Shown one piece after another: positions 1-64,000 of a stretch of 64,000 nucleotides of DNA (its first letter is position 1; each line of letters begins with the position of its first letter). The notes under the pieces are model-generated. The model saw only the letters and a list, made by a program, of their open reading frames with translations. It searched no databases and was not told where the DNA came from. Source of the DNA: Kiloniellales bacterium. GTDB lineage: Bacteria > Pseudomonadota > Alphaproteobacteria > Kiloniellales > JAKSBE01. Where the stretch lies: contig JASJBF010000028.1 in assembly GCA_030066685.1 (NCBI GenBank), positions 1 to 64,000 of the forward strand, read 5' to 3'. The translations under genes and the position numbers were made by a program.

Positions 1-258
1 AGCCTGGAGAAGTTCACGGTCAAGCAGGGCGACGAGGTCACGATCGTCATCACCAACATCGACGACGTCGACGACCTGACCCACGGCTTCACCCTGGCCA
101 ACTACGGCGTCGCCTTCGAGATCGGCCCGCAGGCGACGGCCTCGGTCACCTTCACGGCGGACCGGCCGGGCGTGCACTGGTTCTACTGCCAGTGGTTCTG
201 CCACGCGCTCCACATGGAGATGCGCGGCCGCATGCTGGTCGAGCCGCGCGCGGTGTGA
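1..258 (+). CDS. nosZ: Nitrous-oxide reductase, C-terminal CuA domain (partial)
   Basis: This is the last 85 codons of nitrous oxide reductase, the periplasmic copper enzyme that reduces N2O to N2; the 5' part lies outside the window. The visible part is the cupredoxin CuA domain. The CuA ligands are seen in the run [12 protein letters not shown], which has the expected two cysteines, a histidine and a methionine, with an upstream histidine in LTHGF. The frame is open from base 1 and stops with TGA at 256-258. That stop overlaps the ATG of nosD, so the two are probably co-translated. The following nosDFYLX genes confirm the assignment. Confidence 0.97.
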
Positions 259-1556
259 TGTCCCCGCGCGGCCCAGAATACGCGGGCCGGCCGGCGGTCA
301 GGACCTTCCTGGCCGCCGGCGGGCTGGCCCTCGGGCTGCTGTCGCCCTGCACGGCGATCGGCGCCGAGCGCGAGGTCCGGCCCGGTCCCGAGACCTTGCG
401 GCGGGCGGTCGCGCGGGCCGCCCCCGGCGATGTTCTGATGCTGCGGCCTGGGCTCTACCGGGGCGGTGTGGTGATCGACCGGCCGCTGACCCTGCTCGGC
501 GATCCCGGCGCGACAGTGGACGGGGGTGGCGCGGGCAGCGTGATCACGGTCTCGGCCCCCGACGTCGTGCTGCGCGGGCTCACCCTGGTCAACTCCGGCG
601 AGAGCCTCCAACGGGAGGACAGCGGGGTCTTCGTCGACACAGAAGGCGACCGGGTCCTGATCGAGGACAACCGGCTGAGCGGCAACCTGATCGGGGTCTT
701 CCTCAAGGGGCCGGAGGACGCCCGGGTGCGCAACAACAGCATCCGGGGCCGCAGCGACCTGCGCATGAACGAGCGGGGCAACGGCGTGCAGCTCTGGAAC
801 ACGCCGGGCTCGGTGGTCGAAGGCAACGACGTCCGCTTCGGCCGGGACGGCATCTTCGTCACGACCAGCCGCGGCAACGCCTTCCGGAACAACCGCTTCC
901 GCGACCTGCGCTTCGCCGTCCACTACATGTACACGAACGACAGCGCGGTGACCGGCAACGTCTCCCGGGGCAATCACGCCGGCTACGCCATCATGTTCTC
1001 CCATCGCCTGGAGATCCGCGGCAACCTCTCGGAGGGCGACCGGGACCACGGCCTGCTGTTCAACTACGCCAATTCCTCGCGGATCGAAGGCAACCTGGTG
1101 CGCGGCGGCGCCGAGAAGTGCGTCTTCATCTACAACGCGAACAAGAACGCCTTTCGCGGCAACCGATTCGAGGGCTGCGGCATCGGCATCCACTTCACCG
1201 CCGGATCGGAACGCAACGAGATCGCGGGCAACGCTTTCGTCGACAACCGGACCCAGGTGAAGTACGTCGGAACGCGCGACATCGAATGGTCGGCGGGGCA
1301 AAGGGGCAATTACTGGAGCGACAATCCCGCCTTCGACCTCGACGCCGACGGCATCGCGGACCGCCCCTACCGCCCGAACGGCCTGGTCGATCAGATCCTC
1401 TGGCGCGATCCCCTCGCCAAGCTGCTGCTAAACAGCCCGGCGGTGCAGGTGCTGCGCTGGGCCCAGTCGGAGTTCCCGGCGCTGCACCCGGGCGGGGTCC
1501 GGGACTCGGCGCCGCTGATGCACCCGCCCGCGATCGCGCCGGCCGGGGAGGGTTGA
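258..1556 (+). CDS. nosD: NosD, periplasmic copper-site maturation protein
   Basis: 432-residue protein. NosD is a periplasmic right-handed beta-helix protein that works with the NosFY ABC transporter to assemble the CuZ centre of NosZ. The sequence begins with a charged region and a hydrophobic signal segment (LAAGGLALGLLSP, about residues 19-31). From about residue 70 to 370 it consists of short repeats rich in G-N-x and N-N-x turns, typical of the NosD/carbohydrate-binding beta-helix. The start chosen is the ATG overlapping the nosZ stop (TGATG); an in-frame upstream start at 192 would sit inside nosZ. The next gene, nosF, follows after 5 bases. Confidence 0.95.
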   Translation: MSPRGPEYAGRPAVRTFLAAGGLALGLLSPCTAIGAEREVRPGPETLRRAVARAAPGDVLMLRPGLYRGGVVIDRPLTLLGDPGATVDGGGAGSVITVSAPDVVLRGLTLVNSGESLQREDSGVFVDTEGDRVLIEDNRLSGNLIGVFLKGPEDARVRNNSIRGRSDLRMNERGNGVQLWNTPGSVVEGNDVRFGRDGIFVTTSRGNAFRNNRFRDLRFAVHYMYTNDSAVTGNVSRGNHAGYAIMFSHRLEIRGNLSEGDRDHGLLFNYANSSRIEGNLVRGGAEKCVFIYNANKNAFRGNRFEGCGIGIHFTAGSERNEIAGNAFVDNRTQVKYVGTRDIEWSAGQRGNYWSDNPAFDLDADGIADRPYRPNGLVDQILWRDPLAKLLLNSPAVQVLRWAQSEFPALHPGGVRDSAPLMHPPAIAPAGEG

Positions 1557-1561
1557 GCGCC

Positions 1562-2488
1562 ATGCGAGCCCCGGACGCCATGATCGCCCTCGACGCCGTC
1601 TCCAAGCGCTACGGCGGCAAGGCGGTGCTTCACGAGGTGAGCCTCTCGGTCGAACGGGGGGAGTGCCTGGCCCTGGTCGGCCACAACGGCGCCGGCAAGA
1701 CGACCCTCTTCAAGCTGATGCTCGGGCTGACCCGGCCGAGCGCCGGCCGGGTCCTGGTCGAAGGCGAGGACCCCGCCGGCAGGGCCGCGGTCGCGCGCCG
1801 CGCCGCCATCGGTGTCTTGCCGGAGAGCGTGGCCTTCCACAACGCCATGACCGGGCGGGAAGTCCTGGCCTTCTACGCCCGCTTGAAGGGGCAGAGCCCG
1901 AGCCTCTGCGACGGGCTGCTGGCGCGCTTCGGCCTCGGCGAGGCCGCGAAGCAACGGGTCGGCACCTATTCCAAGGGCATGCGCCAGAGGCTCGGGCTGG
2001 CGCAGGCGGTTATGGGGGCGCCCCGCTTGCTGCTCTTCGACGAGCCCACCTCGGGCCTGGATCCCGTCTTTCGGCAAAGCTTCTACGACTTGCTGTCGCG
2101 CCAGCGCGACCTCGGCACCACGGCGATCATCTCCTCCCACGCGCTCACCGAGATCGAGGCCAGGGCCGACCGGGTCGCGATCATGAACCACGGGCGGCTG
2201 GTCGCCTGCGGCAGCCTCGAGGCGCTGCGCGACGGCGCCAGGCTGCGGACCCGCCTGCGGGTCACCGTTGCGCCGGGCGAGACCGGCCGCCTGGCCGAAG
2301 GGCTCGGCGCCTTCGCCGAGATCGAGCAGATCAACGAACGGACCTTGGAGCTCACCTGCCCGACAAATGACAAGATGGAATTGCTTCGGCGGATCACCGA
2401 GCTCGGTCCGGCGGTCGAGGACATCGACATCCGGCCCCCGAGCCTGGAGGAGATCTACCAGACCTTCGCCACGGGAGAGGGGCGGTGA
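1562..2488 (+). CDS. nosF: NosF, ABC transporter ATP-binding protein
   Basis: 308-residue ATPase of the NosDFY complex. The ABC signature elements are visible: Walker A GHNGAGKTT near residue 42, the signature YSKGMRQRLGLAQ near 140, Walker B LLLFDEPTSGLDP just after it, and an H-loop histidine in IISSHAL. The C-terminal 80 residues form the extension typical of this ABC-2 subfamily. The frame is open much further upstream, but the ATG at 1562 lies 5 bases after the nosD stop and starts the conserved domain. The 3' end overlaps the GTG start of nosY by four bases, indicating translational coupling. Confidence 0.95.
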   Translation: MRAPDAMIALDAVSKRYGGKAVLHEVSLSVERGECLALVGHNGAGKTTLFKLMLGLTRPSAGRVLVEGEDPAGRAAVARRAAIGVLPESVAFHNAMTGREVLAFYARLKGQSPSLCDGLLARFGLGEAAKQRVGTYSKGMRQRLGLAQAVMGAPRLLLFDEPTSGLDPVFRQSFYDLLSRQRDLGTTAIISSHALTEIEARADRVAIMNHGRLVACGSLEALRDGARLRTRLRVTVAPGETGRLAEGLGAFAEIEQINERTLELTCPTNDKMELLRRITELGPAVEDIDIRPPSLEEIYQTFATGEGR

Positions 2489-3318
2489 AGGCGCTGCTGA
2501 TCCTCGCCGCCAAGGAGCTGCGCGACGGCCTGCGCAATCGCTGGGTCGCGGCCGCCATCCTGCTGCTGGCGACCCTCGCCCTGTCGCTGGCCACCCTCGG
2601 CTCGGCGCCGGTCGGGACGGTCAAGGCCGGCGCGCTGAGCGTGACCATCGCGAGCCTCTCCAGCCTGACGGTCTATCTCCTGCCCCTGATCGCCCTGCTG
2701 CTCGCCTACGACGCGCTGGTCGGCGAGGCGGAGCGCGGCACCCTGCTGCTGCTCCTGGCCTATCCGGTGGCGCGCTGGCAGGTGGTGCTGGGCAAGTTTC
2801 TCGGCCACCTGGCGATCCTGGCGGTGGCGATCCTCGTCGGCTATGGCGCGGTGCTACTGGGCCTGGCCCTGACCGGAAAAGGAACGGCTGCGGCCGGCGA
2901 GTGGCAAGCCTTCGGCGCCATGATGGCCAGCTCGCTCCTCCTGGGCGCGGCCTTCCTCGCCCTCGGCTATCTGCCCAGCGCCCTGGTCCGGGAGCGCGCC
3001 ACGGCCGCGGGGGCCGCGATCGGCCTCTGGCTGATCTTCGTGGTGCTCTACGACCTGACGCTGCTCGGCCTGCTGATCGCGGACGAAGGCCAGAGGATCG
3101 GGCAGGCGCTGATATCGACCTTGCTGGTCGTCAATCCCACCGATGCCTATCGGCTCTTCAACCTCGCCGGCTCGGACGGCGTCGGCCAGGTCTCCGGCAT
3201 GGCGGGGCTGGCTTCGGCGGGCGGTTTCGCCCCCGCGACGCTGCTCCTGGCGATCCTCGCCTGGGTGGCCTTGCCCCTGGCCGCGACGGTCCTCGTCTTC
3301 CGCAAGAAGGAGATCTAG
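2485..3318 (+). CDS. nosY: NosY, ABC-2 type membrane permease
   Basis: 277-residue inner-membrane subunit that pairs with NosF and receives the periplasmic NosD. About six hydrophobic segments are visible, the first at residues 22-42 after the cytoplasmic start MKALLILAAKELRDGLRNRW; a conserved ABC-2 stretch, EAERGTLLLLLAYPV, follows the second segment. The start is a GTG overlapping the nosF stop. NosDFY is known to be needed for CuZ assembly in nitrous oxide reductase; the exact transported species is still debated. nosL begins 2 bases after the stop codon. Confidence 0.94.
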   Translation: MKALLILAAKELRDGLRNRWVAAAILLLATLALSLATLGSAPVGTVKAGALSVTIASLSSLTVYLLPLIALLLAYDALVGEAERGTLLLLLAYPVARWQVVLGKFLGHLAILAVAILVGYGAVLLGLALTGKGTAAAGEWQAFGAMMASSLLLGAAFLALGYLPSALVRERATAAGAAIGLWLIFVVLYDLTLLGLLIADEGQRIGQALISTLLVVNPTDAYRLFNLAGSDGVGQVSGMAGLASAGGFAPATLLLAILAWVALPLAATVLVFRKKEI

Positions 3319-3320
3319 CG

Positions 3321-3959
3321 ATGCGGCGCGCAAACAGGGGACTTGTTCTCCCGGCCCTGCTCCTCCTGGTCGCGGCCTGCGGCGAAGAGCAGATAGCCGA
3401 AGCGCCGCCGCCGGCCGAGCTGACGCGCGACGCGATCGGGCACTACTGCAACATGATCGTGCAGGACCACGCCGGGCCGAAGGGCCAGATCTTCCTGTCC
3501 GGCCAGCCCGAGCCGATCTGGTTCAGCTCGGTCCGCGACACCCTGGCCTTCACCCTGCTGCCGGAGGAGCCCAAGGACATCGCGGCCATCTACGTCAACG
3601 ACATGGGCCGGGCGAGCTGGGACGAGCCCGAGGCCGGAACCTGGATCGAGGCCAAGGGCGCCTGGTACGTGATCGGCAGCACGCGACAGGGCGGCATGGG
3701 CGCGCCCGAGGCCGTGCCCTTCTCGCAGCGGGCCGATGCCGAGGGCTTCGCCGCCGCTCACGACGGCCGGGTCGTCGCCTTCTCGGAGATCCCGAGCGAC
3801 GCCATCCTGGGGGAGGTGCCGGAAGTCCAGCACGGGGCGGGCCACGAGCAAGCCGGAGCCGCGACGCCGGACATGCCCGGTCCAGGCCGGCATCACGTCG
3901 AAGAGGCCGGATCGCAGGCCGGCCACCGGCATCACAGCGGGGAGCAGGTTCGGGAATGA
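3321..3959 (+). CDS. nosL: NosL, copper-binding lipoprotein with His-rich tail
   Basis: 212-residue lipoprotein. NosL is an outer-membrane-anchored copper(I) chaperone that delivers copper for NosZ. A lipobox, LLLVAAC, gives lipidation at Cys20. The core shows the NosL hallmark CNM motif (HYCNMIV), followed by the conserved DTLAFTL and IYVNDM blocks. The last 45 residues are an extension with seven histidines, including two HH pairs, beyond where the NosL core ends; this could be an extra metal-binding tail. The start ATG follows the nosY stop by 2 bases. The stop overlaps the ATG of nosX. Confidence 0.94.
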   Translation: MRRANRGLVLPALLLLVAACGEEQIAEAPPPAELTRDAIGHYCNMIVQDHAGPKGQIFLSGQPEPIWFSSVRDTLAFTLLPEEPKDIAAIYVNDMGRASWDEPEAGTWIEAKGAWYVIGSTRQGGMGAPEAVPFSQRADAEGFAAAHDGRVVAFSEIPSDAILGEVPEVQHGAGHEQAGAATPDMPGPGRHHVEEAGSQAGHRHHSGEQVRE

Positions 3960-4957
3960 GAACAAAGGGACCCCCTAGTCGCCGGCGCTTTCTGCGCATC
4001 GCGGCGGCGGCCGCCGGGCTCGGGCTGCTCGGGCCGAGCGCGCGGGCCAGCCAGGTCGAGTTCCAGACCTGGAGGGGCACGGCGCTCGGCGCCCAGGCCT
4101 CGATCCGCCTTTACCATTCGGACCCGAAGGTGGCCCGGGCCTTGATCGAAAGGGCGCGGGCGGAGATCGAGCGGCTGGAGCAGATCTTCAGCCTCTACCG
4201 GGCGGACTCGGCCGTCTCCGTCCTGAACCGCCAGGGCCGCATCGAGGCGCCGCCGCTCGACTTGGTGCGCATCCTGGCCGAGGCGCGGCGCTACAGCGCG
4301 CTCACGGAGGGCGCCTTCGACGTCACCGTGCAGCCGTTGTGGCGGGTCTACGCCGCGTACTTTTGGCAAGGGAATGGAACGGCCGAAGGCCCCGACCCGG
4401 CCGCGATCGCCGCCGCGCTGGAACGCGTCGACCATCGCGCCGTCGCGGTCGACCCGGCGTTCATCGCCTTCGAGAAGCCGGGCATGGCGATCACGCTCAA
4501 TGGCATCGCCCAGGGCTACATCACCGATCGGATCGCGGAGCTCCTGCGCTCCGCGGGCCTCGAGGACGTCCTGATCGACCTCGGCGAACTGCGCGCCCTC
4601 GGCCGGCACCCGGACGGCCGGCCCTGGGAGGTCGGGTTGAGCGACCCGCGCCAGAGACGGCGACTGCTCCGCCGGCTCGCCCTCGACGACGCGGCCCTGG
4701 CCAGCTCTGCGGGCGCCGGCACGCGCTTCGACGGCGAAGGGCGCTTCCACCACCTCTTCGATCCCCGGCTGGGGCGGAGCTCCAACCGCTACCTGGGCCT
4801 TTCGGTCAGGGCACCCACCGCCACCCAGGCCGATGCGCTCTCGACGGGTCTGTTCCATCTCGATTGGGACCGGCTCGCTGCCGTCGTCCGCCGGTCCCTC
4901 GGGATCGAGGCTTTCGCCCTGCTTCCCGACGGCGAAGAGCGCCACTTGCCGGGCTGA
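3956..4957 (+). CDS. nosX: NosX, periplasmic ApbE-type FAD:protein FMN transferase
   Basis: 333-residue ApbE-family protein. NosX attaches FMN to the periplasmic domain of NosR, supporting electron supply to nitrous oxide reductase. A twin-arginine signal is present (RRRFLRIAAAAAGLGLLG, residues 8-25), consistent with Tat export as reported for NosX. ApbE core features include the EIFSLYRADSAVSVLN region, the GAFDVTVQPLW block and LNGIAQGYITDRIAELL. The ATG overlaps the nosL stop (ATGA). It is the last gene of the nos cluster here; the next genes run on the opposite strand. The 92 bases after it hold only a small GC hairpin next to the end of the cyclase gene. Confidence 0.94.
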   Translation: MRTKGPPSRRRFLRIAAAAAGLGLLGPSARASQVEFQTWRGTALGAQASIRLYHSDPKVARALIERARAEIERLEQIFSLYRADSAVSVLNRQGRIEAPPLDLVRILAEARRYSALTEGAFDVTVQPLWRVYAAYFWQGNGTAEGPDPAAIAAALERVDHRAVAVDPAFIAFEKPGMAITLNGIAQGYITDRIAELLRSAGLEDVLIDLGELRALGRHPDGRPWEVGLSDPRQRRRLLRRLALDDAALASSAGAGTRFDGEGRFHHLFDPRLGRSSNRYLGLSVRAPTATQADALSTGLFHLDWDRLAAVVRRSLGIEAFALLPDGEERHLPG

Positions 4958-5049
4958 GACAGGGCGACATCGCAGGATCGTCCCAAGGTCCGGTCCCCGA
5001 CCCACGATCGCGGATCGCCGGCAGTATGGTCGGTGGGGAGTTGGGCTCC

Positions 5050-6144
5050 CTAAGGTCGGCGCAGGGCGAAGATCTGGATCTTACTGCTGCGGCCCTTGAC
5101 CTCCTGATCGCCGGCCGGCTCCAGACCCTCGAGCACCGCCGGATTTTCCTCGCCGGCCTCCTGGCGGATCCGCTCGATCAGCGCCTGGCTGACCACGAGG
5201 TCGGTGTCGAGCTTGCGGGTCAGGCCTTCGAGGCGGCTCGCGCTGTTCACCGTGTCGCCGATGACGGTGAAGGCCATGGAGCGCTCGCTGCCGATGTCGC
5301 CGAGCACCGCCGGACCGTAGTGCACGCCGATGCCCATGCCGATCGGCCGCTCTCCTGCGGCCGCGCGCTGCTGGTTCCACTGCTCGAGGGTGCCGATCAT
5401 GGCCCGGGCGCAGGCCAGCGCGTCGCTGGCGTCCCGGGGCCCCGTGTCGGGGGTCCCGAAGGTCGCGAGCGCGGCGTCGCCGATGAACTTGTCCACGGTG
5501 CCGCCGTGCTCGAAGATCACCGCCTCCATCCGGCCGTGGAAGCCGCGCAGCATCTCCATCACGTCGGCCGGCGAGAGGGATTCGGAGATGGCGGTGAAGT
5601 CGCGGATATCCGTGAAGAGCACGCCGATGTCCTGCTGCCGCGGCACGCCGAAGGGCTGGTCGCGCGCCGCCAGGGTCTCGACCATCTTCGGCGAGAAGTA
5701 GCGGGCCAGGTTGCCCCGGGCGCGCTCGGCCGCCATCCGGTGCTCGATCGCCTCCTTGAAGACGTCGAGCTGGTCGAGGGTCTTCTTCATGGTGATCAGC
5801 AGGTCGTGGAAGTCGATCGGCTTGGTGACGAAGTCGAAGGCGCCACGGTTCATCGCGGTGCGGATGTTGTCCATGTCGCCGTAGGCCGAGATGATGATGG
5901 TCCGGAGATTGTCCTCGAACTCGCCGAGGTGCTCGAGCAGGGTCAGGCCGTCCATGCGCGGCATGTTGATGTCGCTGACCACCAGGTCGATATCCGGATC
6001 GTTCTTGACCCGCTCGAGGGCCTCGACGCCGTCGTTGGCGAAGTGGAACTCGAACTCGCCGTGGCGGATCTCCCGGCGGAACTTCCGCTTCATCAGCTCC
6101 TGCAGGTCCGCCTCGTCGTCGACGACCAGGATCTTGGCAGACAT
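5050..6144 (-). CDS. Response regulator with class III adenylate cyclase output
   Basis: 364-residue receiver-cyclase. Residues 4-125 are a receiver domain with acidic pocket D10/E11, phospho-acceptor D58 (VVSDINMP) and Lys108 in TKP. Residues about 165-345 are a class III nucleotide cyclase with metal-binding D179 (FTDIRDF) and D223 (FIGDAAL), the base-reading pair K219 and D297, and transition-state residues N300 and R304 (NSASRLE). The Lys/Asp pair predicts ATP, so cAMP, rather than GTP. No membrane segment is visible. It is the last gene of a four-gene operon and starts 3 bases after the preceding receiver gene. Phosphorylation by the upstream kinase probably controls cyclase activity; that is inference. 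Confidence 0.92.
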   Translation of the reverse strand: MSAKILVVDDEADLQELMKRKFRREIRHGEFEFHFANDGVEALERVKNDPDIDLVVSDINMPRMDGLTLLEHLGEFEDNLRTIIISAYGDMDNIRTAMNRGAFDFVTKPIDFHDLLITMKKTLDQLDVFKEAIEHRMAAERARGNLARYFSPKMVETLAARDQPFGVPRQQDIGVLFTDIRDFTAISESLSPADVMEMLRGFHGRMEAVIFEHGGTVDKFIGDAALATFGTPDTGPRDASDALACARAMIGTLEQWNQQRAAAGERPIGMGIGVHYGPAVLGDIGSERSMAFTVIGDTVNSASRLEGLTRKLDTDLVVSQALIERIRQEAGEENPAVLEGLEPAGDQEVKGRSSKIQIFALRRP

Positions 6145-6147
6145 GAC

Positions 6148-6540
6148 TCAGCTGCTCCTCTGCGCGATCATCTCGGAGATTTTGGACTTCAGCTCGTCGA
6201 AGTCGAGGGGCTTGGTCAAGAAGTCGCTGGCGCCCGCCTCCAGGGCGCGGCGGCGGCTTTCGTCGTCGCCATAGGCGGTGATCATGGCGACCGGCAGGTC
6301 CGGCCAGAGCGTCTTGACTTCCGTCAGCAACTCCAGGCCGTTCATGCCCGGCATGTTGATGTCGGAGAGGATCAGCATCATCTCGGGCCGGACGCCCGCC
6401 GTCAGTTGACCCAGGGCATCCTCCCCGGACTCGGCGAAGTGCATGACGTAGTCGCCGCGTCGCAGCTCGCGCCGGAAGCGTCGCTTGAAGAGGTCGACCA
6501 CGTCGGGCTCGTCGTCGACCACCAGGATCGAAACCGTCAT
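6148..6540 (-). CDS. Stand-alone receiver domain protein
   Basis: 130 residues forming a single CheY-like receiver with no output domain. Acidic residues D9/D10, phospho-acceptor D60 ([13 protein letters not shown]) and the conserved Lys in TKPLDF are present. It strongly resembles the receiver of the neighbouring cyclase gene: both share an [18 protein letters not shown] helix and an SDINMP core, suggesting a duplication. Its ATG overlaps the stop of the histidine kinase (ATGA), so it is translationally coupled. It may be a phosphate sink, a phosphorelay intermediate or a regulator acting through protein contacts; the sequence does not decide. Confidence 0.93.
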
Positions 6541-9500
6541 CTGCCCTCCATCTTGCTCGCTTGCGCGCCCCCGTTGGTCGGCTGCCGCGGCAGGGTGATG
6601 GCGAACTCGGTGAAGGCGCCCGGCTCGCTCTCCACGTCGATCCGCCCGCCGTGCTGCTGGACCACGATGTCGAAGCTCATCGAGAGCCCCAGCCCCGTCC
6701 CCTCCCCGGTCGGCTTGGTGGTGAAGAAGGGATCGAAGAGCTTCTCGCGCACCTCCTCGGGCATCCCGGTGCCGTTGTCGCGGATCCGGATCTCGACCTC
6801 ACGGCCCCGGTTCTCGGTCCGCACTTCGACCGTCGGTGTGTAGCCGTCGGGTCCCGCCGCCTTGCCGCGCGCCTTGACGGCGTAGAAGGCGTTGCTGAAG
6901 AGGTTGACCAAAACCCGGGTGATCTCCTGCGGCACCAGGTCGGCGGTCCCGGCCGCCTCGTCCAGGTGTTCCTCCATGGTCACCTGGAAGCTCTTATCGC
7001 GCGCCCGCTCGCCGTGATAGGCGAGATTGAGCGCCTCGTCGACCAGGTCGTTGACCGTGGTCGCCACCCGCTCGGCGCCGTCGCCGCGGGCGTGCAGCAG
7101 CATCGACTTGACGATGTTGTCGGCGCGCTTGCCGTGGTGGTTGATCTTCTTGAGATCGCCCTTGAGGGTCCCGACGATGTCGTCCAGGTCGTCGCGGGCC
7201 TCGTCGTCGAGCTTGTCCTGGATCGGCTCGATGACCTCGCCGAGCTCGTCGAGCAGCTCGACCGAGGTCTCCGAGAAGTTGTTGACGAAGTTGAGCGGGT
7301 TCTTGATCTCGTGGGCGATGCCGGCGGTGAGCTGGCCGAGGGAGGCCATCTTCTCGGTCGTCACCAGCCGCTCCTGGGCCTTCTTCAGATCGGCCAGGGC
7401 CGCCTCGGCCTGCTCCTTGGCGCGGCGCAGCTCCTCCTCGGCCTTCTTGCGCCCGGTGATGTCGGTATGGGTGCCGATCATGCGGACCGGCTTGCCGTCC
7501 TCGTCGCGCTCGGTCACCTTGCCGCGCGACAGGATCCAGACCCAGTCGCCGGTCTTCGACTTGAGCCGGAACTCCTGGACGTAGGCGGCCGCATCGGGCT
7601 TGAGGGCCTGTTCGACGTTCGCCATGACCCTGGGCGCGTCGTCCGGATGCAGCAGTCGCTCGAAGGTGCCGAGGTTCCAGTCCAGTTCCTCCAGCTCGTA
7701 GTCCAGCATGCGCGCCCAGCGCTCGTCCCAGTACACCTCGCCGGTCGCAACGTTCAGGTCCCAGAGCCCGTCACCGGAGCCTTCCAGCGCCAGGTCCAGG
7801 CGCTCCTTGGTCTGCTGGATCTCGAGCTCCGCCTCCTTGCGCGCGGTGATGTCCCGGATGGCCCCGGAGACCAGGAGGCCCTCCTCGGTCTCGATCGGGC
7901 TGAGGCTGATCTCAATGGGGAACTCGCGGCCGTCCTTGGTCACGCCGTGGAGCTCCAGGCCCGAGCCCATGGGCCGGACCCGGGCATCGGCGAAGAAGGC
8001 CTGGCGGTGCTGCGGATGGCGCTCGCGAAAGCGCTCCGGAACCAGGAGCTCGACCTTCTGGCCGAGCAGCTCCTCGGTCGCATAGCCGAAGAGCTTCTCG
8101 GTCTGCTGATTGGTCTGGACGATGCTGCCCTCGGCATTGACGATCACGGTGGCGTCGGGCGCGGACTCGAGCAGGGACCTGAAGCGGTCCTCGGCCTTCT
8201 TGCGCGCCGTGATGTCGTAGAGCCAGCAGAGCCTTGCGGGCTTGCCCTCGAAGTTGATCCGGAACAGGGAGACCAGGACCCAAAGGCCGCTGCCGTCCGC
8301 GCGCCGCATCTGGATTTCCGCATCGTGCAGGAAACCGTCGCGCTCGAGCTGTGCGATGTGGCGCTGGCGAATCGCCGGGTCGAAATGGAGGACTTCCCCG
8401 GTCTTGCCGAGCAGATCTTCCTCTGCGTAGCCGAACATCTCACCCAGCCGGGGATTGGTGAAGATGATTCGTCCGTCGGCCTCATGGACGACGAAGGCGC
8501 CCATCGGGCTCTCGGCCAGAATGGAAATGAGGCGTTCCTCGCTCGTCCTCAGCGCCTCCTGGATCTGCTTGATCTCGGTGATGTCGGTGATGACGGTCAC
8601 CATCTTGTTCCCCGGCGCGGGTTGACGCCTTAGTTGCAGGTAGCGGCCCGCCGGGGTGACATCTTCGAATGTGCTGGAGTCCCGTGACTTGAAGGAGTCT
8701 AATCTGCGCTGCAGGACTTCCTCCGGGCTTCCGTCGCCAATCAGGATGCCCTGCTTCAATTCCTGGCGTAGTACATCTTCCATCGAAGCGCCGGCAACGA
8801 CCATGCCATCCGGATGCCCGTAAAGTGCCCCGTAGCGCTCGTTCACCAGGACCAACCTCAGGTCCTCGTCGACCACGAAGATGGCTCCGGGCATGTAGTC
8901 CATGGCCAGGCGAAGCTGGGTTTCCTTTTCCGCCAGGATCTCTTCGGCCTGCTTGCGCTCGGTGATGTCGGTCACGACCGCGACGGTTCCGCCGTCTTCA
9001 GTGGGTTGGCGCTGGAACTCGACGATCCGGCCGTTGGGAAGCCGTTCCTCCACCCGTACGTCCTGAGGGTTGCCGTAGCTCTCGATCCGCTGCTCGACGA
9101 GCTCGTCGATATCGCCCGGTCCGTAGTCGCCGCGCTCGGCCCTGGCTCGCACCGGATCGCGGAGCGATCCGCCACTGCGTATCGTCCCTTGCGCCAGTCC
9201 GTAGATCTCTGAATAGCGGTCGTTGTAGACTCGGAAATTGAGATTCTTGTCGGTCATGAACATGCCGCCCGGCATGTTGTCGAGCGCGAGCCTGAGTTCC
9301 GCCGTGCGCGCTTGCACCACTCGAGCGATCTGTTGGTTCTGGCGCAGAAGGAAGGTGATGAAGAGGGTCAGCAGGACCGTCGCCAGCGCGCCGCCGAACA
9401 GCACCATGTCGGCGCGTGTCGAGCCCTTGCCGCCCTGGAACCCGGCGGTGATGTCCCAGAGGAAGTTGAACCTGGCGCCACCGACGACCCCGCGGATGGT

Positions 9501-10271
9501 GTCGGTCACCAAGGTGCCTTCCGCCGCTTCGCCGGAACCGAAGAGTAGGGCTGCCGCCTCCGGCGCCTCGGCGGCGGTGCTGGCGAACAACCGGAGCTCT
9601 ATACCCTCGAGCACCTGGGTCTTGAACAGGCCGTCGACCATCTGGGTCAGGTCGACGATTCCCAGGACGACATAACGGTCCTCTGGCCGCACCACAGCGA
9701 TGGCCGGCACCAGCCAAGCGGTCCCGATCTCGTCGCGGTAGAGGCTGCCGATCACCGCCTGGCCGGGGCTTTCTAGGGCGGCCGACACTGCCCGGGCGAG
9801 CGCCGGGTCCTCCGCCAAGTCGCTGCCGACCGAAAGTCGGCCTTCCTCCGCGATGGAGTGGATGACCTGCCAAGTCTCGCCGCCGATGATGTCCGCAGGC
9901 AGGACGGCGACCAGCGCGGAGGGGAAGAAGTCCTGCTGGTTGTCCTCCAGCAGGCTGACCGCGTCCCAGAACTCGTCGTCGGAGACCTCGGTCGAACTCT
10001 GGTAAAGGGTCGCCATCGCGTGAACGGGCGTGACCGCGGTCTCAATCCACTGCAGCAAGGTCGCGGTCAGCCGGCCGGCCTCTGTATCAGCCCTGTCGTC
10101 CCAGACTTCGACCGCCGCCGTTCGGATGTCGCGGCTGATGAAATAGGTCCCACCGAGGCCGGCCACGAAGACCAAGGCCAAGAGCGCGCCCGTAAGCGGG
10201 GACAGCCCGGCCCGGGCAATCTTGCCGTTTCTCGGCTTTGCAGTGGCGCCTTTGGAAGAGGTCCCGGACAC
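6537..10271 (-). CDS. Membrane sensor histidine kinase with five PAS domains
   Basis: 1244-residue sensor kinase. A transmembrane helix at about residues 28-47, a periplasmic CHASE-like region of about 240 residues, and a second helix at about 287-309 form the input. Five successive PAS/PAC modules follow (about 325-445, 450-575, 580-700, 705-825 and 830-960), each ending in DITE/DITA-type linkers; a short coiled coil leads to the kinase. The phospho-acceptor is H987 in [18 protein letters not shown], and the ATPase domain shows an N box (NLFSNAFYA), G1 (DNGTGMP), an F box (FDPFFTTKP) and G2 (GEGTGLGLS). There is no HAMP and no attached receiver. The start is GTG, 16 bases after the TorT-like gene, so the binding protein and kinase probably form one sensing unit. 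Confidence 0.93.
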
Positions 10272-10287
10272 GCGAAGCGGCTTCGGA

Positions 10288-11400
10288 TCAATTGACGTCG
10301 AAGGTCGCTTTGAAGCCCTTGGGCGCCAGCGACGTGGAGAGGTCGAAGTCGTTCAGGCTTTCCCGGTCGGTGACCACGACTACGGGCCCGACGTGCTTCA
10401 GGTAGGGCTCGCCCTCCAGGATGCGCACGGCCTGATCCAGGCCGATGCGCGCCTGAATCGCAGGCAAGTCGCTCGGCGCGGCGACGATGGTGCCGCGCTT
10501 GAGGCCGCGATAAACCCCTGGCCCGAAATAGTACGACAGGATTTCGGTTTTACCTTTCAGGCGCTTGCGCCGGACGATGCCAACGGCAGCTTCAGCCGTC
10601 ACTGCGGTGCCGACGATGTAGTCCACGTTGGGATGTGCCTCCAAGGCGGTTTCCACCAGTGCGCCTTGGGTCTTCTTGCCAGTATCGCCGTAAGTTGTTG
10701 CCAGGATCTCGATGTTTCCTCCTCTGAGCGCAGCCTTGAAGCCTTGGTCGCCGCGGCTCACCCATCCCGCGCCCTTGGGACCTGGGAACCAAAGAACCCT
10801 CACCGGATCGGCTGAATCCTTGTGCCGCTCGAACAGGTAGCGGCCCACGGCAAAGCCGTTGTCGTAGAAATCACCTAGGGATTTCGCAGCCACTTTCGGG
10901 AAAGAGACGCCGTTGATCAGGTCGATGACGGGAATGCCCGTGGCGTGGGCCTGCTCGAGCGTCGGATTCAGCTTGTCGAAGTCGATCGCGCTGACGATGA
11001 GGGCGTCGGGCCGGTCCGCCAGGCAGGCCTCGATCTGCTTGATCTGTCCTTCAAGGTTGTCGTAGCCGCCAGCCTCGAAGAGGTTCAGGGTGACGTCCAG
11101 GCGCTTGGCCTCGTCCACAAGGCCGTAGTTGACCCCCAGCCAGTAGGCGTCCTTGAGGTGGGGGATCGAGACGCAGATCTTCCATTCGCGGCTCGCGGCC
11201 GAGAGCGGCTCGTAGCTTTGCTTGCTCCGGGGGCTCGCCGTGTCGAAGGGCGGATCCCAGACCCAGACCGGGATCGGCGACCAATCGGCCGCGGCCGCCG
11301 GCAGCGGCAATGCAAGCAAAAGGGCGATCAGCCCGGTCGTGGCGACCCGCCGCGCGAAGCCTCGGGGCCGGGGATCGCGGTCCCGATCCGGCGTCCTCAT
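10288..11400 (-). CDS. TorT-like periplasmic ligand-binding protein
   Basis: 370-residue periplasmic binding protein of the ribose-type fold, clearly like TorT, which binds trimethylamine N-oxide and modulates the TorS kinase. Shared blocks include [67 protein letters not shown] and a C-terminal SLAPKGF. A Sec signal peptide spans about residues 14-36 (ending in PAAAA). The ATG at 11400 was chosen over upstream options because GGGAGG lies 5 bases before it. It is the first gene of the operon with the kinase and the two receivers. The ligand here is unknown: TMAO, another N- or S-oxide, or something else. Confidence 0.92.
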
Positions 11401-11629
11401 GGCAGCCTCCCGGAATGCCGTTTCATGCCATGGCTCGAGACCACGACGATGCGTTCTACGGATCGCCGGCGCCCGCCGATGACCGTCCACGGCGGCGCCC
11501 GGCCGGCCGCCAAGCGCTCAGCCTGCTTCTGTGGGGCCAAGCCTCTCTCCTCCCGAGCGGGAGTCTATCGAAGCCGCGGGCCCGAATCCATGCCACAACG
11601 CGACAGCTGAAATCACCAATTCGTGCCGC

Positions 11630-11659
11630 TTGACCCCCGTCGTCGCGCACCGCTATAAG
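11630..11659 (+). promoter_or_regulatory. Sigma-70-type promoter for MATE transcript
   Basis: -35 TTGACC, an 18-base spacer, -10 TATAAG: five of six and five of six matches to consensus. The predicted transcription start, around 11666, lies at or next to the ATG at 11669, so an ORF starting there would be nearly leaderless. The MATE gene begins about 190 bases further down. Confidence 0.65.
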
Positions 11660-11668
11660 CAGCGCATC

Positions 11669-11740
11669 ATGAGCACGCGCTTTCACCTGATGTGCCGATC
11701 GGAGTCGATCGGCAGCCCGGTCCTCCCGGCCGGGCTCTGA
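11669..11740 (+). CDS. Possible leaderless leader peptide, 23 residues
   Basis: A 23-codon ORF (MSTRFHLMCRSESIGSPVLP, then AGL and a stop) whose ATG lies about 3 bases after the predicted transcription start of the promoter at 11630-11659. The ORF overlaps two hairpins: CCGATC-GGAGTC-GATCGG, and AGCCCGG pairing with CCGGGCT over its 3' end. A start codon at the RNA 5' end plus coding-overlapping hairpins is the layout of a translation-coupled leader. The 120 bases between it and the MATE gene are non-coding. I know of no named family for it. It may also be chance, since the region is short and GC-rich. Confidence 0.35.
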   Translation: MSTRFHLMCRSESIGSPVLPAGL

Positions 11741-11860
11741 CGCGCGCTCCTCCTCCCTCCCTTTTCGGACTGACAGCCTTTAGATCGGAGCGCGCCTTTC
11801 GGGGGCGCCGCTCGATGTTCCTTCGCCGGCGCCTCGGATTTCTCCGGGGATTTTCAAGCG

Positions 11861-13297
11861 ATGGACTCGCTTCAAGACACAGCAAAGCTGAGAGACGCCC
11901 CGCCGGTGCCGGCCGGACCCTGGCGCCGCGAAAGCGCCGCGTTGCTTCGCCTGGCGCTGCCGATCATCCTGACCGGCCTGGCCGACATGGCGATCAACGC
12001 CACCGACATCGTGATGATGGGCTGGCTCGGCCCGCAGGCGCTGGCGGCCGGGATCCTGGGCGGCCACTTCTATGCCTTCCTGCACTTCTTCGCGCTCGGG
12101 ACCCTGGCCGCGGTCGCGCCGATGATCGCCCAGGCCCTGGGCGCCCGGCAGTTCCGGATGGTCCGGCGCTCGGTCCGCCAGGGACTCTGGGTCGCCCTGA
12201 CCCTGGCCCTGCCCGGGGTCGTCGTGATCCTCAACGCCCGGCCGATCCTCGAGGTCCTGGGCCAGTCGACGGCGCTGACCCCGCTGACCGAATCCTACCT
12301 GGACGCCCGGGTCTGGGGCTATCTGCCCGGGCTCTGGTTCCTTGTGCTCGCGCATTTCTGCGCCGCGCACTCCCGGCCCCGGGCGATCCTCTGCGTCACC
12401 CTGGTCGCGATCGCGGTCAACGCCCTGGGCAACTACGGCCTGATGTTCGGCAACTTCGGCCTGCCGCGCCTGGAGCTGGTCGGGGCCGGGATCTCCAGCG
12501 CCCTGGTCGACGGCTTCGCGGCCATGGCCCTGCTGGCCTTCGTTCTGACCGACCGGCGCTTCCGCCGCTACCGTGTCCTGGGGCGGATCTGGCGGGCCGA
12601 CTGGGCCCGCTACCGCGAGATCTTCCGGATCGGCCTGCCGATCGCCGGGACCGTGCTCGCCGAGATCGGCCTCTTCCTCGGCTCCAGCCTGCTGCTCGGC
12701 TGGCTCGGCGAGGCCCAGCTCGCCGGCCATGCGGTGGCGATCCAGTGCGCCGCCATCGCCTACATGGTGCCCTACGGCCTGGGCCAGGCGGCGACCGTGC
12801 GGGTCGGCCTGACCGCCGGCGCGGGCGACGCCGCCGGCGCGGCCCGGGCCGGCTGGACCGCGCTCGCCTGGGGCTGCGGTTTCATGGTGCTGCCGGCCCT
12901 GGTGTTCTGGCTCTGGGCCCGGCCCCTGGTCGGCCTCTTCCTCGACCTCGCGGACCCGGCGAGTCGGGCGGCGCTCGACTTCGCGGTCGCCTTCCTGGGG
13001 ATCGCGGCCGTGTTCCAGCTGGTCGACGGCGCCCAGTGCATCGCCAACGGCGCCCTGCGCGGCCTCAAGGACACCCGGATCCCCATGCTGCTGGCCTGCG
13101 TCAGCTACTGGCTGGTGGGCTACGGCGCGGCCCTGGTCTTCGGCTTCCAGCTCGGCTGGGGCGGGGTCGGGGTCTGGGTCGGCCTGGCCTTCGGGCTGGC
13201 GACCGCGGCCTTGGCCCTGACCTGGCGCTTCCTCGACCGGCTGCGGGCGCTGCGGCCGGCGCGACTCGCGCTGTCGAATCCGCAAACGGGGGTGTAG
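11861..13297 (+). CDS. MATE-family multidrug/cation efflux transporter
   Basis: 478-residue inner-membrane antiporter of the MATE (NorM/DinF-like) family, which exports cationic drugs, toxins or metabolites using a Na+ or H+ gradient. Twelve hydrophobic segments in two halves of about 220 residues are visible. The N half starts at LRLALPIILTGLADMAINATDIVMMG, whose first 20 residues match the usual P-x-x-x-x-x-L entry motif; the C half starts at FRIGLPIAG near residue 262. An in-frame ATG with GGGGA about 11 bases upstream was used. It follows a promoter and a possible leader ORF, so expression may be conditional. The substrate is not deducible. Confidence 0.92.
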   Translation: MDSLQDTAKLRDAPPVPAGPWRRESAALLRLALPIILTGLADMAINATDIVMMGWLGPQALAAGILGGHFYAFLHFFALGTLAAVAPMIAQALGARQFRMVRRSVRQGLWVALTLALPGVVVILNARPILEVLGQSTALTPLTESYLDARVWGYLPGLWFLVLAHFCAAHSRPRAILCVTLVAIAVNALGNYGLMFGNFGLPRLELVGAGISSALVDGFAAMALLAFVLTDRRFRRYRVLGRIWRADWARYREIFRIGLPIAGTVLAEIGLFLGSSLLLGWLGEAQLAGHAVAIQCAAIAYMVPYGLGQAATVRVGLTAGAGDAAGAARAGWTALAWGCGFMVLPALVFWLWARPLVGLFLDLADPASRAALDFAVAFLGIAAVFQLVDGAQCIANGALRGLKDTRIPMLLACVSYWLVGYGAALVFGFQLGWGGVGVWVGLAFGLATAALALTWRFLDRLRALRPARLALSNPQTGV

Positions 13298-13327
13298 ACT
13301 GGTGCCCTCACTCGGGAGGAAGGACAC

Positions 13328-13711
13328 ATGCCGCGACGGGCCCGCATCACCATCGGCGAGGTCGCGCTGGAGGTGGAGCTGCTGGAGACGCCGACCGCGG
13401 CGGCGATCTGGTCTGCCCTGCCTTTCGAGTCCGAGGCCCTGACCTGGGGCGACGAGGTCTATTTCTCGACCCCGGTCTCGGTGCCGCGGGAGCCGCAGGC
13501 GCGCAGCGTGGTCGAGGCGGGCGAGATCGCCTTCTGGACCGACGGCGACGCCATCGCGATCGGCTATGGCCCGACCCCGGTCTCGCGCGGCGACGAGATC
13601 CGGCTGGCCTCGCCGGCCAACGTCTGGGCGGCCGCCCTGGGCGACGTCCGGGCCTTCGACGCGGTCGAGGCCGGGGACGAGGTGCTGGTCGAAGCCCTGT
13701 CGGGGGCCTGA
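13328..13711 (+). CDS. Cyclophilin-like fold protein (TM1367 type)
   Basis: 127-residue protein resembling the small cyclophilin-like proteins of the TM1367/DUF3830-type group. The blocks I rely on are [21 protein letters not shown], the glycine/aspartate stretch [20 protein letters not shown] and the C-terminal [14 protein letters not shown] very good ribosome site (GGGAGGAAGG) lies 6 bases before the ATG. No signal peptide or membrane helix is seen. Members of the group are structurally related to peptidyl-prolyl isomerases, but activity has not generally been shown. The gene lies 30 bases after the MATE gene and 6 before the cupin gene, probably one transcript. Confidence 0.8.
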
Positions 13712-13717
13712 GCGGCC

Positions 13718-14026
13718 ATGTCGGAGGAGATCCTGACCCTCGCGCGCTTTCCGGCGCCCCCGGACCGCGACGCGGTGGCGGCGGCCTGGCGGACGCGGGG
13801 CTTCTCCTGCCACAGCTTCGTCGATCCGCCCGGGCGGCAGTGGCTGGACTTCGTGCACGACTGCAACGAACTGGTGACCGTGGTCGAGGGCCGCCTGAAG
13901 CTGGAGGTCGCCGGGCACAGCGTCGAGGCGGGGCCGGGGGACGAAGTCTTCATTCCCCGCGGCGCCCGGCACTCGGTCTTCAACGTCGACGCCGGCACCA
14001 CGACCTGGCTCTTCGGCTACGACTGA
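13718..14026 (+). CDS. Small cupin-domain protein
   Basis: 102-residue single-domain cupin. The conserved barrel shows motif 1 as WLDFVHDCNELVTVVEG (His and Glu candidates for a metal ligand set, then G) and motif 2 as GPGDEVFIPRGARHSVFN. The usual HxH of motif 1 is replaced by HDCNE, so metal binding may be altered. The start ATG is 6 bases after the cyclophilin-like gene, and the two are probably co-transcribed. Such small cupins can be isomerases, sugar-binding proteins or regulators of adjacent enzymes; no function can be named here. Confidence 0.85.
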   Translation: MSEEILTLARFPAPPDRDAVAAAWRTRGFSCHSFVDPPGRQWLDFVHDCNELVTVVEGRLKLEVAGHSVEAGPGDEVFIPRGARHSVFNVDAGTTTWLFGYD

Positions 14027-14089
14027 TCCGCGCCGACGACTCCACCGGGTCCGGTCTGTGAGATTTGTCACAACCCTCGGCTGCGATAC

Positions 14090-14118
14090 TTGACATCCTG
14101 TTAACCCAAGGATGCTAG
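14090..14118 (+). promoter_or_regulatory. Candidate sigma-70 promoter
   Basis: A perfect -35 TTGACA at 14090-14095 is followed after 17 bases by TGCTAG, a weak -10 that overlaps a TGCTAGC palindrome. It is the only promoter-like signal between the cupin gene and the DUF4132 fragment, whose ATG is at 14260. The strong -35 with a weak -10 suggests activator dependence or a different -10 choice. Confidence 0.4.
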
Positions 14119-14259
14119 CTTGGTGGACTGAGGCAGCGCCGCCTCGGATCCGGGAGAGCCAGCCGGGGCGCCGTGGTTAGCGATTCGTGACAACCGGGTT
14201 TCCGGCCAGAGACCGGGGCTTTTCGCCGCGGTCCCTTGGTCTGGGTCGAGGGAGGCGAA

Positions 14260-15072
14260 ATGACGGCAGATTCGGCGTCCTCACGGCGACGCTCGGGGCG
14301 CGGCAGCTGCTCGCCTTCGACCCTCGACTCGGTGGTGTCCGACAGAGATCGTCTGTCTCGCAAGCTGGAGTCCCTCTTTCTCGCCCGGCAGCCGCTGACC
14401 TACGCCGCCTGGCGGGCGGACTATGCCGAGGACGCCTCGATGGCGCCGGTCACCGCCAGCCTGATCTGGAGCTTCGAGTGCCGCGGTGCGCCCTGCAGCG
14501 GCATGCTGGCCGGCGAAAGCCTCGAGGGTCTTCAGGATCGCAAGATAGAGACGCCTTCGCCGAAGGCCGGAGTCGCCCTCTGGCATCCAGTCATGGTCTC
14601 CGCCGAGGAGGTGCTGGCCTGGCGGCACCGCCTGCAGGCCCTGGAGATCAGCCAGCCCTTCCGCCAGGCCCACCGGGAGAGCTATGCCCTGACCGAGGCC
14701 GACCGGCGCACGGGCAGCTATTCCAAGCGCTTCGCCGCCCACATCCTCGACCAGGAGAAGTTCGCCGCGCTCTGCCGGCAACGCGGCTGGGCCTACGACC
14801 TTCAGGGCGTGATCGGCGGCTTCAACGTGCCGACCCTGGTCCTCGAGGCCTGGGGCCTGACCGCCGAGTTCTGGATCGAGCCCCTGGCAACGGCGGGGCC
14901 GGCCCTTCCCGCCCGCCTTCCCAATCTGACCACCGATCAGGTCTGCTTCCGCGACCTAGACGGCGAACGCCTGCCGCTCGCTTCGGTTCCCGAGGTCGTT
15001 TTCTCGGAGGTCCTGCGCGACGTCGACTTCTTCGTCACCGGGGCGAGCGTCGGCAACGACGGGACTCTCTGA
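14260..15072 (+). CDS. DUF4132 (MolR-like) C-terminal-type protein, short
   Basis: 270 residues resembling only the C-terminal DUF4132 domain of the large MolR-type proteins, which usually exceed 800 residues. Recognisable blocks are QPFRQAHRESYALTEADRR, GSYSKRFAAHILDQEKFAAL, GWAYDLQGV and the closing VVFSEVLRDVDFFVTGASVG. The protein stops four residues after that block, where long family members usually continue. The first 40 residues are low-complexity and Ser/Arg-rich. ATG at 14260 was chosen over an upstream TTG (14236) because GGGAGG precedes it by 5 bases. It may be a genuine mini-form or a remnant. The molecular function of the domain is unknown. Confidence 0.75.
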   Translation: MTADSASSRRRSGRGSCSPSTLDSVVSDRDRLSRKLESLFLARQPLTYAAWRADYAEDASMAPVTASLIWSFECRGAPCSGMLAGESLEGLQDRKIETPSPKAGVALWHPVMVSAEEVLAWRHRLQALEISQPFRQAHRESYALTEADRRTGSYSKRFAAHILDQEKFAALCRQRGWAYDLQGVIGGFNVPTLVLEAWGLTAEFWIEPLATAGPALPARLPNLTTDQVCFRDLDGERLPLASVPEVVFSEVLRDVDFFVTGASVGNDGTL

Positions 15073-15191
15073 GCCGGCGGTCGCCGGGATTTCGGCGCCG
15101 GGGCGCCTTGCCTGTAACCGCTTGAACTTCCATTGCATCAAAGTTCCGCTATGCTGCCCGAGCGGCATGCCGGCGTGCAGGAAGGGAAGCC

Positions 15192-16364
15192 TTGGCAAGC
15201 TTGAGCGAGGAGGCGGGGAGAGACGCGGCCCTTCGGCCGGCCGGACCGGTCGAGGTGCGGGAGCAGGCGGGCGGCCGGGTGCTGATTCTGCAGGGCGACT
15301 GGACCGCGCCGACCCTCGTCGCCTGCGAGCAGGCACTCTCGGCGCAGCCGAAGGGCGGGGCTGAGCGGCTTCGCTTCGATCTCGCGAACCTGGCCCGCAT
15401 CGACACGGCCGGCGCCTGGCTGATCCAGCGCGAGGTCAAGGCATGGGAAGACGCCGGGACCGCGGTCGAGGTGACCGGCGCGACCGAGGCCGTGGCCACC
15501 CTGCTGGCCACGGTCACCAGCCATGACGTCGAGCACCCGCCGATCGAGCCGCCCTACGTCAACCCGGTCGTCGCGATGATCGAGCGCCTGGGCGCCGGGA
15601 CCTTCTCGGTGCTGCGGGCCGCGACCGAGCTGGTCAACTTCCTAGGGCTGCTGGTGGTGACCCTGGCCCGCTGCCTGGTCCAGCCGCGACGGCTCCGGGT
15701 GGTGTCCATCGTCAGCCACGTGGAATCGACCGGGCTCGACGCCCTGCCGATCGTCGGGCTGCTCAGCTTCCTGATCGGGATCGTCCTCGCCTACCAGAGC
15801 GCGGACCAGCTCGCCAAGTTCGGGGCCCAGATCTTTACCGTGAACATCGTCGGCATCGCCATGCTGCGCGAGATGGGTGTCATCCTGACGGCGATCATCG
15901 TCGCCGGCCGTTCCGGCAGCGCCTTCACCGCGCAGATCGGCACCATGAAGGTGAACCAGGAAGTCGACGCCATGACCACCATCGGCCTCGATCCGATCGA
16001 GGTGCTGGTCGTGCCCCGGGTGATCGCGCTGTCGATCATCCTGCCGCTGCTGACCTTCTACGCCATCCTCATGGGCCTGCTCGGCGGCGCGGTCATGGCC
16101 AACGCCGCCCTGGACATCAGCTTCGTTCAGTATCTCCGGCAGCTGAACGCCGCGGTCACCCTCGGCTCCTTCTGGTTCGGCGTCCTCAAGGCCCTGCCCT
16201 TCGCCTTCGTCATCGCCATGGTCGGCTGCTTCGAGGGCCTCAAGGTCAAGGGAGACGCGGCCTCGGTGGGCGAGCAGACGACCCGCTCGGTGGTCGAGGC
16301 CATCTTCCTCGTGATCGTGATCGACGCCGTGCTGTCGGTCTTCGCCTCGGTGGTCGGGATATGA
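15192..16364 (+). CDS. mlaE: MlaE-family ABC permease with N-terminal STAS-like domain
   Basis: 390-residue permease of an MCE-type phospholipid transporter. Residues about 20-115 are a STAS-like domain (VLILQGDWTAPTL through RIDTAGAWLIQREV); in other bacteria this is often a separate MlaB protein. Residues 130-390 are the MlaE core with about five membrane helices and the conserved EVDAM loop (KVNQEVDAMTTIGLDPIEVL). No ATG exists near the front; the TTG at 15192 is preceded by AGGAAGGGA and begins MASLSEEAGRD, so a TTG start is proposed. It overlaps mlaF by four bases. The complex moves phospholipids or related lipids between inner and outer membranes. Confidence 0.93.
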   Translation: MASLSEEAGRDAALRPAGPVEVREQAGGRVLILQGDWTAPTLVACEQALSAQPKGGAERLRFDLANLARIDTAGAWLIQREVKAWEDAGTAVEVTGATEAVATLLATVTSHDVEHPPIEPPYVNPVVAMIERLGAGTFSVLRAATELVNFLGLLVVTLARCLVQPRRLRVVSIVSHVESTGLDALPIVGLLSFLIGIVLAYQSADQLAKFGAQIFTVNIVGIAMLREMGVILTAIIVAGRSGSAFTAQIGTMKVNQEVDAMTTIGLDPIEVLVVPRVIALSIILPLLTFYAILMGLLGGAVMANAALDISFVQYLRQLNAAVTLGSFWFGVLKALPFAFVIAMVGCFEGLKVKGDAASVGEQTTRSVVEAIFLVIVIDAVLSVFASVVGI

Positions 16365-17155
16365 GCGTGCGGCAGGACGGCCTCGTCATCCGGGTGAGCG
16401 GCCTGCGCACCCAGTTCGGCCGGCAGGTGATCCACGACGGCCTCGACTTCGAGGTCCGGCGCGGCGAGATCATGGGCATCGTCGGCGGCTCGGGCACCGG
16501 CAAGTCGGTGCTGCTGCGGACCATCATCGGGCTGATCACGCCGGCCGCCGGCCGGATCGAGGTCCTCGGCCGCGACCTGGGCGCGCTGACCGACCGGGAG
16601 CGCCTGGAGATCCAGCGCCGTTGGGGCGTGCTGTTCCAGGACGGCGCGCTCTTCTCCTCGCTTACGGTCGGCCAGAACATCGCGGTCCCGATGAAGGAGC
16701 ACCTCGCGCTGCCGCCGGCGCTCAGCGCCGATCTGGCGGCGCTCAAGATCCACATGGTCGGCCTGCCGCCCGAGGCCTGCGGCAAGTATCCCTCGGAGCT
16801 GTCCGGCGGCATGCGCAAGCGCGCCGGCCTGGCGCGGGCGCTGTCGCTGGATCCCGATATCCTGTTCCTCGACGAGCCGACCGCGGGCCTGGACCCGATC
16901 GGCGCGGCCAACTTCGACCAGCTGATCCTCGACCTGCGGGGCGCCTTGGGCCTGACCGTGGTCATGGTGACCCACGACCTGGACAGCCTGCAGACCATCT
17001 GCGACCGGATCGCGGTGCTGGTTGACAAGAAAATCAAGGTCGGCACCATGGCCGAGCTGATGGAGGACCCCCACCCCTGGATCCAGGCCTATTTCCGCGG
17101 GCCGCGCGGACGGGCGGCCCTGGGAGAGTCTGCGGCCGAGCACATGGGGGTGTGA
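16361..17155 (+). CDS. mlaF: MlaF-family ABC transporter ATPase
   Basis: 264-residue ATPase subunit of the MCE transporter. Walker A is GGSGTGKSV (near residue 43), the signature is LSGGMRKRAGLARAL (near 148), Walker B DILFLDEPTAGLDP follows, and the H-loop is in VTHDLDSL. The LSGGMRKR form and the GIVGGSGTGKSVLL entry are characteristic of MlaF rather than generic ABC proteins. The ATG overlaps the mlaE stop (ATGA), and the stop is 3 bases from mlaD. It drives lipid transport from the cytoplasmic side of the inner membrane. Confidence 0.95.
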   Translation: MSVRQDGLVIRVSGLRTQFGRQVIHDGLDFEVRRGEIMGIVGGSGTGKSVLLRTIIGLITPAAGRIEVLGRDLGALTDRERLEIQRRWGVLFQDGALFSSLTVGQNIAVPMKEHLALPPALSADLAALKIHMVGLPPEACGKYPSELSGGMRKRAGLARALSLDPDILFLDEPTAGLDPIGAANFDQLILDLRGALGLTVVMVTHDLDSLQTICDRIAVLVDKKIKVGTMAELMEDPHPWIQAYFRGPRGRAALGESAAEHMGV

Positions 17156-17158
17156 CGT

Positions 17159-18184
17159 ATGGAGACCCGCGCCAATTACCTTCTAGTCGGCAGCTTCGTC
17201 CTGGCGCTGGCCCTCGGCCTGATCGGCTTCGTGATCTGGCTGGCCAAGGTGCAGTTCGACACCCAGTTCTCCCGCTACGACATCTACTTCGAGAGCTCGA
17301 TCACGGGTCTGCAGGTCGGCGGCCAGGTCAAGTACCGCGGCATCACCGTCGGCGAGGTGACCTCGATCACGATCGACCCGAGCGACGTCACGCGGGTGCT
17401 GGTCACCATCGAGGTCGAGGCCGACACCCCGGTCCGCGAGGACACGGTCGCGACCCTGAACCTGCTGAGCCTGACCAGCGGCGCGCTGTTCATCCAGCTG
17501 ACGGGCGGATCCCACGTCTCCCCGCCGCTGATCGCCAAGCCGGGCCAGCGGCTGCCGGTGATCAGGTCCGAGCCCCTGGCCTTCGACAAGCTGATCGGCA
17601 GCATCGACGACATCCTGATTCAGGTGGCCGACATCCTGAACGCGGAGAACCGCCAAGCCATCTCGCAGACCCTGCAGAACGTTGCGACGATCACCGCCGC
17701 CCTCGCGGAGCGGCGCGAGGAGATCGACCAGCTGATCGCCGACGCTTCGGCGATGACCGCGAGCCTGCGCGGCGCGGCGGAAAGCGTCGAGACCCTGACG
17801 AAACGGCTGGACCGCACCGTCGGCGGGGTTCTCGAGCAGGCGGAGGCGGTGCTCGGCGCCTTCGAGGAGGTCGCGCGCAACATGGACGGGGTCATCGAGG
17901 AGAACGCGGCCAACATCGAAGACACGATCGACGACCTTCGGGACATGGCCGACGGCCTGCGCAAGCTGTCCGAGGAAGCCAAGGCCCTGGTCGCCGAGAA
18001 CCGCGGGCCGATCCGCGACTTCACCGAGACCGGCCTCTACGAGCTCTCGACGCTTCTGACCGAGGCGCGCGAGCTCGTCGTCTCCTTCAAGCGCGTGGCG
18101 ACCGAGGTCGAGCGCGATCCGGCGCGCTTCCTCTTTGGCGATCAGCAGCAGGGCTATGAAGCAGGCTTGGACACCGCCCAGTAG
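17159..18184 (+). CDS. mlaD: MlaD-family MCE protein
   Basis: 341-residue MCE-domain protein. One N-terminal membrane anchor (about residues 7-29) is followed by the MCE domain (about 38-115), with the hallmark VGGQVKYRGITVGEV and the later LTSGALFIQL. The region from about 150 to 330 is predominantly helical with heptad character (for example RREEIDQLIADASAMTASLR), longer than E. coli MlaD (183 residues) and like the extended alphaproteobacterial forms. It forms the periplasmic ring through which lipids pass. The 3' end overlaps the next gene's start by 29 bases. Confidence 0.94.
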   Translation: METRANYLLVGSFVLALALGLIGFVIWLAKVQFDTQFSRYDIYFESSITGLQVGGQVKYRGITVGEVTSITIDPSDVTRVLVTIEVEADTPVREDTVATLNLLSLTSGALFIQLTGGSHVSPPLIAKPGQRLPVIRSEPLAFDKLIGSIDDILIQVADILNAENRQAISQTLQNVATITAALAERREEIDQLIADASAMTASLRGAAESVETLTKRLDRTVGGVLEQAEAVLGAFEEVARNMDGVIEENAANIEDTIDDLRDMADGLRKLSEEAKALVAENRGPIRDFTETGLYELSTLLTEARELVVSFKRVATEVERDPARFLFGDQQQGYEAGLDTAQ

Positions 18185-18875
18185 CCGGCGGGGGGCCGGT
18201 CCCGCCGGGGGACGCCGCCGAGGATCGAAGACGGGGGTCCCGCGGCGGCGGATCCTGAGTCTGGCGGCGGCCGGGCCCCTGGCCGCGCTGGCGGCGGCCT
18301 GCGAGCTTTCGGTGCCGGGCCAGGGCCCGCCGCCCAACCTCTATCGCCTGACGCCGAAGAGCCGCTTCCGCGACGACCTGCCCGTGGTCGACTGGCAGCT
18401 GATCCTCGAGCCGCCGATCGCCGACGCCAGCCTGAACACGACCCGCGTCGCCCTGCAGCGGGATCCGACGCAGCTGGAGTACTACGCCCGCTCCAGCTGG
18501 ACCGACCTGGCGCCGCAGATGGTCCAGACCCTGATGGTCGAATCCTTCGAGAACTCGGGCCGGATCGTCTCGATCGGCCGCGAGGCCATCGGCCTGCGCG
18601 CGGACTTCGTCCTCAAGTCGGAGCTGCGGGAGTTCCAGGCCGAGTACTTCCAGGGCGGCAATCCCCAGGTCCGGGTCGCCATCAACGTCAAGCTGGTGAA
18701 GATGCCGAAGCGGGCCATCGTCGGCTCGACCAACTTCGAGCACCTCAGCCCGGCCGAGGCCGACAACATGCCCGATATCATCGCCGCCTTCGATGAAGCC
18801 CTCGGCAAGGTCCTGCGCCGCCTGGTCGAATGGACCATCCTGACCGGCGAGGACAATTCACAGCAGACGGCCTGA
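18156..18875 (+). CDS. ABC-type transport auxiliary lipoprotein (PqiC/YmbA type)
   Basis: 239-residue lipoprotein of the ABC-transporter auxiliary component family, which accompanies MCE operons and is thought to sit at the outer membrane. An RRRILSLAAAGPLAALAAAC segment ends in a lipobox cysteine at about residue 49, so the n-region is unusually long and Arg-rich. The mature part starts PNLYRLTPKSRF, the family entry block, and contains VDWQLILEPP. The ATG at 18156 lies within the mlaD 3' end; a later in-frame start nearer the lipobox is possible. Together with mlaE, mlaF and mlaD it completes a transporter set. Confidence 0.88.
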   Translation: MKQAWTPPSSRRGAGPAGGRRRGSKTGVPRRRILSLAAAGPLAALAAACELSVPGQGPPPNLYRLTPKSRFRDDLPVVDWQLILEPPIADASLNTTRVALQRDPTQLEYYARSSWTDLAPQMVQTLMVESFENSGRIVSIGREAIGLRADFVLKSELREFQAEYFQGGNPQVRVAINVKLVKMPKRAIVGSTNFEHLSPAEADNMPDIIAAFDEALGKVLRRLVEWTILTGEDNSQQTA

Positions 18876-18903
18876 GCCTGATGACCGGCCTTGGGGACTC
18901 CTC

Positions 18904-18950
18904 CTAGGGCACTATCCGAGGCGATTCCATCTGATCGCACAATGCCTTAG
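18904..18950. repeat. Two-hairpin repeat family, degenerate copy
   Basis: A 47-base imperfect inverted repeat beginning CTAGGGCACTATCCGA and ending AATGCCTTAG. Its ends and its ATTCCATCTG core match the long hairpin at 27488-27549, with the centre deleted. It lies between convergent genes and touches the stop codon of the GYF-domain gene, so it may also act as a bidirectional terminator. Confidence 0.6.
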
Positions 18951-19561
18951 AGGAAGGCTTTGGGGTCTTCGATGGGTTCTTCCCTGGCGAGCAGCAGCCA
19001 GCCTCTGATGGCGCGGTAGACCACCCACAGCCACGCGGCGAGCAGGAACAGCCAGCCGATGAAGAAGATGGCCGTGAAGCTGCCGACCAGCGCCACCGGC
19101 AGGGCGATCCAGAAGGTCCGGATCTGCCAGACGTAGTGCGATTCCAGCCAGGTGCCGCGGGCGCCCGCGCGGTTCACGTGGGCCAGTATGGCGCCGATCA
19201 CCACCAGCGGCGCCGAGACCCCGAGGAGCAGCGAGGCGTAGAGGCCGTAAGCAACGTGTGCCCAGAGGGAGTCGGGCGCCCCGGACGCCACCATGGCGGC
19301 GTCCCGCTCGGCCGGGGCGGTCTGTGGCGGCGGCGCCGCGCTGCCGGGCTGGCGATCGAAGAGCGGCGCCAGCTCGGGGTCGTCGCGGGCGATCCGCCAG
19401 TCGTCGCTGCCCGCCCGGGACAGCAGGGAATGCGGGCTGATCCGGCCTTCTCCGAGGTAGCGGGCGATCTCGTCACGGCCGTAGGGGCCGTGGCTCCCGT
19501 CGCCGACCTTGAGGAACCACCGGGTTTCGCCTTCTTCGAAAGCCTGTTCCGCTGTGCTCAT
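18947..19561 (-). CDS. GYF-domain (DUF4339) membrane protein
   Basis: 204 residues. The first 70 residues form a GYF_2/DUF4339 domain: WFLKVGDGSHGPYGRDEI followed by an R-I-S-P-H-S-L-L motif and DDWRIA. A proline/alanine linker follows, then three hydrophobic segments (about 105-130, 145-170 and 170-190), with the HYVWQIRTFW motif seen in DUF4870-type membrane domains. GAGGGGATC precedes the ATG. GYF-like domains bind proline-rich peptides in eukaryotes; in bacteria they are common N-terminal parts of membrane proteins without known function. The gene is downstream of the nitrile hydratase genes on the same strand with a gap of 120 bases, so a link is possible but unproven. Confidence 0.82.
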   Translation of the reverse strand: MSTAEQAFEEGETRWFLKVGDGSHGPYGRDEIARYLGEGRISPHSLLSRAGSDDWRIARDDPELAPLFDRQPGSAAPPPQTAPAERDAAMVASGAPDSLWAHVAYGLYASLLLGVSAPLVVIGAILAHVNRAGARGTWLESHYVWQIRTFWIALPVALVGSFTAIFFIGWLFLLAAWLWVVYRAIRGWLLLAREEPIEDPKAFL

Positions 19562-19681
19562 GATCCCCTCTTTCCCGGCGCGCCCTACCGCGTCACCGTC
19601 GGCCGTCTTCGCGCCGTTCCCCGAAGATTTGGGGTCGGGTCGCCCGGGAATCCAGGTCCGAGACAGTGGTTTCCTTATGAT

Positions 19682-20299
19682 TCAGTGACTTGCGCTTGCC
19701 TTCGGCAGCGTCACGCCGATCATGGCGTCCCGGGTCACCAGCGCGGCGAGCCTGTCCTCGTCCCAGCCCTCGGTGCCCGCCGGGCGCTGCGGCAGCACCA
19801 TGTAGCGCATGTCGGCGGTGGAGTCGTGGACCCGGACCTCGACCTCCGACGGGATTTCGGTGCCGAACTCCCGCAGCACGGCGCGCGGTTCGCGGACCAC
19901 CCGGGAGCGGTAGGGGCGGGCCTTGTACCAGTCCGGCGGCAGGCCCAGCAGGAAGCGGGGGTAGCAGGAACAGAGCGTGCAGACGATGACATTATGGACT
20001 TCCGGGCCGTTCTCGACCACGACCAGGTGCGTCGGCCCCATGTCGATGCCCAGCTCGGCGCAGGCGGCCGAGCCGTCGGCCAGAAGGCGGGCCTTGAACG
20101 CGGGGTCGCACCAGGCGCGCGCGACCACTCGGGCGCCCTGGGCCGGGCTGCGCGCATCCATGGCCTCGACCGTGGCGCGGACCTCGTCGGCGGTCAGGAC
20201 GCCCTTCTCGATCAGCAGCTCCCGGACCGCGGTCTCCATGACCTGGTAGTAGCTGAGCGGTCCGCCCTGGTCGGGCGGCGGCGTGTGATCGTGGCTCAT
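19682..20299 (-). CDS. Cobalt-type nitrile hydratase alpha / thiocyanate hydrolase gamma
   Basis: 205-residue catalytic subunit. The metal site is C107-T-L-C110-S-C112; threonine at the second position marks the cobalt type (iron enzymes have serine). After it, GLPPDWYK and YRSRVVREPRAVL are family-typical. The residues right after the claw read CYPRFLL, whereas characterised enzymes usually have CYPWPVL, so the active-site surroundings differ. Its ATG overlaps the stop of the SH3-type subunit (ATGA). Because the beta chain is split into two genes as in thiocyanate hydrolase (ScnABC), both a nitrile hydratase and a thiocyanate hydrolase are possible. Nothing in the sequence picks the substrate. 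Confidence 0.9.
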   Translation of the reverse strand: MSHDHTPPPDQGGPLSYYQVMETAVRELLIEKGVLTADEVRATVEAMDARSPAQGARVVARAWCDPAFKARLLADGSAACAELGIDMGPTHLVVVENGPEVHNVIVCTLCSCYPRFLLGLPPDWYKARPYRSRVVREPRAVLREFGTEIPSEVEVRVHDSTADMRYMVLPQRPAGTEGWDEDRLAALVTRDAMIGVTLPKASASH

Positions 20300-20598
20300 G
20301 GCGCGCTCTTACCTCCCGACAGGGGTTCCAGCCAATGCTCGTAGATCTCGACCTCGACGCAGTCGCCGTCCCGCCCCCGGTAGTCCGGCCAGATCTCGCC
20401 CTGGGCGAAGCGGACGCGATAGAGCGGGCGGGCCGGGAGGCCGTCGCGGCCGTAGGCCAGCTCCTCCGGGTTGGGAAAGCTGCCGCAGATCCGCTCGATG
20501 ACGCCCGCCTTGCCGCGCACGTAGGTCGGGGTGCGCAGGTGGCCCGGCGGATGGGCGAAGTGGACGCGGACGCGGTCCCCGGGGGCGAAGCGGGCCAT
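20296..20598 (-). CDS. Nitrile hydratase beta C-terminal-half / thiocyanate hydrolase alpha-like subunit
   Basis: 100-residue protein equivalent to the C-terminal SH3-like half of nitrile hydratase beta chain, or to ScnA. Diagnostic stretches are FAPGDRVRVHFAHPPGHLRT, PTYVRGKAGVIERICG and LYRVRFAQGEIW. In nitrile hydratase the arginines of this half hydrogen-bond to the oxidised claw cysteines; the Arg in the HLRTPTYVRG region is the likely equivalent. ATG at 20598 was chosen; a TTG three codons earlier overlaps the upstream stop and is possible. It overlaps the next gene by four bases, so equal expression of the subunits is likely. Confidence 0.9.
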   Translation of the reverse strand: MARFAPGDRVRVHFAHPPGHLRTPTYVRGKAGVIERICGSFPNPEELAYGRDGLPARPLYRVRFAQGEIWPDYRGRDGDCVEVEIYEHWLEPLSGGKSAP

Positions 20599-20603
20599 GG
20601 CGG

Positions 20604-20942
20604 TCAAGACCGGCTGTCCGGATCGGCCGCCTCGCGGCCCTCGACCTCGGCCATCTTGCGGCCGAGTTCCTCGCTGGTCAGGACGCCCTTCTCCAGCAGG
20701 TTACCGGTCACCGAGGCGATCCAGCGCTCGTAGTAGGTCATCTCCTCGTAGGCGGTCTCGCCGAGCTGCTCGATCCCGCGGCGCAGCTCGTCGACCCGCA
20801 GCAGGCGCCGCCGCTTGTCCGACAACAACACCAGCAGGGCGTCGACCCGCTTCTCCCAGAGCGCGTAGTCGTGCTCGCTGCGTTCCACCTGCCCGGCCGG
20901 CAGGCCGCCCATGTCGTGGACCCCGCGCCCCGGCTCGCTCAT
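20604..20942 (-). CDS. Nitrile hydratase beta N-terminal-half / thiocyanate hydrolase beta-like subunit
   Basis: 112-residue protein equivalent to the N-terminal half of nitrile hydratase beta, or to ScnB. It has the HDMGG motif near the start and the helical block AYEEMTYYERWIASVTGNLLE, followed by LEKGVLTSEEL, which is closely echoed in the alpha subunit (IEKGVLTADEV). Start 20942 is supported by AGGAGG with normal spacing. It is the first gene of the three-subunit operon. The usual activator/cobalt-insertion gene is not found before or after it within the window. Confidence 0.88.
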   Translation of the reverse strand: MSEPGRGVHDMGGLPAGQVERSEHDYALWEKRVDALLVLLSDKRRRLLRVDELRRGIEQLGETAYEEMTYYERWIASVTGNLLEKGVLTSEELGRKMAEVEGREAADPDSRS

Positions 20943-21129
20943 CGCCTGCCTCCTGTGTTGTGCCTTCAGATTGCCCCAGCGATCGTGACCGTACAAGCGG
21001 GCGTCGCGGCTGTTCCGGGGGTTTACCCGGCCTTAACCGCAATTGCCGAAACTCTTGGATCCGCGGGCGCCGCGGTCAGGCGGCCGCCGGCGGCCAGGCA
21101 ATCCCGCGACACAGATTGGGTGATCAAAG

Positions 21130-21951
21130 ATGGGCAGCATGTGGACGGGAGCGCTCGGCGAGCTCGAGACCGAGGTGCTTTCCAGCGGATCGATCAGCGC
21201 CGAAGGCGTCTTGAAGCTGCGCCGGAAGATCTACGGCGACGGTGAGATCAAGCAGGACGAAGCCGACTTCCTGTTTCACCTGAACCAGAAGAGCGACGGT
21301 AACGATCCCGCCTGGGACGAGTTCTACGTCGAGGCCCTGACCGACTACTTCGTCTGGAAGCGCGGGCCGAACGGCGCCCTGAACGACGACGATGCCCGGC
21401 AGCTGATCGACCGCATCGGCGGCGACGACATGATCGAGCATCCGACCGAGCTGAAGCTGCTCAGCAATATCCTCTATCGGGCGCAGAGCGTGCCCCAGAG
21501 CCTTTGCGTCTTCGCCCTCAAGGCGGTGCGCGACAGCGTGCTCTCGGACAATCCGAAGGTGATCGGCGCGGGCCGCCAGCCCGGGGTGATCGACTCCGAA
21601 GACGTGCAGATGATCCAGCGGATCATCTACGGCATGGGCTCCGACGGCGGCATCGCGGTCGACAAGGAGGAGGCGGAGCTGCTCTTCGACCTCAACAACC
21701 GCAGCGCCAAGGCGGCCAACGACCCCTCCTGGACGACCCTCTTCGTCAAGGCGATCACCATGTATGTCCTCTTCAAGGGCGACTCGCCCAACCGGATCGA
21801 CCAGGACGAGGCGGCCTGGCTGATCGCCCATATCGAGGCGGACGGCCAGCACGACGCGGCGGAGAAGGAGCTCCTGGCCTATCTGAAACGCGAGGCGGAG
21901 TACATTCACAGCGACCTCGATCCGCTGCTGGCGAAGCTCGGGGTCGAGTGA
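21130..21951 (+). CDS. Internally duplicated acidic protein of unknown function
   Basis: 273-residue soluble acidic protein I cannot assign. It carries two similar halves. Half one (about residues 24-100) has KIYGDGEIKQDEADFLFHLN, a WDEFYVEALTDYFVW block, then GALNDDDARQLIDRI. Half two (about 158-245) has GGIAVDKEEAELLFDLNNR, SWTTLFVKAITMYVLF, then NRIDQDEAAWLIAHI. Each half thus repeats an acidic D-x-x-E-A-x-x-L-F loop-helix that looks like a degenerate EF-hand or TerB-type helical bundle. No signal or membrane segment is seen. A second in-frame ATG at 21139 is a possible start. A good terminator follows. Confidence 0.75.
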   Translation: MGSMWTGALGELETEVLSSGSISAEGVLKLRRKIYGDGEIKQDEADFLFHLNQKSDGNDPAWDEFYVEALTDYFVWKRGPNGALNDDDARQLIDRIGGDDMIEHPTELKLLSNILYRAQSVPQSLCVFALKAVRDSVLSDNPKVIGAGRQPGVIDSEDVQMIQRIIYGMGSDGGIAVDKEEAELLFDLNNRSAKAANDPSWTTLFVKAITMYVLFKGDSPNRIDQDEAAWLIAHIEADGQHDAAEKELLAYLKREAEYIHSDLDPLLAKLGVE

Positions 21952-22345
21952 TCGCCAGACCTCGATAGAGATTTCTGCAGGGGAAGCGGGGGCGGTCGGG
22001 CTCGGGCTCGGCCGCCCTTCTTCCGTCCGGGACGCCTGGTTTCGATCGCCTTGGCGGTGGTCCGAACACGGCCCGGCGCGGCGACGGAACTCCAGAGAAG
22101 AGTTTGGTTTGCGGCGGCAGGGCTGTTAATCTCTTGCTAACAATAACCCGCAAGAATTCCGTTGCCGCAGGCCGCAGCGACGGATGCCGGTTCTCTGGCG
22201 GAACGGCAGGGGTGCGAGGAACAGCGAAGTGGCGGACGGCGCAGTGCCTTCCCAAAATGCCGCCACAATCCTCGCGCAAGCTCAACCGCAGTCGACCGGC
22301 CTTGCCGGGGCCTTGACGCGGGGGTTTCGAGAGCATTCGACGGCC
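21952..22345. other. Intergenic region before bactofilin genes, 394 bases
   Basis: Holds the terminator of the preceding gene (21990-22024), then an AT-richer stretch around 22100-22160. A possible promoter there is TTGGTT, 17 bases, TAATCT (about 22110-22138). No trusted ORF is seen. The reading frame of the first bactofilin stays open leftwards through this region, but without a good start or conserved sequence. Confidence 0.5.
21990..22024 (+). terminator. Rho-independent-like terminator
   Basis: Nine-pair stem GGGCGGTCG / CGGCCGCCC (one G-U pair) with a ten-base loop, followed by TTCTTCC. It lies 38 bases after the stop of the internally duplicated protein. Confidence 0.65.
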
Positions 22346-22819
22346 ATGCGGAGGATTCATCGTTTCGGCAGAAGCGAAGGCGCTTCGCTGATGAGGGCGC
22401 AGCGGCTCCTGCGCGCCGTCGAGCAGCGCACGGAGGCCCGGCGTCCCGCCCGGAGCGGCGCGTCGGGTGTGACCAGGGTCGGCCCGGACCTTGTGATCCG
22501 GGGCGTGGTCGAAGGCGGCGGCCAGATCGAGGTCCAGGGCAAGGTCGAGGGCCAGGTCAGATGCCGTGAGGTCAACGTCGCCGAGGGCGGACGCATCGAG
22601 GGCTCGGTGATGGCCGAGCGGGTGCAGATCGGTGGTGCCGTCGAGGGCCCGGTCCGGGCCACGACGGTCGAGATAACAAAGACGGCTAGGGTCGTGGGCA
22701 ACATCACCCACCTCAACTTATCCGTCGAAGCAGGCGCCTACCTCGAGGGTCGGCGGCCCTGGCGGCCGCGTCCCTTGGGTGACGAAAAGGAACAGTTCAC
22801 ATTTGCGGAGACGGATTGA
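22346..22819 (+). CDS. Bactofilin-family protein 1
   Basis: 157-residue bactofilin, a polymer-forming cytoskeletal protein. The right-handed beta-helix core runs from about residue 50 to 135: TRVGPDLVIRGVVEGGGQIE, then repeated V-x-G-x-V steps such as GKVEGQVRCREVNV and EGGRIEGSVMAERVQIGG. The N-terminal 45 residues are basic and could contact membrane or DNA. The start is uncertain: 22346 (used here) and 22391 are both ATG with weak ribosome sites. A second bactofilin follows after 1 base, so the two are probably co-expressed partners. Bactofilins in alphaproteobacteria localise cell-wall enzymes or stalk and polar functions. Confidence 0.85.
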   Translation: MRRIHRFGRSEGASLMRAQRLLRAVEQRTEARRPARSGASGVTRVGPDLVIRGVVEGGGQIEVQGKVEGQVRCREVNVAEGGRIEGSVMAERVQIGGAVEGPVRATTVEITKTARVVGNITHLNLSVEAGAYLEGRRPWRPRPLGDEKEQFTFAETD

Positions 22820-22820
22820 C

Positions 22821-23297
22821 ATGTTCAGCAAGAGCGATAAGCCGACCTCGACGGAAACCACGAACACACCCGCGCCGACCCCGGCGGCGGCACCCAAGGC
22901 GGCGGGCGTGCCCTCGATCATCTCGTCGGACCTCAAGGTGATCGGCGACCTGGAAAGCGACGGCGACCTGCAGATCGACGGCACGGTCGAGGGCGACGTG
23001 CGCAGCAAGAACGTGATCATCGGCGAGACCGCGAACATCAAGGGCTCGATCGCGGCGGACACAGTGCGGGTCTGCGGCCGGGTCGACGGCGAGGTCCGGG
23101 CCGACAAGGTGGTGCTAATGAAAACCGCCCAGGTTACCGGCGACATCGTCCACAAGAGCCTTTCGATTGAGGCCGGCTCGTCCTTCGAGGGCAACTGCCG
23201 GCGCATGGAGGCGGGTTCCGGCAAGGCCGCGGGCAGCGACAAGGTCCAGGCGCTGAAGCCTTCGCCGACGGGCAACGCCCAGCCGGCCGCCGGCTGA
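22821..23297 (+). CDS. Bactofilin-family protein 2
   Basis: 158-residue bactofilin. A Pro/Thr/Ala-rich N-terminal tail (about residues 1-28) is followed by the beta-helix core: SIISSDLKVIGDLESDGDLQ, DGTVEGDVRSKNVIIGE, IKGSIAADTVRVCGRVDGEV and TAQVTGDIVHKSLSIEAGS. This is a canonical bactofilin pattern with clearer periodicity than bactofilin 1. The C-terminal 30 residues are a low-complexity tail. The ATG lies immediately after the upstream stop (TGACATG). A GC-rich hairpin follows at 23309. Confidence 0.92.
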   Translation: MFSKSDKPTSTETTNTPAPTPAAAPKAAGVPSIISSDLKVIGDLESDGDLQIDGTVEGDVRSKNVIIGETANIKGSIAADTVRVCGRVDGEVRADKVVLMKTAQVTGDIVHKSLSIEAGSSFEGNCRRMEAGSGKAAGSDKVQALKPSPTGNAQPAAG

Positions 23298-23308
23298 AGC
23301 TCGGAGCC

Positions 23309-23332
23309 GGGGTGTGCCCGCGGGCGCACCCC
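23309..23332. terminator. GC-rich hairpin between convergent genes
   Basis: Ten-pair stem GGGGTGTGCC / GGCGCACCCC with loop CGCG, 12 bases after the bactofilin 2 stop. It has no T-run, so termination efficiency is uncertain. The next gene converges from the right. Confidence 0.45.
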
Positions 23333-23432
23333 GTCCACATATCCCGCTTTCCTCAAGCGATCGAGACCGCGATTCAGATATGAGGTCGGATCCACCTCAG
23401 ATCATCATACTCCAGGCCGCGCCGATCCGGTC

Positions 23433-24395
23433 TCAGCGGCGACGCAGCTCGGCGACCACCGGCAGGTGATCCGATCCCAGGTCCGGGCCGACGCGCCGCG
23501 CCACCGCCTCCATGCCCCGGCCCAGCAGAATATGATCGATGGGCAGGCCGAACAGCGGGATGCGGCTGACCCAAGTCGCGGTCAGCGGAAACCCCCGGGC
23601 GCTGTCCCGAAGCCGGCCGCGCTCGAGCGCCTCGGCGAAGATCGGCGCCCAGGGCGAGGTGTTGAGATCGCCCAGCAGGACCACGGCGCCTCCCGGGGCG
23701 CGTTGGGCCTTGCCCGCGGCGAGCCGGATCTGCTTGTCGCGCAGCGGGCTGGAGCCGAGGGGATTGGCGGCGTGCAGGCCGATGATCGTCACGCAGCCCT
23801 TGCGGCCCGCCGGCGGATCGGGACAGACCCGCGCGCTGAGAACCGGCAGGTTGGGGGAGATCCGGCGGTCGAAGCGGACCGCCTGCAGCGGCAGGCGGCT
23901 GATCAGCACGACGTCGAAGGTCGAGCCCAGGCGATCCACGGCTTGGTGCGGATAGTCCTTGCGCAGCCGCTCCAGCCAGGGCCGGACGTCGGGCGGCAGC
24001 TCGGTCAGCAGCGCGAAGTTCGGCTTCTCGTCGGCCAGGTAGGCCTCAATGGCCGCCAGGTCGGCGTGCCGGTTGTGCAGGTTGAAGGTCAGAGCCTTGA
24101 GGCGCGACGGTTCGGCGGCTTCGGCGCGCTCGAAGGGATCCGAAAGGTAGGGCCAAACCGGGTAGAGGTTGACCAGGAGAAGGGCGCCGGCCAGGGCGGC
24201 GCCCGAGGCCGAGCGCAGGGCCATGGCGATGACCAGCAGGATCGCCGAGCCGGCGGCGAGCTGGACCTTGAAATGGCTGAACAGCGCTAGCCCCCAGTGC
24301 AGGCCTCCGACCAGGCCGGCGAGGGTGGCCCCCAGCCCGCCCAGCAGGCCGAGCAGGAGGATCGTGCGCAGCGACAGCATGCCCAGGTGTCTCAT
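23433..24395 (-). CDS. Membrane-anchored endonuclease/exonuclease/phosphatase-family protein
   Basis: 320 residues. The first 95 residues contain about three hydrophobic segments, so the catalytic part is probably membrane-tethered. Residues about 100-320 are an EEP domain: LKALTFNLHNRHADLAAIEA holds the metal-binding N and the downstream E, then IIGLHAANPLG, VVLLGDLNTSPWAPIFAEAL (catalytic D and N) and the C-terminal PIDHILLGRG and LGSDHLPVVAEL with the catalytic DH pair. All core residues look intact, so the protein may act as a phosphodiesterase or phosphatase on nucleic acids, lipids or sugars. The substrate is unknown. It is transcribed away from the methyltransferase operon with a gap of 214 bases. 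Confidence 0.88.
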   Translation of the reverse strand: MRHLGMLSLRTILLLGLLGGLGATLAGLVGGLHWGLALFSHFKVQLAAGSAILLVIAMALRSASGAALAGALLLVNLYPVWPYLSDPFERAEAAEPSRLKALTFNLHNRHADLAAIEAYLADEKPNFALLTELPPDVRPWLERLRKDYPHQAVDRLGSTFDVVLISRLPLQAVRFDRRISPNLPVLSARVCPDPPAGRKGCVTIIGLHAANPLGSSPLRDKQIRLAAGKAQRAPGGAVVLLGDLNTSPWAPIFAEALERGRLRDSARGFPLTATWVSRIPLFGLPIDHILLGRGMEAVARRVGPDLGSDHLPVVAELRRR

Positions 24396-24609
24396 CCTTC
24401 GTCTTCTGCCTCAGGATCTTGGCCAGATCATGGCCGCCCGGGTCATCGTCGACGCACCCTCGCGCTCTCCGATCGGATGAAAGATCGGCCGCCGTTCAAT
24501 TGAAACCGGATAGGCATCTCTATCGCTATGAGACGGATCAAACTTCGCACATCCGACTTCGGTCTGGCGGACGCCGGCCTGGCAACGCCGGGGGCGCGAT
24601 GCGGGCTGG

Positions 24610-25170
24610 TCAGTCGTAGATCCGCTCGAACATCAGGCTGAAGATCTCCAGAGGCCGGCGGATCAGCCGGACCGGCGCGCGATGGCCGTGCAGCTCGGAG
24701 AAGTACCATTCGTAGCGGGCGAAGGCCGCACCGCGCATCGTTCGCGAGGCCTTGTCGCTGAGCGCAGCGGCGCAGTGGTAGGCCGCCGTCGCCTCGGCCA
24801 GCCGCGGCGGCACGCGGAGGCGCTCGCTGCCCAGGTGCAGGCAGGGCGTCTCCTCGATCGTCAGGACGCTGTCCTCGGCATCCTTGGTGACGAAGACCAC
24901 GCGGGCGTGCCGGAGAAAGAAGCGGCTGCGGTTGTCGAGGTCGATCAGCAGCGCCTGCTGCGGCGTCGGGTGCGGCAGGTGCAGGCCGACCCGGCTGTCC
25001 TGCCCGTCCAGCACCTCGACCTTGCCGCCGACCTGGTAGATCGCCTCCAGGGTCACCGGCCGGGGCCAGTAGGCGTCGTAGAAGCACCACAGCAGCCCCA
25101 GGGCCAGAGGCGCGATGATCAAGGTCGCGATGACGGGCAGGTTGCCCGATTTGCCGTCACGTGACGCCAT
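24610..25170 (-). CDS. Membrane-anchored hypothetical protein of methyltransferase operon
   Basis: 186 residues, not recognised. One membrane segment lies at about residues 12-30 (PVIATLIIAPLALGLLW); the rest is hydrophilic with mixed strands and three cysteines, and ends LEIFSLMFERIYD. The N terminus inside, then helix, predicts a periplasmic C-terminal domain. It overlaps the upstream methyltransferase gene by 14 bases, so it should be co-translated with it. The 213-base region downstream contains no clear gene. Function unknown; possibly an accessory of the core-MetE/methyltransferase pair. Confidence 0.72.
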   Translation of the reverse strand: MASRDGKSGNLPVIATLIIAPLALGLLWCFYDAYWPRPVTLEAIYQVGGKVEVLDGQDSRVGLHLPHPTPQQALLIDLDNRSRFFLRHARVVFVTKDAEDSVLTIEETPCLHLGSERLRVPPRLAEATAAYHCAAALSDKASRTMRGAAFARYEWYFSELHGHRAPVRLIRRPLEIFSLMFERIYD

Positions 25171-26362
25171 GGCGATCGCTCTGCTGGATGGCCGCGCCCT
25201 CGGACCGGCTCCGGGGCCGTCGGCGGACGACGAAGCTCTCGTCGACGAACCACAGGCCGCCGTGGCGGCGCAGGACCTCGGCGGTGACTTCGACGTAGCG
25301 GCCCTCTGCCAGGACCGCGCGCAGGCGGTCGTCGGGGATCTGCGCGACGTAGATCGCCGCGTTCCAGGCCGCCAGCAGGGTCGAGGTGCCGATCGACCGG
25401 CCGACCTCGGAGGCCATGACCCGCAGGTTGAACTGAAACAGGGAATCGCCGTCGTCGAGCGGATCGAAGACCAGGTCCGCGCCGGCCTCTCCGAGTCGCT
25501 GCTTCAGGGCTGCCAGCAGGGCGTGGCGCGGGGTCGGGAAGGGATCGTCCTCGGGCCAGAGGGCCTTGACGATCTCCATGCTGGGTCCGCCCTCGGTGGA
25601 CTGGATGCCGATCAGGCGCCCGCCCGGCGCCAGCGCCCGGCTCAGCGGCTCCAGGACGAAGCGCACCTTGGTCTCGGCCGGCAGGCGCGAGCGGTAGGGC
25701 TGAGCCGCCAGGATCAGGTCGTAGTCCGCCTCCCGTCCGGCCAGGACCTCGGCCTTGCGGGGGATGATCCCATCCAGGATGTAGCGCTGCTCGCGCGGGT
25801 AGAGCACCAGGACCGAGGGCCGGACGTAGAGCGGGTTGCCGGTGGTCTCCGAGGTGGTGACCTGCCAGCCCTCGTTGAGCACCGGATGCAGGGCTTCGAT
25901 CTGGCGGTCGTAGTCGTAGGCGGTCCGGCCCTCCAGCGGCACCTCGACCCAGTTCAACTCGTCTATGCGCTTGGCCGCGGGCCGCAGCCAGGGCGCCTGG
26001 GAATAGTAGAGATTGGTCAGCACGACCACGCTCTGCGGGTGCTCGGTGAAGCGGTCGGGCAGGCGGGCCAGGGTCAGGCGGACGTCCTCCAGGCTGACCT
26101 CCTTGCCGACCACCAGAAAGGGCACGGTCGGGAAGTGGTGGTGCAGGCGGCGCATCACCCGCGCCATCACCGTGCCGTCGCCGGTGCCGGCGTCGAAGAC
26201 CCTGAGGGCGGGCGGCTGCGGCTCCAGGCTTCCGAGCTCCCGGCCGATCCGCTCGGCGATGGCCCACTTCTCCGAGGTCGTGGTGACGAACTGCAGGTAT
26301 TTCTCGCGGTTGTCGAAGAAGCGAAAGTCGTGCGCGGGCTCTGCCGTCGAGGGCGTGGTCAT
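25157..26362 (-). CDS. Class I SAM-dependent methyltransferase
   Basis: 401-residue protein with a Rossmann methyltransferase signature near residue 55: VFDAGTGDGTVMARVMRRL (motif I, D-x-G-x-G-x-G). A post-motif VGKEVSLEDVRLTL follows, and motif IV/VI-like LAPGGRLIGIQST near residue 247. Between them lies an insert (about 110-215) of tyrosine-rich sequence that might bind substrate. GGAGGAG precedes the ATG with good spacing. It sits 28 bases after the core-MetE-like gene and overlaps the membrane-anchored gene. The substrate cannot be named; the pairing with a methionine-synthase-like enzyme suggests a methyl-transfer theme. Confidence 0.82.
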   Translation of the reverse strand: MTTPSTAEPAHDFRFFDNREKYLQFVTTTSEKWAIAERIGRELGSLEPQPPALRVFDAGTGDGTVMARVMRRLHHHFPTVPFLVVGKEVSLEDVRLTLARLPDRFTEHPQSVVVLTNLYYSQAPWLRPAAKRIDELNWVEVPLEGRTAYDYDRQIEALHPVLNEGWQVTTSETTGNPLYVRPSVLVLYPREQRYILDGIIPRKAEVLAGREADYDLILAAQPYRSRLPAETKVRFVLEPLSRALAPGGRLIGIQSTEGGPSMEIVKALWPEDDPFPTPRHALLAALKQRLGEAGADLVFDPLDDGDSLFQFNLRVMASEVGRSIGTSTLLAAWNAAIYVAQIPDDRLRAVLAEGRYVEVTAEVLRRHGGLWFVDESFVVRRRPRSRSEGAAIQQSDRHGVT

Positions 26363-26390
26363 GGGCGCCGGACTCCTCCGCTTGGCTGGC

Positions 26391-27443
26391 TCAGGCGACC
26401 GCGGCCGCAGCGGCCGTCATGTTGCGCAGCTTGGCCTGGACGGTTCCCCGGTCGAGCATGCCGAGGCCGCAGTCCGGGGCGACCATCAGGCGCTCGGCCG
26501 CGATATGCCCCAGGGCGTCGGCCAGCCGCGCCCGGATCTCGTCGCGCGTCTCGACCCGGGTCTGGGAGATGGCGACGGCCCCCAGGATGACGGTGGTGCC
26601 GCCGAAGCGCTCCAGCAGGGTCAGGTCGTTGTGGCGATGGGCGTCCTCGATCGAGACCGCGTCGACGCCGCTCTCGTCCAGGGCTTCGGCCAGGTCGAAA
26701 TAGGCGCTTCGATCGGCCTTGAGATAGTCGGTCTCGTCCAGTTTGTCCGGGTAGCCGCAGCACATGTGCAGGACCCGCCGGACCCCGGCCGGGGTGCCCT
26801 GGAAAGCGCGCTCCAGGTTCGCAATCCCGAACGCGAGCGCCTTCTCTGGATAGCGGGCAAAAAGCGGCTCGTCGATCTGGATCCAGCGGCAGCCGGCGGC
26901 GGCCAGGGCCCGGACCTCGACGTTCAGGGCCTCGGCCATGGCCGCGCCCAGGCGCCGCTCGTCGCCGTAGTGCCGGTCGGCCACGGTGTCGGCGACGGTC
27001 AGCGGGCCGGGCAGGGTGATCTTGACCGGCCGATCGCTCGCCGCCTGGGCGCGCCGCCAGTCCTCGACCAGGAAGGGCGCGCCGGCCGCGATCGGCCCGG
27101 TCACCGCCGGCACCCTGGCGGTCCAGGCGCCGGTGCGCATCGCCTTCTCGACCAGGTTCTCGAAGTCGAAGCCCTGGAGGTGGCGGCAGTGGTAGTGGAT
27201 GTAGTTGTCACGCCGGATCTCGCCCTCGCTGGGCACGTCGATGCCGGCCCCGACCTGTTCGGCCACCGCCTCGCGGGTGGCGCGGTCCAGGTCGGCCTCC
27301 AGGTCGGCCGGGGCGACCTTCAGATAGGCGGTGTAGGCGGCCGTCGGGTCCTTGCCGCTCGGCCCGCCGACCCGGAACCAGTCCGGCAGGTCCAGGTAAT
27401 CCGGCTTTGGATAGGCGCCGATCGTCGTGGTCAGCAGCGGCAT
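26391..27443 (-). CDS. Core-MetE-like (cobalamin-independent methionine synthase II family) protein
   Basis: 350 residues, about half the length of MetE, covering only the catalytic C-terminal barrel. Zinc-site elements are visible: LHMCCGYPD (His and Cys), VSIEDAHRH (Glu) and the late MVAPDCGLGML (Cys). The entry TTTIGAYPKPDYL and IQIDEPLFARYPE (the DEP substrate motif) are typical. Family members include methyl-transfer enzymes and epoxyalkane:coenzyme M transferases, so methionine synthesis is not guaranteed. ATG 27443 has AGGGGA ahead; an ATG 18 bases upstream is an alternative. It is the first gene of the three-gene operon. Confidence 0.85.
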   Translation of the reverse strand: MPLLTTTIGAYPKPDYLDLPDWFRVGGPSGKDPTAAYTAYLKVAPADLEADLDRATREAVAEQVGAGIDVPSEGEIRRDNYIHYHCRHLQGFDFENLVEKAMRTGAWTARVPAVTGPIAAGAPFLVEDWRRAQAASDRPVKITLPGPLTVADTVADRHYGDERRLGAAMAEALNVEVRALAAAGCRWIQIDEPLFARYPEKALAFGIANLERAFQGTPAGVRRVLHMCCGYPDKLDETDYLKADRSAYFDLAEALDESGVDAVSIEDAHRHNDLTLLERFGGTTVILGAVAISQTRVETRDEIRARLADALGHIAAERLMVAPDCGLGMLDRGTVQAKLRNMTAAAAAVA

Positions 27444-27487
27444 GCGTTCCCCTGTCTGCATCCGACGCGCGGAAGCGACGGGGCAGA

Positions 27488-27549
27488 CTAGGGCATTATC
27501 CGGCCAGATGGAATCGCTTCGCGATCCATCTGGCCGGATAATGCCCTAG
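27488..27549. repeat. Two-hairpin repeat, hairpin A (best copy)
   Basis: A 62-base nearly perfect palindrome starting CTAGGGCATTATCCGGCCAG and ending with its complement CTGGCCGGATAATGCCCTAG, with TCGCTTCGCGA at the tip. The arms pair over about 29 bases with one unpaired A. Related sequences occur at 18904 and 39870. It lies in the intergenic region between the divergent core-MetE and chemoreceptor genes and is followed 21 bases later by hairpin B. Confidence 0.85.
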
Positions 27550-27570
27550 CGTCTGAGTGTTAGTGCACTA

Positions 27571-27604
27571 CTCCCGGCCAGACGCCAAGGCGTCTGATCG
27601 GGAG
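27571..27604. repeat. Two-hairpin repeat, hairpin B
   Basis: Stem CTCCCGGCCAGACGC pairing with GCGTCTGATCGGGAG (two mismatch/wobble positions) around a short loop. Together with hairpin A it makes a composite of about 120 bases that recurs at 39870-39990. Confidence 0.75.
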
Positions 27605-27755
27605 GTGCGCCAGCGCCCGCCGTCCCGGGAGCAAGCCGCCGCGGTCGCGCCGGAGCCCGGGTCTGACCCTATCTAAAGAGTTAAGCGCGATTTAACCCAA
27701 ATTAGATATGCATTTGGCCCGTATTTCCCGGCCTTTCCCCGGCCCGAGGACCTCG

Positions 27756-29144
27756 ATGTCAGACAGCGCTCGCGACAAGGAGATCATGACCCGGCTCGCC
27801 GGCGAAGCCGGCGCGCTCGCGATCGAGATCGTCGACGTCGCCGGCAATGTCGATGTGATCAGCGAGGCCGTGAGCCGCCAGGCCGAAGATTTCCGGGGCC
27901 TGCTCTGCGACGCCGAGGAGGTCTCGCGAAGCAACGCGCGGATCGGCGAGGCCGTGAGCCACACCCGCGACGTCGCGGAAACGGCGGCCCGGGACGTCGC
28001 GGCCTCCCGCGAGGCGGTGAGCCGGGCGGTCGGCGAGATCCACGCCCTGGTCGAGGCGGTCGGCAGCATCCAGGCCCAGCTCGGCGGTCTCCAGGACGCG
28101 CTGAACCAGGTCGCCGTGGTCGCCTCCGGCATCGACGCCATCGCCAAGCAGACCAACCTCCTGGCGCTCAACGCGACGATCGAGGCGGCCCGCGCCGGCG
28201 AGGCCGGAAAGGGCTTCGCCGTGGTCGCCGGCGAGGTCAAGGCCCTGGCCAACGAGACCAGCCAGGCGACGGCCGAGATCCATGGGACCCTGAAGTCCCT
28301 CGAGGATCAGGCCGCCAAGCTGATCGCCCAGGGGACCAGCAGCACCGAGCGGGCCGAGGCGGTCCACGCCGGCACCCAGACCATCGGCGAGGCGATCGAG
28401 ACCGTCGGCCGGGCGATGGCCGGCATGCAGAGCCAAACCGGCGACATCTCGGAGGCCGCGACGCTGATCAAATCCCGCTGCGGCGGCTTCCTCTCGACCC
28501 TCCAGGGCATGGCGGCGAGCGTCTCCCAATCCAGCGGGACCCTCCAGGAGGCGCGCAACCGAATCAACACTCTGATCGACGCCACCGAGTCCCTGGTCAG
28601 CCAGACCGCCCGCAGCGGCGCCGAGACCAGCGATACGACCTTCATCCAGGCCGCCAAGGACCGCGCAGCCCGGATCGGCGCCGCCTTCGAGCGGGCCCTG
28701 GCCGAGGGACGGATCACCGAGGCGGCGCTGTTCAGCACCAGCTACACGCCGATTCCCGGGACCGATCCGGCGCAGGTCATGGCGCCCTATACCGAGCTCA
28801 CCGACGCGCTGCTGCCGGCAATCCAGGAGCCGATCCTGGAGCTCGACCCCAAGGTGGTCTTCTGCGCCGCGGTCGACCTCAAGGGCTACCTGCCGACCCA
28901 CAACCTCAAGTTCTCCAAGCCGCAGGGCGGCGATCCGGTCTGGAACGCCGCTAACTGCCGCAACAGGCGGATCTTCGACGACCGGGTCGGCCTCAAGGCC
29001 GGCCAGAACAAGGCTCCCTTCCTGCTCCAGGCCTACCGGCGGGACATGGGCGGCGGCAGCTTCGCCCTGATGAAGGACGTCTCGGCGCCGATCCTGGTTC
29101 ACGGCCGGCACTGGGGCGGTTTCCGGATCGGCTACAAGATCTGA
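27756..29144 (+). CDS. Soluble methyl-accepting chemotaxis-type protein
   Basis: 462 residues with no membrane helix or signal peptide, so a cytoplasmic chemoreceptor. Residues about 60-290 form the helical MCP signalling domain; the kinase-contact tip is [20 protein letters not shown], followed by [20 protein letters not shown]. Residues about 300-462 make a C-terminal sensory-type domain with [33 protein letters not shown] and [14 protein letters not shown], a module seen in other soluble alphaproteobacterial MCPs. ATG at 27756 has GAGGA 5 bases upstream. It should signal through a CheA located elsewhere, or regulate another process. Confidence 0.9.
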
Positions 29145-29285
29145 AACCGCAGCACAGCCCGCAAAAGGGGCACCTTAACAGCATCTTAACGGCCTCCGAC
29201 CGATACTGGCTTCGGCGATGGCCTGGAGAGCGTCCGGACGAGGGCGGCGAGGGCCGTGGCTTCGGCGAGGGGGCTTCAGGTAGAA

Positions 29286-29453
29286 ATGGCCGCGTTCCGA
29301 GCAGAAGAAAGAACCGACAGCCTCGGCTCCGAGGCGCCGCCGCGGCCGGAGGACGTCGCCGATCTGGTGCGCGTCCTGGAAGCCCTGGAGCCGCTGTCCC
29401 AAGAGTCAGCGCCGCGGCCCCGCCTGGGCGCCGCAGCCGCCTTCTGGGCCTGA
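29286..29453 (+). CDS. Possible small acidic protein
   Basis: A 55-codon frame (MAAFRAEERTDSLGSEAPPR onward) ending 3 bases before the next gene's GTG. It has an amphipathic segment PEDVADLVRVLEALEPL. The ribosome site is weak (AGG 6 bases before). Its position directly upstream of a same-strand gene supports it, but composition alone could explain the open frame. If it is not real, 29145-29456 is a non-coding stretch of 312 bases without other visible signals. Confidence 0.35.
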   Translation: MAAFRAEERTDSLGSEAPPRPEDVADLVRVLEALEPLSQESAPRPRLGAAAAFWA

Positions 29454-29456
29454 GCC

Positions 29457-30089
29457 GTGCGCGCGCCGATCTGGCTGGGTGTCCTGCTCGGCTCCGCGGC
29501 CTTTAGCGCTGCGGTTTTCCAGCCCTACGAGCCCGACAGCTTCCAGGACTACGCGGCCCAAAAGGTCGATCACCTGGACCCCGAGCCCTTGGGCATCCTG
29601 CAGCAATCGGGCGCCGCGATCCCCGCGGGCGACGTGCAGGGCGAGCGGCGGACCGATTTCCAGGTGTTCCGCAGCCGGATGTCGCGCGACTTGGCCGGCT
29701 ATCTTGAGCAGGTCTTCGCCCTGACCGATGCTGCGGCGGTGGAGTGGCGGGCCGCCGTCTCGGCGCTCTCCGAGGGCCGCCAGCCCTTCCTGATGGACGA
29801 GAACTACGGGACCATCATAAACCGCCTCAAGGCGCTGAACACGCCGGACGACCTGCTGCCCTTCGAGGCCATGGTCGCCGAGGCCATCGACGCCCAGCGC
29901 CGTTACCTGCGGGATTGGGAGGAGGCCGGTCGGCCCGATTTCCACGACTGGGACCACGGCCTGCTCGATCTGGCCAACGCGCGGCTCTCGGCTGCCTACG
30001 CCTTCCTCATGCGGCGCTTCCCGGACGAGGACCAGCACAACCAGCGCGCCTTCCGCGACCACCTGACGGTCCACGACTTCTTCTCCTGA
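29457..30089 (+). CDS. Exported hypothetical protein
   Basis: 210 residues, unrecognised. A short signal-like segment (IWLGVLLGSAAFSAAVF) is followed by a mature region rich in Asp, Gln and aromatic residues: DFQVFRSRMSRDLAGYLEQV, FLMDENYGTIINRLKAL, and DWDHGLLDLANARLSAAYAF. It is mainly helical by eye with no repeats or lipobox. The start is GTG, with no good alternative. It is probably periplasmic. The neighbours (chemoreceptor, DUF3429) give no functional hint. Confidence 0.7.
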   Translation: MRAPIWLGVLLGSAAFSAAVFQPYEPDSFQDYAAQKVDHLDPEPLGILQQSGAAIPAGDVQGERRTDFQVFRSRMSRDLAGYLEQVFALTDAAAVEWRAAVSALSEGRQPFLMDENYGTIINRLKALNTPDDLLPFEAMVAEAIDAQRRYLRDWEEAGRPDFHDWDHGLLDLANARLSAAYAFLMRRFPDEDQHNQRAFRDHLTVHDFFS

Positions 30090-30207
30090 GCCGCCGCCGC
30101 AGCGATCATCCGAAGCCTCGTCTCCGTCGTAACTCTTTCGTTGGGGCAAGCCGGCGGCCGTCCGGCACCGCCCCGACCGCCCGTTTGCCCTGGAGGCCCG
30201 AGGTCAG

Positions 30208-30666
30208 ATGTCCTTCGGAAGCGCGCCGCCCGCCCAAGCCAGGATCCCGAACGCCGCCGTCTGGCTTGGCGCCCTCGGTCTGATCCCTTTCCTCGCCGGG
30301 GCGCTTGCGCCCTGGCTGCTGCCCCCGCAGCGCCTGCCGCAAGCGGATCTCGCCCTGATCGGCTACGGTGCGGTGATCCTCTCCTTCCTCGGCGGTGTCC
30401 ACTGGGGGCTGGCGGCGCCGGAGGGGCGCCCTGGGCAGCTCGGGTTCAGCGTGCTCCCCTCGCTGGTCGGATGGCTGGCCCTGCTGGTCGCGACCTTCGA
30501 CGCTCTCGGGCCGGCGCTCTGGCTGCTGGCCGCGGCCTTCGCGACCCTGCTGCCGGGTGACCTGCTTGCCGCCGGGCGCGGTCTGGCGCCGGGTTGGTAT
30601 CCCCGGCTGCGGCTGCCCCTGACCCTGGTCGTCGTCGCCTGTCTGATCGTCGGCGTGCTGGCATGA
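30208..30666 (+). CDS. DUF3429 membrane protein
   Basis: 152-residue membrane protein of the DUF3429 family. About five hydrophobic segments are visible; the family hallmark is GYGAVILSFLGGVHWGLA (near residues 52-69), followed by SVLPSLVGWLALLV. The ATG-to-photolyase overlap of 4 bases (GCATGAG) couples it to the next gene. No function is established for this family. Its coupling to a light-dependent DNA repair enzyme is the only contextual clue. Confidence 0.88.
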   Translation: MSFGSAPPAQARIPNAAVWLGALGLIPFLAGALAPWLLPPQRLPQADLALIGYGAVILSFLGGVHWGLAAPEGRPGQLGFSVLPSLVGWLALLVATFDALGPALWLLAAAFATLLPGDLLAAGRGLAPGWYPRLRLPLTLVVVACLIVGVLA

Positions 30667-32198
30667 GCGGCGTCGAGACCCTGCGCTTCCTGCTCGGCGA
30701 CCAGTTGAGCCGGGACCTCTCCAGCCTGCAGGATCTCGATCCGGCGCGGGACGTGATCCTGATGACGGAGGTCGCCGAAGAGACCACCTATGTCCCCCAT
30801 CATCCCAAGAAGATCGCCCTGATCCTCTCGGCCATGCGCCACTTCGCCGCCGAGCTGGCAGCCGAGGGCGTGACGGTCGACTACGTCCGCCTCGACGATT
30901 CGGACAACGCCGGCAGCTTCGGCGCCGAGTTGCGGCGCGCGGTCGCGCGGCACCGGCCGCGCCGCGTCGTGGTCTGCGAGCCGGGCGAGTATCGTGTCTG
31001 GGAGGCCATGCAGGGCTGGTCCGAGGACCTGGGCCTGGCGGTCGAGATCCGGGACGACGACCGCTTCCTCTGCTCGCGCCGCGACTTCGCGGACTGGGCC
31101 GGCGAGCGCAAGCAGATGCGGATGGAGCACTTCTACCGCTGGATGCGGCGGCGCAGCGGCCTCCTCATGGAGGGTGAAAGGCCCAAGGGTGGCGAATGGA
31201 ACTTCGACAAGGAGAACCGCAAGCGCCTGCCGGCGGGCCTGGAGCCGCCCCCGCCGCCCGCCGTCGCGCCGGATGCGATCACGGCCGAGGTCCTCGACCT
31301 CGTCGGCCGGCGCTTCGGCGATCATTTCGGCCGCCTCGAGGGCTTCGGCTTCGCGGTGACCCGAAGCGACGCGCTGGCGCTGCTGCGCGACTTCGTCGAG
31401 ACGGCCCTGCCGCGCTTCGGCGACTATCAGGACGCCATGAAGCAGGACGCGGCGGTACTGTTCCACGCGGTGATCTCGCCCTACCTGAACATAGGCCTGC
31501 TCGATCCCCGCGAGGTCTGCGAAGCGGTCGAGGCCGCCTACGACGCCGGCCGGGTGCCGATCAACGCCGCGGAGGGCTTCATCCGGCAGATCCTGGGCTG
31601 GCGGGAATACGTCCGCGGGATCTACTGGCTGAAGATGCCCGGCTACGCCGAGACCAACGCCCTGGCCGCCGAGCGTCCCCTGCCCGCCTTCTACTGGACC
31701 GCCGAGACCGAGATGAACTGCCTGCGGCAGTGCCTCGGGCAGACCCGGGACCTGGCCTACGCCCACCACATCCAGCGCCTGATGGTGACCGGCAACTTCG
31801 CGCTGCTGCTGGGGGTCCGGCCGAAGGAGGTTTGCGAGTGGTACCTGGCGGTCTACGCCGACGCCTTCGAATGGGTCGAGCTGCCCAACACCCACGGCAT
31901 GGCGATCCACGCCGACGGCGGGATCCTGGGCTCCAAGCCCTATGCCGCCAGCGGCAAGTACATCGACCGCATGTCGGACTACTGCCGCAACTGCGCCTAC
32001 GACGTGAAGACGACGACGGAGGCGAATTCCTGCCCCTTCAACGCCCTCTATTGGAACTTCCTGATCGAGCAGGAGGCGCGGATCGGCGGCAACCCGCGCA
32101 TGGCCATGCCCTACCGCAACCTGGCGCGCATGGCTCCCGCGAAACGCCAGGCGATCCGGGATCGCGCTCTTCAGATCATCGACCAGCTTTGCGCCTGA
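30663..32198 (+). CDS. phrB: Iron-sulfur bacterial photolyase/cryptochrome (PhrB-like)
   Basis: 511-residue protein of the FeS-BCP group, related to the (6-4) photolyase PhrB. Four cluster cysteines match the expected spacing: C353 (EMNCLRQ), C441 and C444 (YCRNCAYD) and C457 (NSCPFNALYW). The N-terminal domain begins ETLRFLLGDQLSRDL, and the FAD-binding half shows GWREYVRGIYW, TRDLAYAHHIQRLMVTGNFA and FEWVELPNTHGMA. Such enzymes repair UV-induced (6-4) pyrimidine photoproducts using blue light, with FAD and a ribolumazine antenna. The ATG overlaps the DUF3429 stop. Confidence 0.94.
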   Translation: MSGVETLRFLLGDQLSRDLSSLQDLDPARDVILMTEVAEETTYVPHHPKKIALILSAMRHFAAELAAEGVTVDYVRLDDSDNAGSFGAELRRAVARHRPRRVVVCEPGEYRVWEAMQGWSEDLGLAVEIRDDDRFLCSRRDFADWAGERKQMRMEHFYRWMRRRSGLLMEGERPKGGEWNFDKENRKRLPAGLEPPPPPAVAPDAITAEVLDLVGRRFGDHFGRLEGFGFAVTRSDALALLRDFVETALPRFGDYQDAMKQDAAVLFHAVISPYLNIGLLDPREVCEAVEAAYDAGRVPINAAEGFIRQILGWREYVRGIYWLKMPGYAETNALAAERPLPAFYWTAETEMNCLRQCLGQTRDLAYAHHIQRLMVTGNFALLLGVRPKEVCEWYLAVYADAFEWVELPNTHGMAIHADGGILGSKPYAASGKYIDRMSDYCRNCAYDVKTTTEANSCPFNALYWNFLIEQEARIGGNPRMAMPYRNLARMAPAKRQAIRDRALQIIDQLCA

Positions 32199-32394
32199 TC
32201 CTGCGGGCGTCCTGGCTGGTCCCCCGGCCCAGGGTCGGGACAGTGCTTGAGTCGCTTCACGATCCCGGGCAAGCTCAGGGCAAGCGCCGCGACTGACGAC
32301 AAAATGAGAAGGCGCGAGTGGAGACCACGGTTCGACAACACCCGGGCGCGTGACACCCGATCCAATCGGGGCATGGGCTTTGGGAGGCCTTCAC

Positions 32395-34002
32395 ATGGGG
32401 GATAGAGTGAACATGAAAAACTGGATCAGCGGCGCGGTCTTTGCGGCCGTCGCCTTGACTCTCGGCTTTGCCGCCCAGGCGCAGAAAGCGGGCGGCACCT
32501 TCGTCTTCATCGTCCAGCCGGAACCGCCGTCGCTGGCGTCCTACCTCTCGACCTCCGGTCCGATCGGACTGGTCGCGCCTAAGATCTATGAGGGACTGCT
32601 GGACTACGACAAGGACCTCAACGCCGTGCCGGCGCTGGCCGAGAGCTTCGAGGTCAGCGAGGACGGCAAGACCGTCACCTTCAAGCTGCAGAAGGGCGTG
32701 ACCTGGCACGACGGCAAGCCCTTCACTTCGGCCGACGTCCAGTTCACGGTCATGGAGGTGCTGAGCAAGGTGCACCCGCGCGGGCCGAACTCCTTCCGCG
32801 AGGTCACCGAGATCCAGACGCCGGACGCCCACACGGCGATCTTCAAGCTGGCAAACCCGGCGCCCTACATGATGCGCGCGCTCTCGGCCTATGAATCGCC
32901 GATGGTGCCCAAGCATCTGCTGGAGGGCCAGGACCCGCGCAACGCCGACCTGGCCAACAACCCGGTCGGCACCGGCCCCTTCAAGTTCGTCGAATGGAAG
33001 AAGGGCCAGTACATCCGCCTGGACAAGAACGAGGACTACTGGAAAGAGGGGCTGCCCTATCTCGACCGCGTGGTCGGCCGCTTCATTCCCGACGCCTCGA
33101 CCCGGACCGCCGCGATGGAGAACGGCGAGGTCCTCTACGGTGCCTATGGCGCGATCCCCAACGTCGACGTCGTGCGGCTGCGCGAGATGGACCACATCGG
33201 CGTGACCACCGACGGCTACGCCATGATCAACCCGGTCTCGCTGATCGAGTTCGACACGACCCGGCCGCCCTTCGACAAGCCGGAGGTCCGCCAGGCGATC
33301 TCCATGGCGCTGGACCGGCAGTTCCTGATCGACAACATCTGGTTCGGCTATGGCAAGCCGGCGACCAGCGCGCTCTCGACCAACTTCGCGGCCACCGGGC
33401 TTTACGCCGAGGGCATGCCCAACTATCCGCCCAAGGCCGACGTTTCCGCCGCCAAGAAGATCCTGGACGACGCCGGGGTCGCCGCCGATTCCGACGGGGT
33501 GCGAGCCCGCGCGGTGCTGGACCTGATTCCCTACGGCGAGGACTGGCGCCGGGCCGGCGAGTACATGAAGCAGGCGCTGGGCGACATCGGGATCGAGGTC
33601 GAGCTGCGCTACGAGGACGTGCCGACCTGGCTGAAGCGGATCTACTCGGACTACGACTTCCGCATGAACGTCAACTACTTCTATCAGCTGCCCGACCCGG
33701 TGCTGGGCGTGCACCGTCACTACGGCACCGACCAGATCCGCCAGGGTACCCATTTCGTGAACTCCTCGCGCTACAGCAACCCGAAGCTGGACTCGCTCCT
33801 GGCGGCGGGGGCGACCGAGGCGGACGCCACCAAGCGCAGCGGGATCTACAAGGACATCCAGTCGATCCTCGCCGAGGACCTGCCGGTGGTGAACCTCTTC
33901 GAGATGCAGTTCCTCACCGTCTACAACAAGAAGCTGAAGGACCACGACACCTCGGCGCTGGGGGCCTACGGCTCCTTCGAGCGCGCTTGGCTGGACGAAT
34001 AG
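32395..34002 (+). CDS. ABC transporter substrate-binding protein, peptide/nickel type
   Basis: 535-residue family 5 solute-binding protein (DppA/OppA type). A signal peptide follows the start: MKNWISGAVFAAVALTLGFA with cleavage near AQAQ. Core blocks are PKIYEGLLDYDKDL, ESFEVSEDGKTVTFKL, GVTWHDGKPFTSADV and NNPVGTGPFKFVEW. ATG at 32395 was preferred over one at 32413 because GGGAGG lies 7 bases ahead, which adds six residues before the n-region. It delivers peptides or other small ligands to the downstream permeases. A strong hairpin follows, typical of binding-protein genes that need more copies than their permeases. Confidence 0.93.
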   Translation: MGDRVNMKNWISGAVFAAVALTLGFAAQAQKAGGTFVFIVQPEPPSLASYLSTSGPIGLVAPKIYEGLLDYDKDLNAVPALAESFEVSEDGKTVTFKLQKGVTWHDGKPFTSADVQFTVMEVLSKVHPRGPNSFREVTEIQTPDAHTAIFKLANPAPYMMRALSAYESPMVPKHLLEGQDPRNADLANNPVGTGPFKFVEWKKGQYIRLDKNEDYWKEGLPYLDRVVGRFIPDASTRTAAMENGEVLYGAYGAIPNVDVVRLREMDHIGVTTDGYAMINPVSLIEFDTTRPPFDKPEVRQAISMALDRQFLIDNIWFGYGKPATSALSTNFAATGLYAEGMPNYPPKADVSAAKKILDDAGVAADSDGVRARAVLDLIPYGEDWRRAGEYMKQALGDIGIEVELRYEDVPTWLKRIYSDYDFRMNVNYFYQLPDPVLGVHRHYGTDQIRQGTHFVNSSRYSNPKLDSLLAAGATEADATKRSGIYKDIQSILAEDLPVVNLFEMQFLTVYNKKLKDHDTSALGAYGSFERAWLDE

Positions 34003-34005
34003 CAT

Positions 34006-34056
34006 GAGCCGCCCGGGCGCCGGCCGGAATACGACCCGGTCGGCGCCCGGGGGCTC
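34006..34056 (+). promoter_or_regulatory. Intercistronic stem-loop between binding-protein and permease genes
   Basis: A long GC-rich hairpin with outer arms GAGC/GCTC and inner arms GGGCGCCG/CGGCGCCC, beginning 4 bases after the stop and followed by CTTCC. In such operons a hairpin here usually stabilises the upstream message or partly terminates transcription, giving binding protein in excess. Confidence 0.6.
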
Positions 34057-34065
34057 CTTCCCGGC

Positions 34066-35052
34066 ATGAACCATTCGGTCAAACGCCTGCGCTACGTGCT
34101 CAAGCGGCTGCTCCAGGCGCTGCCGATCGTGCTCGCCATCGTGGTCGTCAACTTCTTCCTGCTGCACATGGCCGAAGGCGACGCGGTGGACGTGCTGGCC
34201 GGCGAGGCGGGCTCGGCGACGCCGGAGTACATGGCCGAGCTGCGCCAGAAGTTCGGCCTGGACAAGCCGCTGCCGGTGCAGCTCGCGATCTACCTGAAGA
34301 ACGTCCTGACCTTCGACCTGGGCTATTCTTTCCGCCACGAGATGCCGGTCTCGCAGCTGGTCCTCGACCGCTTCGTGCCGACCCTGCTGCTGATGGTCAG
34401 CACCATCCTGTTGGCGGTCGGCCTCGGCATCGTGCTCGGCCTGATCGCGGCCGTGGGCCTCAACACCTGGCGGGACAACCTGATCTCGGTCTTCGCCCTG
34501 GTCACCTACGCGACGCCGCTGTTCTGGGTCGGGCTGATGATGATCGTGGTCTTCTCCCTCAACCTCGGCTGGTTCCCGACCAGCGGCATGGAGAACATCG
34601 CCGCCTTTCACAGCGGCTGGGACCGGGTCTGGGACATCGCCCATCACCTGGTGCTGCCGACCATCACCCTGTCGCTCTTCTATTTGGCGCTCTACACGCG
34701 CCTGATGCGCGCCTCGATGCTGGAGCAGGCCGGCATGGACTACGTGACCACGGCCCGGGCCAAGGGGGTCACCGAGCGCCGGATCGTCTTCGTCCACGTG
34801 CTGCGCAACGCCCTGCTGCCGGTGGTGACCATGGCCGGTGTGCAGGTCGGGGCCCTGATCGGCGGCTCGGTGATCGTCGAATCGGTCTTCGCCTGGCCGG
34901 GCCTGGGCATGCTCGCCTTCGAGGCGCTCTTCGCTCGCGACCTCAACCTGCTGCTCGGCATCTTCCTGCTGTCGGCCCTGCTGGTCGTGGCGGTCAACCT
35001 GGTGGTCGACATCATCTACTCCCTCCTGGACCCGCGCATCGAGGTCGGCTAG
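34066..35052 (+). CDS. ABC transporter permease, DppB type
   Basis: 328-residue inner-membrane permease with six hydrophobic segments. The BPD_transp_1 EAA-loop equivalent lies near residue 225: MDYVTTARAKGVTERRIVFV, with the conserved G. The N-terminal LKRLLQALPIVLAIVVVNFF and the periplasmic FGLDKPLPVQLAIYLKNVLT blocks are typical for DppB/OppB. The start is ATG at 34066, just past the hairpin. It pairs with the DppC-type permease 3 bases downstream to form the translocation channel. Confidence 0.93.
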   Translation: MNHSVKRLRYVLKRLLQALPIVLAIVVVNFFLLHMAEGDAVDVLAGEAGSATPEYMAELRQKFGLDKPLPVQLAIYLKNVLTFDLGYSFRHEMPVSQLVLDRFVPTLLLMVSTILLAVGLGIVLGLIAAVGLNTWRDNLISVFALVTYATPLFWVGLMMIVVFSLNLGWFPTSGMENIAAFHSGWDRVWDIAHHLVLPTITLSLFYLALYTRLMRASMLEQAGMDYVTTARAKGVTERRIVFVHVLRNALLPVVTMAGVQVGALIGGSVIVESVFAWPGLGMLAFEALFARDLNLLLGIFLLSALLVVAVNLVVDIIYSLLDPRIEVG

Positions 35053-35055
35053 CAC

Positions 35056-35904
35056 ATGAACGGCGAGAACCTGGCGAGCTTCTGGCGGCTCTACCGGCGC
35101 AACCACGCCGCGGTCTTCGGCCTGGCGGTCCTGGCGACGGTGATCGCCCTGGCGGCCACGGCGCACCTCTTCTATCCGGACGACCCCTTCAAGCTGGCCG
35201 GGAAGCCGATGTCGCCGCCGGCCACGGAAGGCTTCCTCCTGGGCAGCGATTCCCTGGGCCGCGACGTGGCGGCGGGCATCGCCCACGGCGCCAAGACCTC
35301 GCTCTTGATCGGCCTGGTGGCGACCCTGGTTGCGGTCGGCTTCGGCGCCCTGATGGGCGGGCTCGCCGGCTACTACGGCGGCTGGATCGACGACCTGCTG
35401 ATGCGCACGACCGAGATGTTCCAGACCATTCCGTCCTTCGTCTTCGCGATCCTGCTGGTCGCGATCATGAAGCCCTCGATCGAGAGCATCGTGATCGCCA
35501 TTGCGGTGGTGTCCTGGCCGGCGGTGGCACGCCTGGTGCGCGGCGAGTTCCTGTCGCTGCGCAACCGCGAGTTCGTCCAGGCCTGCCATACCCTGGGCAT
35601 GAGCGACCTCAGGATCATGCTCGGCGAAATCCTGCCCAACTGCCTCTCGCCGATCATCGTCACCGGTTCGCTGATGGTCGCGACCGCGATCCTGATCGAG
35701 AGCGGCCTGTCTTTCCTCGGCCTCGGCGACCCCAACATCATGAGCTGGGGCTTCCTGATCGGTGCCGGCCGGACGGTGCTGCGCACGGCCTGGTGGGTCT
35801 GCACCTTCCCCGGCCTGGCGATCCTGATCACGGTGCTGGCGATCAACCTGGTCGGCGAAGGCTTCAACGACGCCCTCAACCCGCGTCTTCGGGAACGAAG
35901 GTGA
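35056..35904 (+). CDS. ABC transporter permease, DppC type
   Basis: 282-residue permease with six membrane segments. DppC features are GFLLGSDSLGRDVAAGIAHG (periplasmic entry), the LRNREFVQACHTLGMSDLRI EAA-loop block and LSFLGLGDPNIMSWG near the end. It is the partner of the DppB-type protein, and its ATG follows that gene's stop by 3 bases. The ATPase gene starts 13 bases after it. Family substrates range from di- and oligopeptides to nickel, heme and glutathione; no specificity residues can be read. Confidence 0.93.
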   Translation: MNGENLASFWRLYRRNHAAVFGLAVLATVIALAATAHLFYPDDPFKLAGKPMSPPATEGFLLGSDSLGRDVAAGIAHGAKTSLLIGLVATLVAVGFGALMGGLAGYYGGWIDDLLMRTTEMFQTIPSFVFAILLVAIMKPSIESIVIAIAVVSWPAVARLVRGEFLSLRNREFVQACHTLGMSDLRIMLGEILPNCLSPIIVTGSLMVATAILIESGLSFLGLGDPNIMSWGFLIGAGRTVLRTAWWVCTFPGLAILITVLAINLVGEGFNDALNPRLRERR

Positions 35905-35917
35905 TGGGGGAGCGGCG

Positions 35918-37553
<1,636 letters not shown>

Positions 37554-37555
<2 letters not shown>

Positions 37556-37586
37556 CCGCGCCACGCCGCGGCGCCGTACCGCGGTC
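37554..37586. terminator. Inverted repeat between convergent genes
   Basis: Arms GACCGCG / CGCGGTC enclose an inner GCCGCGGC palindrome and overlap the ATPase stop codon. No T-run follows. It may serve as a terminator for both the ABC operon and the convergent GST gene, whose stop is 6 bases away. Confidence 0.4.
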
Positions 37587-37591
37587 GGCCG

Positions 37592-38296
37592 TTAGGTGCC
37601 GGTCGGCGCCGCGGTGTCGGTTTGGCCGAAGAGGATCTTCTTGGCTTCTTCGTCGACGGTCTCCCGGGTCCGGTAGGGCTCGCCCGCCGCGTAGGCCCGA
37701 ACGGTTGCCGGGCGCGCGCGGATCGCCTCGAACCAGCGCTTGAGATGCGGGAAGTCCTCCAGGTTCTGGCCCTGGCGCTCGTGGGGTACGATCCAGGGAT
37801 AGCAGGCCATGTCGGCGATGGAGTAGGCGCCGGCGACGAAGTCGCGCTTGGCAAGGCGGCGATTGAGCACGTTGTAGAGCCGCGTCGTCTCCTTGACGTA
37901 GCGCTCGATGGCGTAAGTCAGCGTCTCCGGTGCGTAGACCTTGAAGTGATGGTTCTGGCCGAGCATCGGCCCCAGGCCGCCCATCTGCCAGAACAGCCAC
38001 TGCATGACCTCGGTCCGGCCGCGCAGGTCCGCCGGCAGGAAAAGGCCGGTCTTCTCGGCCAGGTACTGCAGGATCGCGCCGGACTCGAAGACCGAGATCG
38101 GGTCCCCGCCGTCGGCGGGCTCGTGGTCGACGATCGCCGGCATGCGGTTGTTGGGCGCGATCTTCAGGAAGTCCGGATCGAACTGGGCGCCGCGGCCGAT
38201 GTCTATGGGCTTGATCTCGTAGGCGAGCCCGGCTTCCTCGAGGAACATCGTTATCTTGTGGCCGTTCGGCGTGGGCCAGTAGTAGAGATCGATCAT
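37592..38296 (-). CDS. Glutathione S-transferase, YfcG/Nu class-like
   Basis: 234-residue GST. The thioredoxin-like N domain has LYYWPTPNGHKITMFLEEAG, where T/N-G-H-K is the glutathione-contacting motif of Nu-class (YfcG/YghU) enzymes, followed by NNRMPAIVDHEP and the SNAIL-type motif VFESGAILQYLAEKTG. The C domain has the N-capping box GAYSIADMACYPWI. Nu-class enzymes act as glutathione disulfide reductases using two bound glutathiones. The ATG at 38296 has GGAAAG about 8 bases ahead; the frame extends upstream without conserved sequence. It is a single gene transcribed towards the ABC operon. Confidence 0.93.
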   Translation of the reverse strand: MIDLYYWPTPNGHKITMFLEEAGLAYEIKPIDIGRGAQFDPDFLKIAPNNRMPAIVDHEPADGGDPISVFESGAILQYLAEKTGLFLPADLRGRTEVMQWLFWQMGGLGPMLGQNHHFKVYAPETLTYAIERYVKETTRLYNVLNRRLAKRDFVAGAYSIADMACYPWIVPHERQGQNLEDFPHLKRWFEAIRARPATVRAYAAGEPYRTRETVDEEAKKILFGQTDTAAPTGT

Positions 38297-38553
38297 GGCG
38301 TTTGCTTTCCGTTGTCTGGTGATCCCCGCTCCGGCTTCGCAACCGCTTTGCGAAGGACAGGGGCTCGGCGCCGGCCCGGCGAGGTTCTCCGGCATATGGG
38401 AAGCCCGGCCGTCGGGCTCAATCTGCAAGACTTCGCGGCCCGCCCGCCGCGGTCGCGGCGCGGAGCCTGTTGCAGGGCCGCGGCAGGGGCGCGAAACTTG
38501 ACCGGCGGGCGTCAGCGTCCTGCGACCCGAAAAGCCCGGTGAAGGAGCATCAG

Positions 38554-38877
38554 ATGCTTCGCTTCGTCCTCGCGGCCGTGTTGTGTGCCGCGGCGGCCAA
38601 TGACGCCGCTGCCGATCGGGAGGGCATTCTGCTCACCATCACGTCGTCGGCGCCGGGCACGACCTTCTCCGCCGTCTGCAGCGTTTCCAGTGGCGGGGCG
38701 CAGACGACCGAGGATTTCAGCGGCAGGGCGCCGGCATCCTTTCACTTCCAGGCCGACCGGGTGCACTGCGAGCTGTGGTCCGAAGGTCCGCTCAGGGTCC
38801 TTGCCGAAGGTCCGGGAGGCAACCGCTCCTTGAGCTCGACGTCGGGTGGGCGCATCGTGCTTTCGCTCTCGTTCTAG
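38554..38877 (+). CDS. Small secreted hypothetical protein
   Basis: 107 residues, unrecognised. A clear signal peptide (LRFVLAAVLCAAAANDAAA) ends near AAADR. The mature 85 residues have two cysteines (FSAVCSVSS and RVHCELWSE), which could form a disulfide, and alternate strand-like patterns ending GGRIVLSLSF, suggestive of a small beta-sandwich. GAAGGAG 7 bases before the ATG is a strong ribosome site. The gene stands alone between the two GST genes. After it comes an AT-richer stretch with TCAATTG repeats. Confidence 0.75.
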   Translation: MLRFVLAAVLCAAAANDAAADREGILLTITSSAPGTTFSAVCSVSSGGAQTTEDFSGRAPASFHFQADRVHCELWSEGPLRVLAEGPGGNRSLSSTSGGRIVLSLSF

Positions 38878-39002
38878 ATCAAACGGCGTTCAATTGGACT
38901 CAATTGAGCGCAGATAATTTGATCTATTTCATATAGATAGAACAGCTCATCTGCGTTCGAATGAACGCAGGCTGCTCCAGCGATGCCGCTGGCCCGGTGG
39001 GA

Positions 39003-39698
39003 TCAGACCGGAAAGCCCTTCGCCTTGCCGGCAAGGCCGTCGTAGGCCTCCAGAAGCCGGCCGCGCCAGGCGTAGATCGGGTCGTCCGCGGCGACCAGGG
39101 CAAGCGGACAGACCGCCCGGGCCCATTGGAAGGCACCGAAGACGATGAAGTCGGCGAAGCTCGGCGTGGTGCCGCCGAGATAGGGTTGCAGCTTCACCGT
39201 GTCGCGCAGGGGCGCCAGCGCCTTGCCCAAGTTGGCGAGCTTCTCCTCGCGGCCGTCGGCGAAGGTCTCCAGAGTGCGGCCGAACAGCGCCTCGCGGCTT
39301 TCGCGGAAATAGGGCTGGTCCTTCTCGTGCAGGGCCTCGAAGAGCTCCGGCATGATGACTTGGACCACCGCCGGATGCAGGCTCCGCTGCGCCCAGTGCC
39401 GGATCATCAGGGCATGGGCGCGCGCTTGCGGCCCTTCGAAGAGCCGGGGCCTGTCGGGGTAGGCCTCGTCCAGGTACGTGGCGATCTGCCAGGATTCGTG
39501 AACCACCCGGTCGCCATCCCGGATCACCGGAACCTGGCCTTGGCCGGTCTCCGCGATGGCGTCCTTCTCGGTGAAGCGCCAGGGCAGGGTCTCGACCTCC
39601 AGGCCCTTGTGCGCCAGGGCCATCCGGACCCGCCAGCAGTGCGGGCTGAAGCGGCAGTCGTCGTCCTGGCCGGCCAGGTCGTAGAGTTGAATCGTCAC
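39003..39698 (-). CDS. Glutathione S-transferase, beta-etherase-like
   Basis: 231-residue GST. The N domain reads YDLAGQDDDCRFSPHCWRVR: Ser-Pro-His-Cys-Trp is the form seen in LigE/LigF-like and related fungal GSTs. GQVPVIRDGDRVVHESWQIA follows, with the cis-proline and the E-S pair. The C domain carries TPSFADFIVFGAFQWAR as the N-capping region. The start is a GTG at 39698 with GGGAGG well placed. The assignment within the lignin-ether-cleaving or GST-C groups is by motif only; a detoxification role is equally possible. Confidence 0.9.
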   Translation of the reverse strand: MTIQLYDLAGQDDDCRFSPHCWRVRMALAHKGLEVETLPWRFTEKDAIAETGQGQVPVIRDGDRVVHESWQIATYLDEAYPDRPRLFEGPQARAHALMIRHWAQRSLHPAVVQVIMPELFEALHEKDQPYFRESREALFGRTLETFADGREEKLANLGKALAPLRDTVKLQPYLGGTTPSFADFIVFGAFQWARAVCPLALVAADDPIYAWRGRLLEAYDGLAGKAKGFPV

Positions 39699-39867
39699 GG
39701 CGACACCTCCCGGCCCGCGTCGGAGCCGCGGCAGGCGGCACCTTCTTCGAGGGCCAGGTCTGTCTAGCCGATGCCGGGACCTTGGTGAAGAAAAACTCGC
39801 GCGGTGGCCGACGCTCCCCCTTGCCGACCGGCCACCGCGCGAGGCGAGACGCGCTTGGTCTTTCCTT

Positions 39868-39990
39868 GGGCGTTGTCCGATCCGATTGGACCGCTTCGCG
39901 ATCAATCTGGCCGGACGTAACCTCCTGACTTCAAAGTGTCGGCGCGCGGCTCCAGGCCAGACGCGCACGCGTCTGGCCGGGACGTGCGCT
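39868..39990. repeat. Two-hairpin repeat, second full copy
   Basis: Aligns along its length with the composite at 27490-27610. Hairpin A is GGCGTTGTCCGATCCGATTG with tip CGCTTCGCG and arm ATCTGGCCGGACG; hairpin B is AGGCCAGACGCGCACGCGTC then TGGCCGGGACGTGCGC. Hairpin B here pairs better than in the other copy. It ends at the stop codon of the 41-residue micropeptide gene, so it could terminate that message. Confidence 0.75.
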
Positions 39991-40114
39991 AGACCTTGGA
40001 AAGCCAGTCGACGGCCACGAAGATCAACTCCAGGACCAGGGCGATGCCGAGGCCGATGTGGATGCCCGCGGCACCCTGCTCGTCGCGAAGAAACGCCTGT
40101 GCCGAAGTCTTCAT
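39989..40114 (-). CDS. Flp-pilin-like 41-residue membrane peptide
   Basis: A 41-codon gene: MKTSAQAFLRDEQGAAGIHI followed by a hydrophobic helix and DWLSKV. The start strongly resembles Flp/Fap type IVb pilins, where FLRDESGATAIEYGLIAAL is typical, but the conserved Glu-Tyr pair after the cleavage glycine is replaced by His-Ile. GAGGAAGG precedes the ATG and a good promoter lies 40 bases upstream. It is probably an inner-membrane peptide; whether prepilin peptidase can process it is doubtful. No tad genes are in the window. It could be a degenerate pilin or an unrelated small membrane protein. Confidence 0.7.
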   Translation of the reverse strand: MKTSAQAFLRDEQGAAGIHIGLGIALVLELIFVAVDWLSKV

Positions 40115-40154
40115 CCTTCCTCACCCCTGTCGCGATTGGCTTTAACGAAGGGGT

Positions 40155-40183
40155 AATCTAAGTATAGGAGATCTAAAGGTCAA
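40155..40183 (-). promoter_or_regulatory. Sigma-70-type promoter for the 41-residue peptide
   Basis: Read on the minus strand: -35 TTGACC, a 17-base spacer, -10 TAGATT, about 40 bases before the micropeptide ATG. An alternative -10 TATACT lies inside the spacer. The surrounding 40140-40250 is markedly AT-rich for this genome. Confidence 0.55.
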
Positions 40184-40262
40184 CAAAAAATGAAAGTAAA
40201 CATAAATAAAAATTTCGATATATTAATAGTTACCCGTGTATTCGACAGATCTTACCGGGCTC

Positions 40263-40685
40263 TCAGGCGGCCTGGCCGCCGCCGGGCCGGGGGAAATAGG
40301 CCGCCAGGAACTCGCCGAAGCTGCGGCAGACGTCCATGGAGGTGAAGACCCCGGCCAGGCGGCCCTTGCGGGTCACGATGGCCGAGCCGATGTGGCGCTC
40401 GGCCATGGTCAGCAGCACGTCCTCGATCGGATCCTCCAGGTCGACGACGTAGGCGTCGGCGACGTAGGCGTCGCGCACCGTCAGCCGGGCCGCGTCGCCG
40501 CCCCGGCCCAGGGCGCTCATGATGTCGCGCTCCGAGATCACCCCGACCAAGTTGTGCGCCTCGGTCACCGGCAGGTGACGGAAGTCATGCGCGCGCATCA
40601 GCGCCTGCGCCTCCTCCAGGGGCGCATCCACCTCGACGGAATGCGGAAAGGGGGTCATGGCGGACTTCAGCGTCGGCAGCTTCAT
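40263..40685 (-). CDS. Tandem CBS-domain protein
   Basis: 140 residues made of two CBS domains: about 8-65 (HSVEVDAPLEEAQALMRAHD, then GVISERDIMSAL) and about 75-130 (YVVDLEDPIEDVLLTMAERH, then LAGVFTSMDVCRSF). CBS pairs bind adenosine nucleotides and usually regulate a partner. It ends at a proline/glycine-rich tail. GGGAG lies 9 bases before the ATG. It follows the SDR gene by 15 bases on the same strand, so the two are likely co-expressed; whether the CBS protein regulates that enzyme is unknown. Confidence 0.92.
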   Translation of the reverse strand: MKLPTLKSAMTPFPHSVEVDAPLEEAQALMRAHDFRHLPVTEAHNLVGVISERDIMSALGRGGDAARLTVRDAYVADAYVVDLEDPIEDVLLTMAERHIGSAIVTRKGRLAGVFTSMDVCRSFGEFLAAYFPRPGGGQAA

Positions 40686-40700
40686 GGTTCGTCTCCCTTC

Positions 40701-41477
40701 TCAATAGGCGCTGGCGCCGCTGTCGACCGGGATCACCGCGCCGTTGACCAGGCTCGCCTCGTCCGAGGCCAGGAAGCAGGCGACCTGGGCGACCTCGAAG
40801 GGCCGGCCGGTGCGGATCGGCCGCGCCGGGTCGGTGCCGTCGTCGTCGCCGGTCATGCCCATGGCCCGGGTCCGCTCGGTCAGGACCGCCCCAGGCGCGA
40901 TGGCGTTCACCCGGATCCGGAGCGGTGCGCATTGCTTGGCCAGGGCCCGGGTCAGGGTCAGCACGCCGCCCTTGGCCGAGGTATAGGCGTCGGCGCCGCT
41001 GGTGCCCTTCATCGCCCGGATCGAGGTCGAGTTGATCACCGCGCCGGTCCCGGTGATCCCGTCGGAGCCCGCGACGCTGGCGGCGATCCGCGGGATCGCG
41101 AAGCGGCAGCAGAGGAAGCTGCCGTAGAGGTCGACGCCGATGGTGCGCCAGAACTCGTCAAGCGGGATCTCCAGGAGGCTGCCGTCGACCGCGGTCGCCC
41201 CGCCGGCGTTGTTGTAGAGGATCTCCAGCCCACCGAAGCGCTCGACCACCTCCGCCACCGCGGCCTCGACCGCCTCCGGCCGGGTGATGTCGGCTTCGAG
41301 GAAGAGGGCCTCGCCGCCGGCCGCGCGGATCTCGGCCGCGACCCTCTCGCCGCCCTCGGCGTTGACGTCGAAGATCGCCACCTTGGCCCCGGCCTCGGCG
41401 AAGATCCCCGCCGCCGCCGCGCCGATTCCCGCCGCCCCGCCGGTGATGATCGCGCGCCGTCCCGCAAGCTTGCCCAC
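40701..41477 (-). CDS. SDR-family NAD(P)-dependent oxidoreductase
   Basis: 258-residue classical short-chain dehydrogenase. The cofactor motif is TGGAAGIGAAAAGIF near residue 12, and D37 after IFDVNA suggests NAD preference. NNAGGAT follows at about 90. The catalytic Ser lies in INSTSIRAM and the Tyr-Lys pair in DAYTSAKGGVL. The C terminus has the usual VAQVACFLASDEASLVNGAV. The start is GTG at 41477 with GAGGGAA ahead. The substrate is unknown; the family covers sugars, steroids, alcohols and acyl carriers. It is the first gene of a two-gene operon with the CBS protein. Confidence 0.92.
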   Translation of the reverse strand: MGKLAGRRAIITGGAAGIGAAAAGIFAEAGAKVAIFDVNAEGGERVAAEIRAAGGEALFLEADITRPEAVEAAVAEVVERFGGLEILYNNAGGATAVDGSLLEIPLDEFWRTIGVDLYGSFLCCRFAIPRIAASVAGSDGITGTGAVINSTSIRAMKGTSGADAYTSAKGGVLTLTRALAKQCAPLRIRVNAIAPGAVLTERTRAMGMTGDDDGTDPARPIRTGRPFEVAQVACFLASDEASLVNGAVIPVDSGASAY

Positions 41478-41730
41478 CGCGTTCCCTCTTACTTCGACCT
41501 CGTGGCTGCCGAAGGGTAGTCCTTGCGGCTCGGGATTTGTAGGCGGAATCGCGGGCCGGCGCGCTTTCGCGGCCTTGGTTAAGAAGTTATTAACCTTGAC
41601 CGGGCTAGTCAGTTTCTATCCACTGGCGGCGCGAATCGGATAGCTCCAGGCGTGCCCTGCTCCCGGCCACCTTCTCGGCGGCTTGCGCGCTTTTCCTTCT
41701 CAACGGCAGATCCAGGGGACGAGGGCCGCT

Positions 41731-42672
41731 ATGGCGGATCACTTCACCGAGGTCGACTGGCCCGACGCGCACCTCGAGCGCAGGCGGGCCATCCTGAAGC
41801 GCCATCCCGCCGTCAAGGCGCTGATGGGCGCCAACCCCGCGACGGCGGGCTTCGTGTTCCTACTGGTCGGGCTGCAGATCGCGATCGCCGCCGGCCTGGG
41901 TATCCTCGACGCGCACTGGCTGCTGGTGGTCGCCCTGGCCTATGTCGTCGGCGCCTTTCCCAACCACGCGCTCTACGTCCTGATCCACGAGTGCACGCAC
42001 AACCTGGTGTTCAAGCGGCATTGGCCCAACCAGGTCCTGGGCATCGTCTGCGACTTCGCCCTGGTGGTCCCGGGCGCCATGGCCTTCCGCAAGTATCATC
42101 TGCTGCACCACAAGCACATGGGCATCGAGGACCTGGACGCCGACCTGCCGACCCGCGGCGAGGCCCGACTGGTCGGCAAGGGGCGGGTCAAAAAGGCGCT
42201 CTGGATGCTCTTCTTCTCGCTGTCCCAGGCCCTGCGGCCGATGAAGATCGTCGGCATCAGCCTCTGGGACCGCTGGGTCCTGGCCAACGCCGCCGCGGTC
42301 ATCGCAGTCGACGTCCTGGTCCTGGTCTTCCTCGGCCCCAAGGCCCTGGTCTACCTGCTGCTCTCGACCTTCTTCGGGCTCGGCCTGCACCCCCTGGGCG
42401 GCCGCTGGATCCAGGAGCACTTCGTCACCGAGGCCGGGCAGGAGACCTACTCCTACTACGGCCCGCTCAACCGCCTCGCCTTCAACGTCGGCTACCACAA
42501 CGAGCACCACGACTTCGCCAACGTGCCCTGGAACAACCTGCCCAGGCTCAAGGCCGCCGCGCCGGAGTTCTATGACTCCCTGGCCTCCTACCGCTCCTGG
42601 ACCGGCGTCGTGGCGCGCTTCATCCTCGACCCGGCGCTTTCGACCTACAGCCGCATCGTCCGCGCCGGCTGA
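41731..42672 (+). CDS. Sphingolipid delta-4 desaturase (DES)-like fatty acid desaturase
   Basis: 313-residue membrane desaturase. The N terminus has the Lipid_DES pattern of eukaryotic dihydroceramide desaturases (WPDAHLERRRAILKRHPAVK). Three histidine boxes are present: H86-ECTH-90, H123-LLHH-127 and H256-NEHH-260. The stretch GLGLHPLGGRWIQEH, then ETYSYYGPLN and FNVGYHNEHHDF, is nearly the same as in human DEGS1 as I recall it. Four or more membrane segments are visible. The predicted reaction is O2-dependent introduction of a double bond, perhaps into a sphingoid or ceramide-like lipid, but no sphingolipid synthesis genes are in the window. ATG at 41731 has a GAGGG site. Confidence 0.92.
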   Translation: MADHFTEVDWPDAHLERRRAILKRHPAVKALMGANPATAGFVFLLVGLQIAIAAGLGILDAHWLLVVALAYVVGAFPNHALYVLIHECTHNLVFKRHWPNQVLGIVCDFALVVPGAMAFRKYHLLHHKHMGIEDLDADLPTRGEARLVGKGRVKKALWMLFFSLSQALRPMKIVGISLWDRWVLANAAAVIAVDVLVLVFLGPKALVYLLLSTFFGLGLHPLGGRWIQEHFVTEAGQETYSYYGPLNRLAFNVGYHNEHHDFANVPWNNLPRLKAAAPEFYDSLASYRSWTGVVARFILDPALSTYSRIVRAG

Positions 42673-42757
42673 ATGCCCGGCCGTGCCCGATTGATTCCCG
42701 GGCGGAGTCCCGCCTAGCCTTCCTGCGACGGTCTCCAAGTCGGTCAGGGAGGTGACG

Positions 42758-43762
42758 ATGTCCGAGGATCGCGATCTGCTCGCCCAGAAGGTCATGGTGG
42801 AGGGGCTCTACTGGTGGGGGGTGCCGACCCTCTTCCGCTGCCCTCATGTCGAGGACCCGGCGGCCTGCGACATCGCCCTGGTTGGCGTGCCGCACAGCAC
42901 CGGCAACGGCACCACGGAGCGCGACCAGCACCTGGGGCCGCGGGCGGTGCGCGACGTCTCGGCCCTGGGCCGGCGGGTCCACATGAAGTACCGGCTGGAC
43001 CCCTGGGCGGCCTGCCGGATCCACGACCTGGGCGACGTGCCCCTGCCCGAGGGCAACGACAACGAGAAGTCGGTCGAACGCATGGTCGAGTTCTACCGGC
43101 GGATCGACGCCGCCGGCGCGCGGCCGGTCTCCATCGGCGGCGACCATTCGATCACCGGCGGCATCCTGCAGGCCATCGCTGGCCCGGGCGCCAGGCTGAC
43201 CGGGGGCGAGAAGGCGGTGCTGCTGCACTTCGACGCCCACACCGACGCCTATCACAACCTCGACCACTTCCTCGGCGCGGTGAAGTCGGCGGCGCACTGG
43301 GCCAGCTACCTGGTGCGCGACGGCCACGTCGACGCCACCCGCAGCGTCCAGATCGGCATCCGCGGCAACGTCCGCACCCTCGACTGGCTCGAGCCCAGCC
43401 ACGAGCTGGGCTACGAGGTCATCACCATGGAGCGCTACCGCGCGCTGGGCCCAGCGCGCTGCAAGGAGATCATCGACCAACGGATCGGCGACGCCCCGCT
43501 CTACGTCACCTTCGACCTCGACTGCCTGGACCCGACGGTCGCCCCCGGCGTCGCCAACCTGGAGGCCGGGGTCGAGGGCTTCCGGATCGACGAGGTCATG
43601 GAGCTGCTGCAGTCGGTGCGCGGCAAGAACGTGATCGGCGGCGACGTGGCCTGCCTGATGCCGACCAAGGACCATCCGAACAAGATCACGGCGCACGTCG
43701 CGACCGCGGTGCTCTTCGAGATCGTCAGCCTGATCGCCGACCGCTTCCGGGCCGGGGCGTGA
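42758..43762 (+). CDS. Agmatinase/arginase-family ureohydrolase
   Basis: 334-residue binuclear manganese ureohydrolase. Metal-binding motifs are intact: SIGGDHSITGG, HFDAHTDAYHN and VTFDLDCLDPTVAPGVANLE. Length and the VGVPHSTGNG entry fit agmatinase-type enzymes (agmatine to putrescine plus urea), but arginase, guanidinobutyrase, formiminoglutamase or guanidine-hydrolysing relatives share these motifs, and the loop around DAYHNLDHFLGA does not match the common agmatinase sequence I recall. GGGAGG precedes ATG 42758; a GTG six bases upstream is an alternative. It starts 85 bases after the desaturase gene on the same strand. Confidence 0.9.
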   Translation: MSEDRDLLAQKVMVEGLYWWGVPTLFRCPHVEDPAACDIALVGVPHSTGNGTTERDQHLGPRAVRDVSALGRRVHMKYRLDPWAACRIHDLGDVPLPEGNDNEKSVERMVEFYRRIDAAGARPVSIGGDHSITGGILQAIAGPGARLTGGEKAVLLHFDAHTDAYHNLDHFLGAVKSAAHWASYLVRDGHVDATRSVQIGIRGNVRTLDWLEPSHELGYEVITMERYRALGPARCKEIIDQRIGDAPLYVTFDLDCLDPTVAPGVANLEAGVEGFRIDEVMELLQSVRGKNVIGGDVACLMPTKDHPNKITAHVATAVLFEIVSLIADRFRAGA

Positions 43763-44659
43763 TCAGGCGGCGCGGCCGCGCCGCGCCTCGCGGTGGATGA
43801 TGTAGAGGCCGCAGGCGACCAGCAGGCCGACACCCGGCCAGATCCCGGCGTCGGGCAGCTCCCGCCAGATCAGCCAGCCGAGGATCAGGCCCCAGATCAA
43901 TACGGTGTAGTCGAAGGGCGCGACCGCCGCCGCCGGCGCGTGGCGATAGGCCTGGACCATGAACAGCATGCCCAGGCTGCCGGCCACCCCCAGCCCGACG
44001 AAGAGCAGCCAGTCGCGCGGCGTCGGCAAGGTCCAGCCGAAGGGCAGCAGGGCCGCCGTGGCGAGCGCGCCGATGACCGCGGTCCAGAACAGGATCGCCG
44101 CCGAGGTCTCCGCGCGCGACAGCCGGCGCGACAGGATCATCACCAGGGCGTAGGCGAAGGCGGCGCCCAGGGGCAGCAGGGCCGCCGGCTGGAAGGCCGC
44201 GCTGCCGGGTCGCAGGATCGCCATCACCGCGACGAAGCCGACCAGGATCGCGGCCCAGCGCCGCAGCCCGACCGTCTCGCCCAGCAGCGGCACCGAGAGG
44301 GCGGCGATGAAGACCGGCCCGGCGAAGGTGATGGCGAAGGCCTCGGCGAGGGGCATGAACTGCAGCCCGGTGAAGAACATGAATCCGGCGGCCAGGCCGC
44401 AGGCCGCCCGGATGCCGTGCAGCCGGAAGCGGGCCGTGTGCAGGGTCGCGATCCCGCCGTCGCGCCAGACCAGGGCGGCGATGAGAAAGAGGCCGAAGAA
44501 GTTCCGGAAGAACATGATCTGGATGACGCTGTAGCCCTCGCCCAGCAGCTTGGCGAGCGCGTCGAGCCCGGACACGCAGAACATGCCCAGGCAGGCGTAG
44601 GCGATCCCCAGGGGGATCCGCTCCTCCGTCGCCGCCTGGACCGTGGCTTCGGTCGCCAT
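43763..44659 (-). CDS. EamA/DMT-superfamily membrane transporter
   Basis: 298-residue transporter with ten hydrophobic segments in two EamA halves. The first half has MFFRNFFGLFLIAALVWRDG and ACGLAAGFMFFTGLQFMPLA (with FAITFAGPVFIAALSV), the usual drug/metabolite transporter pattern; the second has FVGLGVAGSLGMLFMVQAYR and AAVAPFDYTVLIWGLILGWL. Such proteins export amino acids, nucleosides or drugs; the substrate cannot be inferred. Its stop abuts the convergent ureohydrolase gene. A promoter-like element at 44882-44910 lies about 220 bases upstream. Confidence 0.9.
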   Translation of the reverse strand: MATEATVQAATEERIPLGIAYACLGMFCVSGLDALAKLLGEGYSVIQIMFFRNFFGLFLIAALVWRDGGIATLHTARFRLHGIRAACGLAAGFMFFTGLQFMPLAEAFAITFAGPVFIAALSVPLLGETVGLRRWAAILVGFVAVMAILRPGSAAFQPAALLPLGAAFAYALVMILSRRLSRAETSAAILFWTAVIGALATAALLPFGWTLPTPRDWLLFVGLGVAGSLGMLFMVQAYRHAPAAAVAPFDYTVLIWGLILGWLIWRELPDAGIWPGVGLLVACGLYIIHREARRGRAA

Positions 44660-44998
44660 GCCGCTTCGTCCCTCTCGCCTTCCCCGCCGCCCGGCGCCCG
44701 AGCCGGCAGCAAGCCCGCCGCGTCCGCCCGCGACCCATGGAACCGGCCTCGGTCGGACGCCTTGCCGTCGACGCCGAGTGCGTCGCTGCCAAATCGGGCG
44801 CCCCCGGGCACGCTTCGCGACCGCGGTGCGCGCGCCGGCGCACTTCGGCGCCCTGTATCCGGGCTTCGGGGGCTGCCCGCGAGGCTACTGTGAAGGCCCT
44901 CGGGGCGCAAGGACGCGGCGCCGGCCGGAGCGCGACGTAGAGCTTGCGCCCGTCTTCTTACTTGGCTGAGCCTTGAGGCTGTGGCGCCGAGACTGGAT
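44660..44998. other. Intergenic region, 339 bases
   Basis: Between the EamA gene and tRNA-Arg. The only clear signal is a tRNA-type promoter copy at 44882-44910 (minus). No trusted ORF, repeat or second RNA gene is seen; I looked for a decayed tRNA downstream of that promoter and found none. Confidence 0.6.
44882..44910 (-). promoter_or_regulatory. Copy of the tRNA-Arg promoter
   Basis: Minus strand: TTGCGC, 17 bases, TAGCCT, with CCTTCACAG directly before the -10 as in the tRNA promoter at 45088-45116. It points to the EamA gene about 220 bases away, or is a duplicated relic. Confidence 0.5.
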
Positions 44999-45075
44999 TG
45001 GCGACCCCGGCAGGATTCGAACCTGCGACCTACAGATTAGGAATCTGCCGCTCTATCCAGCTGAGCTACGGGGCC
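44999..45075 (-). tRNA. tRNA-Arg (anticodon CCT)
   Basis: 77 bases including an encoded 3' CCA. It folds as a complete cloverleaf: acceptor GGCCCCG/CGGGGTC, D stem GCTC/GAGC, anticodon stem GCAGA/TCTGT with loop TTCCTAA, and T arm GCAGG-TTCGAAT-CCTGC. Anticodon CCT reads AGG. A promoter element ends about 12 bases before its 5' end. Confidence 0.97.
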
Positions 45076-45087
45076 GCGTCGAGCGGG

Positions 45088-45116
45088 AAGCTACTGTGAA
45101 GGGCGCGCGGGCGCAA
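45088..45116 (-). promoter_or_regulatory. Promoter of tRNA-Arg
   Basis: Minus strand: -35 TTGCGC, a 17-base spacer ending CCTTCACAG, -10 TAGCTT. The predicted start at about 45081 leaves a leader of about 6 bases before the mature tRNA. Confidence 0.6.
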
Positions 45117-45154
45117 GCTCCGGCCCCGCCCGGCGCGCCCGGCCGGGGGTTCCG

Positions 45155-45586
45155 CTAGGTGTCGACGACCACCATCATCGGCGTCCAGCCCTTGAAGAGG
45201 ACGTTGAAGTAGTAGCGCGACGGCGGTTCGGTCTCGTAGGAAAGGTCCCAGTCCGCCGCCTCTTCGGGCCGTTCAGGGATCGACAGCCCGTCGAGGCGGA
45301 ACTCCTGCTCCCCGTCGAGGCCGTAGTCCCGAGCGGCCGATTCGAGCCTTTTGCGGATATCGGGCCAGAGGCCGTCGTAGCGCGCCTCGACCTCGTCGAA
45401 GAAGGCGCGCTGCCGCTCCGTCGGGCCGCTCGCTTCGCCGAAGATGACCACCTCCACCTCCCGGTCGAGCGGCGCAAAGCGCAGCTTGCCCTCCCACATC
45501 CGGGCGTCGCGCAGATAGCACAGGGGCCCGAAGCGGGGATCCTCGATCCGGATCGGCCGGAACAGGTCCTTCCAGAACTCGAACAT
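45155..45586 (-). CDS. Hypothetical protein, soluble, 143 residues
   Basis: 143 residues, no family recognised with confidence. The sequence starts MFEFWKDLFRPIRIEDPRFG, continues with a beta-rich part (PLCYLRDARMWEGKLRFAPL, then EVEVVIFGEAS), an acidic helix TERQRAFFDEVEARYDGL, and ends in a strand pattern YYFNVLFKGWTPMMVVVDT. No signal peptide or membrane helix is seen. GGAGGCAGGC precedes the ATG; the frame continues upstream without conservation. It is encoded alone upstream of the tRNA. The fold resembles small immunity or DUF-type proteins of the DUF2262 kind, but that is a guess. Confidence 0.7.
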   Translation of the reverse strand: MFEFWKDLFRPIRIEDPRFGPLCYLRDARMWEGKLRFAPLDREVEVVIFGEASGPTERQRAFFDEVEARYDGLWPDIRKRLESAARDYGLDGEQEFRLDGLSIPERPEEAADWDLSYETEPPSRYYFNVLFKGWTPMMVVVDT

Positions 45587-45865
45587 GCCTGCCTCCGCCG
45601 GCAGCATCGCGGCGAGGCAGAGGCTGTAGCACGGTGGCCGCAGCGGCGAAAGGCCGGCCGCCCACCGGCGACGGGCGGAGCGCCCCTCAGCCAAAAGGCG
45701 CCCTACCTGGGCGCGAGTCTTCAACGGCTTGGGAACGTGGGGCGAAAAAAAATGCCCCACGGCTCTGTCTACGCCCGCCGCAAGCTCGGCGATCAGCCGG
45801 CGACCTTGCCGAGGCCGCCGCCGTCGCCGAGAATGGGCGCTTTCCGCGGGGGGGCGGAAGCGCGG

Positions 45866-46909
45866 ATGCCGGGCCTGAACCGGGCGCGCCTGAGGCGCGT
45901 TCCACGGATCCTGCGGTCGCCGCGGCTGCAGGCCTTCGTCCTGCGGGCCCTGGCGTCCGATCTGCTGGCCCTGGCCCTGCCCCCCAGGAAACGCGGTGCG
46001 CTGCGCTACCGCTGGCGCTACGGCAACGACCGCAGGCTGGTGGAGATCAACCACCTGCTGCGCACGGGCGCGCCGGTCAACCTCGAGGCGCCGCGGACCT
46101 ACTGCGACAAGATGAGCCACCTCAAGCTCTTCCACGACAACCCCCTGATGGCCTTCTGCACCGACAAGGTCTCCGTGCGCCGCTACGTCGCCTGGAAGGG
46201 CCTGGCCGAGACCCTCGTGCCGCTCCTCGCCGCCTACGAGCGGGCGGCGGACTTCCGGGCCGACGACCTGCCGGCGCGCTTCGTGGCCAAGGCGAGCCAC
46301 GGGTCGGGCTGGGTCCTCTTCTGCCGCGACCGGCAGAGCTTCGATGTGGCGGCGGCCCGGCGCCGCTTCGCCCGCTGGCTGGCCGAGGACTATTCCCTGC
46401 GCCGGGGCGAGACCAACTACCGCGGCATCCCGCCGCGGATCGTCGTGGAGCCCTTGATCGAGCACCTGGAGTCCTTCATCGAATACAAGTTCTTCTGCTT
46501 CCACGGGGCGCCGAAGTTCGTCTCGGTCATCTCCTCGCGGATCAGGGGCGAACCGGTGCGCGGGATCTACGAGATGGACTGGCGCAAGGCGGACTACGGT
46601 TCCGAGGGCCTGAAGCTGGATCCGGCGACCCTGCCGGCGCCGCCGGAGTTCGCCCGGCTGAAGGCCATGGCGGAAAAGCTCGCGGAGGACTTCCTCCACG
46701 TCCGCGTCGACTTCATCGTCGCCGACGGCGATATCTACTTCTCCGAGCTGACCTTCTACAACCTCGGCGGCTTCGTGCCGCTGGTCCCCGAGGCCATGAA
46801 CGAGGTGGTCGGCGGCTACATGGACCTCGCCCGGGCGCCGGTCTATGCGGCGCGCGGCCGCGACGTCCTGAAGGCGCTGGCGGCCGCCGGCGCCGGCCCC
46901 ACCGGATAG
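45866..46909 (+). CDS. TupA-like ATP-grasp protein
   Basis: 347 residues of the TupA-like ATP-grasp family, often found in capsule, teichuronopeptide or polysaccharide gene sets. Family blocks: the entry APRTYCDKMSHLKLFHDNPL, then CTDKVSVRRYVAWKGL, FVAKASHGSGWVLFCRD (ATP-binding strand), IEYKFFCFHGAPKFVSV and the metal-binding end DFLHVRVDFIVADGD with IYFSELTFYNLGGFVPL. The start is ambiguous: ATG 45866 (GGCGGAAG ahead) was used, 45833 is possible. The N-terminal 25 residues are Arg-rich. Such enzymes may ligate an amino acid to a sugar acid; the substrate is unknown. No polysaccharide genes are next to it. Confidence 0.85.
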   Translation: MPGLNRARLRRVPRILRSPRLQAFVLRALASDLLALALPPRKRGALRYRWRYGNDRRLVEINHLLRTGAPVNLEAPRTYCDKMSHLKLFHDNPLMAFCTDKVSVRRYVAWKGLAETLVPLLAAYERAADFRADDLPARFVAKASHGSGWVLFCRDRQSFDVAAARRRFARWLAEDYSLRRGETNYRGIPPRIVVEPLIEHLESFIEYKFFCFHGAPKFVSVISSRIRGEPVRGIYEMDWRKADYGSEGLKLDPATLPAPPEFARLKAMAEKLAEDFLHVRVDFIVADGDIYFSELTFYNLGGFVPLVPEAMNEVVGGYMDLARAPVYAARGRDVLKALAAAGAGPTG

Positions 46910-47069
46910 GGCGGACGACCCGCGGGCAGGGTGGCATTCGCCACTGCGGGGCGCCGCCGCCTTCGGGTAGCCTGGAAGGGCTTCATTTCCGGAAGAGGAG
47001 GTCGTCTCGCCTCGTAGGCCCGCGAAACCCCGGTGCGGCGGCGTGCGCAGGCGACCCGAAGGTGGCGTC

Positions 47070-48968
47070 ATGACGAACAGGCTTGGACTCACCGCCGCGG
47101 TCTTCGCGCTGACCAGCTGTCTCGGCGTCGAGGCGCTGTCGGCGGACCAGGGCGCGCTCGTCGAGACGACGACCCGGGGGACGGTCGGCGTCCTGCTCGA
47201 CGAGATTCCCCTGCCGATGCGCGACCGCGTGGCGAAGAGGATCGCGGCCAAGCCGCCGGCGTTCTGGGCGCAACGGGCGGCGGCGCAGCTGCGGCTGACG
47301 TCCTACCGGCTCGTCTACCGGGAGTTCTACCACGACGAGGGCCAGAAACAGCTCCCCTTGCCGCCCGAGCAGGTCTGGCAGATCGTGCCGCTCGGCGCGC
47401 CGCAACGGGACAAGGACTACGGCGGCCATGACGTGGTCAAGGTCGACTACGCCTTCAGCAGCACGCTGCTGACCGACGTCGATTCGCCGGGCGTCTCGGA
47501 GAAACGGCTGCAGGAAGTCGGCGGGTCCCACGTGGAGCCCTTCATCCTCCCGCTCGATCCCGAGATGCTGCTCCAGCGGACCGGCGTCGCCTGCATGGAC
47601 GAGGACAGCTTCCCCTTCAACAGCCTGGACAGCGAAGAGGTCGATTCCTTCTACGACCGCGACTGCGAGGTCGAGGACGAGCTCGGCAACGAGGGGCAGT
47701 GCCACTACACGCGACAGGCCACCCAATCCTGCGTGAAGGCGATCGAGGCGCAGGTCGGGCGGGTCGACCTCGAGATGACCTACCGGCGGCTGGCCTGGGA
47801 CAAGGCCCATGCCGACAGGGTGCGCGTGGGGCCGGTGACCGGCGAGCAGCCGGACCTCAAGGTCTACCAGCCCGACTTCCGCCCGAGCCGGATCACCTAC
47901 CGCTACATCCACGCCGACGGCTGCGAGGTCGACGAGCAGTGTGTCGGCGGCACCGGCTGGCGGCGCCTCCTGCAGTTCGCGACCTCCGACGAGAACGTCG
48001 GCGAGAAGCCGCTTTCGATCGGCAGCGTCGACTACTTCGTCAGCGGCGAGGGTGCGGAACTCGACGAGCACAACCTCTTCGAGCACAGCGCCTGCCACAA
48101 CCACTTCCACTTCCAGTACTACGGGACCTTCCGCTGGGAGGGCGACCAGAGCTTCACGAGGAAGCACGGCTTCTGCCTGCAGAGCACGGCGCGGGTCGCC
48201 AACCGCGAGACCAGTCCGCTGCACAACGACTTCGCGGGCTGCGACCGGCAGGGCGTCGCCGCCGGCTGGGTCGACCAGTACAAGGCCGGCCTCCCCTGCC
48301 AGTGGCTCGACATCACGGATCTGGCGCCGGGACCCGGCCTGCGCGGCTTCCAGTCCAATCCCCAAGGCTATCTCTGCGAGGGCACCTTCGTGGACGCGAA
48401 GGGGCAGCCGATCTCGGACGGCGAACCCGTGGTCTGGGCGGACACCGGACGGACCGCCGCGAACGGCGAGGCCGTGGAGGCCCCGCTCTGCGCGCTCGCC
48501 CCGGACTGGAACGCCAACAACACCTTCGAGGTGGAGGAGACCATACCGCCGCACGGCCAGGGCCTGATCACCACTGACTGTTCCCGCGGCCAGATCGGCG
48601 GGCTCCGGAACTGCGGCTTCCGTCTGGAGCAGGCACGCAATACCTGCGAGCCGGGGGCTTCGGTCACCTTGTTCTGCAGCGTCGCCCCCCAGGCCGAGCC
48701 GCAGGTGGTGCGCGTCTGCGAGTACAGCCACGCCCTGGGCACGGCCATACCCTGCCGCTACGAGGACACCTGGGTCCCGCTCTCGCCGGGCGTCAGCGAC
48801 CAGCCCTATACGCTCGCGACCGCCGTGGTCACGAGCGCGCCGACCGAGGTCAGCTTCACCTGCCCCGCCGCGCGCAGGGCCGGGACCGAAGAGCCGGGCG
48901 GCGCCTATTCGCTCTATGCCGGTGCCGTGTTCCCGGACGACGGCCACCAGGGTGTCACCTGCCAATAG
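47070..48968 (+). CDS. Secreted lysyl-oxidase-like copper amine oxidase
   Basis: 632 residues. A signal peptide (about 1-25, ending ALSA) is followed by a beta-rich N region with an acidic, Cys-containing loop (about 175-225). Residues about 260-420 are a lysyl oxidase domain: copper ligands H343, H345 and H347 in ACHNHFHF, and the lysine tyrosylquinone pair K365 (KHGFCL) and Y404 (DQYKAGLPCQWLDITD), with the same spacing as in human LOX (KASFC and DTYGADIDCQW). About 200 residues with many cysteines follow. It should oxidise primary amines to aldehydes outside the cytoplasm; natural substrate unknown. AAGGTGG lies before the ATG. Confidence 0.88.
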   Translation: MTNRLGLTAAVFALTSCLGVEALSADQGALVETTTRGTVGVLLDEIPLPMRDRVAKRIAAKPPAFWAQRAAAQLRLTSYRLVYREFYHDEGQKQLPLPPEQVWQIVPLGAPQRDKDYGGHDVVKVDYAFSSTLLTDVDSPGVSEKRLQEVGGSHVEPFILPLDPEMLLQRTGVACMDEDSFPFNSLDSEEVDSFYDRDCEVEDELGNEGQCHYTRQATQSCVKAIEAQVGRVDLEMTYRRLAWDKAHADRVRVGPVTGEQPDLKVYQPDFRPSRITYRYIHADGCEVDEQCVGGTGWRRLLQFATSDENVGEKPLSIGSVDYFVSGEGAELDEHNLFEHSACHNHFHFQYYGTFRWEGDQSFTRKHGFCLQSTARVANRETSPLHNDFAGCDRQGVAAGWVDQYKAGLPCQWLDITDLAPGPGLRGFQSNPQGYLCEGTFVDAKGQPISDGEPVVWADTGRTAANGEAVEAPLCALAPDWNANNTFEVEETIPPHGQGLITTDCSRGQIGGLRNCGFRLEQARNTCEPGASVTLFCSVAPQAEPQVVRVCEYSHALGTAIPCRYEDTWVPLSPGVSDQPYTLATAVVTSAPTEVSFTCPAARRAGTEEPGGAYSLYAGAVFPDDGHQGVTCQ

Positions 48969-49031
48969 GATCGCCTCGCCTCGCCCGCCGAGCATCACCG
49001 GGCCGGCCAATACGTCCGGCGCCGCTGCGCC

Positions 49032-49337
49032 CTACTGCTCCGGCTCGGTGGTGAAGAGGAGGGGATAGCCGGCGGCGCGCCCCGCCTGGGTGCCCTGGTC
49101 GGCCTTGGTCTCCGCGACCTCCCTGGTGAAGACGGCGACCACGCAGGCGCCGCGCTGGTGGGCGGTCATCATCACCACGTAGGCCCTGTCTTCGCCCATG
49201 CCGAAGACCGCCTTCAGGACCTTCACCACGAACTCCCGCGGCGTGTAGTCGTCGTTGACCAGCACGACCTTGTGTAGGCGCGGCCGCTCGGCCTTCGGCC
49301 GGGCCTTTCCGCGGGGCTTGGTAGCGGTGTCCTCCAT
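49032..49337 (-). CDS. clpS: ClpS-family ATP-dependent protease adaptor
   Basis: 101-residue ClpS. The core LHKVVLVNDDYTPREFVVKV contains the N-degron-binding N-D-D-Y-T-P and the later FTREVAETKADQ block; the substrate-pocket residues D and M/V positions look conserved. The middle helix (GEDRAYVVMMTAHQRGACVV) fits ClpS. ClpS delivers N-end-rule substrates to ClpAP. The N-terminal 25 residues are basic. No clpA is in the window; it stands alone, as often for a second ClpS. GGAGGCGC lies ahead of the ATG. The stop lies about 60 bases from the lysyl oxidase gene. Confidence 0.93.
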   Translation of the reverse strand: MEDTATKPRGKARPKAERPRLHKVVLVNDDYTPREFVVKVLKAVFGMGEDRAYVVMMTAHQRGACVVAVFTREVAETKADQGTQAGRAAGYPLLFTTEPEQ

Positions 49338-49448
49338 CGGCGCCTGCGCCTCCCCGGCGCGCCCTCGACCGTCGAAGCATCCTCCCGAGACCTCTGACGC
49401 CGCCGGAGGTCGGTCGCCCGAGGTGCCGGGCGCTTTCCCGGCCAGGCC

Positions 49449-49952
49449 CTAGTTGGCCTTGCCGCCTTTGCGCTTCAGGCAGGCGCGCAGGGCCGCGGCG
49501 GTGGGCTCGCTGACGTAGTAGACGCCGTCGACGATAGTGATGCGGTCGTCGTCCCACTTGGTGGCGTCGAAGTCCCAGGCGATGAGCTGGGCCTTGCGCT
49601 CCGGGTCCTCGATCAGGCGGCGCAGCCGCCGGGTCACCACGCGCTGGAAGGCGGTGGTCGCGCGCAGGTCGGTCTCGCCGGTCAGGGCCAGGATCTCCTT
49701 CATCCGAACCCGGCCGTTCTTGCGGGCGAAGAGCGCCAAGCGTCGGCGGTGGTCCTCGGAGAGCCCGTGGACCAGGCGCTGGGCCTGCTCGACCGAAAGG
49801 TCGAGGGGCCGCCGCCAGTCCAGCTTGGCCGGCTTGCTGCGCCGCCGGTTGCGGCCGTAGACGCCGCCGTCGCCGGCGAAGCGCTCCAGGAGCTCGCGCT
49901 GGACCGCCGGTGACAGCTGCTTGAAGTCGCTTTCGTCGATCTGGATCTTCAT
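49449..49952 (-). CDS. Hypothetical protein with winged-helix-like region
   Basis: 167 residues, not recognised. The first 25 residues form MKIQIDESDFKQLSPAVQRE, a short helical start; a basic segment NRRRSKPAKLDWRRPLDLSV follows, then a helix-turn-helix-like stretch RRRLALFARKNGRVRMKEIL and RATTAFQRVVTRRLRRLIED, and a C-terminal beta-hairpin (ITIVDGVYYVSEPTAAALRA) that could be the wing. It is basic overall, so nucleic-acid binding is plausible. It starts with ATG 49952 and stands alone on its strand between clpS and the peroxidase gene. Confidence 0.72.
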   Translation of the reverse strand: MKIQIDESDFKQLSPAVQRELLERFAGDGGVYGRNRRRSKPAKLDWRRPLDLSVEQAQRLVHGLSEDHRRRLALFARKNGRVRMKEILALTGETDLRATTAFQRVVTRRLRRLIEDPERKAQLIAWDFDATKWDDDRITIVDGVYYVSEPTAAALRACLKRKGGKAN

Positions 49953-50110
49953 CTCGTCCCCTGTCGTCGCTGGGGGCCCAGGCGTCCCGGGGTTTCGGGA
50001 CGGCGGGCTTCGGGCGGCGTGTTGCCGCCGGACACGCCAGGGTTACCAGCCGTCAGTATGCGCGGAGGGCGCCCGCCGCTGTCAAGCGGGCAGCGCCTGG
50101 GCCGGGGCCT

Positions 50111-50662
50111 TCAAGCCTCGGCCTCCTCGAGGGCTGCTTCCACGGCCCGGCGCAGCCGCTCGGCGCTCGGCGTGGTCCAGGAGTAGAACCAGGCGGCCAG
50201 GCGGCCGTCCGGCGCAATGAGGTACTTGTGGAAGTTCCACTTGGGCGCCGCCAGGCCGCCGGCCTCGGCGCGGGCCCAGCGGTAGAAGGGATGGGCCTCG
50301 GGGCCGCGCACCGCGGTCTTGGCGGTAAGGGGGAAGTCGACGCCGAAGTCCTCGCTGCAGAAGGCCCGGATCTCGGCCTCCGTGCCCGGCTCCTGTCCGC
50401 CGAAGTCGTTGGAGGGCACGCCGAGCACGACCAGGCCGCGGTCGCGGTAGGCCTCCCAGAGTGCCTGCAGGCCGCGGTACTGCCCGGTGAAGCCGCAGCG
50501 CGACGCGGTGTTGACCACAAGCACCGCCTTGCCGGCGTAGCGGGCGAGCGGCAGGGGCTTGCCGTCGATCGAGGTGAAGCCGAAAGCATGCGCGCCGCCG
50601 TCCTCCGACTGCGCGTCCTGCGTCTCCTCCGTCGCCTCCTCGGCGATGATCGGCGTGTCCAT
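50111..50662 (-). CDS. Glutathione peroxidase family protein
   Basis: 183 residues. The thiol-peroxidase core is visible: NTASRCGFTGQY with catalytic C56, then VLGVPSNDFGGQEPGTEAEI (Gln of the catalytic triad), FPLTAKTAVRGPEAHPFYRW and KWNFHKYLI (Trp-Asn). Cys rather than Sec is used. No signal peptide is seen; the first 25 residues are acidic and Ala/Glu-rich, an unusual extension. It reduces peroxides with glutathione or thioredoxin as donor. ATG at 50662 with GGGAAAG ahead. It lies 16 bases downstream of proline iminopeptidase on the same strand, so a two-gene operon is likely. Confidence 0.93.
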   Translation of the reverse strand: MDTPIIAEEATEETQDAQSEDGGAHAFGFTSIDGKPLPLARYAGKAVLVVNTASRCGFTGQYRGLQALWEAYRDRGLVVLGVPSNDFGGQEPGTEAEIRAFCSEDFGVDFPLTAKTAVRGPEAHPFYRWARAEAGGLAAPKWNFHKYLIAPDGRLAAWFYSWTTPSAERLRRAVEAALEEAEA

Positions 50663-50678
50663 GATCCCGCTTTCCCGA

Positions 50679-51641
50679 CTAGAGAGTCTTGTACTTTTCC
50701 GTGGCCGCGACAAGGGCCCTGCGGATTCCCGGCTCCATGGCCGAATGCCCGGCGTCGGGGACCACGACGTAGTCCGCCTCGGGCCAGGCCCGGTGCAGGT
50801 CCTCGGCGGTGGCGATCGGGCAGACCACGTCGTAGCGACCCTGGATGATCACCGCGGGGATCCGGCGGATCCGCTCGATGTTGTCGAGCAGCGCGTTCTC
50901 GGGCAGGAAGATCCGGTTGACGAAGTAGTGCGCCTCGATCCGCGCCAGGCCCAGGGCCAGGCGGTCCTCGCCGAAGGCGGCGACGGTCTCGGGGCTGGGC
51001 AGCAGGGTCGAGCAGGCGCCCTCGTAGGTGCTCCAGGCCCGGGCCGCCGGCAGGTGGACCGCCGGGTCCGGGTCCATCAGGCGGCGGTGGTAGGCGGCCA
51101 GGAGGTCGCCGCGCTCGGCCTCGGGCAGGAACTCGGCGAAGCGGCGCCAGTGCTCGGGGAAGAAGGTCCCCATGCCGCGGATGAACCAGTCGATTTCCTG
51201 CGGCCGGCAGAGGAAGATGCCGCGCAGGATCAGGGCCTTGATTCGCTCCGGATGGGCCTGGGCGTACGCCAGGGCCAGGGTGCTGCCCCAGGAGCCGCCG
51301 AAGACCAGCCAGCCCTCGATCCCCAGGCGTTCGCGGAGCCGCTCCAGGTCGGCGATCAGGTCCGGGGTGGTGTTGTCCCGGACCTCGCCCAGAGGGGTCG
51401 AGCGCCCGGCGCCGCGCTGGTCGTATACCACGATGCGGTAGTGCGCCGGGTCGAAGAAGCGGCGGTGGTCCGGGGCCGCGCCGGCGCCCGGCCCGCCGTG
51501 CAGGAAGACCACGGCCGGCCCGCTCGGATTGCCCAGGACCTCCCAGTACATGGCGTGGCCGCTGGTCAGCTCCAGCCGGCCGGTCTCGCTCGGCTCGATC
51601 GGCGGGTAGAGATCGCTGCGCAGGGTGGTGGTTCCGAACAT
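50679..51641 (-). CDS. pip: Proline iminopeptidase (alpha/beta hydrolase)
   Basis: 320-residue proline iminopeptidase of family S33. The oxyanion motif is VFLHGGPGAGA, and the nucleophile Ser lies in VFGGSWGSTLALAYAQAHPE. The catalytic Asp lies in GRYDVVCPI and the His in PDAGHSAMEPG. The E-P-S-x-T-G-R-L-x-L start and DQRGAGRSTPLGE are diagnostic of Pip. It removes N-terminal proline from peptides in the cytoplasm. The gene runs divergently from the SNase-like gene, sharing a short promoter region of about 55 bases. Confidence 0.94.
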   Translation of the reverse strand: MFGTTTLRSDLYPPIEPSETGRLELTSGHAMYWEVLGNPSGPAVVFLHGGPGAGAAPDHRRFFDPAHYRIVVYDQRGAGRSTPLGEVRDNTTPDLIADLERLRERLGIEGWLVFGGSWGSTLALAYAQAHPERIKALILRGIFLCRPQEIDWFIRGMGTFFPEHWRRFAEFLPEAERGDLLAAYHRRLMDPDPAVHLPAARAWSTYEGACSTLLPSPETVAAFGEDRLALGLARIEAHYFVNRIFLPENALLDNIERIRRIPAVIIQGRYDVVCPIATAEDLHRAWPEADYVVVPDAGHSAMEPGIRRALVAATEKYKTL

Positions 51642-51696
51642 TTCGACTTTCGCGACCCGGGAAAACGCGGCGACACTATAACCAAAGCGCGCGGCC

Positions 51697-52530
51697 GTGC
51701 ACGCCTTCTTTAGAACCCTTCAAGGAACCGGCCCTTTGTCCCCGTCCCTGCGCCCTCTCGCCCTGATTTCCTTGTGTTTCCTGGTCCTGCTGGCCGGGTC
51801 CGCGGCGGCCGCGCCGGAGGCCCTCAGGCCCGAGTCCTGGCATGAGGTCACCGCGGTCGTCGACGGCGACACCCTGGTCCTGGAGGGCGGCCGCGAGGTG
51901 CGCCTGGTCGGCCTGCAGGCGCCCAAGCTGCCGCTCGGCCGGCGCGGCTTCCGGGCCTGGCCCCTGGCCGATGAGGCCAAGGCGGCGCTGGAGGAGATCG
52001 CGCTCGGCCGAAGGCTGGGCCTCGCCTTCACCGGCCGGCGCGAGGACCGTCACGGTCGCTGGCTCGCCCACCTCGAGCGCGCGGACGGGCTCTGGGTCCA
52101 GGGCATGCTCCTGGACCGCGGCCTGGCTCGGGTCTACAGCTTCGCCGACAACCGCGCCCTGGTCGCCGAGATGCTGGCCCGGGAGCGCGCCGCGCGGGCC
52201 GCCGGCCTGGGGATCTGGGCCCATCCCTTCTACGCCCTGCGGTCGGCCGGGTCGGCCGCCGCCGACGTCGGCAGCTTCCAGCTGGTCGAGGGCCGGGTGG
52301 TCGAGGCGGCCAAGGTCCGGGGCCGGGTCTACCTGAACTTCGGGGCCGACTGGAAGACCGACTTCACGATCTCGATCGCGCCTGCGGCCTGGAAGCTCTT
52401 CGCGGCCGAGGGCATCGCGCCGGAAGACTACCGCGGACGGCGCCTGAGGGTGCGCGGCTGGCTCAAGGCGCTGAACGGCCCGATGATCGCCGCCACCCAT
52501 CCCGAGCAGATCGAGGTCCTCGCTGAGTAG
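51697..52530 (+). CDS. Exported SNase-like (thermonuclease-fold) protein
   Basis: 277 residues. A hydrophobic signal segment (LALISLCFLVLLAGSAAAAP) precedes an SNase-like domain (about 50-165): VTAVVDGDTLVLEGGREVRL, LVGLQAPKL with the R and D active-site region reduced, and a GLARVYSFADN end where active enzymes have similar EGLA(R/W)V. The C-terminal 90 residues form an OB-like addition (VEGRVVEAAKVRGRVYLNFG). Whether the nuclease active site is complete is unclear; the usual E-R pair is not obvious. The start is a GTG at 51697; a TTG at 51736 with AAGGA ahead is a realistic alternative. Confidence 0.83.
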   Translation: MHAFFRTLQGTGPLSPSLRPLALISLCFLVLLAGSAAAAPEALRPESWHEVTAVVDGDTLVLEGGREVRLVGLQAPKLPLGRRGFRAWPLADEAKAALEEIALGRRLGLAFTGRREDRHGRWLAHLERADGLWVQGMLLDRGLARVYSFADNRALVAEMLARERAARAAGLGIWAHPFYALRSAGSAAADVGSFQLVEGRVVEAAKVRGRVYLNFGADWKTDFTISIAPAAWKLFAAEGIAPEDYRGRRLRVRGWLKALNGPMIAATHPEQIEVLAE

Positions 52531-52644
52531 GCCCTCTCTATCCGCGGGTCGCCAGGGGCGGATGTCACGGTTAAAATGCGGCGCGGCGGCGGGGAGGCGT
52601 CTATATCCTGGGCACGTAGAAGGGAAAGAGGGGCAGCGAAGACG

Positions 52645-54114
52645 ATGCTTCGAGGCATAGGGAAGCTTTTTCTTTTCGGCACGGCGGTCCTGGTGCTGCC
52701 GCTGCTGGCCGCCTGCGAAACGGCGCCGGCGACCGGACGGCAAATCTTCACCGCCGGCATGGGGCCCGAGGACGAGCAGCGGCTCGGACTCCAGGAGCAC
52801 CCCAAGATCCTGCAGGAGTTCGGCGGCGACTACCGGGAGGACCCCGAGCTCACGGCCTACGTCACCAGCATCGGCAACCTGCTGGCCAAGACTTCGGAGC
52901 TGCCCAACCTCCAGTTTACCTTCACCGTCCTGGACACCCCGATCGTCAATGCCTTCGCGCTGCCCGGGGGTTACATCTACATCACCCGCGGCCTGCTGGC
53001 CCTGGCCGAGAACGAGGCCGAGGTCGCCGGCGTTCTGGCGCACGAGATCGGGCATGTGACCGCGCGCCACTCCGCAGAGCGCTACGGCAACACCGTGGCC
53101 GCGGGGGTCGCGACCACCCTGCTGAGCGTGCTGGTCGGCGGCCCGGCGGCGCAGGCCGCCGGCGGGGCCGCGGGGCTGGCCCTGCAGAGCTACTCCCGGG
53201 ACCAGGAGTTCGAGGCCGACATGCTCGGGGTCCGCTACCTCTCGCGGGCCGGCTACGACCCCGGTGGCATGTCGAGCTTCCTCGAGAAGCTTCAGGCGCA
53301 CAGCCGGCTGGAGGCGGAGCTGCGCGGCAAGCCCGGGGAGGCCGACAAGTTCGACATCATGCAGACCCACCCGCGCACCGCGGACCGGATCCAGAAGGCG
53401 GCCCAGGCGGCCGGCGCCAAGCCGGTCGCCAATCCCATCGTCGGGCGCGACATCTATCTCTCGAAGATCGACGGCCTCCTCTACGGCGACAACCCGTCGC
53501 AGGGGATCATCCGCAACAACAGCTTCAGCCATCCCGACCTGCGCCTGGCCTTCGAGGTGCCCGAGAGCTTCCGCATGATCAACAGCGCGGCCGCGGTGCT
53601 GGCCCTCGGGCCGCAGGACTCCCGGATCATCTTCGACGGGGATACGAACGAGAGACTGCTGACCCCGGCCCGCTATATGCGCGAGGTCTGGGCGGCCAAC
53701 GCCAAGATCTCCAGGGTCGAGGAGCTGGAGATCAACGGCATGCCGGCCGCGACCTCGACCTCACAGGTGAACTCCCGCAGCGGGCGGCTCGACGTCCGCC
53801 TGGTCGCGATCGGCTACAACAGGGACACGATCTACCGCTTCCTCTTCGCGACGCCGCCCAGGGCGACCCAGAGCCTCTCGGTCGACCTGCGGCGCACGAC
53901 CTACAGCTTCCGCAAGCTCAGCGCCGAAGAGGCGGCGGATATCAAGCCCAATCGCCTGCGCATCCATACCGTCAAGCGCGGCGACTCGGTCTCGGCCCTG
54001 GCCGCGCGGACGCCCTTCGACGACCTGCCCGAGAAGCGCTTCCTGACCCTGAACGGCCTGGCGCCCGGGGCCGGACTCAAGGCCGGAGAGAAGGTCAAGC
54101 TGGTCGTTCAATAG
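52645..54114 (+). CDS. M48-family metalloprotease lipoprotein with LysM-like tail
   Basis: 489 residues. Lipobox VLPLLAAC gives Cys24, so it is membrane-anchored in the periplasm. The M48 peptidase domain follows: FALPGGYIYITRGLLAL, the zinc motif H133-EIGH-137 and the third-ligand region FEADMLGVRYLSRAGYD, as in BepA-type outer-membrane quality-control proteases. A C-terminal beta domain (about 290-430) precedes a LysM-like end (RIHTVKRGDSVSALA, then LNGLAPG), which suggests peptidoglycan contact. ATG 52645 has GAGGGG upstream. Probable role: processing or disposal of envelope proteins. Confidence 0.92.
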   Translation: MLRGIGKLFLFGTAVLVLPLLAACETAPATGRQIFTAGMGPEDEQRLGLQEHPKILQEFGGDYREDPELTAYVTSIGNLLAKTSELPNLQFTFTVLDTPIVNAFALPGGYIYITRGLLALAENEAEVAGVLAHEIGHVTARHSAERYGNTVAAGVATTLLSVLVGGPAAQAAGGAAGLALQSYSRDQEFEADMLGVRYLSRAGYDPGGMSSFLEKLQAHSRLEAELRGKPGEADKFDIMQTHPRTADRIQKAAQAAGAKPVANPIVGRDIYLSKIDGLLYGDNPSQGIIRNNSFSHPDLRLAFEVPESFRMINSAAAVLALGPQDSRIIFDGDTNERLLTPARYMREVWAANAKISRVEELEINGMPAATSTSQVNSRSGRLDVRLVAIGYNRDTIYRFLFATPPRATQSLSVDLRRTTYSFRKLSAEEAADIKPNRLRIHTVKRGDSVSALAARTPFDDLPEKRFLTLNGLAPGAGLKAGEKVKLVVQ

Positions 54115-54226
54115 CGCCGGTTCGGCGCCGGGCGACCGCGAAGCTCGCTCGGCCCGCGCGGACCTCTTCCAGCAGGCGGTCGACCTCGACGCGCAGGGTC
54201 GAGGACTGCTCGGCCGGCGCCTCCGG

Positions 54227-55033
54227 TCAGGCCTCGAGCAAGTCGTCGACCTCGCCGTCCGGCCGCAGGCAGGCCGCCATCAGCGGTCCGCCGAAGCCCG
54301 AGCCGCCGTCCAGGGTGGCGCTGTGATCCGACAGCTTAAGCCCGGGGTGCTGGCGGTCGAACCCGCGCACCACCCGGCGGAAGCCATAGTAGGGCTCGCT
54401 CATCTCGGCGAAGCCCTGGTTGCTCCACCAGAAGCTGTCCTTCTGCGCCTCCAGCGGCCGGCTGGGATCGAGGCCGGCGTTGACGAAGAGCAGGCTGCGG
54501 TCGTCGGTGAAGGCGGCGCGGCGCAGGCTGGTCAGGACCTCGAAGTGGCCCGGGCTGGCCTTCATCGCCTGGCGCAGCCTGCCGGTCCAGCGCGTCAGGT
54601 GGACCGCGCCGCTGGCCGCCGCGCGCAGGCCTTCCTCGGCATCGCCGCCGTAGGCCTCAAGGGTCGAGGCCAGGCCCTGGTCCAGCATCCAGGTCAGGAC
54701 TCCGCGAGGATCGGCGGCGAACTGGAGCTGCAGCAGCTTCTGCCACATCTCTTCCTGGCGGCCGCGCAGGATGGCGATGTCGCAGGCGAAGAGCCCCGGC
54801 TGCGCCATGACCGCGGTCCGGAACGCCAGGAGGGCGTCGATCGCCTCACGGACCGCCGGCCCCCGGCCCATGATGTTGCCCAGGTAGACCAGCCGGTCGC
54901 CCGGCTGGAAGCGTTCCCGGATCGCCGCCTGCAGCCGTTTCAGGCGCTCCGCCTCGCCATGCACCGAAGCGATCGCCCAGACCCGCGAGGCGCGCCGCAG
55001 GACGGCGAACTTCTGGCTCTTGAAGCTGGACAC
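54227..55033 (-). CDS. Calcineurin-like phosphoesterase with lost metal ligands (pseudo-phosphatase)
   Basis: 268 residues with the fold of serine/threonine-type metallophosphatases. The catalytic motifs are degraded: G-D-x-H-G is A22-S23-V24-H25-G26, G-D-x-x-D-R-G is G52-N53-I54-M55-G56-R57-G58, and G-N-H-E is G91-R92-Q93-E94. Thus both bridging aspartates and the Asn/His pair are missing, while the surrounding frame (LVYLGNIMGRGPAVREAIDA, and late LSDHSATLDGGSGFGGPLMA) is kept. It is therefore probably inactive as a phosphatase but folded, perhaps as a scaffold or regulator. The start is GTG. It stands alone on its strand. Confidence 0.85.
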   Translation of the reverse strand: MSSFKSQKFAVLRRASRVWAIASVHGEAERLKRLQAAIRERFQPGDRLVYLGNIMGRGPAVREAIDALLAFRTAVMAQPGLFACDIAILRGRQEEMWQKLLQLQFAADPRGVLTWMLDQGLASTLEAYGGDAEEGLRAAASGAVHLTRWTGRLRQAMKASPGHFEVLTSLRRAAFTDDRSLLFVNAGLDPSRPLEAQKDSFWWSNQGFAEMSEPYYGFRRVVRGFDRQHPGLKLSDHSATLDGGSGFGGPLMAACLRPDGEVDDLLEA

Positions 55034-55245
55034 AGGACCCCGTCGTGGCTCGCCGTTCTCCCAGCGCCCGCCGGGCGCGCTCCGGTCTTGCGCCGCGGGC
55101 GCAAGCTCTCCCCCGCGGGCCGAGGATGTCCCGCCGCTGGGTGAAATACAAGCCGCGTCTGGGGTAGGCCCAAGGCCGCGTGCGGGTGGGTCAGGCGGGG
55201 CTCAACGGGGGGTTGAGCGGGGGGCTGTACGGGCCGCACGGCGGC

Positions 55246-55869
55246 TCAGAAGAAGAGGTCGTGCGAAAGCCAGTCCCAGGCCATGCTCATGACCTCGACC
55301 AGCGAGCCGGAGTTCTCGTCGATCTTGCTGTTCGCCCAGTCGAGCAGGCGCTCCTGGACCAGCAGAGCCGGGATCAGCAGCAGCCAGAGCCAGCGCTTGT
55401 CGATGTTGTCGTAGCTCCACTTGATGTGGTGGAACTTGACGTAGACGGTCAGATAGAAGGCCAGGCCAGCCATGGCTCCGGGGATCGCCACCCTCAGCAC
55501 CAGGAGCCGCAGGTCCTGAAGGTGCAGGGCGGGAAACTCCCCCGACTTCATCGAGGCGAAGACGACGATCCAGAGCATGGCGCTCGCCGCGCCGGCCAGC
55601 ACATAGCCCAGGGTCGTCTCCCAGGCCAGGCGCCGATAGGCGATGAAGATCGGCAGCCCGAAAATCAGGATTGCCGGGATCGTGAAGAACAGGAACAGCA
55701 GGGCGAACTTGCCGATGTCGGCGATGCCGAGCAGGAAACCCTGGTCGGGGATGCTCTTGCTGGCCTCGATCAGGCCGTACATGGTGCCGGGCAGCAGGGC
55801 CGCCACCAGGAACCCGAAGAACAGGCGTGACCTGTCGATCAGACGCGGCAATCGGAGCTTCCTGGGCAT
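55246..55869 (-). CDS. Hypothetical inner-membrane protein, four to five helices
   Basis: 207 residues, unrecognised. About four to five hydrophobic segments: LFFGFLVAALLPGTMYGLIE, LGIADIGKFALLFLFFTIPA with the continuing ILIFGLPIFIAY, LGYVLAGAASAMLWIVVFAS, and a block around LRVAIPGAMAGLAFYLTVYV; a fifth WLWLLLIPALLV lies near the end. The C terminus is acidic and aromatic. ATG 55869 has AAGG 8 bases ahead; a GTG at 55923 would add an 18-residue basic extension. No domain suggests a function. Confidence 0.7.
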   Translation of the reverse strand: MPRKLRLPRLIDRSRLFFGFLVAALLPGTMYGLIEASKSIPDQGFLLGIADIGKFALLFLFFTIPAILIFGLPIFIAYRRLAWETTLGYVLAGAASAMLWIVVFASMKSGEFPALHLQDLRLLVLRVAIPGAMAGLAFYLTVYVKFHHIKWSYDNIDKRWLWLLLIPALLVQERLLDWANSKIDENSGSLVEVMSMAWDWLSHDLFF

Positions 55870-56129
55870 AATCGCCTTGTTCGTCGGTGACTTCGCTTGG
55901 GGTTTTGCTTGGGACCTTGGCACCTGGATCGTATTCCGCGTCGGTAGCTGAACTGTTAATTACTTAACCCATTTCTGTCGCCGCCGGGCCGCCGGAATTC
56001 TGTGACTTCTGCTCCCAAGTCGAGACGTCCCAGATCCAGATCGGACCGCGCGGCCGGGGCCGCCGCGCCGAAACGGCAAACGGCCAGGGACGGGGCCCTG
56101 GCCGTTCGAGACGAACAAGCCCGAAGGCG

Positions 56130-56642
56130 TCAGGCGGCGCGCAACGCCTTCTCCAGCTTGGCCTGGGCCGAGGCCTCGTCGATGTGCTCCAAGGCGCCGA
56201 GCTCCCGGGCCAGGCGCTCCAAGGCGGCCTGGTACATCTGCCGCTCGCTGTAGGACTGGTCCGGCTGGTCGTCGCCGCGATGCAGGTCGCGCACCACTTC
56301 GGCGATCGAGACCGGGTCGCCGGAGTTGATCTTGGCCTCGTACTCCTGGGCGCGGCGGCTCCACATGGTCTTCTTGGCGCGGCTCCGGCCCTTCAAGGTC
56401 TGCAGCGCGCTGTCCATGACCTTGCGCGTCGACAGTTTGCGAAGTCCCGAGTTCTCGGCCTTTTCGACCGGGACCCTGAGGGTCATGCGGTCCTTCTCGA
56501 ACTTGATCACGATCAGATCCAACGTAATCCCGGAGATCTCCTGCGTCTCGACCCCCAGCACCCGCCCGACGCCGTGGGTCGGGTAAACCACATGATCGCC
56601 GGCCGCGTAGTCGCTTTTCTTCGCCTTGGTCTTCGCTGTCAT
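56130..56642 (-). CDS. carD: CarD-family transcription regulator
   Basis: 170-residue CarD. The N-terminal RNA-polymerase-interaction domain (Tudor-like) reads DYAAGDHVVYPTHGVGRVLG and ends near EKDRMTLRVPVEKAEN; the C-terminal helical DNA-binding part has ARELGALEHIDEASAQAKLE. Length and blocks match alphaproteobacterial CarD, which binds RNA polymerase and stabilises open complexes, for example at rRNA promoters. A promoter lies at 56859-56887, so the 5' leader is over 200 bases. It sits next to fdxA, as in many alphaproteobacteria. Confidence 0.94.
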   Translation of the reverse strand: MTAKTKAKKSDYAAGDHVVYPTHGVGRVLGVETQEISGITLDLIVIKFEKDRMTLRVPVEKAENSGLRKLSTRKVMDSALQTLKGRSRAKKTMWSRRAQEYEAKINSGDPVSIAEVVRDLHRGDDQPDQSYSERQMYQAALERLARELGALEHIDEASAQAKLEKALRAA

Positions 56643-56967
56643 TCAGTCTATCTCCAACTGCGTCCCACACCCGTCGGGTCAATCGGGCCGTCACGCCGGA
56701 CCGTGGCTTGGGCGGACGCCGCCACAGCCGCACAGAGTGCCCGCGTTGACCTCTTCCGCGAATGGATATCGCGCAAAGAGGGCGCTTGCGCGCCCCCTCC
56801 TAACCCCCATTGTCTCGACAGAGCCGCCCACTCGGCGTTCCACTTTAACCGCGGGTTACCTATACACGAATTTTACCTGAAAGACAACGCTGCAGTGCAG
56901 CATGAGCCCGCTCCGGCCCTGCCGTCGGGCCGTCGGATTCAGCACGATTCCGCCGAAAAGGCGCCAC
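56643..56967. other. Intergenic region between fdxA and carD, 325 bases
   Basis: Contains the carD promoter at 56859-56887 (minus) and, between it and carD, a leader of about 210 bases with no ORF I trust. Just after the fdxA stop on the minus strand there is a small CGCC-TTTT-CGGCG hairpin that could be a weak terminator. Confidence 0.5.
56859..56887 (-). promoter_or_regulatory. Sigma-70-type promoter of carD
   Basis: Minus strand: -35 TTGTCT, 17 bases, -10 TATAGG, in a local AT-rich stretch. Predicted start near 56852, about 210 bases before the carD ATG. Confidence 0.55.
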
Positions 56968-57306
56968 TCAGCTGCCCTGCCCAGGGTTGGTGCTGAAGTA
57001 CTTCTCGAACTTACCTTCCTGGTCCTTAAAGGTGTCGGCATCGCTGGGGGAGTCGCCCTTGCGGGTAATATTCGGCCAGGACTCGCTGTATTGCCGGTTC
57101 AGGTCCAGCCACTTCTCGGCCGTGGGATCGGTATCCGGCAGAATCGCCTCGGGCGGGCACTCGGGCTCGCAGACGCCGCAATCGATGCACTCGTCCGGGT
57201 GGATGACCAGCATGTTCTCGCCTTCGTAAAAGCAGTCGACCGGGCAGACTTCGACGCAATCCATGTATTTGCATCGAATGCAGGCTTCGGTGACGACATA
57301 GGTCAT
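56968..57306 (-). CDS. fdxA: Ferredoxin FdxA, 7Fe type
   Basis: 112 residues. The [3Fe-4S] site is formed by cysteines in [20 protein letters not shown] and the [4Fe-4S] site by [13 protein letters not shown], with the extra C-terminal region (about 70-112) of the FdxA group. It shuttles electrons in the cytoplasm. ATG at 57306 gives the canonical [10 protein letters not shown] start. It lies 16 bases downstream of the TerB-like gene. The block helicase, S4 protein, fdxA and carD is a conserved alphaproteobacterial arrangement; here TerB-like and DUF938 genes are inserted. Confidence 0.95.
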
Positions 57307-57322
57307 AGTGCGCTAACTCCCC

Positions 57323-57811
57323 TTATTCGGAAGGTGTTTCGGGCTCGGATCCCGCCGCGCTGCGGTCGAAGGCGCGTTTTCGGGCGGCGCCGCTGTCGCG
57401 GTCCGAGACGTAGATCAGGCCGGCGATGCGGCGCATCAGGCTGGCTTCGAAGTCGTGCAGCTCGCCGTCGGCATAGGCGACCTCCCACAGCATCTCGATC
57501 AACTCGACCCGGTCCTCATAGGCGAACTCGTCCTTCACCACCCGGGTGAAGCCGTAGAGCTGCGGCGTCTCGCGGACCTTCGCCTCTGCGGTCTCGATCA
57601 GCGTCTCGGCCTTGGCCGGCCCGAGTTCGAAGCGCCGCGCCAGGAGCTGCGCGATCTTGCCGCGCTCGACCGGGTCGAAGTTCCCGTCCATCAGGGCCGC
57701 CTCGACCAAGAGCGCCGCGGCCGCGACCTCGAGCGCGCCCAGGTCTTCCGCCGCGCCCTCGGGAAGCGCCGAGCTGGTCTCCGAAAGCAAGGCCTTGATA
57801 CGGGCGAACAT
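57323..57811 (-). CDS. TerB-family protein
   Basis: 162 residues of the TerB-like helical family. Repeats of a D-G-x-x-x-x-x-E pattern are seen: LMDGNFDPVERGKIAQLLAR and, later, AYADGELHDFEASLMRRIAG; these acidic loops are where TerB-type proteins bind divalent metal. The N terminus reads MFARIKALLSE. An ATG five codons earlier (57826) is possible. TerB domains occur in tellurite resistance and stress signalling, but this solitary protein has no ter genes around, so tellurite resistance should not be assumed. It is co-directional with fdxA and probably in its operon. Confidence 0.85.
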   Translation of the reverse strand: MFARIKALLSETSSALPEGAAEDLGALEVAAAALLVEAALMDGNFDPVERGKIAQLLARRFELGPAKAETLIETAEAKVRETPQLYGFTRVVKDEFAYEDRVELIEMLWEVAYADGELHDFEASLMRRIAGLIYVSDRDSGAARKRAFDRSAAGSEPETPSE

Positions 57812-57910
57812 GCGCTTGCCTATCATGCGGGCCCGGCCCGCTCAACCCTGCCTAAATTGCGGGATTGCAGGGGCTTGCCGCCCGCTTTCCCCTTGGTCAT
57901 GCTGGCCGCC

Positions 57911-58543
57911 ATGGCGACGACGGAAAGCCCTGCGGGCGGTGGATCGGCCGAGCGGCGCCACGCGCCGGCGACCGAAAGGAACCGCGGGCCGATCCTCGAG
58001 GTCCTGCGCGGCGTGCTGCCGGCCGAGGGCCGGGTGCTCGAGGTCGCCAGCGGTACCGGTGAGCACGCCGCCTACTTCGCGCCGCGCCTGGCGCCGCGGC
58101 TCTGGCAGCCCAGCGATCCAGATCCGGAGCTGCGCCGCAGCATCGCCGCCCATGCCCGGCAGGCCGCCTGCCCGAACCTGGAGCCGCCTCTGGCGCTCGA
58201 CGCCCGCGACCCGGACTGGCCCGTGACCGAGGCGGCCGCGGTGGTCTGCATCAACATGATCCACATCGCCCCCTGGGCCGCGGCCGAGGGCTTGGTCGCC
58301 GGCGCCGGCGGCCTGCTGGCGCCGGGCGGGCCGCTCTACCTCTACGGCCCCTTCAGGCGCGAGGGCCGGCACACGGCGCCCAGCAACGCCGCCTTCGACC
58401 GCAGCCTGCGGGCCCAGGACCCGGCCTGGGGGGTCCGCGACCTGGAGGCGGTGGCCCGGTTGGCGGCGGCGGCCGGCTTCGGCCCGGCGGAGGCGATCGA
58501 GATGCCGGCCAACAACCTCTCGGTCGTGTTCCGGCGGGTCTGA
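57911..58543 (+). CDS. DUF938-family methyltransferase
   Basis: 210-residue class I methyltransferase of the DUF938 family. Motif I is GRVLEVASGTGEHAAYFAPR, then the family-specific WQPSDPDPELRRSI, VCINMIHIAPWAA (motif IV region) and LYLYGPFRREGRHTAPSNAA, with the C-terminal MPANNLSVVFRR. The strong blocks make the family assignment secure; the substrate is not known. ATG 57911 or the upstream ATG 57899 can start it. Expressed rightwards from between the minus-strand TerB-like and S4 genes. Confidence 0.9.
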   Translation: MATTESPAGGGSAERRHAPATERNRGPILEVLRGVLPAEGRVLEVASGTGEHAAYFAPRLAPRLWQPSDPDPELRRSIAAHARQAACPNLEPPLALDARDPDWPVTEAAAVVCINMIHIAPWAAAEGLVAGAGGLLAPGGPLYLYGPFRREGRHTAPSNAAFDRSLRAQDPAWGVRDLEAVARLAAAAGFGPAEAIEMPANNLSVVFRRV

Positions 58544-58553
58544 GGAACCGCGC

Positions 58554-58955
58554 TCAGTCGCGATCCGTGAGGCGCCCCAGGGCGCGGCGTTCTTTCTTGG
58601 TCGGCCGGCCGCTGCCGGCCTCGCGCCGGGCGACCGGGGTGTCGCGGGGCAGCCGCGTCTCGGCGGTCGGCGGCCTGAGGTCCTCGTAGAGGCCCTGGGC
58701 CTCGGGCGCCGGGCCGCGCCGGCTGCCGAGGGCCAGGACCTTGACCACCCGGATGTGGCGGCCCTGCGGGAAGGTGAGGACGTCGCCGATCTTGACCTTC
58801 TGGTGCGCCTTGGCAACCAGGCTGCCGGAAAGGCGGAGCTGGCCGGAGGCGCAGACCTTGCTGGCCAGGGTCCTGGTCTTGAAGAAGCGCGCGTACCACA
58901 GCCACTTGTCCGCCCGGATCGAGGCCTCGGCCGCCCCGCTCGTTTGGCCGCTCAC
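58554..58955 (-). CDS. S4-domain RNA-binding protein (Hsp15-like)
   Basis: 133 residues. The S4 fold is visible: IRADKWLWYARFFKTRTLAS, then GQLRLSGSLVAKAHQKVKIG and the RHIRVVKVLALGSRR strand. The rest is a basic Pro/Arg-rich tail ending ERRALGRLTDRD. Hsp15-type S4 proteins bind stalled 50S subunits carrying nascent chains with tRNA. The start is a GTG overlapping the helicase stop (GTGA). The frame remains open far upstream through the helicase gene, but that is only overlap. Confidence 0.9.
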   Translation of the reverse strand: MSGQTSGAAEASIRADKWLWYARFFKTRTLASKVCASGQLRLSGSLVAKAHQKVKIGDVLTFPQGRHIRVVKVLALGSRRGPAPEAQGLYEDLRPPTAETRLPRDTPVARREAGSGRPTKKERRALGRLTDRD

Positions 58956-61462
58956 TTGGCCAGCCCCAGGTCGCGCAGCTTGGCAAAGGGCGAATGCGCC
59001 GGCGCCTTGGTGCGGCGCCGCTTCGCCGCCGCCTTGCCCTTGGTGCCGGCCTTGCCGTTGCGGGGCTCGAAGCGGCTGCCCTGGGCGTCGGTCTTCTCGT
59101 TGTAGCCGAGGCCGGTCAGCACGCTGCCCAGCTCGGCCTCGCCGGCCTCGATGATCCCGCAGAGCGCCGGGGTCGGGGCGAAGGCGCCCTGCCGGCTCAG
59201 CTTGCGTGCCTCGCGGGCCAGACGTTCCAGGGCATCGGCGCGGACCGCGAGCTTGCCGCCGTCGCGGCCCAGGCGCCGGAAGCCCATGGCCTGGCAGAGC
59301 TGGGGGTCGAGCCCGCCCCCGACGGCGAAGGACCTGGCCTTGGCCGGCGGCAGCGCGGGCAGCGGCCGGCCGGCGTGAATGCACCACAGCAGGCCGCGCA
59401 GCGGCGCCGTGCGGCCGCGCAGCAGGTCGGCGAGATAGACACCGGTCATGCCCAGGCGCACGCCGAGCTCGGCCAGGGCCTTGCGGTCCGCTTTGCCCAG
59501 GCTCTCGAGCTGGCCGCCGAAGGCGCCGCGCGGCAGGCAGCCCAGGGCCTCGGCGAGCTGGAAGGCGACGCCGCGGGCGGCCCCGGCCAGGCCGGCCCCG
59601 CGCAGGCGGTAGAGCGGCGCCAGCTTGCGCCGCAGCAGGGCCTGCAGCCAGGCGTCCAGGCGGCGGCGCAGGCGCTCGCGCTCCGGGCCGTCGAGGAAGT
59701 CGCTGGCGAGCGGCTGGATCGCCGGCTTCAGGACCTCCGGCCCCGGCGCCAGACGGGCGACGGCGGCGCCTTGCCACAGGATCTGGCCGTCCCTGGCCAG
59801 GGTGAAGACGCCGTCGGGCGAGGCCTCCAGGTCGCGCAGCCTGGCCGGGACCGCGCCGGCCAAGATCCGCCGGGCCGCTGCCAGCAGGGGCTTGGCGTCC
59901 TCGCCGGCGACCTCGGGGTCGAGCTCGAAGCGGAAGCCGGCCAGCCGGCCGACGTACTCGCCCTCGACCACCACCTCGCCGTTGCTGCGCAGGGCGCCGA
60001 TCAGCTCGCCGCCCTCGGCCAGGCGGCGCACCAGGGCGGCGGCGCGGCGGTCGACGAAGCGCTGGGTCAGGCGGGCGTGCAGGGCGTCGGAGAGCTTGTC
60101 CTCCAGGGCGCGGGTGCGCTCCTGCCACTCGGCGCCGGCCTCCAGCCAGTCGGCCCGGTGGCTGATGTAGGTCCAGGTGCGAACGTGGGCGATGCGCGCC
60201 ACCAGGGTGTCGATGTCGCCGTCGTCCCGGTCGATGCGGGCGATCTGGCGCGCCACCCAGTCGTCGGGCAGGCGGCCCTCGCCGTCGCGCAGGTGGCAGA
60301 AGACCTGGCCGAGCAGGCGGGCGTGCTGGTCCGAGAGGATCTTGCGGAAGTCGGGGATCTGGCAGACCTCCCACAGCAGACGCAGCGCCTCGGGGTTGCC
60401 GGCCCGCTCGCGGATCTGGGGGTCGTTCAGCAGTGCAGCCAGGGCCCTCTGGTCGTCCGGCTCGCGGACCCGCAGCAGGCAGGGATCGGGCGGGCGGCGG
60501 TCCAGGCTGCGCAGCAGCTGCGCCGGGGAGCGGAAGTCCAGCTCGCCGTTGCGCCAGTAGAGCCCGGTGATCGGGTCGAAGCGGTGGCTCTCGACCGCCT
60601 CGACCAGCTCCGGGTCCATCGGGCCCAGCTCGGCGGTGGTGCCGAAGGTGCCGTTGCTCATGTGGCGGCCGGCGCGGCCGGCGATCTGGGCGACCTCGGG
60701 CGGGCTCAGGCGGCGCGGATGGCGGCCGTCGAACTTGACCAGCTTGGTGAAGGCGACGTGGTCCAGGCTCAGGTTCAGGCCCATGCCGATGGCGTCGGTG
60801 GCGACCAGGTAGTCGACCTCGCCGGCCTCGAACATGCCGACCTGGGCGTTGCGGGTGCGCGGGCTGAGCGCGCCCAGGACCACGGCCGTGCCGCCGCGCT
60901 GGCGGCGGATCAGCTCGGCCAGCTCGTAGACCCCGGCGGCCGAGAAGGCGACCGCGGCCGAGCGCGGCGGCAGGCGGGTCACCTTGCGCGGCCCGGCGTA
61001 GCTGAGGGTCGAGAGGCGCGGCCGCGAGACGTGCTCGGCCTCGGGGACCAGGGTCCGAATCAAGCGGGCGATGGTGCCGGCGCCCAGGAACATGGTCTCC
61101 TGCAGGCCGCGCGCGTGGAGCAGCCGGTCGGTGAAGACGTGGCCGCGCTCCGGGTCGGCGGCGAGCTGGATCTCGTCGATGGCCAGGAAGTCCACCGGCC
61201 GGTCGACCGGCATGGACTCCACGGTGCAGAAGAAGTAGCGGGCGCCCGGCGGGACGATCTTTTCCTCGCCGGTGACCAGGGCGACCTGGCCCCGGCCCTT
61301 GGCCTTCAGCGCGCGGTCGTAGTTCTCCCGCGCCAGCAGGCGCAGCGGAAAGCCGATGATGCCCGTGGCGTGGCCGAGCATGCGCTCGATCGCCAGGTGC
61401 GTCTTGCCGGTGTTGGTGGGGCCGAGGACCGCGGTGATCCGGCCCCGGGAGCGCGCATTCAT
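58952..61462 (-). CDS. SUV3-like superfamily 2 helicase
   Basis: 836-residue helicase resembling mitochondrial SUV3, the RNA helicase of RNA degradation. Walker A is AVLGPTNTGKTHLAI (about residues 12-26), the DEIQ box lies in VDFLAIDEIQLAADPERG, and the second RecA domain has ATDAIGMGLNLSLDHVAFTK and QIAGRAGRHMS (motif VI). The C-terminal 100 residues are basic and Ala/Lys-rich. ATG 61462 is preceded by a GGGGG stretch and starts MNARSRGRITAVLGP. It is coupled to the S4 gene by the GTGA overlap. Likely an RNA helicase in turnover or ribosome metabolism. Confidence 0.92.
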   Translation of the reverse strand: MNARSRGRITAVLGPTNTGKTHLAIERMLGHATGIIGFPLRLLARENYDRALKAKGRGQVALVTGEEKIVPPGARYFFCTVESMPVDRPVDFLAIDEIQLAADPERGHVFTDRLLHARGLQETMFLGAGTIARLIRTLVPEAEHVSRPRLSTLSYAGPRKVTRLPPRSAAVAFSAAGVYELAELIRRQRGGTAVVLGALSPRTRNAQVGMFEAGEVDYLVATDAIGMGLNLSLDHVAFTKLVKFDGRHPRRLSPPEVAQIAGRAGRHMSNGTFGTTAELGPMDPELVEAVESHRFDPITGLYWRNGELDFRSPAQLLRSLDRRPPDPCLLRVREPDDQRALAALLNDPQIRERAGNPEALRLLWEVCQIPDFRKILSDQHARLLGQVFCHLRDGEGRLPDDWVARQIARIDRDDGDIDTLVARIAHVRTWTYISHRADWLEAGAEWQERTRALEDKLSDALHARLTQRFVDRRAAALVRRLAEGGELIGALRSNGEVVVEGEYVGRLAGFRFELDPEVAGEDAKPLLAAARRILAGAVPARLRDLEASPDGVFTLARDGQILWQGAAVARLAPGPEVLKPAIQPLASDFLDGPERERLRRRLDAWLQALLRRKLAPLYRLRGAGLAGAARGVAFQLAEALGCLPRGAFGGQLESLGKADRKALAELGVRLGMTGVYLADLLRGRTAPLRGLLWCIHAGRPLPALPPAKARSFAVGGGLDPQLCQAMGFRRLGRDGGKLAVRADALERLAREARKLSRQGAFAPTPALCGIIEAGEAELGSVLTGLGYNEKTDAQGSRFEPRNGKAGTKGKAAAKRRRTKAPAHSPFAKLRDLGLAK

Positions 61463-61660
61463 CCCCCAAGACTTGGCCGCAAAGCCCCGGCATTGCAAGC
61501 GGGGAGGGCGCGGCGCTGGACCATCACGGACGAAGCTGCGGGGCGGCGCCCGCGGCCGGCCTTAACCGATTGATAAGCAAAATAGGTGCTATCTTTCGGC
61601 CTAGAGCGACTCGGCCCGCGCCGGTCGCCCTTCTAAGCTTCGCAGCTTGGGGTCCGACCC

Positions 61661-62605
61661 ATGTCTGTCCTTCCGGAACTTCTCAATCAGCGCGACGTCG
61701 AGCGACTCCAGACGGACCAGAGACCCGAGAGCCGGGTCGAGATCGCGACAAAGGTCGCCGTCGGCTTCAAGGGCGCAGCCCTTGGGGTCGAGGAGCGCCG
61801 CATCGCCGAGGACATCCTGCGCGGCCTCGTCAGGGACGCTGAGGTCCGGGTCCGCGAGGCGCTCGCGGCTCAGCTCAAGGACTGCCCGGACCTGCCGCGC
61901 GACGTGGCGCTGATCTTGGCGCAGGACGTCGAGTCCGTCGCTTTGCCGGTGCTGCGCTATTCCAAGGTGTTGACCGATGACGACCTGGTCGCAGTGCTAA
62001 GAAGCGGCGGCCCGGAGCATCAGGTCGCCATCGCGAGCCGCAACCCGGTCTCCGCCTTCCTGGCCGAAGCCGTCATCGACAGTGGCTACGAGGAGGCGGT
62101 CAATTGCCTCGTTGCCAACGAGGGCGCCGAGCTCGACTCCAGGCTGCTCGACCGGGTGCTCAAGGAGTACGGCCATTCCGAGACGATGCGTACGTCCCTC
62201 GCGCAACGTCCGCATTTGCCGACCGTCATTTCGGAACAGCTGATGGACATCGTGACCCGGCAGATCGTCGGCCAATTGGCCCAGAAGCATGCCTTGTCCT
62301 TGGGTGCCGTCTCCAGCTTCCTGCGCAAGGCCCGCGACCGGGCCACGGTCGCCTTGCTGCAGTCGGAGAACCTGACCGATGCCGAGCTCGAGGCCCAGGT
62401 GGCGGACCTCGACCTCCAGGGCCGACTGAGCACCTCGATCGCCTTCCGCGCCCTGTCGGTGGGTGATCTCCGCTTCTTCGAGATGGCCATGGCGCGGCTC
62501 GCCGGCATCCCGGTCGAGAACGCCCGCGCTCTGCTGAACGACGATGGCGATCTCGGGCTCGAATCGCTGCTCCGCACTGCCCTGCGGAAAGGTCGAATCG
62601 GATAG
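61661..62605 (+). CDS. DUF2336-family protein
   Basis: 314 residues of the DUF2336 family, helical-repeat proteins abundant in alphaproteobacteria. Blocks: ESRVEIATKVAVGFKGAAL, RRIAEDILRGLVRDAEVRVR, LAAQLKDCPDLPRDVALILA and QDVESVALPVLRYSKVLTDD, then HALSLGAVSSFLRKARDRAT. It is wholly alpha-helical by eye, with no signal or membrane helix, and about as long as the shorter members. GGGG about 10 bases upstream of ATG 61661 is a modest ribosome site. Relatives are implicated in protein-protein contacts; no activity is established. Confidence 0.88.
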   Translation: MSVLPELLNQRDVERLQTDQRPESRVEIATKVAVGFKGAALGVEERRIAEDILRGLVRDAEVRVREALAAQLKDCPDLPRDVALILAQDVESVALPVLRYSKVLTDDDLVAVLRSGGPEHQVAIASRNPVSAFLAEAVIDSGYEEAVNCLVANEGAELDSRLLDRVLKEYGHSETMRTSLAQRPHLPTVISEQLMDIVTRQIVGQLAQKHALSLGAVSSFLRKARDRATVALLQSENLTDAELEAQVADLDLQGRLSTSIAFRALSVGDLRFFEMAMARLAGIPVENARALLNDDGDLGLESLLRTALRKGRIG

Positions 62606-62883
62606 ACCGATCTCCGCTCGAACCGACTCCCTCGAGCGAAGGCAGTGCCTTTCTTTCGGAAGGCTGGGACGATCTATCGGGGTCCGCCTCGACCTTGTCC
62701 CCGGCTACGGCCGCCGGTCCCATGCAAGCCCCTTCCAGGTATCCGTGGCCGATCCCACCGACTGCGGCGGAGAAAGGACTGCACCGGTTGAGACCTATCT
62801 CCGCTAAACTGACCGCTGCGAGAAGACCCGCGGCGCAGCTTCGCCGAAGCCACCGCAAGGCTGCGGGTCAGGGGGGAGCGATC
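62606..62883. other. Intergenic region, 278 bases
   Basis: Between the DUF2336 and TPR genes. It contains an open frame without start support and, near 62860, the strong Shine-Dalgarno GGGGGAG for the TPR gene. No convincing promoter, terminator or repeat is visible. Confidence 0.5.
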
Positions 62884-64000
62884 ATGGACTACTACGATCT
62901 CGGACGCTATGCGCGGGCGGTGACCACCTCCTCGCCGGAGGCCCAGCTCTGGTTCGATCGGGGCCTGATCTGGACCTATGCCTATAACCACGAAGAAGCG
63001 ATCGTCTGCTTCCGGAAGGCGCTGCAGGCCGACCCGGACTGCGCCATGGCGCTCTGGGGCATCGCCTATGCGATCGGCCCCAACTACAACAAGCCCTGGG
63101 AGACCTTCGAGGCGGAGGAGAAGCCCGATGCCCTGGCCCAGGCGCGCGACGCGATCGCGCGGGCGAGCGAGCTCCTGGACCGGGCCACGCCGGCGGAGCG
63201 GGCGCTGATCGAGGCCCTGCCCGCGCGCTATCCCGAGGACGCGGGGGTCGAGGACTTCGGGCCCTGGAACGACGCCTACGCCGACGCGATGCGCGCGGTG
63301 CACCGGGACCACCCGGACGACATCGACGTCTGCTGCCTCTTCGCGGAAGCGATCATGAACCGCACGCCTTGGCAGCTCTGGGACCTGCCCTCCGGGGCGC
63401 CGGCCGAGGGCGCCGACACCCTGGAGGCGATCGAGGTCCTGGAGACCGCCTTCGACCGCCTCGACGGCGCCTGGGAGCACCCCGGCCTGCTGCACATGTA
63501 CATCCACCTGATGGAGATGTCGCCGCATCCCGAGCGCGCCCTGCGCCACGGCGACCGCCTGAGCACCCTGGTGCCCGACGCGGGCCACCTGCTGCACATG
63601 GGCACCCACATCGACGTGCTCTGCGGCGACTACATGAACGTCGTCTCCAGGAACCACACCGCGATCATCGCGGACCGCAAGTTCCTGCAGCGGGCCGGCG
63701 CCGAGAACTTCTACTCCGTCTACCGCTGCCACAACTATCACTTCAAGATCTACGGGGCGATGTTCCTCGGCCAGCCGCGGCCGGCCCTGGAGGCGGCCGA
63801 GGAGCTGATCGAGACCCTGCCCGAGGCCATGCTGCGGCCCCTGGCGGACTGGTTCGAGGCCTTCGTCCCGATGAAGCAGCACGTGCTGATCCGCTTCGGC
63901 CGCTGGCAGGACATCCTTGCCCAGGACCTGCCCGCCGACGCGGCGCTCTACTGCGTCACCACGGCCATGCTGCGCTACGCGCGTACGGTGGCGCTCGCCA
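62884..64000 (+). CDS. Tetratricopeptide-repeat protein (partial, 5' end)
   Basis: The first 372 codons are in the window; the frame stays open to the last base. MDYYDLGRYARAV starts after a clean GGGGGAG ribosome site. TPR-type repeats are visible: SSPEAQLWFDRGLIWTYAYN with HEEAIVCFRKALQADPDCAM and ALWGIAYAIGPNY in the first 60 residues; later blocks pair helices, e.g. HPERALRHGDRLSTLVPDAG and PRPALEAAEELIETLPEAML. The conserved HLLHMGTHIDVLCGDY and NYHFKIYGAMFLGQP lie between them. It looks cytoplasmic. Similar large TPR proteins of this sort occur in alpha- and gammaproteobacteria without defined function. Confidence 0.9.
   Translation, partial: MDYYDLGRYARAVTTSSPEAQLWFDRGLIWTYAYNHEEAIVCFRKALQADPDCAMALWGIAYAIGPNYNKPWETFEAEEKPDALAQARDAIARASELLDRATPAERALIEALPARYPEDAGVEDFGPWNDAYADAMRAVHRDHPDDIDVCCLFAEAIMNRTPWQLWDLPSGAPAEGADTLEAIEVLETAFDRLDGAWEHPGLLHMYIHLMEMSPHPERALRHGDRLSTLVPDAGHLLHMGTHIDVLCGDYMNVVSRNHTAIIADRKFLQRAGAENFYSVYRCHNYHFKIYGAMFLGQPRPALEAAEELIETLPEAMLRPLADWFEAFVPMKQHVLIRFGRWQDILAQDLPADAALYCVTTAMLRYARTVALA

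Follow-up and report, generated by a model that had tools for sequence, protein, structure and literature searches.

The closest described relatives of the protein analyzed here are the eukaryotic sphingolipid delta-4 desaturases of the DES/DEGS1 type, which carry the domains PF08557 and PF00487, three histidine boxes and a C-terminal block, all of them in common with the bacterial protein. DES enzymes require O2, and the same family holds DEGS2, a C4-hydroxylase/delta-4 desaturase that represents a possible alternative chemistry. The protein described here, termed DES throughout, differs from the eukaryotic enzymes in that it belongs to a bacterial host and would act downstream of a bacterial ceramide pathway. 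The bacterial pathway used for comparison was that of Caulobacter, comprising aasR, cerR, acpR, spt and cerS; the accessible part of that account (PMC11324152) names no DES, and the sole desaturase named in it is CC_0202. According to the accessible part of PMC11087976, the bacterial ceramide pathway is said to have Spt alone in common with eukaryotes. Among the papers listed by a literature search over titles and abstract openings, with most subscription journals outside its scope, none named a bacterial delta-4 sphingolipid desaturase, and no such bacterial enzyme was named in the accessible parts of papers on bacterial sphingolipids, among them PMC11324152, PMC11334938, PMC10331486 and PMC11087976.

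The window, a 64,000-nucleotide stretch of a Kiloniellales genome, contains an ORF that runs from ATG to TGA over 313 codons and translates into a 313-aa membrane desaturase containing GLGLHP, ETYSYYGPLN and FNVGYHNEHHDF. Coordinates of the gene and its features are provided in the table below. In a Pfam scan of the DES protein, PF08557 (Lipid_DES) scored 33 bits (cut-off 23) and PF00487 (FA_desaturase) 109.7 bits (cut-off 29.7); NCBIfam gave no match above cut-off. When the whole genome was searched, PF08557 reached 36.6 bits and occurred once, and it was found in none of 14 control genomes. Both domains were matched by 24/24 relatives scanned, and each of the eight box histidines was present in 97% or more of the 85 bacterial DES collected and invariant in a 24-sequence subset. 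The first-pass annotation had reported a Lipid_DES-type N terminus and three histidine boxes, and Pfam and conservation bear out both. Given that the DES family is known and that its bacterial members match the Pfam model, the protein is regarded as a member of a known family in an unusual setting. The GC content of the gene (0.676) and its GC3 (0.952) are similar to those of neighboring genes, so nothing in its composition points to a recently acquired gene. A chance or shadow ORF was ruled out by the two Pfam domains and the conserved histidines.

Table. Positions of the DES gene, its motifs and one adjacent gene in the window
Feature	Coordinates	Strand	Evidence
DES gene	41731..42672	+	Open frame, Pfam domains above cut-off, predicted structure
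Lipid_DES N-terminal motif, residues 12-36	41764..41838	+	PF08557
Histidine box 1, HECTH (H86, H90)	41986..42000	+	Translation, conservation in 85 DES
Histidine box 2, HLLHH (H123, H126, H127)	42097..42111	+	Translation, conservation
Histidine box 3, HNEHH (H256, H259, H260)	42496..42510	+	Translation, conservation, DEGS1 alignment
Arginase/agmatinase-family gene	42752..43762	+	PF00491, 198.4 bits; not judged part of the function

The human DEGS1 sequence used for alignment and tree is an unchecked working copy and may contain errors. DES aligned to this copy over 301 aa with 39% identity and a score of 226 bits, and the third histidine box fell within the DEGS1-like block; with 13 further desaturases, all taken from genomes of the same order, the DEGS1 copy gave 38 bits at best. 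The likeness to DEGS1 is treated as a lead, supported by the independent Pfam test. Homology to the eukaryotic sphingolipid delta-4 desaturase, as the first-pass annotation had proposed, agrees with domains, motifs and the DEGS1 alignment; its description of the protein as nearly the same as human DEGS1 holds for the C-terminal block but not for the whole protein, at 39% identity.

The predicted DES structure had a mean pLDDT of 89.6. Structural comparison placed two chains from chloroplast FtsHi complexes on top (Z 17.3 and 15.9), followed by AlkB alkane monooxygenase (Z 13.6 and 13.5), after which the next chain dropped to Z 3.6. DES is likely to have an AlkB-type fold in this model; the fold is shared with 8f6t and 8sbb_A over 245 and 252 residues, but AlkB differs from DES in sequence (15% and 18% identity) and in substrate. 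Searches of solved structures by sequence returned none at E ≤ 0.001 for the DES protein or at E ≤ 1 for a 24-row profile. A viral source was rejected, as two scans of viral contigs found no relative. The five best BFVD matches were 11-14% identical; four bear the name desaturase, and the fifth is a cytochrome b5-domain protein.

In the window, DES is neighbored by SDR, CBS, GST, arginase and EamA genes. The last four were seen again by eye in a congener (L034), where the arginase-like gene is located approximately 4.6 kb from DES. Within the window's genus, DES lies outside the sphingolipid cluster. Two further genes of the window were recorded on the plus strand: one for a TupA-like ATP-grasp protein (45737-46909; PF14305, 98.7 bits) and one whose 641-aa product has a lysyl oxidase domain (47043-48968; PF01186, 40.2 bits), a family best known in animals. 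Among 58 genomes including the window's own, strong DES homologues were found in the three genomes that belong to the genus and, outside its family, in G031. The G031 relative is 62% identical and starts 39 bp behind spt, inside a ceramide cluster; acyl-AMP ligase, cerR-like and DAGK genes surround it.

The window's own genome (G000) carries DES on contig 28 and a ceramide-type cluster on contig 30 (L032), in the order fatty acyl-AMP ligase, epimerase-family reductase, ACP-domain ORF and spt. The SPT scored 625.9 bits with NF047599 (curated cut-off 500), and its nearest solved chains were bacterial SPTs (top PDB match 2jg2, E 5.1e-129). The adjoining ACP ORF (L032:8940-9194), the acpR candidate, matched PP-binding PF00550 at 34.9 bits (cut-off 20.8), and the ligase, the aasR candidate, matched subfamily NF006624 at 768.7 bits (cut-off 600). 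The cerR candidate is the epimerase-family protein between ligase and ACP, for which an NCBIfam scan gave nothing above cut-off, and the cerS candidate is a weak GNAT protein (Acetyltransf_1, 21.7 bits, cut-off 20.7); both putative identities are based on family and place. A DAGK_cat protein, two LptF/LptG proteins and an FA_hydroxylase are also encoded near spt. The families thus match those of the partly accessible Caulobacter account (PMC11324152), with the genes from ligase to spt in a single run in G000, and Caulobacter has a ceramide kinase (PMC10331486, accessible part). The first-pass annotation had suggested a search for spt and ceramide synthase genes, and an above-cut-off SPT was found in a ceramide-type cluster, with cerS assigned by family and place. 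The genome does therefore hold sphingolipid genes, whose absence had been named beforehand as counting against the proposal. Upstream of the sphingolipid cluster, on the minus strand (L032:73-3631), four adjacent proteins of 267-323 aa contain NVNQ..GNMNNQ-like repeat units and have a surface or fiber look by eye.

DES relatives were collected by a scan of named genomes, and the best 80 of at least 575 were kept. By record title, these 80 loci belong to groups of Pseudomonadota, Bacteriovoracaceae, Myxococcaceae, Saprospiraceae and other Bacteroidota, as well as to Ignavibacteria, Gemmatimonadota, Acidobacteria and others. Named strains in which DES was found include Chitinophaga filiformis (L070), Hyalangium versicolor (L076) and Archangium lansinium (L092). 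The idea of an isolated bacterial curiosity was abandoned, DES being one member of this large bacterial family. When the loci were searched with the cluster proteins, eight of the best 80, several of which are short, showed an spt-type gene near DES (spt-linked: L041, L045, L048, L050, L052, L053, L057 and L084). Bacteroidota-type loci among the 80 were mostly without linkage to ceramide genes, and outside Pseudomonadota no such linkage was found at most DES loci.

The 80 loci were joined by L028, L119, L120 and L121, and every ORF of these 84 loci was clustered without preselection of families; rows 2, 7 and 8 were left out as overlapping or antisense frames. The five top neighbor families after DES were ceramide-cluster genes. 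Commonest were spt-type (11/84), GNAT (9/84, homologues of the cerS candidate) and epimerase (8/84) genes, then a DAGK-type kinase (7/84) and the nucleotidyltransferase-like protein of the cluster (6/84), which make up rows 6 and 9. The first non-ceramide family (row 10) occurred at six loci, all of them from Saprospiraceae or close to it. When mapped onto the DES tree, the presence of an spt-type gene close to DES, recorded in 11 of 65 rows (including two with an AONS below every SPT cut-off), implied at least seven changes, among which gains and losses are not separable. The proposed sphingolipid role of DES is supported by these relatives within ceramide-type clusters, with delta-4 activity as the putative chemistry.

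Compact runs of AONS, acyltransferase, DES and FA_hydroxylase genes were observed in G243 (L120:6708-10884) and G247 (L121:7206-12338), the latter locus also containing an SDR. The AONS of both scored below every SPT cut-off, and the acyltransferase clustered with cerS-like GNAT proteins; the operon is possibly a second sphingolipid-like pathway. Separately, the DES-positive Minwuiaceae genome of L043 (G458) contains two adjoining above-cut-off SPT genes (contig 37, 12838-15522).

Co-occurrence of DES and SPT was determined at the genome level. In a sample of 398 genomes from the window's phylum, DES was found in 4 (E ≤ 1e-40) and an above-cut-off SPT in 36. SPT was present in 2 of the 4 DES carriers (p 0.04), and in 1 of 3 (p 0.24) when the window's own genome, a DES carrier by choice, was removed, so that the phylum sample alone decides nothing. 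Fifty of the best 80 loci (L038-L087) entered the genome-level SPT searches of named carriers, and carriers from the phylum sample and named carriers, grouped by record title, gave 18 DES-positive Pseudomonadota. SPT was above cut-off in 14/18 of these versus 34/394 DES-negative genomes (p 3e-11), or in 13/17 carriers without the own genome (p 2e-10), although these and all other co-occurrence p values here are too small because related genomes are non-independent and named carriers were chosen by likeness to DES. The four exceptions are G002 (81% complete), the genome of L051 (with a partial SPT, 454 bits), G243 and G247.

A second sample consisted of 296 genomes from the phylum of Chitinophaga, with DES in 30 and an above-cut-off SPT in 11. 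Here SPT was found in 7/30 DES-positive versus 4/266 DES-negative genomes (p 1.4e-5), and in 6/29 carriers (p 9e-5) after removal of the center genome G485, likewise a DES carrier by choice; the other 23 of the 30 carriers had no above-cut-off SPT. NF047600 at E ≤ 1e-60 was left unused as an SPT test since it matched in 53/54 genomes and in 8/14 controls. At E ≤ 1e-135 it gave a weak difference (27/30 DES-positive versus 194/266 DES-negative, p 0.046), and the DES carriers G646, G650 and G748 had no match at this threshold.

The DES gene product is probably a dihydroceramide (sphinganine-base) delta-4 desaturase that acts in a bacterial ceramide pathway, an assignment made with moderate confidence from domains, motifs and gene company. 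The Spt/CerS/CerR route would supply dihydroceramide as the substrate. The eight histidines would hold a di-iron center for O2 activation, a separate donor would supply the electrons, and the sphingoid base would lose hydrogens at C4-C5. The resulting 4,5-unsaturated ceramide would probably be destined for outer-membrane sphingolipids. Active sites of the DEGS1 type face the cytosol. CerR of Caulobacter is reported to be periplasmic (PMC11087976, accessible part), and the two locations together make substrate access a problem for the delta-4 reading; a different order of steps here, flipping of the lipid back, or action of DES on the keto form would each be an option. The unlinked DES of the window's genus, the small number of spt-linked loci and the SPT-less carriers also count against delta-4 desaturation in ceramide synthesis.

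Under the main rival reading, DES would hydroxylate C4, alone or besides desaturating, and give rise to phytosphingosine-type ceramide like mammalian DEGS2. DEGS2 performs both reactions (accessible part of PMC10140171), and the domain and motif tests used do not tell a hydroxylase from a desaturase. Nothing specific to hydroxylation was found, however, and several clusters hold a separate FA_hydroxylase, even if that enzyme possibly acts on the acyl chain; hydroxylation is considered unlikely. Modification of the amide-linked acyl chain of sphingolipids is suggested by CC_0202, a DesA-family protein of ceramide-making Caulobacter reported in that role (PMC11324152, accessible part). Against this, Caulobacter vibrioides was among the control genomes without PF08557, which makes it unlikely that CC_0202, judged by the domain search of that genome, belongs to the DES family; DES is also distant from other desaturases on the tree, and an acyl-chain role is given a very low probability.

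DES might instead act off sphingolipids altogether, on phospholipid acyl chains or on a different aminolipid, for example a capnoid or the product of the G243/G247 AONS operon. Such a role would fit with the lack of a ceramide-type gene near most of the best 80 DES loci, with an AONS in G243 and G247 that falls short of SPT scores, and with the DES-positive genomes that lack SPT. Nevertheless, ceramide-cluster genes give the strongest neighbor signal, the link recurs across the tree and SPT is present in the window's own genome, so that a non-sphingolipid substrate seems quite improbable. Delta-4 desaturation of dihydroceramide remains the preferred function.

In order to place DES among desaturases, a tree was built from the DEGS1 copy, 65 DES of bacteria and nine outgroup desaturases out of 13 that were usable. 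Of the 85 DES sequences collected, 20 were left out, namely L010 (partial) and 19 Bacteroidota/Ignavibacteria-type loci judged redundant. From the 12 best matches to the DEGS1 copy, the tree omits L063, L068, L072 and L112 and keeps L085, L102, L113 and L079. All DES including the DEGS1 copy formed one clade versus the nine outgroup desaturases (branch 3.39, 100/100), in a tree whose long branches meet at the root (tool warning) and whose single eukaryotic sequence is this unchecked copy. DEGS1 sat on a long branch among the bacterial DES, its placement unstarred, and again had no settled position when the outgroup and L116 were removed. An arrangement with DEGS1 outside the sampled bacterial DES, as sister of the whole set, was mildly rejected (p-AU 0.02, with long branches meeting). 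Grouping of the window DES with the main Pseudomonadota clade had a p-AU of 0.387.

The first-pass annotation had allowed for either a transfer or an ancestor, and a transfer of DES from bacteria to eukaryotes would be allowed by this tree. Delta-4 unsaturated ceramide could then be an old bacterial trait, with DES having arisen and spread in bacterial ceramide pathways and eukaryotes having received the enzyme from bacteria, a scenario that we find possible but doubtful. If it were true, the double bond that marks animal sphingolipids would be a bacterial invention, added to a pathway in which the remaining later enzymes differ.

A possible environmental counterpart is found in the deep Black Sea, where ceramide structures with one double-bond equivalent in the base made up 46% (median); the word desaturase is absent from the main text of that study (PMC11334938). 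Since deep Black Sea waters are euxinic and DES needs O2, the match to these ceramides is not direct. DES relatives beside ceramide-making genes in several bacterial groups suggest that the ceramide delta-4 step may not be a eukaryotic speciality. If active as proposed, DES would be a second enzyme common to the bacterial and eukaryotic pathways, besides Spt, and a gene for unsaturated bacterial ceramides. With a bacterial DES family, the question of where the double bond of sphingosine came from can be put to the test, and if the enzyme is active, some bacterial ceramide may resemble host ceramide more than has been assumed.
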